In this document: piece after piece, positions 1 to 42,403 of the stretch
How the letters are laid out: the number at the start of each line of letters is the position of its first letter
Numbering within the stretch: the first letter of the stretch is position 1
Made by a program: the position numbers and the translations under genes
IMG/VR virus record: IMGVR_UViG_3300021425_000064
Location: 1-42,403 of that record
Length of the DNA: 42,403 nucleotides
DNA from: a virus
Strand: one strand, 5' to 3'
The notes under the pieces: model-generated
What the model saw: only the letters and a program-made list of their open reading frames with translations
Databases searched by the model: none
Told to the model about the DNA's origin: nothing

Positions 1-8
1 AAAAGATA

Positions 9-140
9 TCATCCACCACTTGTACCAGTAGTTACTCCACAATCTCCAATGTTGCCGTATCTATCGGCACACATGAAAACTTCATGAAGTGTCCTTTCTT
101 GATTTAAATAATCTTGTGTATTTTTATTCCACTGAGCCAT
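9..140 (-). CDS. Tiny ORF resembling the N-terminus of a cyanophage virion protein (43 aa)
   Basis: ATG at 140 lies 3 nt after the stop of the preceding gene, so it sits in register with the operon. The product begins MAQWNKNTQDYLNQ and continues with a CADRYGNIGD segment. From memory, this opening is like the first residues of much longer marine T4-like phage structural proteins. Here the frame closes with TGA at 9-11 after 43 codons, leaving a Gly/Ser/Thr-rich tail. It may be a genuine mini-protein, or a longer gene broken by a stop or frameshift just at the window edge. Only 8 bases remain to the left, so these cannot be told apart here. The two Cys residues form no obvious metal motif. 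Confidence 0.55.
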   Translation of the reverse strand: MAQWNKNTQDYLNQERTLHEVFMCADRYGNIGDCGVTTGTSGG

Positions 141-143
141 AAA

Positions 144-458
144 TTAAACCCAATCTAATTTTGCTGGATGATATCTTTTACTGTTAGTAATTTTTATAGG
201 ACTATCTCTATCTTCCTGAGTATATATCTGATGTACCATAGAACCAGGATACTCATCCTGAAGATACTCAGCTAACTCAGTCTCTGTTGGGATTCCAGTT
301 TCAGTAACGATAGTCAGTCTATGGATACTTCCTTGATAAACAATATCAGCGGAAAACTCCTCTCCAACCCTTTCTTGAGATTGGGAGTCATTGATGATGA
401 GAGTGTCTACATGTTGAATATTAACACTCTCTTGAATAAACTCTTTAAAACTTTTCAT
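144..458 (-). CDS. Small hypothetical protein with a PT-E-YPG-MV module (104 aa)
   Basis: The ATG at 458 is chosen because it overlaps the stop of the preceding gene in a TGATG arrangement, which implies translational coupling; the only in-frame extension uses a TTG at 470. The product begins MKSFKEFIQESVNI, a short amphipathic start often seen in cyanophage small proteins. The second half (about residues 55-85) has the pattern PT-x2-E-x4-L-x3-YPG-x-MV. The same pattern appears in the middle of the neighbouring 557-aa protein, so the two genes share a module. No catalytic residues, signal peptide or membrane segment is visible. Function unknown; the position at the end of a late transcription unit suggests a virion or assembly role. 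Confidence 0.75.
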   Translation of the reverse strand: MKSFKEFIQESVNIQHVDTLIINDSQSQERVGEEFSADIVYQGSIHRLTIVTETGIPTETELAEYLQDEYPGSMVHQIYTQEDRDSPIKITNSKRYHPAKLDWV

Positions 459-2131
459 CAGCAGTTCCAAGCTCTAAGGGACTTATTGATTCTGCTATCT
501 GGATCGTTAGCAGTCTTGGCAGAAGTCAGTTTCTTCTTCATACCTTTCATTCTTGCACAGAATGAAGCTCTTCTCTTGTTACCAACTTTCTTAGAAGGAG
601 CTTTCAGGTCAGAACCTGGGTTCTCTCTTTCATAAGACTTACGTCCTTTTTCATTTAAACCTCCTTCAGGGTTCTTACCAGACTTTTTTGTCCAAGCTGC
701 AGCCTCCACAACCTCGTATCCTTCTTTCTTCATCTTCTCACGCTTTGCCTTAGCCTTAGCGAGAAGTCTGTCTCTGGCTGCGTCTCTTTCTTTCTTAGGA
801 ATAGCTGTGACAGCTCCCAGTTTCTCATCTACATCACCAGGGTCATAACCTTCACCCATTGGTTTAACATAGTTGTTGCTGGGACCAGGTTTGGCTGCAG
901 AACCACCCTGATATCCATCAACCATTATCAATGGTTCTCCAGGTTGTCTTGGAGCCAGGTCAAATCTCTGGACCATACATCCAGGATAGACTTTTTCCAG
1001 AGCTGCTGAGACTTCCTGTCTGGTTGGTTTTCTGACTTCTGGAAAGAACATCTTCATCATCATGAACTTAGCTCTCCAGGTGAAGCTAACGAGATAGACG
1101 TTACCATTCTCATTAACCCTCACTGCCTCATCAATAGTTTCGTCTTTCTTATTCAAACCAGCAAGAACTCTTTCTCTTTCCTCAGACATCTTACCAGTGA
1201 TTTTATAAGGAACACCACCTTTCTTTGGATCTTCTCCCTTAGGTGTCTTTTTGAGGACAGATTTCAGAGCTGGATTAATTTTTTCATCAACTACTTCTAC
1301 TTCTTCTTTCTTGACACAGTTTGGATATCTCTTGCCAAACATGGTCTTCATACCCTTCTTCTCATATCCCTTCCAACACTTCTCATCAAGAACCTCAACC
1401 TCATATCCAGCGTACTTCAGAGCTGCGATTTGAGTCTCTGTCAGTTCTGGGAGGTCGTAGAAACCTTCCATTTCTTCTTTCTTGGTTGAGTTACCCCAAT
1501 TAGACGCACCCTTCTTACGACACTTGACCAGAGCTCCAGAGGCATAAGCCGATGGCCATACGGAGTAACGAGACTTGACCTTATGGTAACAGGCGTCCTT
1601 TTTACCAGAACTTTTGCCTGGTTTGTCTTTAGCTTCTAAGACTGTTTCTTCTTTGTTCATTTCTCCACTATCGACGTAATCAGCAGCTGAATCTAAGTAA
1701 TCTGCGGCCTTTGTGATTTTTGATTGAACCCATGCTTCAATTTCTCCCTCACCCTTTCCCATCTTACTTTTCAACCTTTTAGCAGCGTTCATTACTGTAG
1801 AGAGTTGGGAACGAGCCATCGAATATTCATGATCTTTTTCTTTTGATTCGTTCATTTTCTTCTTAGGTTTATCAGTAGGGACGTAAGTTGGTTTAGCCGC
1901 TCCAGATTTTTGTTGTTGTCCAGGATCAGCTTTCTTTTTTCTTCTTTGAGCAGAAAGTCTTTCTGCTTTAGTCATTGAAGCCCTTTTTGCCGAAGATACA
2001 CATTTGGGAGTTCCTTCACCAGGTTCATCACTTGCACAGGTTCCACCTGTCACAACATTGACCCAACCTTTCTTACCATCCTTTGATTTGGACTTACCAA
2101 ACCAATCTCTAAGTCCCTCCTCGTTAATCAT
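458..2131 (-). CDS. Lysine-rich multi-module protein with Cys-containing repeats (557 aa)
   Basis: The ATG at 2131 is preferred over a TTG at 2161, because a late-promoter core lies between them (2152-2158). The protein is very basic and modular. Residues about 6-46 carry GLRDWFGKSKSKDGKKGW followed by a Cys pair around an SDEPGEGTPK segment. Residues about 177-212 contain CYHKVKSRYSVWPSAYASGA ending in a Lys/Arg-Cys cluster. Residues about 343-398 hold a PT-E-YPG-MV unit shared with the downstream 104-aa gene. Residues about 475-557 contain WTKKSGKNPEGGLNEKGRKS and end in a FCARM...RAWNC segment. From memory, the first, second and last modules are small DUF-type units found in marine phages and in algal giant viruses. 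No enzymatic motif is visible. A DNA- or virion-associated basic protein is plausible, but this is inference. Confidence 0.8.
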   Translation of the reverse strand: MINEEGLRDWFGKSKSKDGKKGWVNVVTGGTCASDEPGEGTPKCVSSAKRASMTKAERLSAQRRKKKADPGQQQKSGAAKPTYVPTDKPKKKMNESKEKDHEYSMARSQLSTVMNAAKRLKSKMGKGEGEIEAWVQSKITKAADYLDSAADYVDSGEMNKEETVLEAKDKPGKSSGKKDACYHKVKSRYSVWPSAYASGALVKCRKKGASNWGNSTKKEEMEGFYDLPELTETQIAALKYAGYEVEVLDEKCWKGYEKKGMKTMFGKRYPNCVKKEEVEVVDEKINPALKSVLKKTPKGEDPKKGGVPYKITGKMSEERERVLAGLNKKDETIDEAVRVNENGNVYLVSFTWRAKFMMMKMFFPEVRKPTRQEVSAALEKVYPGCMVQRFDLAPRQPGEPLIMVDGYQGGSAAKPGPSNNYVKPMGEGYDPGDVDEKLGAVTAIPKKERDAARDRLLAKAKAKREKMKKEGYEVVEAAAWTKKSGKNPEGGLNEKGRKSYERENPGSDLKAPSKKVGNKRRASFCARMKGMKKKLTSAKTANDPDSRINKSLRAWNC

Positions 2132-2151
2132 CGCAAATAAAGAGTTTCTTT

Positions 2152-2158
2152 TATTTAT
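2152..2158 (-). promoter_or_regulatory. T4-type late promoter core (GATAAATA)
   Basis: On the minus strand the bases read ATAAATA preceded by G. It lies 20 nt before the ATG at 2131 and just after the stop of the 114-aa gene (2163-2165). It matches the late promoter consensus TATAAATA recognised by the gp55/gp33/gp45 system in T4-like phages. Its position also argues against the TTG start at 2161. Confidence 0.6.
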
Positions 2159-2162
2159 CAAA

Positions 2163-2507
2163 TCAAGTGTTGATGGATGTTCTAATAGCCTTGAACGTTG
2201 TAGAGTCTGTTGATGCTGGCGTGACCAAAAGTCTTACATTTCCACTGGAGATGTCACTATCAAAGGATGCCAGAGATTCTCCAGTTCTTACAATTGCATA
2301 TTCAGTGTTAAATGTTGAGGTTCCATTATGTACAATAATGAACTCTGCAGTATGATAACTACTTCCACTAGTTACTTGAAGTTGATATTTAACTGAACGA
2401 AACTGATCAACATCAAATACATCCACCGCAACTTGAGAAGTTGACGTTGTAGTTAAACTTGATACGGTAATATTTTGAAAATTCTTTTGACTAATTAAAT
2501 GTGGCAT
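2163..2507 (-). CDS. Small beta-rich virion protein with HdGT-type module (114 aa)
   Basis: The start ATG at 2507 overlaps the stop of the upstream 110-aa gene (TAATG), so the two are probably translationally coupled. The product is Ser/Thr-rich with alternating hydrophobic residues. It has the pattern RSVKYQLQV-x7-TAEFIIVHNGT-x6-EYAIVRTGE, then SGNVRLLVTP. A diverged copy of the same pattern occurs in the giant 4028-aa protein at about residues 2678-2785 (ATEFNIIHDGT...EYGDI). The unit therefore exists both as a stand-alone protein and as a domain. From memory, it is common in marine phage fibre and structural proteins. No signal or membrane segment. Probable virion component; exact location unknown. 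Confidence 0.8.
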   Translation of the reverse strand: MPHLISQKNFQNITVSSLTTTSTSQVAVDVFDVDQFRSVKYQLQVTSGSSYHTAEFIIVHNGTSTFNTEYAIVRTGESLASFDSDISSGNVRLLVTPASTDSTTFKAIRTSINT

Positions 2508-2839
2508 TAGGTTGCAGTCTCCAAAACACTAAGAATTAGTTTTAAACTGCTATTGGCACTCGCTGCAATTTTTATTGAATCACTTGTCTCAAGAACTAAC
2601 TTTCCGTCTAAAGGAATATATGCATCATTTGGAGGAACTGTTACGTCTTTTACAATCTCAGTTGTAGTAGAACTCCTAACATGAGACATTGTAAAAGTAG
2701 CAGCGCTAGTTGTCACGTTCGTAATGTGAGCATACAATACGATTGCAGTGTAACCTGTAGGTGCAGTGTATGGTGTAGAATCACTATCGGTGATATCTAG
2801 GGTAACTGTTTGAAATCTATTAAGTGCTAATTGTGCCAT
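2507..2839 (-). CDS. Small beta-rich virion protein (110 aa)
   Basis: Begins MAQLALNRFQTVTLDI at ATG 2839, immediately next to the stop of the 1081-codon gene (TAA at 2840-2842). The whole chain is alternating hydrophobic/Thr/Ser strands with no Cys, consistent with a compact beta sandwich. Central features are YTAIVLYAHITNVT and a VPPNDAYIPLDGKLVLET segment. This style, a positional 'alternate at a default voltage of Thr and Val' with a PLDGKLVLE loop, is typical of short decoration or fibre-tip proteins in cyanophages. It is co-transcribed with the fibre gene before it and the 114-aa gene after it. Its specific role is not recognisable. Confidence 0.8.
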   Translation of the reverse strand: MAQLALNRFQTVTLDITDSDSTPYTAPTGYTAIVLYAHITNVTTSAATFTMSHVRSSTTTEIVKDVTVPPNDAYIPLDGKLVLETSDSIKIAASANSSLKLILSVLETAT

Positions 2840-5800
2840 TTAACTAAGTGCTAGGATGAAAGGTGTTACCTCAGAGAATAAACTTCTTGAGAATGCTCTA
2901 CCACTAATTGTACCAGTGTTTTGATTGATTTGTAAGTCATCACCAATCCTGAAGTTTCCTGCCTGATCAGTGCTGGTGTAAATTACTCTACCACCATTTT
3001 GACTCACAACCTCATTTTCTTGAATTGTAACACCGCCTCTTTTGGGAGTAGCTGTAGTGATATCATTTCCAGATCCAATATATTCAAAAGTATGAGAACT
3101 TGCAATAATTTTACTTTGTTGGAAGAAGAATACTGTAGACCCAACACCCACTGTATTGATTAGATTCTCATCAAGTGTTAATGTAGTAATTCCAGATACG
3201 ATAGGTGTGGCACTATTTATTGTATAGTAAGTATCCGCCATATTGGCAGTTGCTGATGCACTACTTCCACCACCACCAGAAATAATAACTGAAGGTGTTG
3301 ATTCATATTGACTTCCACTACTGATTATTGTAATTGACGCGACACTATCACCTTCAATAGTGGCAAATGCAGTTGCTGTTTCACCATTCGGACCTGTTGG
3401 GGCATCAAGAGTTACATCTGGAGTAGAAGTGTAACCGCTTCCACCATCAGTAACTGTAATTGTTTCTACGGACTTGTAGAGTTGATCAAAATAAACAATC
3501 TGTCCGTCATATGGACGTGTCTGTCCAGATCCAACATTGATAGTTACATTATCTTGTGCCGCGGCCGCCGAAGTTGTAACAGAACCAGTAAACTGTTCAG
3601 AACCTTTACCATTAGCGACCAAACCAAAGGTTCCAAAACTACAATTACTATTAGCAATATCAGCTTGTCCACCAGCATGACAAGTTATTGCTCGGTCACA
3701 ACAAATAGTGAATACTGATACCAACTGAGCATATCCTTCATTTGTGACAGCTACTCCGACACCACCTTGATTATATTGAGTGAAGGCGTCAACGTTCATT
3801 GACTTAGTCAAGACAGCTTTATCACCATCAACTCTAATACCAGTTCCAGTGGTAGTATCACTAGTGCAATTCTGAATATATGGACCTTTCCACTTACCAC
3901 CACCAACATTAGTAGCACCAGATGTTGGGAATGCGACAGCAGCTGATGGAGCCAGGTGACCAGAGAAAGTCATATTGGCTAACTTACATCCTTTATTGAC
4001 ATGGAAGATATCTTGAGTTGTGTTACTTGGTAGAACCTTCACACTTCTCAAATCATCACCAACGATAGAAACAAATGCTGGAACTGTGATTGGATTATTT
4101 TCAACATAATTGCCAGATAACACTTTGATAACTGAACTGGATTGTGCAACTCCAACTGCTGCAGAAATTGTGAGGAATGCGTTATCAATCGATGTTCCAT
4201 TATTGTCATCACTACCATCTTTAGCAACATAGAAAACATTTGGTGCAGAGTTAATACCACTAGCACCACCACTGATTGTTATATTATCACCAAGATAAAC
4301 TGTAGATCCTGTAATGGTAACAATGCCTGCTGTGATGGTATTATTATCACCATCAATGGTAACAGATGCAGTACCAATAGTGAGGATACCAGTGATTCTT
4401 GCATCACCACGAACTAGGAGCGCAGTTGTAGCTGTTCCTGTGTTGACTTCGAGACCACTTCTAAAAGTTGAAAGTCCAAGAGAGTCTACACGTTTTACAT
4501 CATCATAAGTAATTGTTCCAGCAACATTCACATTTGTGAAATTACCAGTTGTCATCGTGATAGCAATACCACTGATGAAGTCTGTACTTATACCAGTACC
4601 ACTACCACTACCTAAAGCTGTACTGGCAATACCTACCCATTTAGAGTTAGCCTGATCATAAATCAGTAGTTTGCCATCTCCTGTTGTTTGGTCGAATGAA
4701 ACATCATCAAGATCTTTGATGAATCCTGCTCCTCCACCACCCATGGTGGCAAGTTGAGTAGTTATTCTAGCCAGGAACAATCTGTAGTGGTTAGACAGAT
4801 CTTCCAGTGTTGCAAAGTTTTGATTTAGAGGTGTCAGTGGATCAGTTTGTCCACTTGCAACTTCCTTTTCTTCTGGTGGTTCGTTAAGGAGATAATTTTC
4901 TTTTAATTCAACCTGTTCAGTTTTGATTACAGAAGCAAGCTTAGATATCTCTTTTAGTTCTTTTCTGATAGAGATGATATCTGTATTAATTTTGATAACA
5001 TCATCATCATAATATTTTACTTCAGGAAGTGAATCAACAGTCTCCTTCAGGTCAGTAAAGAATTTAACGATGGATTCATCAGCCTTGATGCTCTGTTCAT
5101 TAATTTTCTTAATTTCATCCTGAAGAGATTGTTTAAGTTTATTCTGCTCACTGAGTAATGATTTCTTTAACTTTCTATCATCATCCTTTGATGTATGATG
5201 TTGTTCCCATATTCTACGAGAAACATCTTTAACTTCTTCTAAGAGTTTATCCTTAGTCTCTTTAAGATTTTTATTTGTTTTATCAAAATTTTCGGTAAGA
5301 TGTTCGGAAAGATTCTTTAAGTCTACTTTTAGTTCAAAATCTTTCTTTTCAACTATTTCATTCAGTTCTCTGACTTCAAATTTAATCTTTTCTTTGATAA
5401 TGTTTATATGACATTCGACCTTATCAATATCATCATCAATTAGACTAAAACTTTTAGCAATCCAAGAGAAGTCTGGTGTTTCCTCAGATTCCGAGAACCA
5501 GGACGGAACAGTAGGAATCGACTCACTTACCTGTTCAATTCTTAATTTTAAGGACTCTAAATCCTCTTCATAGTATTTTACCTCTGGAAGACTCTTGAGT
5601 TCTTCCTTAATATCGGTAATTTTGTCATAAATTGAGTTAATATCGTGGTCATAGTACTTGACCGTGGGAATTTTTGACTCAATTTCGGATAATTTACCCT
5701 CAAATTCCTCATTTTGAACATTTAGGACATCAATTTTTTCACTTTTTGCATAATCTTCTTGAATTTGTGCAATTTTGACACAAATTTCCTCTAATTGCTC

Positions 5801-6085
5801 ATCATAATACCTAATTTCAGGTATTTTTGGGATATCTTTTCTTACATCATTTACCAAACGGACCAATTCCGACCATTCTGGAGCCTGAACAACGTCAGTT
5901 ACTTCCAAAAATGACTTTCCATCGGAATTTTCGATGGTCTGAGTCTCTTCTTCTACAGGTTTTTGATAGAAATCGTTAATTGAGGGTAGAACTTCCTCTT
6001 TAAAGTCTTCTACTGACGGTAAATCGTCGGGATTTTCCATGAAATCCCTATATGAAGGTAAATTATTGCTATTATCTCGCGACAT
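2840..6085 (-). CDS. Fibre/tailspike-like virion protein with coiled coil and beta-helix (1081 aa)
   Basis: The N-terminus has three spaced LPSxxDF motifs (about residues 9, 22 and 33), then a highly charged coiled coil (about 75-400) containing four [IV][KR]YY[DE] motifs near residues 91, 142, 169 and 357. After a GGGGAGF hinge (about 440) the chain becomes Gly/Thr/Ile-rich. From about residue 618 it reads VFYVAKDGSDDNNGTSIDNA followed by beta-helix (pectin-lyase-like) rungs. Two GGSGYT-type modules follow (about 885-950), then a C-terminal segment TDQAGNFRIGDDLQINQNTG that I recall from cyanophage fibres. It sits between gp16 and the expected gp17, a position where cyanophages often carry such a protein. 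Likely a trimeric fibre or spike; no enzymatic residues can be assigned. Confidence 0.85.
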   Translation of the reverse strand: MSRDNSNNLPSYRDFMENPDDLPSVEDFKEEVLPSINDFYQKPVEEETQTIENSDGKSFLEVTDVVQAPEWSELVRLVNDVRKDIPKIPEIRYYDEQLEEICVKIAQIQEDYAKSEKIDVLNVQNEEFEGKLSEIESKIPTVKYYDHDINSIYDKITDIKEELKSLPEVKYYEEDLESLKLRIEQVSESIPTVPSWFSESEETPDFSWIAKSFSLIDDDIDKVECHINIIKEKIKFEVRELNEIVEKKDFELKVDLKNLSEHLTENFDKTNKNLKETKDKLLEEVKDVSRRIWEQHHTSKDDDRKLKKSLLSEQNKLKQSLQDEIKKINEQSIKADESIVKFFTDLKETVDSLPEVKYYDDDVIKINTDIISIRKELKEISKLASVIKTEQVELKENYLLNEPPEEKEVASGQTDPLTPLNQNFATLEDLSNHYRLFLARITTQLATMGGGGAGFIKDLDDVSFDQTTGDGKLLIYDQANSKWVGIASTALGSGSGTGISTDFISGIAITMTTGNFTNVNVAGTITYDDVKRVDSLGLSTFRSGLEVNTGTATTALLVRGDARITGILTIGTASVTIDGDNNTITAGIVTITGSTVYLGDNITISGGASGINSAPNVFYVAKDGSDDNNGTSIDNAFLTISAAVGVAQSSSVIKVLSGNYVENNPITVPAFVSIVGDDLRSVKVLPSNTTQDIFHVNKGCKLANMTFSGHLAPSAAVAFPTSGATNVGGGKWKGPYIQNCTSDTTTGTGIRVDGDKAVLTKSMNVDAFTQYNQGGVGVAVTNEGYAQLVSVFTICCDRAITCHAGGQADIANSNCSFGTFGLVANGKGSEQFTGSVTTSAAAAQDNVTINVGSGQTRPYDGQIVYFDQLYKSVETITVTDGGSGYTSTPDVTLDAPTGPNGETATAFATIEGDSVASITIISSGSQYESTPSVIISGGGGSSASATANMADTYYTINSATPIVSGITTLTLDENLINTVGVGSTVFFFQQSKIIASSHTFEYIGSGNDITTATPKRGGVTIQENEVVSQNGGRVIYTSTDQAGNFRIGDDLQINQNTGTISGRAFSRSLFSEVTPFILALS

Positions 6086-6130
6086 GTCAGGTATTAGTAA
6101 GAATACTTTGGGATTTCTCTCCCGTTCTTA

Positions 6131-6553
6131 CTATTTATCATTCATGCCTTTCTTCAATAATTTCTGAAGTTCAGCAGTTGAACCAACAAAAAGTGCATTG
6201 TTGACAGTGGTTGGACCCTTAGATTCCTTCTCTTCCTCCACATCCTTCAGTTTCTGTTGTAATGTGAGTAATTTATCAGTCGCATCAGCCACATTCTTAA
6301 TTAACTGACCTGCGACCTCATACGCACGAGGCATTTCACTCTCCTGTGCTAACTCAAGAATACCATCAATAGCCTCTTGTCCTTTCTCAATGATGGAATA
6401 TAAGTTACCTCTTGTGTATTCGTAGTCTCTTCTGATGTCCTCTGAACCTGATTTTATCTTCTCAATCTTAGATTTCGTCTCCTCTTTCTGGACTTCTACC
6501 TCCACAGGTTCAACATTAAAGGTTTCATCGAGCTTTTCATACTTATCAGACAT
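6131..6553 (-). CDS. gp16: Small terminase subunit (gp16-like, 140 aa)
   Basis: Small terminase subunits form a ring that recognises phage DNA and regulates the gp17 motor during packaging. The protein is short, acidic and almost wholly helical. A charged N-terminus is followed by RDYEYTRGNLYSIIEKGQEA and a long helix (LLTLQQKLKDVEEEKESK), then a C-terminal TVNNALFVGSTAELQKLL segment that I recall from cyanophage gp16. T4 gp16 is 164 aa. Position is decisive: it follows gp13, gp14 and gp15 exactly as in T4. The start ATG at 6553 is 9 nt after the gp15-side intergenic boundary. The terminal TAG (6131-6133) overlaps the late promoter core of the next gene. Confidence 0.88.
   Translation of the reverse strand: MSDKYEKLDETFNVEPVEVEVQKEETKSKIEKIKSGSEDIRRDYEYTRGNLYSIIEKGQEAIDGILELAQESEMPRAYEVAGQLIKNVADATDKLLTLQQKLKDVEEEKESKGPTTVNNALFVGSTAELQKLLKKGMNDK
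6132..6138 (-). promoter_or_regulatory. T4-type late promoter core (GATAAATA) overlapping the gp16 stop
   Basis: The minus strand reads GATAAATAG; the final TAG is also the stop codon of gp16. The core lies 46 nt before the ATG at 6085, longer than at other sites, leaving room for a leader. It probably drives the 1081-aa fibre gene and the two small genes after it. Confidence 0.55.
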
Positions 6554-6562
6554 AAATTAACC

Positions 6563-7570
6563 TCAGAAAACAGTACCATCAAATCCAAAGTCATCACCAA
6601 TCTCAATGAAGTTAGCATCATTGGATGTGATTGTAGCAACCCCAGAACCAAGAACATGTTCTGTAGCTGTCGAGGTGTCTTGACCCCTCTTGACAGTCAG
6701 TTTATTACCAGAGACCTTTTCAATATACATCTCTTCTTTACCGATTTGAATGTATGTGGCTGCTGAGAGTTGAGATGCATCGGCAACTTCAATAACTTTC
6801 TCTATTTCATCAACGTTCTCAGTAATCGTAGTGACATAACTGTCATCATAATCCTGGACAGCTCTTGGTACGACTCTGTATGTGAGATCTCTTTCTGGAT
6901 TTCTGAGACCTGGTCCTGCGGAACCAGACACATAACCAACAGTAACTTTCTTGATAATATCACCTGATACATCGGACAAAGGACCAAAGAGGAATGTTTT
7001 AGCTGTAAATGTCAGAGTATATACGAGAGCTCTTCTTGTTTCAAAGTTACCCTCATAATCATCTTCCATTGAGATACCCTCAAGTTGAATGGGTACATCT
7101 CTTTTTTCCTTAAAATCACCAAGGAAGTTAATTGGGAGATTGTATGATGGTTGGAAATAAGGTAAGATTTGTTCAATAATTTGCAACATATCATCATTCA
7201 GTTTTGTCATAATCGACAACTGAATAGTCATATTGTATGGTACAGGAACATACCCTTTCTTAATTTCACTTCCAGTAGAATTCTTGACTACAAACTGTTG
7301 TGTCTGAGTTGACTTTCTTGTGGGATCATACTGAAGATCAGTAAACTCAAATGACATCCTTGGGAGAGACATCTGAGTTGACTTGTTTAGATTTGATTGT
7401 TGTTCAATTCTAGCAAGAAATTTCTGAGTAGGTCCATACGCCAATGGAACTCTGAGAGTGCTGACAGTATTATCACTCTCATTTTTATGTTGAATTTCAA
7501 TTCCATTAAACATTGATCCAAATCCGATAATTACGGATCTGAAGATCTCATTATAGAAATACTCAAACAT
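6563..7570 (-). CDS. gp15: Proximal tail sheath stabiliser / tail terminator (gp15-like, 335 aa)
   Basis: gp15 caps the tail tube and sheath at the head-proximal end and joins the tail to the neck. The start FEYFYNEIFRSVIIGFGSMF resembles the T4 gp15 start. About residues 125-145 carry DDMLQIIEQILPYFQPSYN, nearly identical to the T4 segment as I remember it, followed by a RRALVYTLTFT strand. T4 gp15 is 272 aa. The extra 60 or so residues here form a C-terminal module (about 272-315) with IQIGKEEMYIEKVSGNKL, then RG, then a His. That module also occurs in the 2539-aa and 4028-aa proteins. A late promoter core lies 21 nt before the ATG. Confidence 0.93.
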   Translation of the reverse strand: MFEYFYNEIFRSVIIGFGSMFNGIEIQHKNESDNTVSTLRVPLAYGPTQKFLARIEQQSNLNKSTQMSLPRMSFEFTDLQYDPTRKSTQTQQFVVKNSTGSEIKKGYVPVPYNMTIQLSIMTKLNDDMLQIIEQILPYFQPSYNLPINFLGDFKEKRDVPIQLEGISMEDDYEGNFETRRALVYTLTFTAKTFLFGPLSDVSGDIIKKVTVGYVSGSAGPGLRNPERDLTYRVVPRAVQDYDDSYVTTITENVDEIEKVIEVADASQLSAATYIQIGKEEMYIEKVSGNKLTVKRGQDTSTATEHVLGSGVATITSNDANFIEIGDDFGFDGTVF

Positions 7571-7591
7571 CAGTCTAGTCTATATTTTTAC

Positions 7592-7598
7592 TATTTAG
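7592..7598 (-). promoter_or_regulatory. T4-type late promoter core (CTAAATA) before gp15
   Basis: CTAAATA on the minus strand, 21 nt before the gp15 ATG and 2 nt after the gp14 stop codon (TGA at 7601-7603). It matches the late promoter core found at six other unit boundaries in this window. Confidence 0.65.
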
Positions 7599-7600
7599 AG

Positions 7601-9025
7601 TCAAGGCATCCCAAATGGGTTGGTCGAAGTGAAATCAATGATTGCATCAGCCTCAGACTCAATGTTGTCATTATCAGCATATGTATCAATCAGATCATCT
7701 TGATTGACAACTCTGATACTGTATGAAGCTCCAGAATCTGATCCAACAATTCTCTCTCCAGGTAAGAAATCTCCAGTAACGATGGAAACCTCAAGAACAT
7801 TGGTGGTAGCGTTCCATCCTTTGACTCTTGCTTCAGTTCCAGATGTTCCACCAGTGACAACCTCATTGAATATGAAATTACCAGAACCATCACCACCAGT
7901 AGCTGTAGCAGGTGGATCAAATGTGACAACAGCTGTAGACGTTGTGGCAAATCCAACACCACCAAATGTCATAGCAACACTGACAACACTACCAGCAGGG
8001 TTGATAATACCAATACCATAAGCTGTTTGGACACCAACAACGTCTGTTTGATCAATGGTTACATTTGGATTGGTAATATAACCACTACCACCATTAATGA
8101 CTGATACAGTTTGAATAGAACCAAGAGTTGTGATACCAGTTGTTGCAGCAGCTCCAGAACCAGTTTCTCCCTTAATTGTTTCAAAGGAAATCCATGGAGC
8201 TACAGTATATCCACAACCAGAGTTGGTAATGTAGACCCTATGAACCTTTCCATCTTTTGTTCCATTACAACCAACGAAGTCTGTAGTGATTGATGCGATA
8301 CCGACAGCTGTTGTTCCTCCAGTTAGTGCTGAACTGAATCCTATAAGTGGAGCTAAACTATAACCATTACCCATGTTGGTAATAGTTATAGAATTCACAG
8401 AACCACTGGCACATGTTGTGGCTGCACCTATTGCAGTGACAGCTGCTCCAATTAGTGTGAGTGTTTGAGTATATCCAGTGCTGATTTCTTGAAGTTCATC
8501 ATCAACATCCTCGATACCAGTATCAATGACTTCATCTTCGTATCTGAAGAGTTCACATCTCAGTTGATAGACATAGTTTTTCTCTAACTGATAGAAAGGT
8601 TGTTCATGTTCAACATACTTGATTTCAAACAGTTTCTCACCAAGTGGGAACCAGATGAGGTCACCCTCTCTTGGTCTATGAGTGACACCCTTCATATTTG
8701 GGATGTCTTTCATGAAAGGTGAAATATACTCTGAAAATCTCTCTCTTGATACGACCAGTGTCAGGTCATCTTTCTCTTGAATGCCAAACTTAGAAAGGAT
8801 TGTTCCCTGTCCACCAAATCCTTCATAACTATCAACATATGCCTCAAGTGGATATGCATGTTCAAACTTCGATTCAATAACCTCCTTGATTATTGTTTTC
8901 TCAGTTGCATACTGTCTTGGGAGGTAGTATACCTCTACCCCATACATTTTGAGCTGTTCGTTTACCAGGCTCTGTATTAGGTTCTGTTCGTTCTTAGAAC
9001 CATTGAGAAAATATGGATTAAGCAT
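7601..9025 (-). CDS. gp14: Neck protein gp14 with inserted adhesin-like modules (474 aa)
   Basis: gp14 forms part of the head-tail connector. Residues about 1-185 match the T4 protein as I remember it: LNPYFLNGS, MYGVEVYYLPRQY, REGDLIWFPLGEKLFEIKYV and PFYQLEKNYVYQLRCELFRY. The last residues, SEADAIIDFTSTNPFGMP, also resemble the T4 C-terminus. Between them, about residues 215-400 are occupied by four GGSGYT-type units (NMGNGYSLAP, NSGCGYTVAP, NGGSGYITNP, FGGVGFATTS). The protein is therefore 474 aa against 256 aa in T4, and the extra length is an internal insertion rather than a tail. The start ATG at 9025 is 6 nt after the gp13 stop, and both are driven by the promoter at 9918. Confidence 0.93.
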   Translation of the reverse strand: MLNPYFLNGSKNEQNLIQSLVNEQLKMYGVEVYYLPRQYATEKTIIKEVIESKFEHAYPLEAYVDSYEGFGGQGTILSKFGIQEKDDLTLVVSRERFSEYISPFMKDIPNMKGVTHRPREGDLIWFPLGEKLFEIKYVEHEQPFYQLEKNYVYQLRCELFRYEDEVIDTGIEDVDDELQEISTGYTQTLTLIGAAVTAIGAATTCASGSVNSITITNMGNGYSLAPLIGFSSALTGGTTAVGIASITTDFVGCNGTKDGKVHRVYITNSGCGYTVAPWISFETIKGETGSGAAATTGITTLGSIQTVSVINGGSGYITNPNVTIDQTDVVGVQTAYGIGIINPAGSVVSVAMTFGGVGFATTSTAVVTFDPPATATGGDGSGNFIFNEVVTGGTSGTEARVKGWNATTNVLEVSIVTGDFLPGERIVGSDSGASYSIRVVNQDDLIDTYADNDNIESEADAIIDFTSTNPFGMP

Positions 9026-9031
9026 GACATC

Positions 9032-9895
9032 TTACCCGATAAGATCAAGAGGTGGAATCTCATATGTACTCAACATCTTCTCTTCGATCTTATCGAGTTC
9101 GGATTGTGCATCATCATAAATTTGTCTACCATTGAACTCAATACCACCAGGTAATTTCACACCCTGGAACTTAATTAAATTCTGACCCCATTGTCTCTTA
9201 ATCAGAGATGTTAGATATTTTTTTAAGAAAGGATCATTATAAACACCAGTAGCTTCATTGGGGTTGAGAACCTTCCAACAATCAATAATCAAATAGTCAC
9301 CAACTATTAAGTCACTATAAGAAACATCAAGATACATTCTATCTTGTCTTTGATTAAATCTGATTGCCTTATGTGTATTCAACAGGAAATTCAACGTTTC
9401 AAGGTAAGACATTGACATTGAATACGAAAGAATATCAGTAGTACCCCAGTAGTAGATGTCATTTAAGAACATCTGATACTTTAAACTGAACATGTTTCTG
9501 GAATCAATACCCATTAGGGCATCCCATTGATATACTTTATTGATACCAATTACATCTCTAGGTATTTCAATATAATTGCTGTTTTCGTAATATGTAAATG
9601 TTGTGGCAGTTCCTACAATATTACCTGTCGCTGAAGTTGATGCAATACCAACTGATCCCCTACCACTTGGAGCTCCAGGGGGGATAGCTTGAGCTCTGTC
9701 AACATCTGCTTGAGTAATTTCATATTTTAAAAAAGTCTGAATTACCCCGTCAAAATGTCTCTCTTGAAACAGTTGAATAGCATCATCCATCAAATCTTGG
9801 ATCTGTTCATCAGCGACATTAATTTCAATTACAGGGGCACCCAACTGTCTCAGGCAGTAATCAATCAATTCTTGTCTAGAGGAGGGTTGCGCCAT
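9032..9895 (-). CDS. gp13: Neck protein gp13 (287 aa)
   Basis: gp13 is a connector component that seals the DNA-filled head and receives the tail. Recognition rests on the N-terminal LRQLGAPVIEINVADEQIQ with the following FQERHFDGV, and on the C-terminal VKLPGGIEFNGRQIYDDAQ and the ending PPLDLIG. All three have close counterparts in T4 gp13 as I remember it (309 aa). A short Gly/Ser/Ala loop near residues 72-95 (PPGAPSGRGSVGIASTSATG) is low in complexity. gp13 opens the late unit gp13-gp14; the promoter core is 22 nt upstream of the ATG at 9895. Confidence 0.94.
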   Translation of the reverse strand: MAQPSSRQELIDYCLRQLGAPVIEINVADEQIQDLMDDAIQLFQERHFDGVIQTFLKYEITQADVDRAQAIPPGAPSGRGSVGIASTSATGNIVGTATTFTYYENSNYIEIPRDVIGINKVYQWDALMGIDSRNMFSLKYQMFLNDIYYWGTTDILSYSMSMSYLETLNFLLNTHKAIRFNQRQDRMYLDVSYSDLIVGDYLIIDCWKVLNPNEATGVYNDPFLKKYLTSLIKRQWGQNLIKFQGVKLPGGIEFNGRQIYDDAQSELDKIEEKMLSTYEIPPLDLIG

Positions 9896-9917
9896 TTATA
9901 TACTATAGCTTTTTTAT

Positions 9918-9924
9918 TATTTAG
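9918..9924 (-). promoter_or_regulatory. T4-type late promoter core (CTAAATA) before gp13
   Basis: CTAAATA on the minus strand. Its internal TAA (9921-9923) is the stop codon of the preceding 129-aa gene. It lies 22 nt before the gp13 ATG and should drive gp13-gp14. Confidence 0.7.
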
Positions 9925-10310
9925 GGGGCGGAAGAGATACCAGATACAACAGTAACATTACCCTCAGCCAATCTATAAACGGTTGTACCAGAGCTTACCA
10001 GTACATCCCATACATATCTACCATTTTTCAAAACTCTCGTTTCTGCCTTTCCTAGAGAAATCTTAAACTCACCATCAAAAGCACTTGTAAATCCTACATT
10101 GAATGTAGCGGTGGATGACATGCTAGATCCAATTGACACAGACTTCGCCATCTGTGAAGAACCCGTCCATCCTTCAAAGTTGAAGTTTGTCTTACTTGGT
10201 CTGATTACTTTAAAGGTAGAAGTAAAATCAGAACCAGTATTGATAACCAAATTAACTCCATATGCAGATGCATTGGAATCAGGATTAAAAGTGATTGTAT
10301 TATTGGCCAT
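9921..10310 (-). CDS. Small beta-rich virion protein (129 aa)
   Basis: Start ATG at 10310, overlapping the end of the upstream 67-aa gene by 11 nt. The product is Ser/Thr/Asn-rich with Ig-like strand alternation (GVNLVINTGSDFTSTFKVI, later GRYVWDVLVSSGTTVYRLAEG). The last segment, KNGRYVWDVLV...VYRLAEGNVTV, is a pattern I recall from small phage baseplate or fibre-associated domains with an Ig-like fold (BppU/gp10-type N-terminal domains). It sits just before gp13, where T4 has wac (fibritin), but nothing in it looks like the coiled-coil fibritin. No cysteine. Probable virion protein; partner unknown. Confidence 0.82.
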   Translation of the reverse strand: MANNTITFNPDSNASAYGVNLVINTGSDFTSTFKVIRPSKTNFNFEGWTGSSQMAKSVSIGSSMSSTATFNVGFTSAFDGEFKISLGKAETRVLKNGRYVWDVLVSSGTTVYRLAEGNVTVVSGISSAP

Positions 10311-10503
10311 TTGTTAGTTGCTGTAACATACGTTTGATATCACCAATATCAGATTCAAGTTTATCAATCCTCTCCTTTTCGGAGAGGAGTTTATCTCTGT
10401 TGGTCATATATGATTTATAATCATTGGAGTTATTGTTGACAATAGCTCCTGTTTCAGTGTCACGGAAGAAACCTGATTGACCTTTTACTGGAATGAGTGT
10501 CAT
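10300..10503 (-). CDS. Small coiled-coil protein (67 aa)
   Basis: The ATG at 10503 overlaps the stop of the 2539-codon gene (ATGA), implying coupled translation. The first half, MTLIPVKGQSGFFRDTETGA then IVNNNSNDY, is a compact turn-rich segment. Residues about 38-63 form a heptad-patterned coiled coil (KERIDKLESDIGDIKRMLQQ). From memory, this family is conserved next to the large structural gene in cyanomyoviruses. In this position, before gp13, it could be a short oligomerising partner for the preceding fibre/adhesin or a remnant fibritin analogue. Both ideas are inference. Confidence 0.82.
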   Translation of the reverse strand: MTLIPVKGQSGFFRDTETGAIVNNNSNDYKSYMTNRDKLLSEKERIDKLESDIGDIKRMLQQLTNGQ

Positions 10504-13500
10504 GCTAAACCAATCGCTCTGAAGTTCTTAATGAATGGTGGACGTGCTTGATTAGTTGATGTACCAATCAATTTAATTCTAAAGGTAGAGAATGTTGGAA
10601 GATTATCAACCGAGAATTTAAGTTCCCTATAGAGACTGATTGGGGCATTTGGATTGTGACCATCAGTTTTAACTATTTTAACATCAGTGCTACCATCACT
10701 ATTAGTGGGATTAGCAATAGATCCATTTGGTAAGAAATTACCAGTACCTGGGAATGGTATAAAGATGGTCTCATCAGTTCCCTTTTGGTCAAGGGCGTAG
10801 AAGGCTCTAATGTCAGCCGATTCGGACAGATAAGCATCTAGATAAACTTGAATTGAAGTTCCAGGATTCTCAAGTCTGATATTCTTCGTCACATAGAAGA
10901 AACTATTAGGATCATCTTCAACTGTATTTACTCTAGAATCAGTAGCATAATTTGTAATTGGTTTATTTACTCTATTTGATGTAAATGTAATGGCGACATC
11001 ATCAAGATCAATTCCAGGAGAGATTTTAGAATCACTTGTAGTCATGTTGAGACCAACTGTAAGTGACTTGTTACCTGGAAGGTTACCTAAGAAAGTCTGT
11101 TCATTGATTGGTGAACAAACCATTCTCATAGAATCAAAGTAAGTAGTTTTATCAAGAGAGATTCTTTCAAATCCTTGATCAATGAATGAACCTTCACTAC
11201 CAGAAACACTGGTAGAAGATGTTGTTCTTATCGTTGGTTCTATGTTAGTTCCAGTTGGAGTCAAAGTCGTAAAATCAGGATGAATCTCTGAGAATGGAAT
11301 ATTGTAAGTTCCTCTGATATCTGAACCACCACCAGAAGTTGACTTCTTAAGGAAAGCTTTTCCATGACCAGTGTTAACAGATCTGTCAATACCATTTTCT
11401 GACATATCGAGTTTTATTTTATAGAAGTCTGTATCAAATGGATCTGATTCGGTCACTTCATTGAGATTATGTGTCTTATTGATTCTTCTCAATGAGATAC
11501 CATTAAATTCATATTTGCGTACAACATCATTCTGGGAGTGATTAGCAGTTTTTGTATTATCAACACCTCTCGTAATACCAGTCAATGTATTTGATGAAGT
11601 GCCAGTATATGAGACGATTTCATCACCAATTTTGACATATCCAGGGTTTGTAGATGCAACACTAACACCTTCAAACTGAGTCAGATTAGTTGTACTACCA
11701 ACAGAAATACTTCCCGTATCAGTTTTACTATAGTCTACAGTTAGATTTGTAGGTGTCGTGTCACTAATGATATTTCTGAGAGTGACAATGTTACCACTCG
11801 AATACATACCATGGTTTCTTTGAGGAACCTTAATATGAAGACCATCATTAACAACACGAATTGGTGATACAATAGAAACACCAAGTGGTTGTCTAGTATA
11901 GTCAAGAGAAGTTGTTACACCAGAACTATTCTGATATTTCAGGATAGCTGTCGAACTAGTACTAAATTCTTTCTGAACGTCAGTAATATTCAGTTCATTG
12001 TTACCGAAGATAGTAGAGATGGAAACCCTAATACCCTCACCAAGACCTGTACCAATTGTGATTGGTGCGAGAATGTCGCCTACTTGATAACCTCTTCCTC
12101 CACCAAGGATTGAAGCTCCAATGGCAACTCCATTTTGAATGTAGATGTCAGCGGTAGCATTGATACCATGACCAGTAATTGATGTCATAGCGACACCAGT
12201 ATACTGATAATCACCAGAAGATGGGGTATAACCAACACCAGCGTTAGTGATTCTCAATGTTCCTGGTGCAGCTGAACCACCATATCCAACAAATCTACCA
12301 GAAGCAAAAGATTCTGTTTGAGTGATTAATTGACCAGGTAATAAACCATCATCTGCAACTGTGGTTCCAAGACCAACTCTAATTGTTCTAGACTCAGCAA
12401 TAAGTGAGTTAGATGGAATGATTTCCTCATCTGTTGGGAGGGGTGGATTGAAGAACTGAACAGATCCACTAGAAACAAAGTCAGCTCTGAACAATCTGAA
12501 TGTTAGATCTTCATATTGAGATGGTGTCCAAGTAGAAGCGTTCTGTGACTTGAACAATGAACCCAGAAGTCTCTGGGAAGAAACAAGAATCTGATCAGAT
12601 TCAGAACCTAATGTTGAAACATCAGATTCACCCAGTCTTGAAATCCATACTCTATAGTTGGTGTCATTGGATTCGATAATAATTGCATATTCTCTCTGAC
12701 CATTTAGATAAACAGGAGATTCAAACGTAAACTTCGTTGCTACACTAGCATCATCTGATAAAGTAATCTCAGAAGGTTCTTTCTCTACGCGTGAATATGC
12801 GAGTTCTCTCTGACTTGGAGTACCCAACTCAACTTCACGAATAGAGACTACAACTGGACCCCCATCATCATCTGGTTTTGCATTGAAGTAAAGATCAACA
12901 GATGTCAAATAGACCCCTGATTCATCACTAACAATGAAGGATTGTGCCAGAGGATCTTTATATTCACCAGTTAATCTTGAGGATGTTGCTGTGGTGACGG
13001 TCGCTTCAGCAGTTGAACTTTCACCATCAATAGTTCTTGTTTGGGGAGTAGCATCTTGAGTCGAAACTCTTGCGTTTCTCAAGGATAATGTTCTTTCTTG
13101 GGTATTATCCTGATCACCTCTTGAATAGAATATATCTTCGGCAGAGGTAGTAACCACACCAGGAACTCTACTATTCGTGTCGCTACTGGTAAGTCTCAAC
13201 ATTGATCTACCAGTTTCAAAAGTAGGAGCCGAAGGATCATCAGAACTTGGAACTCTATAAGAACCAATCAGTGTACCGATTCTGTCAGTAATGAGTCTTC
13301 TTGAGGTAACTTTAGCCTCTGCTCCACTACTTTGTCCCGTAAGGATCATTCCTTCGGCGATGTATCCTGCATATGCAGTTTCACTTTGATCGGCCAAAGA
13401 AGACGTATCAACGTTCAATACAGTCGATGATTCTGTATAAGACTTAGGAATATCATTCTCTCTATCATATGGGTTTTCATTATAAGTGTCAGTGGGTTCA

Positions 13501-16500
13501 TCATATGGACCATACTTATGGTTATTAGAAGCAAGTCTAAATGTGATAGCTGGATTTATAGATTTACTAGATCCAGAGTTATCATCATCAGAATCAGTTG
13601 GGTCATAACTTTCGTCCATTTCACCCTTGATGGTTTCTCCGACCTCAAATGTGCCGTCAACCATTTCAATTTCAATCAACTTAGGTGTACAATACTTATT
13701 AACATCAACATTATCAAAGAATGCATAGACCTCAGTGAATGGTTTTAGACTCTTGGCCGTAAACGTAATATTACGGGATCTCATATACTGAATGACTTCA
13801 CGAGATACGACACGATCACCCAGTGATTCGGTATCAATCGTCTCAGTTATTGTTTGTTGAGTACCTGTTCTTCTTTGATTGAGTTGAACTCCAGCTTCAC
13901 CCCTAATTTCGAGATTTGTATCTGTAATAGCTTCCTCAACCATGAAACTACTAGGAACTACCCCATCGGACACAGCTAATCTATCTGCCGCTATCTGGCC
14001 ACCACCTAAGAACAAATCGAGGAACTCTTCAGCTGTACCATTTCTGTTCGCCTTATAATTATCAATCTTCTGTTCCATACTCAAGTCGAGTGAAACATTA
14101 ACACCAGTGGTTTCCCATGAATTCCACATAACTGGTGCTACACCAGATCTTTTTCCATCAGCACTTGTCTTGATGTCAGCCTGTATGGCCTCAGCAACAC
14201 CTCTGAAGGATCCTTCCATCATGGTATCTTTACTATCCATCTGGTTGACATCAATCCAGACATCAACAGTTGGTTCAAAGGAAATACTACCCTGCCAGAA
14301 ACGTACAAGGAAAGGAGTAACACTTTCAGATCTTGTAGCGAAACCTTGTTGCAACCAAGGTGTTTCCAGTTCCGTATAATCAAGAGTGATCATATCACCA
14401 GTTCTTTTCACCCCAGTTCCAAGAATATCGGCAAATCTACTGTCTTGATTGGCTTTCGTTGTTGTTCCAATACCAGCAATACTTGTATTGCCAACAACCA
14501 TATTTAATTTAGTGGTGTAGTGAGATGGTCTTAAAGTTCCAGTTTTTCTATCAATTGAGTTCTTAACACCGACAAGAGCCTGAGAATCAAGACTTCCAAA
14601 GTTATCAACAAAGATACCAGATCTAAATCTATTCAGACCGTTAGCATCTGGAATAAACTGATTAAGAGTTTTTGATTCCAATTGATTCAACGAAGTGTAG
14701 TATTCAAGATTTTTAATTCTCTGTTCCAGTTTGGAGATATCATTCATTTGATATCTCTTATGACTGATGAAACTGACTTTTACATCTTTAGAACTAAAAG
14801 TGTAAGCTGGAACAAAACAATCAGCAATGTTCATTGATCCACTAATACCCTTTGGTGATGTAGGAGTATCAGCTGGGGCACCACTCTTAACTTGGAAAAC
14901 ACCACGTCTATCAAGATAGATTCTATCAATTCTTGGAAGGTAATAATTATAATTTAATGTAAGTGTTTCACCAGTAGCAAGAACGTTTTTGGAACTGTGT
15001 TGACCACCATTGAAGGTTCTACCAAAAAATTCCAGTGGTGATCTGGTATTTGAAGTATCTACGGAAAAAGATGAAACTCTGGGACGGCCGTCAATGATGT
15101 CGGTGTTTCTGAAACCAGAAATAGTGTTAATTTCCGTAGTATAATCAAAGTCTCTATATGAATTACATACTGTAATATCACCAGTGTCAGAACTATTATA
15201 AGATGATGAAACAAAGTAGATTCTCAATCTACTGTTAGGAATTCCTGCACCATCTTTTCTTTTGATTCTGGAATAATCATAAATTGACTTTCTCTGACCA
15301 CTAATGAAGGAGAAATTATCAGTTACATTCCTACTTCCAAGAACAACGTTTGCAGCAATACCGCTGACTCCAGATTTTTGGAAGTTGACTACTTCATTTG
15401 GTTGGAATCTGGAAAGATTTTCATAAATGAAATTGACTGAGGTATCTGATTTTTTCTGAACATAGATTGCCTTTGCTCCACTTACTGATCCAATAATCTC
15501 TTCACCAAGAATCAAATCATTCGTGGTATTGGTTGGACCATCCAGACTACCAACGGTCATTGAGGGGGATTCTGGATCCGAATCAGAACCATCCCCAGCA
15601 AAGACACCATAAACCCTCACAACATCTGGTTCATTGAGGGAAATGAATTTATCCTGAACCCTAGTTCCATATGGATAGGTGCCATATGTCAAACCATCAT
15701 TGAGAGTAGTCACCCCAATACCAGAACCAGAATTACTTGAATTTCTGATTACAATATTTTTAGCCAGATTCTTGGTCTTAACCTTTGCAGTGACGTTACT
15801 CTTACGAATTGTTGTGATTAATTTGAAGTCACCGTCATTAGCAATACCATTAAGTGTCAGTTGAGTATTACCAGAAGTAAATGTAAATTTATCGGCTGTA
15901 AGAACTTCCAATTCTCCAGCGTCATTAATTAAACTATATCTTTCTTCATCAAAAGATAAGAATACCTCATTGATATCGGCATTAACGGTTCCAGTAGATC
16001 CGTCAGTGACTGTTACATCAAATTGTTTTCTGATTACTAGATTAGATTCTGTAAGATCTACATTAGAAATTAGTTTTTTGGGGAAAACTGAGAACAATGA
16101 CTCATTATCTGCCAGATTGTCATTTCTCGAAGTTGGAGCTGTTTGAGATTCAACTACTTCCAAATCTGAGGTAGTAGTGTTTGCAGTTGGAAGACTTCCA
16201 TTTACAAAACCTGCGACATTTTGAACAGCTTCAACAAGAATTGAATTGGTATTTACTTGAGTTACTCTATGGAGTGTTGGTAATGAGAGAGTTGCGTCAG
16301 AATATCTAACAAGATTTCCTGTAGTTACGATACCAGGGAAAGAAAGTGATGGATTAGTGATAGTGGAAATACCACTAACTCCTCTTGTAATCGAGGCAAT
16401 ACCGATATTAACAGCACTAGTTGGAATTAAATCAGCTGTGAATGTTCCAGCAGTACCTACAATACCATAAACTGACTGAACATCAGAAGTTTCATGGTTT

Positions 16501-18119
16501 GTGATACCAGTGATAGTTCTATTTGTTGAATCTTGACCATCAAAGGTGATTCTTTCACCGACTAAGAACTGACCTCTGACATCATATACAGTAGCTGCTG
16601 TTCCAGTGTTTACATCATATCTAAGGAAACCAGATGCTCCACTGGAAGCACCCTCAATAAATGTTGGAGTAGAGAAGGTTACAGCCTCATTCAGTGTTAA
16701 ATCAGTGTATGTTTGGACATCATACAGTGATAAGTTCCATTTATTGGTGTTTTTGTTAGTTGCATCGTAAGATCCAGACTCCAAGGAGAAGTCATAAACT
16801 CTAGCAACACCAATTTCATTACCAGCACGGTCGGTTCTAGCGGCTCCAATTCTCTGATCTCTCAAACTCAGAGTATTTGTGTTATTAAATCCAATAGTTG
16901 GTGATCCAGAGACGTTATTGACCGAAAATGTTGGTCCAAAACCAAAACTAACAGCTTGATTTGTGAGATTTCTGGTTGTTCTTGCTTTTTTGGCGTCCAA
17001 GAAGGTTGGTCCCAGGGTTTCGACGGGATATCCTCTTACATATGCCTTACCAGGACCAATTTTATAGACCATAAGGTCTTCAGAAGGTGTCTGACCACTT
17101 GTGGTGGTTTGATTCTGATTATAGACACCTCTATTTCCAAACCCGTTGTTTAGACTCTCTCTGACAGTCGTTACAAACTCTTTTACATAATAATGACCAG
17201 ATTCGTCAAAAGTTCTTGATGCTAACTCGTCTGCGAGGATATTATAGTCAGTTCCAGTGTTAGTTTCTCTTAAAAGACCGTTTTGGACCTCTGCTAACTG
17301 AACAAAATTCTTGTCATTGAAATCATTTGTGGGTTTTTTAGCTAAAAATGCTGTAATTTCGAGTCTATCAGCTCCAGGAGCGGTAAAATTAGTGAAATTT
17401 CGAGCATTATCGTTCAATGATGGGTCAACATCGGACGAAATTAGACTTTCAGTGACATTTAGACCGACTCTATAGCTTGGTGTGTTACTATATTGGTCAA
17501 GAATGAGGATTTGGTCCTCAACATCGACAAAAAACCCTCTGAGGAAGTAAACACCGTTACTTAAAGCGAAAGCAGAACCGACAATATTGGTATTTTCGGT
17601 CAAAGTTTTGGCAAAACCTTCACCAGAAGCGATAAATGTAGAGGCGAAGGTGATATTATCTGAAGTTAGAAGAACTTCATTGTCTGAAAAAGTCTGTGTG
17701 GAATTATCTGATTTACTTGACTGATAATAATCGACATAAAGTGTATAAACATCTCTTTCAGATTCTTTATCAGTGATATATGTAACCACCGAAGCTGTCA
17801 CTCCAGAGGTTGCACCAGTAATTTTCTTACCAATCAGTTGATCAAGATAAAGATCAACAGGAATACCTAAAAATTCAGGATCAATCTGAATTCCATAAAA
17901 TTTAGGCAGATAGGTCAGTTGACCAGGAATAACCTTGGCTCCTTCTTTGAAGAAATGGTTTCCCATATCTTCAATTTGGTTTTGAAGAATAGATTGAAGA
18001 TTATTTAATTCTCTAGCCTGAACTGGATACGCTGGCTTAAAAAGAACTTTATAATAGTTACTCTGCGGATCAAAGTCGTCAAAATAAGGAGCAACGTTGA
18101 GGTTAGTTTCCTGTGGCAT
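10500..18119 (-). CDS. Very large virion structural protein, DUF4815-like N-terminus (2539 aa)
   Basis: The N-terminus, NVAPYFDDFDPQSNYYKVLF then PAYPVQARELNNLQSILQNQ, is the hallmark I recall for the DUF4815 family of tail/baseplate proteins. A short coiled coil lies at about residues 1121-1155 (KLEQRIKNLEYYTSLNQLES). A conserved block begins near 1718 with DPLAQSFIVSDESG and runs through LTSVDLYFNAKPDDDGG to a T-F-x-SPVYL segment. Near 1970-2050 two GGSGYT-type units occur (NAGVGYTP, GGGRGYQVGD). At about 2160-2205 there is an IGDEIVSY...RG...H module. The C-terminus is beta-rich (FRIKLIGTSTNQARPPFIKN). It occupies the place of T4 genes 9-12, so it probably replaces the T4 baseplate spikes and short fibres. 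No protease or hydrolase motif seen. Confidence 0.88.
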   Translation of the reverse strand: MPQETNLNVAPYFDDFDPQSNYYKVLFKPAYPVQARELNNLQSILQNQIEDMGNHFFKEGAKVIPGQLTYLPKFYGIQIDPEFLGIPVDLYLDQLIGKKITGATSGVTASVVTYITDKESERDVYTLYVDYYQSSKSDNSTQTFSDNEVLLTSDNITFASTFIASGEGFAKTLTENTNIVGSAFALSNGVYFLRGFFVDVEDQILILDQYSNTPSYRVGLNVTESLISSDVDPSLNDNARNFTNFTAPGADRLEITAFLAKKPTNDFNDKNFVQLAEVQNGLLRETNTGTDYNILADELASRTFDESGHYYVKEFVTTVRESLNNGFGNRGVYNQNQTTTSGQTPSEDLMVYKIGPGKAYVRGYPVETLGPTFLDAKKARTTRNLTNQAVSFGFGPTFSVNNVSGSPTIGFNNTNTLSLRDQRIGAARTDRAGNEIGVARVYDFSLESGSYDATNKNTNKWNLSLYDVQTYTDLTLNEAVTFSTPTFIEGASSGASGFLRYDVNTGTAATVYDVRGQFLVGERITFDGQDSTNRTITGITNHETSDVQSVYGIVGTAGTFTADLIPTSAVNIGIASITRGVSGISTITNPSLSFPGIVTTGNLVRYSDATLSLPTLHRVTQVNTNSILVEAVQNVAGFVNGSLPTANTTTSDLEVVESQTAPTSRNDNLADNESLFSVFPKKLISNVDLTESNLVIRKQFDVTVTDGSTGTVNADINEVFLSFDEERYSLINDAGELEVLTADKFTFTSGNTQLTLNGIANDGDFKLITTIRKSNVTAKVKTKNLAKNIVIRNSSNSGSGIGVTTLNDGLTYGTYPYGTRVQDKFISLNEPDVVRVYGVFAGDGSDSDPESPSMTVGSLDGPTNTTNDLILGEEIIGSVSGAKAIYVQKKSDTSVNFIYENLSRFQPNEVVNFQKSGVSGIAANVVLGSRNVTDNFSFISGQRKSIYDYSRIKRKDGAGIPNSRLRIYFVSSSYNSSDTGDITVCNSYRDFDYTTEINTISGFRNTDIIDGRPRVSSFSVDTSNTRSPLEFFGRTFNGGQHSSKNVLATGETLTLNYNYYLPRIDRIYLDRRGVFQVKSGAPADTPTSPKGISGSMNIADCFVPAYTFSSKDVKVSFISHKRYQMNDISKLEQRIKNLEYYTSLNQLESKTLNQFIPDANGLNRFRSGIFVDNFGSLDSQALVGVKNSIDRKTGTLRPSHYTTKLNMVVGNTSIAGIGTTTKANQDSRFADILGTGVKRTGDMITLDYTELETPWLQQGFATRSESVTPFLVRFWQGSISFEPTVDVWIDVNQMDSKDTMMEGSFRGVAEAIQADIKTSADGKRSGVAPVMWNSWETTGVNVSLDLSMEQKIDNYKANRNGTAEEFLDLFLGGGQIAADRLAVSDGVVPSSFMVEEAITDTNLEIRGEAGVQLNQRRTGTQQTITETIDTESLGDRVVSREVIQYMRSRNITFTAKSLKPFTEVYAFFDNVDVNKYCTPKLIEIEMVDGTFEVGETIKGEMDESYDPTDSDDDNSGSSKSINPAITFRLASNNHKYGPYDEPTDTYNENPYDRENDIPKSYTESSTVLNVDTSSLADQSETAYAGYIAEGMILTGQSSGAEAKVTSRRLITDRIGTLIGSYRVPSSDDPSAPTFETGRSMLRLTSSDTNSRVPGVVTTSAEDIFYSRGDQDNTQERTLSLRNARVSTQDATPQTRTIDGESSTAEATVTTATSSRLTGEYKDPLAQSFIVSDESGVYLTSVDLYFNAKPDDDGGPVVVSIREVELGTPSQRELAYSRVEKEPSEITLSDDASVATKFTFESPVYLNGQREYAIIIESNDTNYRVWISRLGESDVSTLGSESDQILVSSQRLLGSLFKSQNASTWTPSQYEDLTFRLFRADFVSSGSVQFFNPPLPTDEEIIPSNSLIAESRTIRVGLGTTVADDGLLPGQLITQTESFASGRFVGYGGSAAPGTLRITNAGVGYTPSSGDYQYTGVAMTSITGHGINATADIYIQNGVAIGASILGGGRGYQVGDILAPITIGTGLGEGIRVSISTIFGNNELNITDVQKEFSTSSTAILKYQNSSGVTTSLDYTRQPLGVSIVSPIRVVNDGLHIKVPQRNHGMYSSGNIVTLRNIISDTTPTNLTVDYSKTDTGSISVGSTTNLTQFEGVSVASTNPGYVKIGDEIVSYTGTSSNTLTGITRGVDNTKTANHSQNDVVRKYEFNGISLRRINKTHNLNEVTESDPFDTDFYKIKLDMSENGIDRSVNTGHGKAFLKKSTSGGGSDIRGTYNIPFSEIHPDFTTLTPTGTNIEPTIRTTSSTSVSGSEGSFIDQGFERISLDKTTYFDSMRMVCSPINEQTFLGNLPGNKSLTVGLNMTTSDSKISPGIDLDDVAITFTSNRVNKPITNYATDSRVNTVEDDPNSFFYVTKNIRLENPGTSIQVYLDAYLSESADIRAFYALDQKGTDETIFIPFPGTGNFLPNGSIANPTNSDGSTDVKIVKTDGHNPNAPISLYRELKFSVDNLPTFSTFRIKLIGTSTNQARPPFIKNFRAIGLA

Positions 18120-18128
18120 GATTTCTTA

Positions 18129-19688
18129 TTAGAATTGCAAGATGATCTTTACGTCTTCTTTCTGGGATGAAGACCTTGTAACGGAAGGTCTATTATCAAC
18201 GTAGATGGTATTTCCAGAATATTTTTTCACTTCTGGTTGTGAGACTCCAGATGTGAAACTTTGGCCCAAGTAATAGGTCCTATTATTTATTACCGTAGAT
18301 ATACCTGTAAAATTAGTATCAATCCCGAGAGTGACTGAGCCACCTACGATGTTGAAAGATCCACTTATACCAATATCGGATGTAAATCTGTGAGCTTTGA
18401 ACCCATAGATTGGATTAGCATTCAAAGAGCCATCACTATTGAATCCTGCTGTGGTCTTGTCTTGCCACAGTTTGAGAACTCCAGTGGTTTGATCATAGGA
18501 AACTACTCTACCAACAGCTGTTGATCCTAATCCAACAGTTTGGGTGATATAACTATCTGGAGTAAAGGCAGCTGAACTATACCCAATACCAGTAAGTCTC
18601 AGAGCATAAACCGCACTAGCTTTATCAATATTTAAAATGGAAGATGAATTATATGATTCTGGATTTTCAACTAATCCAACTCTTGCAAATTGGTTTCCTG
18701 TAATATAATCTGGATTGTTGGTATCATTTTCAAATCTAGCATATGTTAAAACACTAAATGCACCTAGTTCTCTGTAAATGTCATAACCATGTCCCCCGTT
18801 TGGTGGGATAATTACGTTAAAAACTGGTGATGTAGTTCCAGATGGGAGACCACCAGATTCGATGTCAAGAGTTCCGAAGGTATAACCTGAACCACCAGAT
18901 GAAACAGTAACAGATTCAATCTTTGAATCATTATTCACGACTACGGTAGCTTCTGCTCCAGTACCATCACCAACAATTGGTACTCTTGTATAAGTTACAT
19001 TAGCCGTTCCAAGTCCAACGCCACGATTTCTTATAGTTACAATCTTAAGTTGACCACTTGTGGAAGCATTTTGTCTTACAGCAACATTATCACTGGTAGT
19101 ATCATACCAATCTGATGGAACTGGAATGTATTCTGTAGAGTCAAACTTGATTGCTTGACTTGGTTTAATAGTATAAAGATATTTCCAAATATATCCGTCA
19201 CCACTTGAACCAGCAGCTCTTGGTTCTAAGTCTGTAAATGTGGGTTCATCAAGAGATGGACTACCTTGAAAATTGTTTTCAGGACTTGCATTATTATAAA
19301 GACAAATATAAACTCTATAATCAGAGTTCATTACATAGTAGTTTGCATCATAAATGTCAAAAGACCCAGATGGTAAAGACTGTCTGTCTCTACTAATATC
19401 ATTTCTCCACATGTCATAGGTGACACCAGATGACCAAATATTTTTTCTAACTACTTGACTAACATCAGAAGTGTTGACCTTCTTCATTGCCAACATCGTA
19501 TCCCAATAGTCATTAGACTGATTAAGATTATCTTTTGGTGATGGTGGATTAGTATCCCAATCAACCTGGTAATTAGTTGCGTTTGGGAGTCCAATAAATG
19601 CATAATAAGAATTTGTGGAAGATTGGACACCCGCCACAAAGTTCTTAGCATTCAAAATACGAAGTTGATCAGTAATTATCGCTGCCAT
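18129..19688 (-). CDS. gp8: Baseplate wedge protein gp8 with inserted modules (519 aa)
   Basis: gp8 links gp6, gp7 and gp10 in the T4 baseplate wedge. The match is in two blocks: GSSGDGYIWKYLYTIKPSQA with the following TEYIPVP (about residues 160-190), and the C-terminal IYVDNRPSVTRSSSQKEDVK ending IILQF. Both parallel T4 gp8 (334 aa) as I remember it. The N-terminal SSTNSYYAFIGLPNATNYQV segment is also gp8-like. The extra 185 residues lie between the two blocks. They include an RGVGLGTANVTY unit and a SSGGSGYTFGTLDIESGG unit of the GGSGYT family. A late promoter core is 19 nt before the ATG, so gp8 heads a unit that continues into the 2539-aa gene. Confidence 0.9.
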   Translation of the reverse strand: MAAIITDQLRILNAKNFVAGVQSSTNSYYAFIGLPNATNYQVDWDTNPPSPKDNLNQSNDYWDTMLAMKKVNTSDVSQVVRKNIWSSGVTYDMWRNDISRDRQSLPSGSFDIYDANYYVMNSDYRVYICLYNNASPENNFQGSPSLDEPTFTDLEPRAAGSSGDGYIWKYLYTIKPSQAIKFDSTEYIPVPSDWYDTTSDNVAVRQNASTSGQLKIVTIRNRGVGLGTANVTYTRVPIVGDGTGAEATVVVNNDSKIESVTVSSGGSGYTFGTLDIESGGLPSGTTSPVFNVIIPPNGGHGYDIYRELGAFSVLTYARFENDTNNPDYITGNQFARVGLVENPESYNSSSILNIDKASAVYALRLTGIGYSSAAFTPDSYITQTVGLGSTAVGRVVSYDQTTGVLKLWQDKTTAGFNSDGSLNANPIYGFKAHRFTSDIGISGSFNIVGGSVTLGIDTNFTGISTVINNRTYYLGQSFTSGVSQPEVKKYSGNTIYVDNRPSVTRSSSQKEDVKIILQF

Positions 19689-19706
19689 TTTATTAGGACT
19701 TTTTTG

Positions 19707-20234
19707 TTATTTATTATAGATTCCACGAGGAAATAATTGACCTTGTGAAGGTCTTCTTCCTGTCAACCATCCTGGTCTTGTTTCATCAACAGTAAAACTT
19801 CTATTGGATGTATCAGGACTATTGTCTTGTACCGTATAACTTACAGTTGAAACTGTAATTGTTCCATTCATACCACTGTGATATTGACAAACATAATAAT
19901 AAGTTCCTGGTGAAATGGGATTCCAAGTTAAAGTACCCGACTGTGTTCCATTATTGGATATATTATCAGTGACAGTAGTGATGCCACTATAAGCTCCAGA
20001 AGAAGTTTGAATCCAAAAAGGATGACCTGAGGCATTTATGGATAAAGTTAGTTCATCTCCAACATACATTGAAAAATCTGGATTAGATCCAATTATGTCT
20101 CCTGTAAAATCGTATGCTGAAAATCCATCATTGACTACTGACGCTGAAATGGTTTTACCTGAAGATGGTGCTGTGGAAGCAAAACCAACTACAGCAGTCC
20201 CTAGATCTGGATTTGTAACAGTGAAATTTGCCAT
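19707..20234 (-). CDS. Cupredoxin-like virion-region protein with complete type-1 copper ligands (175 aa)
   Basis: The ATG at 20234 is chosen: it overlaps the preceding stop as TGATG, whereas the in-frame extension uses TTG. Residues about 50-130 have the cupredoxin layout: MYVGDELTLSINASGHPFWI supplies His71, and GTYYYVCQYHSGMNGTITV supplies Cys116, His119 and Met122. The C-x2-H-x2-M spacing equals that of amicyanin, so all four classical type-1 copper ligands are present. There is no signal peptide, so it is not a periplasmic electron carrier of the usual kind. The C-terminal 45 residues (DETRPGWLTGRRPSQGQLFP) are polar and Pro/Gly-rich. It lies between a structural gene and gp8, so a virion role is likely. 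Copper binding itself is inference. Confidence 0.85.
   Translation of the reverse strand: MANFTVTNPDLGTAVVGFASTAPSSGKTISASVVNDGFSAYDFTGDIIGSNPDFSMYVGDELTLSINASGHPFWIQTSSGAYSGITTVTDNISNNGTQSGTLTWNPISPGTYYYVCQYHSGMNGTITVSTVSYTVQDNSPDTSNRSFTVDETRPGWLTGRRPSQGQLFPRGIYNK
19708..19714 (-). promoter_or_regulatory. T4-type late promoter core (ATAAATA) before gp8
   Basis: The minus strand reads TAATAAATAAC; the stop codon of the cupredoxin-like gene (19707-19709) overlaps the end of the core. It is 19 nt before the gp8 ATG. Confidence 0.6.
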
Positions 20235-21772
20235 CAAACAGTCCTCGCACAGAAGAGCATACCTGAGGTTTCATTATACTTATTATAAGAACCAGTAATC
20301 ACAGTATAAACTTCAGAACCACTGATTGTAACTGTGTCACCTTGTCTAATGTCTTGACCAGAGGCATCAAGTTTAAAGTCAATCAATACAAAGTCATCAG
20401 GCATATAATACGGACAAGGAATTAGATTTCCGTTAATTGGAATACCTTTGATTACAGATCTATATGATGTAATTGGATATCTGTTACCCCGAGTAGATGT
20501 GGTGTCAATAAAGCCTTTATCTTTTGATTGATTAACTCTTGAGTAGATAGTAGCTGGACCGTATACCGATGGATTATTATAATCTCCTATTCCATATCCA
20601 GTTACAGATATATGATCTCCTTGGGATGATGTTACTGAATAATTTTGTGCCCTCTGCCCACGGGCTTCAAAACGAATCTGAGCATAACCTGCTTCTGCGG
20701 TCCTTGTGGTATAGGATAATTCTGATATATTATTAGAATTTCCTACCAACATCGTTCGGAAACCTAGATGACCAGTAGCTGCACCTGAACTATCTGCCAC
20801 CGTATCCGCAACAACAAGTGTTATTCCAACAGAAAATACATCATCATAATCCCAAAGATTTGAGTCAAAATTATGAATAATAAAAGTAGTAAAAGTATTA
20901 TCACTTATTGTTCCACTGATTGATGGTTGATTATATGAAAGTACTGCAAAACTAGTGTCAATAGAAGAACGATATACATTTAATTTTAAATCATGTGTTG
21001 TTGGTGAATTTGTTGTCGCATATCTGAACATATTATCATATTGTGCACCCATTTGGGCATAGGAATCACCATCATAATTCAAAGAATTATATGAACTTGA
21101 CATTAGACCAGGTGTATCAAGATATAAGGTTCCTCTAAAACTATTTCCATAATTGTGTCGTTTGTCCGTTGTATTATTTTCATTCCAAGGAAGGAATGAA
21201 GATCCAGCATATAATGACATTCTATAATCATCATATGCCTTAAATCCTCTATATGTTACTCCAAATCTTTTATTCGTATCAAAATCTTGTTTTAATACAC
21301 CCCAAGGACGACCAGAATCTATGGGGGGAGCATAGTCTTTATCAAAAAATTGATTGGTTGATCCATATCCAACAGGAGTTACTCCACCATCAATTGATAC
21401 AGTAATACCAATTGCAACTGCACCATTACCAGAACCACCAATATCTTCTGCAGATAATGTTACATATTCACCATCAGTGTATCCGTATCCTGGACGATTG
21501 ACCTGAATTACATGTACAAATCCAACATTTCTGAAAACATCAAAAGTTGCTCCAGTTCCAATACCAGTGGTTGTCGCAACTGGAACATCATAATAATCAG
21601 TACCTGCAGATCCTATAGTTCCACCACCATTATATGCACTAATACTTGTGACTAATCCTGATATTTGAGTTCCGTGTAATTCCAACCAAGTGAAGGCTTC
21701 CTCTAACTGATCAATAACATCAGTTCTGCCCCATCCTGCTGACTTTGTAATTGTCGTTGTGGTGATTGCCAT
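20234..21772 (-). CDS. Virion structural protein, fibre-associated (512 aa)
   Basis: Begins with SAGWGRTDVIDQLEEAFTWL, a short helix, then a Gly/Thr-rich region with one GGSGYT-family unit (RPGYGYTDGEYVTLSAED, about residues 95-115). The central part is Tyr/Asn/Asp-rich (FDTNKRFGVTYRGFKAYDDY, about 165-185) and the C-terminal part is a mixed beta domain ending SGSEVYTVITGSYNKYNETS...CARTV. The pattern resembles cyanophage particle proteins I recall without a firm name. It starts 8 nt after the stop of the 511-aa fibre gene and its stop overlaps the start of the cupredoxin-like gene, so the three are probably made together from the promoter at 23342. Specific function not recognised. Confidence 0.83.
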   Translation of the reverse strand: MAITTTTITKSAGWGRTDVIDQLEEAFTWLELHGTQISGLVTSISAYNGGGTIGSAGTDYYDVPVATTTGIGTGATFDVFRNVGFVHVIQVNRPGYGYTDGEYVTLSAEDIGGSGNGAVAIGITVSIDGGVTPVGYGSTNQFFDKDYAPPIDSGRPWGVLKQDFDTNKRFGVTYRGFKAYDDYRMSLYAGSSFLPWNENNTTDKRHNYGNSFRGTLYLDTPGLMSSSYNSLNYDGDSYAQMGAQYDNMFRYATTNSPTTHDLKLNVYRSSIDTSFAVLSYNQPSISGTISDNTFTTFIIHNFDSNLWDYDDVFSVGITLVVADTVADSSGAATGHLGFRTMLVGNSNNISELSYTTRTAEAGYAQIRFEARGQRAQNYSVTSSQGDHISVTGYGIGDYNNPSVYGPATIYSRVNQSKDKGFIDTTSTRGNRYPITSYRSVIKGIPINGNLIPCPYYMPDDFVLIDFKLDASGQDIRQGDTVTISGSEVYTVITGSYNKYNETSGMLFCARTV

Positions 21773-21779
21773 TTGCTAC

Positions 21780-23315
21780 TTATGCCTCCAGTTGAAGAAG
21801 TGTTAAATTAATAGAAATACTTGTTGTAACCCCAGAGAGGTTTGTAACTGCTGCATAAATTGTGGTGTCAGCAGGATCATTTAAATTGCCACCCATTACA
21901 AAGGGAGAAATAATTTGAGTTGTTGAAACTCCAGTAGTAACAACTTCAGCGATCACTCCACTCCCAGGTGTTGGATCAATACCAACACTTCTGGAACTAT
22001 CATTTGATCTTGATGTGCTATCAGTATATAGTCTTAACCATCCATCTGTAGATAGACCAACCTTCATTAGTGCGTATGATTTATACCCAGTAATATCTGT
22101 ATTACCAATTCCATTATCTGCAATAGAAGCCGTTACGCCAGATACTGTAGATCTTTCTTTAAGTGTATTTGATCCAGAGAAAGAAGTTGCAGTAAGAATA
22201 CCAGTTACAATAGCACCAGAGCCAGTGGTTTCAAATTTCTTGGAGTTGTCATAGTAAATCTCTGTTCCACCATCATAATTTGCAACAATGCAATCATCAT
22301 TGAAAGCTCTAATGACGACAGAATTACTAATATTTGCACCTTCTATATAAAGGCTTCCAGTACCAGTACTCGCACTAATTTGTGAGTACCCGCCTTGATG
22401 CCAAATCCTTAAATCATTATGAGTACCAAAGTACGCTGATTTAAGATCTTTAAATAAAGCATTATCTTCAAAATTAACGTTACCACTGAAAGTAGAAACA
22501 CCAGTAACATTCAGTTGTTCTGATGTAAGATTTTCTGATGTAAGATCTGTTGCACTGGTGACACCTAATGTAGATATACCTGTAACAATTAAAGTATCGG
22601 AATTGATATTTGCGGTATCAGCAGCACCAGCAGAAGAAGTTACTGTAACAATACCAGAAGACACTGGAGAAACACTCAGACCAGTTCCGAAGTCAACCGT
22701 TGATGCTGCACCAATTGGAGTTCCACTATCTCTAACCTCAATTCCAGATCCAACTGCAGTTACTCCAGTAAGTGCAGAACCATCAATTGCAGGTAATGAC
22801 CCTGTGAGTTGTCCAGCAGGAAGACCTGTAAGACCTATACCAGAGCCAGAAAATGATGTCGCAGTAACAATTCCACTAGTAGCGTCTATGGTAACCGCCG
22901 TTCCAACTTTTACTGCATTATTAAAAGTTGCAGCAGTTCCAGTAATGATGTAATCAGTGGACGCAACACCAGTTAAACCAGAACCATCACCATAATAAGT
23001 TACAATACCAGACTTTGCTGTAACAATACCAGAAGAAATTTGTACGGTCCCAAAGGTTGAAATACCACTAACATTTATTTTATCAGTATCAATATCTGCC
23101 GTTCCAATACCAGTAATTGTAACGTTTCCAGTAGAACCACTAACGCTAATGTTATCACCAGCTACAATACTTGTGACGGGTGATAATGTGGATCCATCAC
23201 CGATAGCGGTATAGATCTCATCGAAATTGGAGTTTATTTTGACAGCACCCGATAACAAACTGTCACCAGTTCCGTCATTCGGAGTTGTCCCCGTGCTAAT
23301 TCCTTGTTTGGCCAT
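21780..23315 (-). CDS. Tail-fibre-like protein (511 aa)
   Basis: The N-terminus, MAKQGISTGTTPNDGTGDSL then VKINSNFDEIYTAIGDG, is a signature I recall from the attachment end of cyanophage fibres. The next 220 residues are repetitive Gly/Ser/Thr/Val with YYGDGSGLTGV and SFSGSGIGLTGLP units typical of tail fibres. About residues 285-390 carry LRIWHQGGYSQISASTGTGS and EIYYDNSKKFETTGSGAIV, another fibre pattern. The C-terminal 120 residues differ and are probably the receptor-facing tip. A late promoter core lies 26 nt upstream, so this gene heads a unit with the 512-aa and cupredoxin-like genes. No intramolecular chaperone signature was recognised. Confidence 0.87.
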   Translation of the reverse strand: MAKQGISTGTTPNDGTGDSLLSGAVKINSNFDEIYTAIGDGSTLSPVTSIVAGDNISVSGSTGNVTITGIGTADIDTDKINVSGISTFGTVQISSGIVTAKSGIVTYYGDGSGLTGVASTDYIITGTAATFNNAVKVGTAVTIDATSGIVTATSFSGSGIGLTGLPAGQLTGSLPAIDGSALTGVTAVGSGIEVRDSGTPIGAASTVDFGTGLSVSPVSSGIVTVTSSAGAADTANINSDTLIVTGISTLGVTSATDLTSENLTSEQLNVTGVSTFSGNVNFEDNALFKDLKSAYFGTHNDLRIWHQGGYSQISASTGTGSLYIEGANISNSVVIRAFNDDCIVANYDGGTEIYYDNSKKFETTGSGAIVTGILTATSFSGSNTLKERSTVSGVTASIADNGIGNTDITGYKSYALMKVGLSTDGWLRLYTDSTSRSNDSSRSVGIDPTPGSGVIAEVVTTGVSTTQIISPFVMGGNLNDPADTTIYAAVTNLSGVTTSISINLTLLQLEA

Positions 23316-23341
23316 TACACCTACAGATTCTCCCGTTTAGT

Positions 23342-23348
23342 TATTTAG
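23342..23348 (-). promoter_or_regulatory. T4-type late promoter core (CTAAATA) before the fibre gene
   Basis: CTAAATA on the minus strand, 26 nt before the ATG at 23315 and 1 nt after the stop codon of the giant gene (23350-23352). Confidence 0.65.
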
Positions 23349-23349
23349 A

Positions 23350-26300
23350 TCAAACTTGAATATAGTTGACAAACTTCAGTGGATTGGTTCTTTGGACAAT
23401 ACCAGCCGTTGAAATTCCAACATAACCATTAAGGTTGTAAGAGTTAAACTCCTTAGGACTCAATCTACTATTGAAACCAATTCTTCCCCAACTAAATTTA
23501 CCAAAACTGAATGAAGATGAGATACCACCAGTATATACTTCAATCAAACTTGAATCATAAGTGAATAATGTAGAGTCGAATGAAAGATCAATTGATGAGA
23601 AAGTTACAGTGCTTAATCCAGAAATATTACAGAATACTCGTCTTACTACAGTTTCACCAATACCAATTACTTGGGTAGTGACTGTCTGATGATCTGTAAC
23701 CATCCAGACGTTGTCAGCAAAGGTGGTTGTAATACCAATAATTGTTGAACCATCATTTGAAATAGATTGTATCGTTCCACTTCCAATACCAGTATTGAAT
23801 GTAGTGAAGAAGTCACCAGTTGAGATTCCACTGATAGTAATTCCTGTTCCCACATAATCATCATCTCTAAGGAACGAATCTTGATCGATAAAGAGATCAA
23901 AGATTATTCTATTTTGGCTTCCAACAGTTGTAGTTCCAAAACCAACAATTGTTCCATAATCACCCCCATAGGAAGATACACTAATTTCTTCTTTTTTAAC
24001 TGTTGGTGATTCAATCAAAACGACAGGAACCTGTGAACCAGTATACCCAACACCACCATTGGTTATAGTGATGGAGGTGACTACACCAGATGTAATTGAA
24101 GCTGTTGCTGTTGCAATAGTTGAAACACCAAGCGTGGATCCAATTGTGACCGTAGGTGCGATAGTGTATCCAAGACCAGCATTGGTAATTGAAATACTGG
24201 AAATAGTCCCAGCAATTGATACAATAGCTGTACCAGAAGCACCAACAATATTATCTTGTGATGTAATTGTGATAGAATCTTGGAAGTCTCTAACTTGAGA
24301 TTCATTATTTGAATCAAAGAGAGGTCTTATACTATCAACATAAGCTTCTGTAGAACCAAAACCAACAGGTTGAATCAAATAAGAAGTTGGATAAATTTGA
24401 GGTTCATATTGAATTCTATCTTTACCAACAACTTTTCCATTGATAATCTTATCAACTTTTTGTTTACACCAGGTTACAGGTCTCAAAAGGTTTCTATCAC
24501 TTGTAATACCAGGTCCTTTGTAAACATTAGTTTGAACAGAATCGAGAGTGTTGATTCCAGTTACAGTTCTAATGTCTTCATCGAGAATAATACCTTGAGA
24601 GGGTGGAAGATTATTAATATCAAGAGTGTCTCCAACTTTTATTGTTTCGATAACATTGGTAAAGACAACATCAACGTCTCCACTACCTTTATAGAACAAA
24701 ACCTTAGAAGTGTCACCAACCTTTGGAGCTTCAGTAAACTCAACGGTACTACCACCAGTAAACACATAACCTACTCCAGGTTCTTGGAGGATATCATTAA
24801 TGAAGATGAGAAGTGTTTGATCAACTTCAACTTTTGAGCCAACAGCTGCTTGAATAGAAATAGATTGACTATTCAAATTCAGTCTGAAGTCTCTTGTAGA
24901 TCCATCAAACAAGTCATCAAACTTATCAAGAACTTGCAATTGACCAACAGACCAACCATTGAAGTCATCAGTGAAGATTTCATCAACAGTGATTTGGAAC
25001 TCTTCAAAAGTTACTGAAGTATCGGTTGGTATTCCAGTTGTTCCTCCGATGGGAACAGTTAATATCTCACTCTCACCATAAGCATATCCACCATATCTAA
25101 ATTCAAAATCAATAATACTAGATCCTTGACCAACAACAATGTTAACTGTTGCACTTTGACCAGCTCCAGTGACACTAGAAGAACTATATTGTACAGGGAT
25201 ATTAAAATATGGAAGTGGATCATCAAACACCAATTCTGGTGGATTAGTTGAAGTGTAACCACTACCAGGATTGGTTATAGCGACACTAACAATGTGTCCA
25301 CCACTAATTGCTGCGGTTCCTATAAATTGAAGACTTGGTTCTCCATCAGTTTGAACACCAACATTAACAACTGTTTGAATGCCAGCTCTATAACCAGAAC
25401 CACTATTAGCGATACTGACAGATGATACTTGTCCAGAAACATCGATTGTTACCGTACCACCAGCTGATACCAATGGTTGGTATCCAAATCCAGCGACCGA
25501 TCCAGCTGAAACTATTAAACCACCAAGTGGAATATCACTATCATTTGGGTCATGTCCATTACTGACTCCAACACCAGTAAATCTTATCGTTGATATGCCA
25601 GAAGATTCTTCAATATTATAGATTCCATCACCAACTACAACTCCCTTAGGAACTTGGAAAATACTATTGATAAGAACAATACCATTATCTGTTGAATAAC
25701 CAACAGTGTTATTGTTGTCGGATCTCAGAGTAAAGTCAGTAGTGATTCCATTGAATTTGTGTGATACGTCATCAAAGACATAGTTATTTGAATATGTTTC
25801 ATTCGGAGAATTCAAAGGAGATCTTCTCATGAAAGTTCTACCTTGGAAACTAGATGAAGTTGAAATACCAGTCCAATCTCTAGAATCAGGATCTGAAGTT
25901 GCTGTAGTACTCAGTGGTGTGTTACCATATGGTGCCGAAGCGAAGTTAATCGTGTTACCAACAATATTGTAGTTTCCAGAAATCTTGGTAATAAGATCAC
26001 CTTTAGAGTGGTCTTCACGAGTTGAACCAAGTTGAGCTCTTCTACAACCGAATTTAGTTGATCCAGCAATCCCAACAGCATCAAGAATCATATATTCATC
26101 ACCAATTCTGATGATATCTTGAGATGCAAACGATGTTATACCACTTACAGTGAATATTTGTTCAAATACTATGTCCTGTTCTAGATTTGTTGTAATCGCA
26201 GTTCCAGTGACAGGAGATTGAATCATATTATCAACAGCTATCAGTGCTTTTGCATTTTGATTAGTAGCAGTAATAACATGAGAGTTACCAATACCAACAG

Positions 26301-29300
26301 AATCAATTGTAAATGTTTCTGAAATTAATCTATTAGCCTTTTCTGCTGTATCAGCAAACTTCAATCTGGCGTCATCAATTTTAACAACATAAAGTTCGTT
26401 GGGAAGTTTATCAGTAAGACCGATACCAGAAACTGTCGTTGTTGCAATACCAACAGATGATGATGTTCCATCTCCATTATTTGTATAAAGAACTTTTTCA
26501 CCAGTTACAAAGAAGTGATTGGGAATCGTAATAGTTCCATCATTGATATCAACAATGTCTGAGTTACTTCCATCAAAAACTCTTCTAAAGATGTTAAGAC
26601 CATCATGATTAAGACCAAATTGTGTACGAAGATCAAGTTTTGTTCCTCTATAGCCACCATAGTTGGATGAAACAAAGACGTTGTTATTGTCAATTTCATT
26701 TGGATCACTATTGCTGTCAAAAATCTTCAAGTCAAGTCCAAAAGTTCTAACTTCTATATCGGCATTTGCAATTGGAGTATAGGTTATGTTGATATCTGAA
26801 CCAACAGAAGTAATTCCAATCGAACCCAGAGTAGAAGAACCCGTTATAACATTCGCGTAATCGACAAAAGTTTCATTTGTTGATGAATCGCATAAAACAC
26901 ATTCAAACATCTCATAGTCATTGTTTGTTGTGTCAGTGACAACAACTACATTATATGACGCACTGAATGGATCAGTATATGTTGAGATGATATTAGAAGA
27001 TGGTGATGGTGAGGATGATATTGCAGTATATGTAGACTTCAATTTAGAAATGTTCATATCAACATTTCCAGTAGTTGTCCCAATACCAGAAATTACAGTC
27101 AATGAAGTTTGAGATTCAAATGTATCAGCGGCATTTGGGATAAAATTGATTTTAACAAGACCACTATCAATAAAAGCTCGATAAGTTCCGAGAGATCCAC
27201 TAGAATATGATGTCGGGCTGCTGTGGATGTCTCCGTACTCCACATAATGTACATCTGTTCCATCATGAATGATATTAAATTCAGTAGCATCATATTCACC
27301 AGAAGAAATACCAGAAACACCTTTGACCATTGTTAAGATCTTAGCTGCTCTATTTGTTGTTGGGAAAGAAGCAATTGTTGTCTCAGTTGCAGAAACAGTT
27401 ACTTGTTTACTAGTAAAGTCAACAATATCTCCCATCTGTGTGGATCCAATACCAGAAACACCGTCAAGAAGACTGACAGCCACTGTTGATACATCATATG
27501 TGTTAAATTCAAATTTAACTGGGTTAAATGTTAGATCCCATCCATCACCATTTCTCAAATAATCATAAAAACCAAGTCTTGGATATGTTTCGATAGTAGC
27601 ATATTCATTGATATATCCAACTATACCATCTTGAAGTACATTTATAATGCTAAATTGTCTTTCGTCAGTGTAAACTCTATCTCTTGCGAAGGTGAATATT
27701 TTATTGAAAGCGAAATTCAAATCATAAGATGATACAGTCTCAAAACGTTCAGCTCTCTCATTACTATTAAAGTATCCACTGATGTCATCAATCGAAACAA
27801 CTCTGTTTCCAATTGATTGGAAATAATCAGTAAGAAGTTGATTTTCCAAGAAAATTTCATCAGAGGCTATTTCACCATTAACAAATTGAGTTCCTTCAGA
27901 GACAAAATCAAAATCATAAACACAATTTAAATCACCCTCACCGATAATATCAACAATAACTTCAATATTAGAATCAGTTGGTCTAACAATAGCATCACCT
28001 GGATCAGATTCTGTACTTTCAAGTTGATAATCAGCAAACTTAGCAAAACCAGAGGTGTGATTGAGATCACTTACTGGACCATTCCAATCTTGATGTGGAA
28101 CTCTACTAGAAAGTGAATAGGAGAATTTCTGATAGTATTCATTATTGGGAATTACTTGGAGATTATCATTTAAGAATCCAACATTGTCCTGCCAACCACG
28201 AATGACAGTAGCACCAACACCAGTTGTAATTTCAGCATCAAAGTCCCACTTGTTTATAACAACACCTTGAGTATTAGAACTTTCACCTCTGATAATTGAA
28301 CCTATTGGGAATTCCTTAGGTGTTGTCAACTTAAGTTGATCAAGATTAGCTCTCCAAGACTCAACAACACCAGTCAATCCACCACTAGTGACTGTTTCTC
28401 CGACTAAAAAGTCATTAGTTGTCAGAGATATATTAAATATTGGGAAATGATCCTCGGGAATAGCTCTACCTGCAGTTCCTGTTTGAACCGTACCTGGAAC
28501 CTCTCCAACCTTGAGTACATCATTCAAACTATATTCAATGTATGCTCCAGATCCACCAAGTTGTGGGAGGACCGCAGTTACGGGGAAGAGGGTATAGTCA
28601 TGATCTGCAGAATTGTAACCAGCTCCACTAGAACCAGTGCCAATATTGATATTTTCAACTAAAATTTTCTTACCTACAGCAAATGGGAATTCTCTAGCTG
28701 TACTAAACTGTTGATTCAAATACAATCTTACAGTTTTAGTGGAGTTATCAAATGATAATGTAGAAATACCAACACCATTAGAGTTTTCAGTTGGAATGAT
28801 TTTAGGTGTAATCTCATACATTCCAGTAGTGTTATTCAAGATTGTTACTTGAGTATCACCAAGATCATATCGAAGATCAACTTCTGGGAGAACTTTGTTC
28901 GTATAACCATCAATAACAACAAGTTTTGCTGGTGACAAATAGTTTCTTCCAAATGAACTAATACCAATTGATTCAAAGGAGTTAAGTGATTGTAACTCTA
29001 GAATCTCTGGGAGATTAGCTACAGGTCTTAAAGTTTCATCAGTTGGATAATCAAATCCAATATTATCAGAATCAAATTTGTTTCTGAGAATGATACCAAT
29101 GTTATTGGATCTTGAATCAAGAATTGCATTAGTACCGATGCCACTAATAACATTAGTAACTTTTGGTATTCTGGAATAATTGACACCAGGATAGGTTAGA
29201 TCAATTTTAGCAATTCCACCATATGTTTCAGTTGAATCAGTAATATATGAAGAAACAGAGTTTGATTTTGTATAAGTTGTTGTTTCTGGAGTTTTTAATA

Positions 29301-32300
29301 ATTGATAGGAGAATGTGGTAGAACCAATTCCAGTGACTCTATGTTCTCCATCAAAATTGCTCAATTCTACATTAATTTGATTAAATGGTGAGGAAGAATC
29401 CTCATCAATCACAATACCAGTCTTTGTTGCAAAGTTAAAATCTTTATTGACTGGTTCAAATTTATAATACAGTCTAGAAGGAACAGAGTCAGTCAATTCA
29501 ACTGTAAGATTAGCAGTTGAAGTGATTCCAACTACTCCAGAAGTAGTAACCTCAAAGGAATTATTTTCCTTTGTCCCAGTGGTTGAGAATTCTTTATTGA
29601 ACCTTTGATCAAGATAAACATTCATCTTGAATGCTGGGTATCTCACACCGTTTGAGAGGAAAGAAAGTGATTGATCACTCAAATCAAACTTAAGATTATT
29701 GTTTTTTCTGCTTACGACGAGGGGGTTAATCTTTGAAATTGTACCACCATTTCCACCAGCAGTGATGTTGACAAAACTTGGTTCTTCTAAAGTAACTTCA
29801 AACTTTTCATTGACAAGCCTAATGGTATTCTTATCAAATGGGATAACATAATACATTTTGTTATCAACAAGACCACCAGTTGGATCATTAGAAGTGTGAA
29901 TTATCTTATCACCAATAACAAAGTTATGGTCTGATATGGTAATTGTATTTGATTGAATATCAACATTATCAGAAGTAAATCCAACTGGATCGAATACAAT
30001 CCTTCTATTGTAATCGTTATATCTGACATCAACAACTTGTTCATAAGTTGGTTTGACTTTCATTCTGACATTATCATCTACCAAAAGACCATGTGTTGAA
30101 GCTGTAGATACAGTTACAACATTAGTATTGGCACTTCCTCTAAGAATATTATTTCTAGATGTTTTGAGACTATGATAGTCACCAGTTCCAATACTATTAA
30201 AATAAAGTAAACCACTTGTGGTTCCAACTCCAACATATTCACCTGTAATGGTTGAAAGACCAACCTTGTGAGATGAAATACCAATAAAATCTTTGCTAAT
30301 TGGAGTCGCATATAAAGTATCATAATCAGTGAGATTTACATAAGCATCTCTTGTAAAACCATTCCAAACCTGAAGAGATGTCCCACCATTAGTAAAGTAA
30401 TCAACCCTTTCATTAAATTTCAGACCATGGTCTTTATAGTAAATTGACTGTGTTGGAATGAAAACTACAGATGCACCAACACCTGGATTTCTAAATGTGA
30501 CTAAAGTACCAACACCATTACCTGATTCTGTACCAACACCAACAGACTCTAAAGGATCAAAATAAAACTCTTCATTAACTCTAAAATATTTCTCAGTAGT
30601 AATTGATCCTACGTTGATTGTGAACTTTCTAGGATCTTCACGAAGAATAGTTCTATTAGTATGAGCAGAACCAACTGTACCCTCTACTGCTCTGAGAACA
30701 CGAATTCTCTCTGTTTCACTATCAACATTCAGAACTTTTACTTTTTCAGTTCCAATTCCAAGGATGTCATTTGGTCTTATAAATGGATATTCAAGAGCAC
30801 CAGAGACATAGAAGTAAGTTGTAATACCAGTACTTCCAGTTGTACCAATGCCTAAAGTTACTACAAAAGTTTCAGATCTAACACCAACTTGATAATTGCC
30901 ACCAAAATTCTTATAATATGAGGATAGATTATCGACATTGACGATGTCTTTATTTTTGAGACCATGTGGTTGAGTGCCAAATCCAATAAATTGATTTCTA
31001 TCAAAAGATTTAATAAATTCAATATTTGGAATCTGAGTAGATTCGACACTTATCGTATCAATTTCTTTACCTTGAACATGAGAAACTTTGGCCTGAGCAC
31101 CAATTTCTATTCCATTTTGTTCGGACTCAAACACTAATGTGTCATTAACTTGATAATCGCGACCACCAGTGAAAATTCCAATTTCATTCAGAGAACCAAG
31201 AGAGGCCCCTGTAATGTCAATTGTTTGTTTCTTAATTTTATTTGAATCGAAGACATAATCATATCCACTAAATTTATTATTAGTATTGTAAGTTGATGTG
31301 TTTCTAAACCATTTATCAGACTGAATGTCGTAATCTACTTGGTTAGATGTGGTTCTATAATTAAACTCATTTCTCTTAGCGTAAAAAGAGTTTCCAATAA
31401 CATATGGGAATTGTGGTCTCTTGTAGTTTTTAAATGGTCCAAAACCATCTACAATGGTCCCTACAGTAGTAAAATATGCATATACACCATCGGGATAATC
31501 TGGGGTTACACAGAACCTTCCATTATGAATATCCAAATCACCATCATCAGTAAATCTATAATCCTCAATGAAGAAACCTTCAGGGAAGGAACCAAGTGGT
31601 GGTCTATTTGAAGTATCTACTGATAACTCATATCCAGACTTCATCTGCTTAATGATTCCACCATCTGGATTTGTATATCCATATGGACCATAAATTGGAC
31701 AACCATCATAAGCCCATCCAAGAATTGGAGAGTGTGATGTGTTGTCACTTTCTAATCCATTAATTCTTTGTAAATCTGGTATTCCATAAAATTTCTCACC
31801 ACTATTGAGAAGGACATAAGTGTTCTCCCTCAGGGTTCTTGGTGCGTAGATGTGCGAGTACTGAGTGCTATCTCCACTAATATTTTCTTCAACAAATCCA
31901 TCATCATTACTAATTCTGTCAAAATTTCTATTGAAGAGGTTTACATTCCACTCATTGATATTAAATTCTACTTTAGCATTAGATCCAGGATTTTGAACTG
32001 TGATACTGGTTTGACCAGCAACATAATTTACACCAGAACTAACTACCCTAACCTCGGTCAGTTTTCCGCCATTAATGATTGGAGTTAATTGAGCATAATT
32101 ACCAGGTCCATTGATTACTAAGTTTGGTGGAGAGATGTAATTACTGCCCTCATTGGTGATAACTACATCAACTATTCTGCCGTTATTGATAATGGGTTCT
32201 ACTTGAGCTAAAGATCCACCTTCAAAGAAGAAATCAGGTTGTCTGTTGAAGTTAAGAATTTCTGATGAACCGTATCCAACACCTTCATTTGTGAGATCAA

Positions 32301-35300
32301 TAGAATCGATGAAACCTCTGAATATTGGTTGAACCCGACACTGGAAAGTCTGTCCAGAACGAGTATTAATTCCAGTGACGCCATCAACAGAAACTACAAT
32401 AGGTTTATAATTAAAAGTTCCCTCGCCACCACTTCTGATATCAACGATGATATTTCTATCAAAGAAATATTTTGGAGTAGTGCCACCAACACCAACTTCA
32501 CTCAATGAGAATTTGTTATTATCAATTCTTCTTACATAGTAATCTTTTGATTCTGCAATACCAGATACTACACTTGACCCAGCTGTGTATCTGATAATTT
32601 CTCCAGTTTTATAACCATGATTTTTAATTTCAAAACTATTTGTAGCAGTTGAAATGCCAGTTGATACAATCTTTCTTTTCTTATTCTTGTAACCAGAACC
32701 AGGATTGGTAACAACAATACTACTTACGATATTCTTTCTTTCAGCGGTTTTGATACTCTGGATTCCTAATCCATATTGTCCTAAGGTTACAGTGTTGATC
32801 CCAGATTGAGAATCAGTTGGATTATTGTGAAGTGTAATAGTAAAGTTATCGACAACATTTACAAAATAAGAAGAGTTTGTCGATAATCCACTAATACCTT
32901 TTAGACCTTTTGAGTCATAAATTACTCTCTCATCTTGTTTGAACTTGTGGAAGCTACCAAATCCAATTTGATCATTTGAAAGATCAATGTTTCCATTAGA
33001 TTCTGTATTGATGTTGACTTCATAAATGATTTGAGTGGTGTTTACTACAGCTTGAGCATCTACATCAGGACTACCACCACTGATAGTAACTACTGGTGTG
33101 TTTTGGAAGTCAAAACCACTATCAATAATATCGATTCTATCAAGACTTCCTTCAACTGCAACTACACCAGTTGCACCAGTGCCTACTGCATCACGAATAT
33201 CAAATCTTGGAGGATTAACTACATCATATCCTGATCCACCACCAGTTATTGTCAATCCTTTAATTTGACCATAAAAAACGGAATCGTCAGATTTGTAATT
33301 AAGAAGTTCAACACCATTTATAAACATCCCATTGAAACCAGGAAGAGTTGTAAAGTCCCCAGATCCTCTATCAACTGATTTTGTAAACTTTCTAAAAATC
33401 CCCTGTGGTGAAAGAGATTTTTGGTAAAAATTAAAGTAGGTAAATTGATTATCAGTTACAGTTCCAGAAAAAGTTATATACTTTTCCCCAAACAAATCAG
33501 CTCTACTTCTTGATAATTTTATTGAAGTATCATTGTACTTTCGTACATAATAAACAGCTTCATCTAAATTTTCAAATTGACTTATTGTAGTGACCGTAGA
33601 AGAAGTTCCATCTGGATAAGTCGTAGTAGTTACAATTCTTCCATAAGAGTAGAAAATAGCATCGCCAGTGTAGAATCCATGATTGGTTCCAAAGTCAATA
33701 ATATCTGTGCCAGCTGGAGAAGCTGATCCAGAAAATTTTATTGTTTTATTATATGGATTGATTGGTGTGTTCTCATAAAATGGGAGTGAATTTGATGCAA
33801 CTATAACATCACCATCAAAGTTAGAATATGTGTCTTGTACGTTTGCAATATATTTACTAAGAAAACTGTATTTTGGAGCTTGTACTTTAAGGATTTGATT
33901 TTCAACCTTCCATACATTATTAACATTAAGTGATGAGGATGCTTTGACAACAAAAGTATTTTTAGAAGTAATTTTTGTAACTACAGCAGTAATATTATTA
34001 CCAAGATTGTTAGACAATAAAATATTATATCCAGGACTCATATGATGAATATCATATGTACTGATAGAATACTTGTTTTCAAGAACATCAGTTATTTCAA
34101 CTGATGAAACATCGTAATAAGACTTGGTGTTGTTTAACCATTCTGATGAATTGATCGAATCATCTTCAATACCGAGAGATTGAATCTGAATAGTATCGTT
34201 CTTTTCATAGAGATAATTATTTGATTTTACTTTTAAATCTTTCAGGGTTGAAGTAATTTTTACTCTTATTTCTTCATCAGTACCAATACCAACATAAGCA
34301 TAAGCATATCCATCCAGTCTTACATCTGTCTTTTCATCCAATACACTTGGAACAGGATCAACATTTAAAAATTGATTTAAGTTCTTTCCACTATAGTTAA
34401 TTTCTACCTCATTGCCATCAATATCAATAACCTCAAGTTTCCCAGAAACTGGAAAACTCAATGTTGAATCAACGTCGATAAGTGTTGAACCAGCCGCAAC
34501 TTGTGTTAAAATCTTTGTTTTTGGGTTCGATTGAAAAGAACCATACAATGACCCATCAGTATTGATGTCTCTATCATATCCATAATCAATACTGAGTTGA
34601 TAATAGTCTCCATTACCATACTGAACTTGAGCAGCACGAGTCACCGTTCCACGAGCACCAGTGGAATCTTGGAAAAGTGTAAGATTTTGAAGATCTAACG
34701 GATCACCAATATCCTTCTTTACAACGATATCCTGAGTTATACTGTATGTTGAGTCAGATGGTCTGAATAGAAATTGACTTGGACGAATGATATCAACATT
34801 CTCACCAAAGAGAGCTTTGAAAAGTATCTTATAAGATAAATCTGTTCCTTTTGTTTTATAAAAACTATCACTATTGATGATAAAGTTCTTTTGATTTGTT
34901 TTTAAATCTCTATTGCCAAATCCTGGACTAATCTGAGACTTTAATTTTTTGAAGAATTCTTGCAGGAACAGAACATTTAAATTATGAACTACATCGCCTG
35001 ATGAATGATCATTTGGCACAGTAGATCTTTCAAATGTCAATCTATCTGGAACACTGGATGTATATGAACTAGTTCCACTAAATCCTCTTTGACAATTTTG
35101 GAATGTAGTGATAGTTTTTGTTTCATACATTATAATCTCATCACCAATTCTGATGAGACCATTTCTATCTAAAAATCCATCAGTAGAATCTACGACAATA
35201 TCCGTAGCTACGGAATCAATATCATTTCCAAGTTCTGTATTAGAAACTAAATTGGTGAGATTATCGACATTTACATACTTATCGATATTTTGCAACAGAT

Positions 35301-35436
35301 CAAGTGTGGCACCTTGAGTTTCCTGAGAAACATAATACTGTTCCAGGAATTCTGAGAGAAGAGGAAAGTCTTCTCTTATAAAAGATGGAAGTTGACTCGC
35401 AACTGTATCTTGAAATTTGACTCTATCTATTGTCAT
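23350..35436 (-). CDS. Giant baseplate/adhesin protein with gp7-like N-terminus and YHYH-like domain (4028 aa)
   Basis: This single frame is open for 12 kb. Residues about 15-215 resemble the C-terminal part of T4 gp7 as I remember it: LPSFIREDFPLLSEFLEQYY and, at 192-210, FYKTKGTDLSYKILFKALF. The gene also sits in the gp7 position, after gp6. Residues about 1234-1340 are a YHYH-family domain (HSPILGWAYDGCPIYGPYGY), but the closing motif reads YAYF instead of YHYH. Recurrent modules fill the rest. At least ten are GGSGYT-type. Three are IG-E/RG-GT-H (near 95, 1555, 3109). Five are H-tGe-YYV (near 579, 824, 932, 1830, 2969). One or two are HdGT (near 2678 and 2790). T4 gp7 is 1032 aa. No signal peptide or catalytic motif. 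Probably a wedge protein fused to a long surface adhesin. Confidence 0.88.
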   Translation of the reverse strand: MTIDRVKFQDTVASQLPSFIREDFPLLSEFLEQYYVSQETQGATLDLLQNIDKYVNVDNLTNLVSNTELGNDIDSVATDIVVDSTDGFLDRNGLIRIGDEIIMYETKTITTFQNCQRGFSGTSSYTSSVPDRLTFERSTVPNDHSSGDVVHNLNVLFLQEFFKKLKSQISPGFGNRDLKTNQKNFIINSDSFYKTKGTDLSYKILFKALFGENVDIIRPSQFLFRPSDSTYSITQDIVVKKDIGDPLDLQNLTLFQDSTGARGTVTRAAQVQYGNGDYYQLSIDYGYDRDINTDGSLYGSFQSNPKTKILTQVAAGSTLIDVDSTLSFPVSGKLEVIDIDGNEVEINYSGKNLNQFLNVDPVPSVLDEKTDVRLDGYAYAYVGIGTDEEIRVKITSTLKDLKVKSNNYLYEKNDTIQIQSLGIEDDSINSSEWLNNTKSYYDVSSVEITDVLENKYSISTYDIHHMSPGYNILLSNNLGNNITAVVTKITSKNTFVVKASSSLNVNNVWKVENQILKVQAPKYSFLSKYIANVQDTYSNFDGDVIVASNSLPFYENTPINPYNKTIKFSGSASPAGTDIIDFGTNHGFYTGDAIFYSYGRIVTTTTYPDGTSSTVTTISQFENLDEAVYYVRKYNDTSIKLSRSRADLFGEKYITFSGTVTDNQFTYFNFYQKSLSPQGIFRKFTKSVDRGSGDFTTLPGFNGMFINGVELLNYKSDDSVFYGQIKGLTITGGGSGYDVVNPPRFDIRDAVGTGATGVVAVEGSLDRIDIIDSGFDFQNTPVVTISGGSPDVDAQAVVNTTQIIYEVNINTESNGNIDLSNDQIGFGSFHKFKQDERVIYDSKGLKGISGLSTNSSYFVNVVDNFTITLHNNPTDSQSGINTVTLGQYGLGIQSIKTAERKNIVSSIVVTNPGSGYKNKKRKIVSTGISTATNSFEIKNHGYKTGEIIRYTAGSSVVSGIAESKDYYVRRIDNNKFSLSEVGVGGTTPKYFFDRNIIVDIRSGGEGTFNYKPIVVSVDGVTGINTRSGQTFQCRVQPIFRGFIDSIDLTNEGVGYGSSEILNFNRQPDFFFEGGSLAQVEPIINNGRIVDVVITNEGSNYISPPNLVINGPGNYAQLTPIINGGKLTEVRVVSSGVNYVAGQTSITVQNPGSNAKVEFNINEWNVNLFNRNFDRISNDDGFVEENISGDSTQYSHIYAPRTLRENTYVLLNSGEKFYGIPDLQRINGLESDNTSHSPILGWAYDGCPIYGPYGYTNPDGGIIKQMKSGYELSVDTSNRPPLGSFPEGFFIEDYRFTDDGDLDIHNGRFCVTPDYPDGVYAYFTTVGTIVDGFGPFKNYKRPQFPYVIGNSFYAKRNEFNYRTTSNQVDYDIQSDKWFRNTSTYNTNNKFSGYDYVFDSNKIKKQTIDITGASLGSLNEIGIFTGGRDYQVNDTLVFESEQNGIEIGAQAKVSHVQGKEIDTISVESTQIPNIEFIKSFDRNQFIGFGTQPHGLKNKDIVNVDNLSSYYKNFGGNYQVGVRSETFVVTLGIGTTGSTGITTYFYVSGALEYPFIRPNDILGIGTEKVKVLNVDSETERIRVLRAVEGTVGSAHTNRTILREDPRKFTINVGSITTEKYFRVNEEFYFDPLESVGVGTESGNGVGTLVTFRNPGVGASVVFIPTQSIYYKDHGLKFNERVDYFTNGGTSLQVWNGFTRDAYVNLTDYDTLYATPISKDFIGISSHKVGLSTITGEYVGVGTTSGLLYFNSIGTGDYHSLKTSRNNILRGSANTNVVTVSTASTHGLLVDDNVRMKVKPTYEQVVDVRYNDYNRRIVFDPVGFTSDNVDIQSNTITISDHNFVIGDKIIHTSNDPTGGLVDNKMYYVIPFDKNTIRLVNEKFEVTLEEPSFVNITAGGNGGTISKINPLVVSRKNNNLKFDLSDQSLSFLSNGVRYPAFKMNVYLDQRFNKEFSTTGTKENNSFEVTTSGVVGITSTANLTVELTDSVPSRLYYKFEPVNKDFNFATKTGIVIDEDSSSPFNQINVELSNFDGEHRVTGIGSTTFSYQLLKTPETTTYTKSNSVSSYITDSTETYGGIAKIDLTYPGVNYSRIPKVTNVISGIGTNAILDSRSNNIGIILRNKFDSDNIGFDYPTDETLRPVANLPEILELQSLNSFESIGISSFGRNYLSPAKLVVIDGYTNKVLPEVDLRYDLGDTQVTILNNTTGMYEITPKIIPTENSNGVGISTLSFDNSTKTVRLYLNQQFSTAREFPFAVGKKILVENINIGTGSSGAGYNSADHDYTLFPVTAVLPQLGGSGAYIEYSLNDVLKVGEVPGTVQTGTAGRAIPEDHFPIFNISLTTNDFLVGETVTSGGLTGVVESWRANLDQLKLTTPKEFPIGSIIRGESSNTQGVVINKWDFDAEITTGVGATVIRGWQDNVGFLNDNLQVIPNNEYYQKFSYSLSSRVPHQDWNGPVSDLNHTSGFAKFADYQLESTESDPGDAIVRPTDSNIEVIVDIIGEGDLNCVYDFDFVSEGTQFVNGEIASDEIFLENQLLTDYFQSIGNRVVSIDDISGYFNSNERAERFETVSSYDLNFAFNKIFTFARDRVYTDERQFSIINVLQDGIVGYINEYATIETYPRLGFYDYLRNGDGWDLTFNPVKFEFNTYDVSTVAVSLLDGVSGIGSTQMGDIVDFTSKQVTVSATETTIASFPTTNRAAKILTMVKGVSGISSGEYDATEFNIIHDGTDVHYVEYGDIHSSPTSYSSGSLGTYRAFIDSGLVKINFIPNAADTFESQTSLTVISGIGTTTGNVDMNISKLKSTYTAISSSPSPSSNIISTYTDPFSASYNVVVVTDTTNNDYEMFECVLCDSSTNETFVDYANVITGSSTLGSIGITSVGSDINITYTPIANADIEVRTFGLDLKIFDSNSDPNEIDNNNVFVSSNYGGYRGTKLDLRTQFGLNHDGLNIFRRVFDGSNSDIVDINDGTITIPNHFFVTGEKVLYTNNGDGTSSSVGIATTTVSGIGLTDKLPNELYVVKIDDARLKFADTAEKANRLISETFTIDSVGIGNSHVITATNQNAKALIAVDNMIQSPVTGTAITTNLEQDIVFEQIFTVSGITSFASQDIIRIGDEYMILDAVGIAGSTKFGCRRAQLGSTREDHSKGDLITKISGNYNIVGNTINFASAPYGNTPLSTTATSDPDSRDWTGISTSSSFQGRTFMRRSPLNSPNETYSNNYVFDDVSHKFNGITTDFTLRSDNNNTVGYSTDNGIVLINSIFQVPKGVVVGDGIYNIEESSGISTIRFTGVGVSNGHDPNDSDIPLGGLIVSAGSVAGFGYQPLVSAGGTVTIDVSGQVSSVSIANSGSGYRAGIQTVVNVGVQTDGEPSLQFIGTAAISGGHIVSVAITNPGSGYTSTNPPELVFDDPLPYFNIPVQYSSSSVTGAGQSATVNIVVGQGSSIIDFEFRYGGYAYGESEILTVPIGGTTGIPTDTSVTFEEFQITVDEIFTDDFNGWSVGQLQVLDKFDDLFDGSTRDFRLNLNSQSISIQAAVGSKVEVDQTLLIFINDILQEPGVGYVFTGGSTVEFTEAPKVGDTSKVLFYKGSGDVDVVFTNVIETIKVGDTLDINNLPPSQGIILDEDIRTVTGINTLDSVQTNVYKGPGITSDRNLLRPVTWCKQKVDKIINGKVVGKDRIQYEPQIYPTSYLIQPVGFGSTEAYVDSIRPLFDSNNESQVRDFQDSITITSQDNIVGASGTAIVSIAGTISSISITNAGLGYTIAPTVTIGSTLGVSTIATATASITSGVVTSITITNGGVGYTGSQVPVVLIESPTVKKEEISVSSYGGDYGTIVGFGTTTVGSQNRIIFDLFIDQDSFLRDDDYVGTGITISGISTGDFFTTFNTGIGSGTIQSISNDGSTIIGITTTFADNVWMVTDHQTVTTQVIGIGETVVRRVFCNISGLSTVTFSSIDLSFDSTLFTYDSSLIEVYTGGISSSFSFGKFSWGRIGFNSRLSPKEFNSYNLNGYVGISTAGIVQRTNPLKFVNYIQV

Positions 35437-35442
35437 TATTTC

Positions 35443-37344
35443 CTATCGTGTGAGTGATCCGTTTGAATAGCTCGATGTTACAGTGTAGGTGCCACCTGAT
35501 ACATCACTTCCTGAGGAGATTGAATCAGGAATTGGGGTTACAGTCAAATTGGAAGGGTCCATTTGTAAATAAAGGTCTTGAAGACCAATTACATCATTTG
35601 AATAAGGACAAGCTGAAATTTCAATAAGAGAAGTTCCACGGGTAACTTCGGTTGACAATACGTTCAATGGATTTAAACTAATGAGACCTTTGATATAATC
35701 AATGGTTCCAATATTCCTCTTAATAATAATTGGTTCAGTTGGTGATCGCAATCTGAACAAGAACATCGTTCCAGTTCTTAAATCTGCATTTGGTGAATCA
35801 CCCATATAAACAGTTCCACTAATACCACTTACAGTAAAACCAGAACTCTTAATATTGAAACCAATTTCACTCTTGATGTGAATACGATTACCAAATCCAA
35901 TATTATACTCTACAAATTGATTTGGAAAAGGTGACAAGTCTCTTCTCATTGAAATTGTAGTAATATTCGACGTAATAAATTCATTACTATCGTCAATTAC
36001 TTTAGTGAATTTACTATACTTAAATCTAGCCCCAAACTTATTTAACTGAGTAGAATTAGCGTACTTTGTGATATTATTAGTTACTGAAGTAATCAACTGT
36101 GACGGTCCTATGGATAAATTAGAATCATAGTAAACATTAATATCAGCTTCAATATACAAATACTTCAGATCAATGATTTCTGATACAATACCAGCTACAG
36201 AATACTTTCTAAGTTCAAGTTGAATACGTCTTTTTACTTCATCAGATACGAACACACCATTATACGGTTTGATGCTGACAAAAACTTTTCCATATTGTGG
36301 TGGATCAGTCTCCTCTCCACCATATGCTGATACTGATTCAGCTTCTGGATAAATTCTTGGGATGAGTGATTCAAAATCAGTTGCTGTTACGGCTCTGTTT
36401 TGGGATGCATAGATGTTAGGTGCATACTTCTTAATTGACTCAACACTTTCAATTTCCGCTCCACCATTTGAAGATTCATTCACTGTTAAACCAGAAATAC
36501 CAGAAGTAACAGAGGCACCATTCTGATCTTGAAGTGATCCAATGTATGTAAAATTGGAAAGACCATTTGCTACTGATCCACTACAAGACAAATAAGTAAC
36601 TTCAATTTGATTTGGTTCCTCTATTCCTTTACCAAAAACATCATCACCAAACAATATTTCATACGTCTCCCCTTCTGTTTCTCTCAAGAAATAAAGAGGT
36701 GTATTTTCATTAACACCAACTAAATTATCATATTGTGTATATTTTCTTGTGACACTAGATGTAGAAGAATTTCTTACAATCACTCTAATATTATCAGTGT
36801 CAATACCAGCATTTGGTAAAATATACTTTTGATTTGGAAGACTCGAATTTACAACAAATACTGAATTCAGGTATGAACCTTCATATACATCAATATTTTC
36901 AAATGTAGCTGTACCAGTTGAATCCACTGGGACAGTGATGTCCTCCATGATACAGTAAGTAAATGATTGTTTATTAAAGTTTGAAGCACTCAATGCAACA
37001 GGACCAGCTTTGAGTGTCATTATTGAAGCATTGGAAGATGATGCATCAACTGAAAAACTAATATTAGCTCTACTTGATTTCCTTGACCTAGGAAGATATC
37101 CAATATTTCTTGCAATTGATACAACATTCTCTCTCAGTGTCGCACTATCAAGAAACACTTCATTTGACACCATGTTGGCGTTGTATGAAGAGATGTATGT
37201 GTTATATGCTAACGTGTCTATGATAGTCGATAGGTTTGATCCCTCAAAGTCATAATCTGTGAAATTAGAATTAGCTCTGAGGTAATCTTTGATGGATTGT
37301 TTAATCTCATCAAAATCGACATTGCTGAAATTTACTAAAGGCAT
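35443..37344 (-). CDS. gp6: Baseplate wedge protein gp6 (633 aa)
   Basis: gp6 forms the ring that holds the T4 baseplate together, and is related to gpJ of phage P2. The protein has the expected size (T4 gp6 is 660 aa) and directly follows gp25, as in T4. The start codon is 1 nt from the gp25 stop. Recognisable parts are FDEIKQSIKDYLRANSNFTD near the N-terminus, LAYNTYISSYNANMVSNEVF, RNIGYLPRSRKSSRANISFS, and a gpJ-type core ending IYPEAESVSAYGGEETDPPQ followed by YGKVFVSIKPYNG. The last 60 residues (QMDPSNLTVTPIPDSISSGS...) are a flexible Gly/Ser tail. It shares the late unit opened by the promoter at 37773, together with gp25 and the giant gene. Confidence 0.93.
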   Translation of the reverse strand: MPLVNFSNVDFDEIKQSIKDYLRANSNFTDYDFEGSNLSTIIDTLAYNTYISSYNANMVSNEVFLDSATLRENVVSIARNIGYLPRSRKSSRANISFSVDASSSNASIMTLKAGPVALSASNFNKQSFTYCIMEDITVPVDSTGTATFENIDVYEGSYLNSVFVVNSSLPNQKYILPNAGIDTDNIRVIVRNSSTSSVTRKYTQYDNLVGVNENTPLYFLRETEGETYEILFGDDVFGKGIEEPNQIEVTYLSCSGSVANGLSNFTYIGSLQDQNGASVTSGISGLTVNESSNGGAEIESVESIKKYAPNIYASQNRAVTATDFESLIPRIYPEAESVSAYGGEETDPPQYGKVFVSIKPYNGVFVSDEVKRRIQLELRKYSVAGIVSEIIDLKYLYIEADINVYYDSNLSIGPSQLITSVTNNITKYANSTQLNKFGARFKYSKFTKVIDDSNEFITSNITTISMRRDLSPFPNQFVEYNIGFGNRIHIKSEIGFNIKSSGFTVSGISGTVYMGDSPNADLRTGTMFLFRLRSPTEPIIIKRNIGTIDYIKGLISLNPLNVLSTEVTRGTSLIEISACPYSNDVIGLQDLYLQMDPSNLTVTPIPDSISSGSDVSGGTYTVTSSYSNGSLTR

Positions 37345-37345
37345 T

Positions 37346-37747
37346 TTACCTAGTGGGTTCTAATGCGAACTGGAGTTGTTGTGTATCTGATTCAATGCCA
37401 ACAATATTATATGTAATTGTCACATTGAACTCATGAGCGTCAAAATCTGGTACTACATTAACAGAATCAAGTTTAACTCTTGGTTCAAAGTTATCAATTG
37501 TATTTTTAATTTGAGTTTGAATTGCAAAAGCAGTTTGTAAATCGAAATTTTCAAATAGTAATCTATAAACTTCAGATCCTAATGCTGGATTAAATGGTCT
37601 CTCACCAGGAATTGTCAACACAAGATTACGAATAGATCTTGCAATCGCATTCTCATTATGAAGTGCTATTAAATCATAGTTCAGAGGATTAATCTGAAAT
37701 GAAGCACTTACATCTTTGAAAGCTTTACTGATCCTTTCTGCTGGCAC
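37346..37747 (-). CDS. gp25: Baseplate wedge protein gp25 (133 aa), GTG start
   Basis: gp25 is the lysozyme-like-fold protein at the inner wedge that triggers sheath assembly; the same family occurs in type VI secretion (TssE). Length matches T4 (132 aa). The signature region is ALGSEVYRLLFENFDLQTAF followed by NFEPRVKLDSVNV, including the conserved E-P-R motif. The first in-frame start after the upstream stop is the GTG at 37747, giving MPAERISKAFKDVSAS, which is the start I recall from cyanophage homologues. The gene heads the late unit gp25-gp6-giant; a CTAAATA core lies 25 nt before the GTG. Confidence 0.93.
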   Translation of the reverse strand: MPAERISKAFKDVSASFQINPLNYDLIALHNENAIARSIRNLVLTIPGERPFNPALGSEVYRLLFENFDLQTAFAIQTQIKNTIDNFEPRVKLDSVNVVPDFDAHEFNVTITYNIVGIESDTQQLQFALEPTR

Positions 37748-37772
37748 CTTTTTAGATACTATAAATCTGCTT

Positions 37773-37779
37773 TATTTAG
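37773..37779 (-). promoter_or_regulatory. T4-type late promoter core (CTAAATA) before gp25
   Basis: CTAAATA on the minus strand, 25 nt before the gp25 GTG. Its TAA (37776-37778) doubles as the stop codon of the 52-aa gene upstream. It should drive gp25, gp6 and the giant gene, about 14 kb of late mRNA. Confidence 0.7.
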
Positions 37780-37934
37780 GTGTGTTCTGACAGAGTTTGT
37801 TGTCCACACTTACATACATGATCTGGATGACTGCAGTCTTCCTCAGACTCAAACAAACCATCCTCATTTACAATTCTTTTATTTTTTGGAACTTGTTTAT
37901 CGTTATTGATTTCTCTAAGCAGATTGTCTTCCAT
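37776..37934 (-). CDS. Small Cys/His protein (52 aa)
   Basis: ATG at 37934, 23 nt after the stop of the 234-aa gene; the stop codon lies inside the gp25 late promoter core. The product is acidic and ends in a compact C-terminal cluster EEDCSHPDHVCKCGQQTLSE: Cys34, His36, His39, Cys41 and Cys43. Such a spacing (C-x6-C-x-C with two His between) could hold one zinc ion, but it matches no family I can name. No SD stronger than AAGTACA is seen upstream. The close packing and clear codon frame make it a likely gene. Confidence 0.65.
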   Translation of the reverse strand: MEDNLLREINNDKQVPKNKRIVNEDGLFESEEDCSHPDHVCKCGQQTLSEHT

Positions 37935-37957
37935 TGTACTTAAAATATAATTACTAT

Positions 37958-38662
37958 CTATGGGTCAGCATAACGTCCATCTTGTGAATGGTACATATCA
38001 ACTGTATCCTCCTCCTGACGTTCCTTCGAGGTCTTCCAGAAGTATTCATCCTCTCGTCCCATACCAAGACGATCAAAACCATTCTCTACAGAGTACTCAA
38101 TCGTTGATACCTTAAAGTCTGGCATCTTTGGTGTCTCAGGTGTCAGACTATTATCATAGATACGCATTCTATTGTTTGGATACAGTGCAAACTGTCCATT
38201 TTCTAGTTCAATCAGATTATGTGACTTATGTTCTGCTGGATTCTCTGATGTTGCATAATCAATAGAATCAGGATCTTGATGGTAATTATCCAAAGTACAA
38301 ATATATTCACCTTTCATAATACCATGATCCCGTGTATAACATTCAAAGTCCATACTCCCAATGAACTGTTTCTGTACAGTCACCACACCATAATCCATAC
38401 AATTCCAAAACTGTAGATTAGGTAAGTTCATATCAATCTCAGGTGTCTCTGGTCGCGATAGAAACGCACTGATAGGGAGTTTATCGTACATTGCGGCATA
38501 CTCAGGGAGATATGTCTCAAAGTAAAATGCACGTCCTGGAATGGACTTACATGACACCCAGACACCCTTTACGAACTCCCCATGACCAAACTGATGGTCA
38601 GTTAAGTATTCTTTTCTTACCCAGATTTCTTTTGATGGTAAGTTAGCAATCAAACATGCCAT
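37958..38662 (-). CDS. Conserved-looking hypothetical protein (234 aa)
   Basis: ATG at 38662 has a GAGGA sequence about 8 nt upstream, a good ribosome binding site. The chain is a mixed alpha/beta globular protein with many aromatic residues and Met. Notable stretches are PSKEIWVRKEYLTDHQFGHG, GVWVSCKSIPGRAFYFETYL and QFWNCMDYGVVTVQKQFIGS; the C-terminus is acidic (SQDGRYADP). The four or so cysteines are spread out, with no metal motif. There are no membrane segments and no Rossmann or Walker motif. From memory, similar proteins are annotated as hypothetical in cyanomyoviruses. It follows a strong terminator, so it must have its own promoter in the 58-nt gap, where ATAGATATATTAAC is a possible -10 region. 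Confidence 0.85.
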   Translation of the reverse strand: MACLIANLPSKEIWVRKEYLTDHQFGHGEFVKGVWVSCKSIPGRAFYFETYLPEYAAMYDKLPISAFLSRPETPEIDMNLPNLQFWNCMDYGVVTVQKQFIGSMDFECYTRDHGIMKGEYICTLDNYHQDPDSIDYATSENPAEHKSHNLIELENGQFALYPNNRMRIYDNSLTPETPKMPDFKVSTIEYSVENGFDRLGMGREDEYFWKTSKERQEEDTVDMYHSQDGRYADP

Positions 38663-38694
38663 ACATGAATCCTCAGTTAATATATCTATGCATT

Positions 38695-38715
38695 AAAAAA
38701 GACCCCGCGGGGTCC
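38695..38715 (-). terminator. Intrinsic terminator after the 2OG oxygenase-like gene
   Basis: On the minus strand a palindrome GACCCCGCGGGGTC (38701-38714) is followed directly by T6 (38695-38700). It lies 6 nt after the stop of the 186-aa gene. The other strand also has a T-rich flank (ATTTTTATTT), so it may act in both directions. It is far more GC-rich than its surroundings. Confidence 0.85.
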
Positions 38716-38720
38716 GATTT

Positions 38721-39281
38721 TTATTTGAACATACATGCCACTGAAATTCTCCAAAAGGGAGTATCCACTTTAATCGGTAATGAATCATGAAATTCACTCG
38801 ATTTAAAAACAACAAAATCTCCAGGTTCAAATGTATATGTACGATCTAGAATTTGAAGTTCCCCACCCCATGATGGATCCCATTGAGGTGTTAGAAATCC
38901 AACAACACTACATGTGTAAGATTCTTTACCGTAACTGTTTGTACCATATTCATCTTTACCATAATCATCTGTATGAAAGATTGAAACGTTACCTTTCCTT
39001 TCTGCATTAAATGATATGTTATCAAGATTATGTGAAGGAATTATGAATCCATAATCATCATAAATTTTATCTCTCACTCTATTCATGACTGCTGTAAAGT
39101 ATCCAGCAACGAAAGGATTATGAATACCTTGTGAATTCATGACACATATTCTTGGATGATGAGATGCTGGATCATCAATCCCCTCATATGTTTCTCCAAT
39201 TCTCCAAAAGGGTTCATTCACCATACGATGATAAAGATCAGCAATATCAATCTTACTCAGAACATTCTTTGCTATGTACAT
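38721..39281 (-). CDS. 2OG-Fe(II) oxygenase-like protein (186 aa)
   Basis: This family uses Fe(II) and 2-oxoglutarate to hydroxylate proteins, nucleic acids or small molecules. The fold signature is present in order: FHTDDY with the facial-triad His103 and Asp105, WGGELQI at about 138-144, FEPGDFVVFKSSEFHDSLPI with the distal His165, and WRISV with Arg178 to bind 2-oxoglutarate. Length fits the prolyl-4-hydroxylase-like phage members. A Gly/Tyr loop at 107-118 (GKDEYGTNSYGK) is inserted after the HxD motif. The ATG overlaps the stop of the 48-aa gene (TAATG). Substrate is unknown; such genes are frequent in cyanophages. Confidence 0.88.
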   Translation of the reverse strand: MYIAKNVLSKIDIADLYHRMVNEPFWRIGETYEGIDDPASHHPRICVMNSQGIHNPFVAGYFTAVMNRVRDKIYDDYGFIIPSHNLDNISFNAERKGNVSIFHTDDYGKDEYGTNSYGKESYTCSVVGFLTPQWDPSWGGELQILDRTYTFEPGDFVVFKSSEFHDSLPIKVDTPFWRISVACMFK

Positions 39282-39427
39282 TAACGTCCCTGGCCACGAT
39301 ATCTCTTTCTCTTACCATTACGACTTGAAGCCGCATACTTGGTATGTTGACCTGATCCTTGTCGGGTTTTTTTGGGTTGTGACTCAATAAACTTAGTACC
39401 CAGAAGACTCTTCTTGACCTTTGCCAT
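39281..39427 (-). CDS. Small very basic conserved-type protein (48 aa)
   Basis: ATG at 39427 follows a good ribosome binding site (GAGGAGATAAG), and the stop overlaps the next start (TAATG). The product is nearly one-third Lys/Arg, beginning AKVKKSLLGTKFIESQPKKT and ending SSRNGKRKRYRGQGR. It has no Cys or acidic cluster, so nucleic-acid binding is likely. From memory, an almost identical tiny protein is carried by many cyanomyoviruses without a known function. It lies between the glycosyltransferase-like and 2OG oxygenase-like genes, in the same unit. Confidence 0.85.
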   Translation of the reverse strand: MAKVKKSLLGTKFIESQPKKTRQGSGQHTKYAASSRNGKRKRYRGQGR

Positions 39428-39441
39428 AATCTCTTATCTCC

Positions 39442-40260
39442 TCAAATAACACGGGTTTTTTCATGACCCACACGAATACGAGGGTCACACCAAATCTCAT
39501 AACCAGCCTCGATAGCATCCAGACAGAATGAAACGTCCTCTCCACACATATCTTGAACGGCTCCTGATTCAAACACTTGCATCTTCGGTGCAAACCATGG
39601 ATACTTCATCTCCTTATTCTCAAAGACACCCTTACGAATCATCACCCATCCGAAACCTGTGTAATCTACAGTGAAAGGCTTCTTACGGTTCTGAATGGAA
39701 TCAACCATCTCATGATTCATCACACCACCATTGTTACGGAAGTCATCTTCTTCCAACCAATGTGCAACTGAGGTGGTTCTCCCGTCTTCTGTGGAATACC
39801 AACCAGCAGAGATCGGATGATCTGCTCCTTCAATCTCATTACCTTCTTCATCAATTGCTGATGCAGGAAGTGCTACATCACACAGTTGCCAGAACTTGTT
39901 CGTGTCAAATACAATGTCACTATCAATCCACAACTGATAGTCATATTGCAATTTACCATCCCAAGGTACTTGATCAGGACCACGAAGGACATTAGCACCC
40001 AAACACTTACAACGTGCAAAGTTAACCATAGATGAGTAGTCTTGACTGATCTGAATACTCATTCCGTTCTGTACCATATCAAAGCACAATTGAACGAAGT
40101 TCTTCATAAACGTATATGAACATCCACGTCCTGGTAGACAAAATACAATCGTCTTACCACGCATACGAGCCTTAATGGCATCATAGTCCCATTCAGGTTG
40201 ATTTGTCTTCTTTACTCCACCCTTGGGCTTTGATGCCTTTACTGTAAATCCTTTAGCCAT
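39442..40260 (-). CDS. Glycosyltransferase-like protein, GT-A type (272 aa)
   Basis: Proteins of this type transfer sugars from nucleotide-sugar donors. After a Lys-rich N-terminus (1-20), a strand-turn reads GKTIVFCLPGRGCSYTFMKN. At 109-115, QLWIDSDIVF carries the DxD motif (Asp113-Ser-Asp115) used to bind the metal and donor. The later GEDVSFCLDAIEAGYEIWCD then HEKT supplies the typical acidic residue and a His near the acceptor. There is no signal peptide or membrane helix, so it acts in the cytoplasm. The acceptor (phage DNA, a virion protein or cell surface) cannot be read from sequence. The start is ATG at 40260, 14 nt after the predicted transcription start of the perfect promoter at 40282-40310. 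Confidence 0.85.
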   Translation of the reverse strand: MAKGFTVKASKPKGGVKKTNQPEWDYDAIKARMRGKTIVFCLPGRGCSYTFMKNFVQLCFDMVQNGMSIQISQDYSSMVNFARCKCLGANVLRGPDQVPWDGKLQYDYQLWIDSDIVFDTNKFWQLCDVALPASAIDEEGNEIEGADHPISAGWYSTEDGRTTSVAHWLEEDDFRNNGGVMNHEMVDSIQNRKKPFTVDYTGFGWVMIRKGVFENKEMKYPWFAPKMQVFESGAVQDMCGEDVSFCLDAIEAGYEIWCDPRIRVGHEKTRVI

Positions 40261-40281
40261 AAGTCTGTGTAACTCAATTCA

Positions 40282-40310
40282 ATTATAGTCTGTGTTATGT
40301 AGTCTGTCAA
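40282..40310 (-). promoter_or_regulatory. Perfect sigma70-type promoter
   Basis: On the minus strand TTGACA (40310-40305) and TATAAT (40287-40282) are both exact consensus, with exactly 17 nt between. It faces the glycosyltransferase-like gene, leaving a leader of only about 14 nt and no Shine-Dalgarno sequence. It would be read by the host RNA polymerase without phage factors, so early expression is expected. Confidence 0.9.
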
Positions 40311-40314
40311 TCTC

Positions 40315-40337
40315 GGTAACCCCTTGTCGGGTTTACC
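40315..40337 (-). terminator. Hairpin between the 68-aa gene and the sigma70 promoter
   Basis: Arms GGTAAACCC and GGGGTTACC on the minus strand form a 9-bp stem with one mismatch and a 5-nt GACAA loop. It lies 4 nt after the stop of the 68-aa gene. There is no T-run after it, so it is a hairpin that might terminate or protect the transcript rather than a classical terminator. Confidence 0.5.
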
Positions 40338-40341
40338 TCAC

Positions 40342-40548
40342 TTAGTATGAAGCTTCTTCAAGATCCATGGTCGGTTTGCTCACCATCTCATATGAAAGAT
40401 CATCTTCCTTATAATCAGTCTTCATTAACCCTACCATGGCTTTCAGTGTCGTCCATGTCTCATTAAATCCTTCTTCACTAATACACGAAACAACACACTG
40501 GTCGCGAAGGTATATGTGATAATAATTATCTGGGGAAATTTTTTCCAT
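40342..40548 (-). CDS. Small acidic hypothetical protein (68 aa)
   Basis: ATG at 40548 is preferred to the overlapping GTG at 40551. An AAAAAGGAG sequence is present but only 2 nt from the ATG. The product is acidic (EEGFNETW, DYKEDDLSYEMVSKPTMDLE) with two close Cys (CVVSC) and no family I recognise. It lies at the border of a mostly non-coding stretch to its right and an early-type promoter to its left. Its own promoter may be the TATATAAA region near 40575-40585. Coding is likely because the frame is compact and oriented like all genes here. Confidence 0.65.
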   Translation of the reverse strand: MEKISPDNYYHIYLRDQCVVSCISEEGFNETWTTLKAMVGLMKTDYKEDDLSYEMVSKPTMDLEEASY

Positions 40549-40551
40549 CAC

Positions 40552-40804
40552 TCCTTTTTAGGGGGGTCGTTTTTATATATGGATCGTCTGGCATAGATTT
40601 TAGTTTTTACCCTGGGAGATTTTTTATTTCGTTATAAAACACTCGCGGGAATATACTTTTGTAGGTTAGGGACTTACCCTTTTTTTATAACGGGGGGGGG
40701 CTTAATCACCTTATACCCGCTACGCCGACCGACGGCATCATAAATCGACGAAAATAACATGTCGATTCACAACACTGTCATCCTAACACATATCCCACTG
40801 ATTG
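40552..40804. other. Non-coding stretch with G9 run
   Basis: I see no convincing gene on either strand. The stretch holds a run of nine G on the plus strand (40692-40700), an AGGG-ACTTA-CCCT hairpin followed by T7 (about 40670-40687, plus strand, a weak terminator), and an inverted repeat at 40743-40767. The G run is unusual for DNA this AT-rich. Confidence 0.5.
40743..40767. repeat. 7-bp inverted repeat with 11-nt spacer
   Basis: AATCGAC (40743-40749) and GTCGATT (40761-40767) are exact inverse complements. The centre spacing of about 18 bp makes it a possible operator for a dimeric regulator or a small RNA hairpin. It lies 38 nt downstream of the end of the 40805 ORF. Confidence 0.5.
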
Positions 40805-40957
40805 TCAAATAGTGATGTCCTCTCTCGCTGTTAGATAAGCGTCCAATTCTTCCGTGGTAGTGAAGTTGTCAATGAGACCCTGATACTCATCTAAGTCAAT
40901 GATTTTCAGATCGATGAGATTGTAGAGTGCTTGGGTGAATGCTTCGGAGTGAATCAA
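40805..40957 (-). CDS. Possible tiny gene without ATG (50 aa)
   Basis: A frame closes with TGA at 40805-40807 and reads LIHSEAFTQALYNLIDLKII followed by DLDEYQGLIDNF and TTEELDAYLTARED. The helical, acidic composition is typical of tiny cyanophage proteins. There is no in-frame ATG; the frame is open back to a TAA at about 41016. The start is placed at TTG 40957, 15 nt after the duplicated element at 40973-41011. It may use a non-ATG start or be the remnant of a longer gene. Spacing to the element mirrors that of the 68-aa gene at 41192. Confidence 0.45.
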   Translation of the reverse strand: MIHSEAFTQALYNLIDLKIIDLDEYQGLIDNFTTTEELDAYLTAREDITI

Positions 40958-40972
40958 ATTTGTGTGAGTTAA

Positions 40973-41011
40973 GTGTCTCTCACCTATGGGGCACTTTGGA
41001 GGTGAGTAACA
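40973..41011 (-). repeat. Copy A of a duplicated 39-nt leader element
   Basis: Near-identical to copy B (41409-41447): about 33 of 39 positions agree, with a 9-base core CTATGGGGC-type block and a 13-base TTTGGAGGTGAGT block (plus strand). On the minus strand it contains TCACCTCC, which equals the 3'-end segment of bacterial 16S rRNA (anti-Shine-Dalgarno). It lies just before the 50-aa ORF. Confidence 0.7.
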
Positions 41012-41026
41012 TTATTCACTGCAATA

Positions 41027-41055
41027 AAAAAGGGAAAGGACACCACTCCCCTCCC
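41027..41055 (-). terminator. Possible terminator (T6 after G-rich stem)
   Basis: On the minus strand an AGGGA/TCCCT pairing is followed by TTTTTT. The stem is only 5 bp and the loop long, so support is weak. It would end transcription from the 41192 gene before the 50-aa ORF. Confidence 0.25.
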
Positions 41056-41099
41056 TCAGTTTGTAACACACACCGAGCAGTTTAACGACTGAAGAGATA

Positions 41100-41144
41100 C
41101 TCAGGTCGGTTCAATTTATGTGTGTTTAGTGTTATCTACCTGAG
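41100..41144. repeat. 7-bp inverted repeat CTCAGGT/ACCTGAG and possible third copy of the element
   Basis: CTCAGGT (41100-41106) and ACCTGAG (41138-41144) are exact inverse complements 31 nt apart. The interval (about 41112-41142) has a weak resemblance to copy A around its GTTAAGTGTCTCTCACCT side, so it may be a decayed third copy of the duplicated element. Uncertain. Confidence 0.35.
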
Positions 41145-41191
41145 AGGGATTGTAAGGGGGTTGTAGACCCTTATAGACCCCTTAGAGAGTG

Positions 41192-41398
41192 TTATCCAAG
41201 CTTACCACATTTGTTGGAATGTGTATTATAACCTGCTTTGGTGTTGATGTTATGGAGACCAACATTTGGTGTGGGACCATTACCTTTGATCCAACTAATT
41301 CCTCTCACTTTACGGGTGGGGAGTTTAGTTACTTTAGGGGTCACACCGTTTGCTTCAAGATCTTCGATGATATTCACAAGGTTAGTGAAACTGTTCAT
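41192..41398 (-). CDS. Small basic hypothetical protein (68 aa)
   Basis: ATG at 41398, 10 nt after copy B of the duplicated element, without a Shine-Dalgarno sequence. The product begins NSFTNLVNIIEDLEANGVTP and continues KVTKLPTRKVRGISWIKGNG, an alpha/beta pattern, then a Gly/Asn/Lys-rich tail with one Cys. No family recognised. A plus-strand frame of 96 codons overlaps it fully; it was rejected because every other gene is on the minus strand and its product is Cys/His-rich with no clear start context. Confidence 0.55.
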   Translation of the reverse strand: MNSFTNLVNIIEDLEANGVTPKVTKLPTRKVRGISWIKGNGPTPNVGLHNINTKAGYNTHSNKCGKLG

Positions 41399-41408
41399 TC
41401 AGGTGGTT

Positions 41409-41447
41409 GTGTCTTACATCTATGGGGCAGTTTGGAGGTGAGTCACA
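41409..41447 (-). repeat. Copy B of the duplicated 39-nt leader element
   Basis: Lies 10 nt before the start of the 68-aa gene at 41398, as copy A lies just before the 50-aa ORF. On the minus strand it reads TGTGACTCACCTCCAAACTG followed by CCCCATAG. It has no Shine-Dalgarno sequence of its own but contains the complement of one. Confidence 0.7.
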
Positions 41448-41585
41448 ATAATACCTTCATGAGTCAATGTATCTTTTGAGGAGATTTCAATGTCGGTTTT
41501 GCTGTCTTCATCGACAAGTGTTTGTGATAGTGGGGGTCTGAGGATTATGACAGATTAGTAATACTGATTTGACAGGATTGGGGGG
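41448..41585. other. Non-coding stretch
   Basis: Only micro-frames occur here (15 codons on minus, 22 on plus). A minus-strand CATAAT at about 41545 with a TCAAAT-type -35 could be a weak promoter for the 41192 gene. Confidence 0.4.
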
Positions 41586-41614
41586 TTGACATGTTCTCGA
41601 AGGTCTGATAGACT
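41586..41614 (+). promoter_or_regulatory. Plus-strand sigma70-type promoter candidate
   Basis: TTGACA (41586-41591) exact, 17-nt spacer, then TAGACT (41609-41614, four of six matches). A second TTGACA lies 17 nt before the first (41569-41574). It points into the DnaA-box cluster and AT-rich stretch, opposite to all genes. Confidence 0.4.
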
Positions 41615-41644
41615 GCGGGCTTAGATAACAATAAGATGAGACAT

Positions 41645-41731
41645 TTATCCACAGGTTTATAACACCTTTCTCTTCTTATTATCAGGGTTTATTCACATCT
41701 TTCTCCACATATTCCACAGGGTTGTGGAAAA
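41645..41731. promoter_or_regulatory. Cluster of DnaA-box-like 9-mers
   Basis: TTATCCACA at 41645-41653 is an exact bacterial DnaA box. TTATTCACA at 41689-41697 and TTTTCCACA on the minus strand (41723-41731) fit the consensus TTWTNCACA. TTCTCCACA at 41701-41709 has one mismatch, and TATTCCACA at 41710-41718 two. All are in 87 bp and next to a 75-bp AT-rich stretch, the layout of bacterial origins. Confidence 0.6.
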
Positions 41732-41807
41732 CAATAAAACACACATATATGTTTTTTAATACATTTTTAATTGAAAAATAACGTTATTTATTCTACTTTT
41801 TTAAACG
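41732..41807. other. AT-rich stretch with two palindromes, possible unwinding element
   Basis: Nearly all A/T between the DnaA-box-like cluster and the stop of the 59-aa gene. It contains ACATATATGT (41743-41752) and AAATAACGTTATTT (41776-41789), both perfect palindromes. It could serve as a DNA unwinding element or as an operator/promoter region. Confidence 0.45.
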
Positions 41808-41987
41808 TTAATTCCATCCCGTAGACTCATCAGGTTCATCAAATTCCTCCTCATCAGTATCATTTGCCGTATAGAGGACAGCATTACATAGGAGTTCAAT
41901 CACCTCATCTACGTTCTCATTTGGGAAATGAGATTCCATAATAGTGATGATGTCTTCTTGGAGATTTGTGACTTGTAAAGAGTTCAT
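41808..41987 (-). CDS. Tiny acidic protein (59 aa)
   Basis: ATG at 41987 is 3 nt after the preceding stop and the frame closes with TAA at 41808-41810, next to the AT-rich stretch. The product starts MNSLQVTNLQEDIITIMESH, a helix, and ends in a strongly acidic tail NDTDEEEFDEPDESTG. The composition and size are like small DNA-mimic or inhibitor proteins of phages, but there is no match I can name. It is the last gene of a three-gene cluster and shares with the others the absence of a Shine-Dalgarno sequence. Confidence 0.7.
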   Translation of the reverse strand: MNSLQVTNLQEDIITIMESHFPNENVDEVIELLCNAVLYTANDTDEEEFDEPDESTGWN

Positions 41988-41990
41988 GAT

Positions 41991-42191
41991 TCAGTTGGAA
42001 TTAAGGAGTTCAGGGTAATACTCAATCACTTCTTCTTTCATCTCTTCGAGTGAATAATCCTCATATGATTTGGTCATGTAATCATGTAGAATAGCGAGAC
42101 AATCGTCTAGATCTAAACCATCAATTACCCGTGTCACATAACGATCAATCAGTTCATCTTTGAGAGAAATGTTGTCAGTGGTTTGTGTCAT
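41991..42191 (-). CDS. Small acidic hypothetical protein (66 aa)
   Basis: ATG at 42191, 2 nt after the previous stop; its own stop is 3 nt before the next ATG. The product reads MTQTTDNISLKDELIDRYVT followed by a helix, DLDDCLAILHDYM, and a C-terminus EVIEYYPELLNSN. From memory, small proteins with this helical build and a YYPELL ending are common in T4-like cyanophages, with no known function. The region before the ATG is pyrimidine-rich (TTTCTTTCTCCTAATC), so translation must depend on coupling or on a leaderless-like mode. Confidence 0.75.
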   Translation of the reverse strand: MTQTTDNISLKDELIDRYVTRVIDGLDLDDCLAILHDYMTKSYEDYSLEEMKEEVIEYYPELLNSN

Positions 42192-42193
42192 GA

Positions 42194-42376
42194 TTAGGAG
42201 AAAGAAAAGTAAGGGTGATCTTCATCTAGGACTTGATCTTCATCAGTCGCTATTAGAAACTGTGTGATAGGATAGTAATCATCTGTCTCTGAATCATAGA
42301 CCGTTGGAGTACAATCTAACTGTTCAGGAGTAAGAGTCAATAACTGATCCAAAAGTTGTTTGTAAGTTTGTGTCAT
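42194..42376 (-). CDS. Small acidic hypothetical protein (60 aa)
   Basis: ATG at 42376, 3 nt after a TGA that seems to end another gene. The product begins MTQTYKQLLDQLLTLTPEQL and has a second half YDSETDDYYPITQFLIATDE. Its first four residues (MTQT) match those of the next gene, perhaps by duplication of the start region. Acidic and helical with no motif. Likely an early-type small cyanophage protein; function unknown. Confidence 0.72.
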   Translation of the reverse strand: MTQTYKQLLDQLLTLTPEQLDCTPTVYDSETDDYYPITQFLIATDEDQVLDEDHPYFSFS

Positions 42377-42379
42377 GAA

Positions 42380-42403
42380 TCAGAAGGAAAGTTTGATTTC
42401 ACG
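42380..42403 (-). CDS. C-terminus of a further upstream gene (partial)
   Basis: Seven codons (REIKLSF) and a TGA (42380-42382) are open to the window edge, 3 nt before the next ATG, the same spacing as in the rest of the cluster. Too short to identify. Confidence 0.3.
   Translation of the reverse strand, partial: REIKLSF

Follow-up and report, generated by a model that had tools for sequence, protein, structure and literature searches.

The locus

The window, that is, the whole stretch of DNA analysed here, is an IMG/VR virus record taken at full length, a linear fragment of 42,403 bp from a T4-like cyanophage. The right part has matches in 179 phage records, almost exclusively from Synechococcus or Prochlorococcus phages, and the remainder reads as large structural-type genes in a long array on the minus strand. 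Close to the right end lies an origin-like element in which a promoter, a leader, a group of candidate DnaA boxes and an AT-rich stretch follow one another in that order, the promoter being directed toward the boxes. The genes on either side of the element are on the minus strand. The features are as follows:

41586..41614, plus strand: sigma70-type promoter, TTGACA (41586-41591), 17-bp spacer, TAGACT (41609-41614); scan match 10/12
41618..41647, plus strand: conserved leader GGCTTAGATAACAA...ACATTTA, where a transcript would begin; tandem in some relatives
41645..41653, plus strand: candidate DnaA box TTATCCACA, exact; TTWTNCACA match
41689..41697, plus strand: candidate DnaA box TTATTCACA; TTWTNCACA match
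41701..41709, plus strand: near-consensus box TTCTCCACA, one mismatch, 12 bp from the preceding box
41710..41718, plus strand: near-consensus box TATTCCACA, one mismatch; spacing 21 bp to 41689 and, inward, 13 bp to 41723
41723..41731, minus strand: candidate DnaA box TTTTCCACA, the cyanobacterial consensus; TTWTNCACA match
41728..41802, no strand: AT-rich stretch, candidate unwinding element, 85% A+T, thermodynamically weakest
41808-41987, minus strand: tiny acidic gene, converging on the element
41991-42191, minus strand: tiny acidic gene (DUF7326/phrog_1352), converging on the element
42194-42376, minus strand: tiny acidic gene, converging on the element

An earlier note on this DNA had described one exact box, two further TTWTNCACA sites and two weaker ones within 87 bp, and all five are present where it had placed them. 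The motif TTWTNCACA occurs three times in the 42,403 bp, compared with 7.8 +/- 2.7 in shuffled sequences. It is thus below expectation across the window, yet every copy falls inside one 87-bp interval (41645-41731); the chance of three random sites all lying within 87 bp is about 1e-5, by our own arithmetic and post hoc. The two one-mismatch sites between the exact ones (41701 and 41710, both plus strand) are unremarkable when taken alone, as a second 90-bp stretch, at 5712, also holds five such sites.

The AT-rich stretch at 41728-41802 has the highest A+T content and the lowest stability among all 75-bp windows of the contig. Its composition of 85% makes the earlier description of some 75 bp as nearly pure A/T an overstatement, although the observation is otherwise right. 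The two perfect palindromes reported within it are there (ACATATATGT, 41743-41752; AAATAACGTTATTT, 41776-41789), and it also carries 11-12-bp repeats of the TTTTTAATAC type; comparable short AT repeats are found in relatives. An Rfam search at the locus returned no family.

Conservation in cyanophages

Because the window contig is a fragment, whole-genome box counts were taken in its relatives. The nearest ortholog (L534) keeps the promoter, the leader, the arrangement TTATCCACA-GGGT-TGTGGAAAA and the AT-rich stretch, and has an exact TTATCCACA where the window has the weak TATTCCACA; it is the one ortholog with boxes found in the window's own close lineage. A cluster behind a similar promoter and leader is present in phages S-BM3 (near 6.75 kb), S-SM1, S-SM2, S-RIM32, Syn9 (at 52.55-52.60 kb), Syn19, Syn30 (near 13.1 kb) and S-PM2 (near 19.2 kb). 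Syn9, S-PM2 and S-SM2 were picked regardless of boxes, and some of the other isolates by way of similarity to the window's cluster. A T-rich tract precedes the boxes, rather than following them, in S-SM1, Syn19, Syn30, S-PM2 and S-RIM32. Direct multiple alignment of distant elements is poor.

Counted over whole genomes, TTWTCCACA is sparse in the complete relatives examined, with 1-9 copies in each, and at least two exact boxes within 300 bp occur at this element only, with the exception of S-RIM32, which has a second inward box pair about 1 kb from the element. By the same whole-genome counts, no cluster was found in P-SSM2, P-SSM4, P-HM1, S-CAM7 and ACG-2014f, nor in S-RSM4, Bellamy, S-CRM01, T4 and Pelagibacter phage HTVC008M. 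S-B05, S-B43 and S-SRM01 keep the promoter and the AT-rich tail and have no boxes; in S-SCSM1 an exact box and a near-consensus one are separated by 12 bp. The earlier note had named an equal density of such sites elsewhere in the genome, and lack of conservation in relatives, as grounds against its reading. Both are excluded: the window has no other site, the clusters of the complete relatives examined lie at this locus, and conservation extends to many lineages.

Two larger sets of loci were assembled. In the first, loci were fetched by a neighbouring glycosyltransferase-like protein. The loci listed (587 kb) contain 53 boxes vs 15 for reversed-motif controls, and 14 of them have at least two boxes in 300 bp vs none for the control motif; most of these clusters come after a TTGAC-N17-19-TAnnnT promoter on the same strand. 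The second set is blind to the boxes, as elements were fetched by the promoter and leader pattern only, and 85 of those listed have full flanks. Within 260 bp downstream these 85 have 108 copies of TTWTCCACA, vs 1.1 in shuffles (maximum of 200 shuffles, 5). Upstream there are 17, and reversed or permuted controls give 0-6. A short degenerate motif in an AT-rich genome may be expected to cluster by accident, and one-mismatch sites do cluster elsewhere. Nevertheless, the cluster recurs at the corresponding element in many lineages, and the enrichment in the 85 listed box-blind elements refutes a chance cluster, the probability of which is practically nil.

The boxes have a two-state distribution: 40 of the 85 listed elements carry at least two and 41 carry none. 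The box array is therefore a module that an element either has or lacks. The AT-rich region is found in both states, as mean A+T climbs to 71-75% some 100-175 bp past the leader whether or not the listed elements have boxes. Box-free elements often carry additional leader copies of the ATCACAAG-CCTGAGCACATTTA type with a period of about 20-34 bp, and their downstream flanks contain 7-3-7 palindromes, TTATTGATTCTCAATAA. Perhaps these leader copies and palindromes, which replace the boxes, are sites of another host regulator.

Nature of the boxes

The sequence TTTTCCACA has been published as the DnaA box of cyanobacteria (PMC4674748). In the related elements, tolerated single substitutions are mainly at positions 1-3 (A at 2, A or C at 3), with few at position 6; positions 4, 8 and 9 are almost invariant, and position 5 is stricter than in the consensus TTWTNCACA. 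Both weak sites of the window are of tolerated types: the T3-to-C variant, as in TTCTCCACA, is found 9 times vs 0.3 expected, and the T2-to-A variant, as in TATTCCACA, 10 times vs 0.3.

Distances between neighbouring boxes are also restricted. Neighbours in the same orientation are 11-12, 20-22 or 41-43 bp apart, with two exceptions (47 and 56), and inward-facing neighbours are 12-14, 22-25 or 34-35 bp apart. The window fits this phasing, with 21 bp from 41689 to 41710 and 13 bp inward from 41710 to 41723. The phasing persists after relatives are grouped (59 groups, 25 with at least two boxes), with some kinship remaining between groups. A complex that assembles cooperatively along one side of the helix would need spacings like these, which fall on helical turns. 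Three properties of a DnaA-box array, namely sites above chance, a DnaA-like tolerance of substitutions and helical phasing, are found here. A DnaA with the DHTTV motif is encoded by both Synechococcus hosts, WH7803 and RCC307. Judged by sequence, the boxes are putative binding sites of host DnaA.

A different reading is that the TTTTCCACA...TGTGGAAAA pairs form an RNA hairpin, or are sites of another protein. Inward pairs would give a 9-bp stem in the transcript, and a perfect stem can be drawn in 20 of 44 multi-box regions. It is impossible in the other 24, so that a hairpin is ruled out as the sole explanation of the inverted boxes; in 18 of the 44 the boxes have a single orientation. Phasing among same-orientation boxes and a tolerance that depends on position are in keeping with a protein bound to DNA, and the consensus is identical to the known DnaA box of cyanobacteria (PMC4674748). 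This reading is considered very unlikely.

It is also conceivable that the boxes serve as a decoy: consensus boxes, multiplied with phage copy number, would titrate DnaA and halt replication of the host chromosome, as the earlier note had suggested. The phage boxes have the full consensus, and the dnaN-proximal regions of WH7803 (L400/L401) and RCC307 (L403/L404), which may not be the host origin, show near-matches only (TTTTCCACG, TTTTCCCCA, TTCTCCACA). However, a cluster usually has 2-3 exact boxes, tied to a promoter and an AT-rich stretch and neither spread nor multiplied, and a pure decoy is distinctly unlikely. Exact TTTTCCACA pairs are found away from dnaN in both hosts, at 1819368/1819412 in WH7803 and at 474410/474443 in RCC307.

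Promoter, leader and transcription

In most relatives TTGACA-N17-TAnnnT occupies the corresponding position; the -35 sequence of Syn9 (TTGTGT) is weaker. The leader is conserved as well, and the ACATTTA segment is kept in the column consensus of the 85 listed elements though it is absent from the search pattern. Each region has about 1.1 extra, iteron-like leader copies on the plus strand, vs 0.3 in shuffles. They form tandem repeats in a subset of elements only, and the copies are variable. The distance from TTGACA to a conserved CGCTWAGAT block is mainly 23, 26, 27 or 29 bp, and the -10 sequence lies constantly 17 bp from the -35. Since the block varies in distance while the -10/-35 spacing is fixed, it is an element apart from the promoter.

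The promoter reads against its surroundings. Near 108 listed elements, only 9-12% of coding is on the promoter's own strand, and the promoter opposes 88-91%. In 28 of 77 listed cases leftward terminators are located some 205 bp past the element, vs 2 of 77 upstream; in the window itself none was recognised beyond the element. Opposing neighbour genes together with leftward terminators suggest that the element is typically an insulated, opposing and mostly non-coding transcription unit. Control of the nearby tiny acidic genes by DnaA, as the earlier note had supposed, finds no support: minus-strand genes occupy 41808-42376, their 3′ ends are directed at the element, and the promoter opposes them. 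The promoter at 41586-41614 was rejected on orientation as a driver of these genes.

Transcription may be the function of the element. It could be a phage promoter that acts early and yields a short RNA, non-coding or antisense, or in some phages a homing endonuclease, with DnaA acting downstream as a roadblock or activator and no origin present. DnaA would then couple that transcript to the replication state of the host. The promoter and leader are strong and conserved, and the boxes sit 20-200 bp downstream, within the path of a transcript that would run antisense to the neighbouring genes; in some contigs a GIY-YIG or HNH endonuclease is the first gene on the plus strand. However, control of transcription alone leaves unexplained the AT-rich stretch that elements with and without boxes share, the plus strand has no conserved product, and most elements run into opposing genes. 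Overall, this explanation is rather unlikely, though together with DnaA titration it is the chief alternative to an origin.

The contigs in which a GIY-YIG or HNH endonuclease is the first plus-strand gene after the element are L432, L437, L445, L471, L484 and L426, and most of these are without boxes. Mobile endonucleases are expected to settle beside conserved sites.

Comparison with known origins

The T4 origins oriF and oriG are defined by a promoter and an A+T-rich downstream element, and oriE uses an early, host-type promoter (PMC3016281). Cyanophages share the replisome genes of T4 (PMC2984593). The cyanophage element has the same layout of promoter and A+T-rich downstream sequence as oriF/ori(uvsY), oriG/ori(34) and oriE. 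It differs in that oriF and oriG have a MotA-dependent middle promoter, whereas the promoter here has sigma70 -35 (TTGACA) and -10 sequences; in its conserved and sometimes repeated leader; in its box cluster, which is absent from the T4 genome; and in that the R-loop here is a proposed one.

Likeness to bacterial and cyanobacterial oriC (PMC4674748) lies in TTTTCCACA boxes that adjoin an AT-rich stretch and in helical phasing. Unlike oriC, the element neighbours tiny phage genes instead of dnaA or dnaN, lacks a skew switch, has 2-5 boxes only, includes an upstream promoter as an integral part, and has no boxes in half of its homologues.

The ori of phage lambda and the iteron origins of plasmids bring together repeats, DnaA-responsive transcription or boxes, and an AT-rich region. 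Repeats, boxes and an AT-rich region also occur in the cyanophage element, but its iterons are variable and no adjacent initiator gene has been identified. The datA locus of E. coli is a box cluster that titrates DnaA. The phage cluster could likewise titrate DnaA, but it has a promoter and an AT-rich stretch, consists of few boxes and is phage-borne.

A proposed transcription-coupled origin

The architecture, position and orientation of the element are conserved, and its boxes are enriched and phased. From this we infer DnaA binding, R-loop formation and origin activity. An early, transcription-coupled replication origin of oriE/oriF-like layout, with host DnaA as an accessory whose putative sites many lineages have acquired, is judged the most likely function, since promoter and A+T-rich stretch reproduce the layout of oriF and oriG, and the promoter of oriE is early; it is given about an even chance. 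Host RNA polymerase would start at the lone sigma70 promoter and make a short non-coding leader RNA, crossing the boxes and entering the AT-rich stretch. There, as at T4 oriE/oriF, the RNA may remain annealed in an R-loop that primes DNA synthesis of the phage. Host DnaA on the helically phased TTTTCCACA boxes would help to open the AT-rich stretch or, alternatively, would gate the process by the replication state of the host.

About half of the elements have the promoter and the AT-rich tail but no boxes, which speaks against an origin. As these elements lack the box module, DnaA would be an accessory and not an essential initiator. T4-type phages load their own helicase (gp41/gp59), so DnaA would not be needed for loading. 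The anatomy favours an origin that borrows DnaA over a pure decoy, since the boxes are phased and are associated with a promoter, leader and AT-rich stretch that are themselves conserved. The interpretation first offered for this locus is thus supported in part, and its proposal on the acidic genes is not. GC skew neither supports nor excludes an origin: in ten complete genomes, GC and third-position skew follow the coding strand, with no switch at the locus.

A broader proposition, somewhat less likely than not, is that this conserved element of T4-like cyanophages is an origin that recruits DnaA. It would be the first origin of the T4 superfamily to be assisted by DnaA, through a module gained or lost between lineages. 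T4 itself is not known to need DnaA for replication. T4-like cyanophages are among the most abundant marine viruses. The phased sites at a fixed locus suggest that phage replication, or the arrest of that of the host, may be linked to the host initiator in some lineages.

A literature search of papers available without subscription found none linking cyanophages with DnaA boxes, two unrelated papers aside; none on phage DnaA titration; and no mapped replication origin for T4-like cyanophages. An origin-like element of promoter, phased boxes and AT-rich stretch at a fixed locus is thus undescribed in the searchable literature. A single theta origin has been predicted for Syn9, as cited in PMC2984593, which states other cyanomyoviruses as unknown; the same phage carries the cluster at the coordinates given above, and the two may or may not coincide. 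A fixed locus with phased putative host-DnaA sites offers an exact test position in several cultured phage-host pairs.

Additional features near individual elements

In the window, a 44-bp segment at 41480-41523, about 60 bp before the element, matches (89-91%) a sequence inside gene 47, which encodes an SbcD-like nuclease subunit, of S-H9-1, S-RSM4 and S-WAM2; it looks like a stray gene 47 fragment near the promoter. In S-PM2 (L398), two tRNA genes are annotated over the box cluster in the deposited record, at 19177-19333. This placement looks doubtful because several tRNAs there overlap coding genes. In S-BM3 (L004), a long intergenic stretch before the element, at 4560-4980, consists of repeated CTAGACTAGATTATA-like palindromes.
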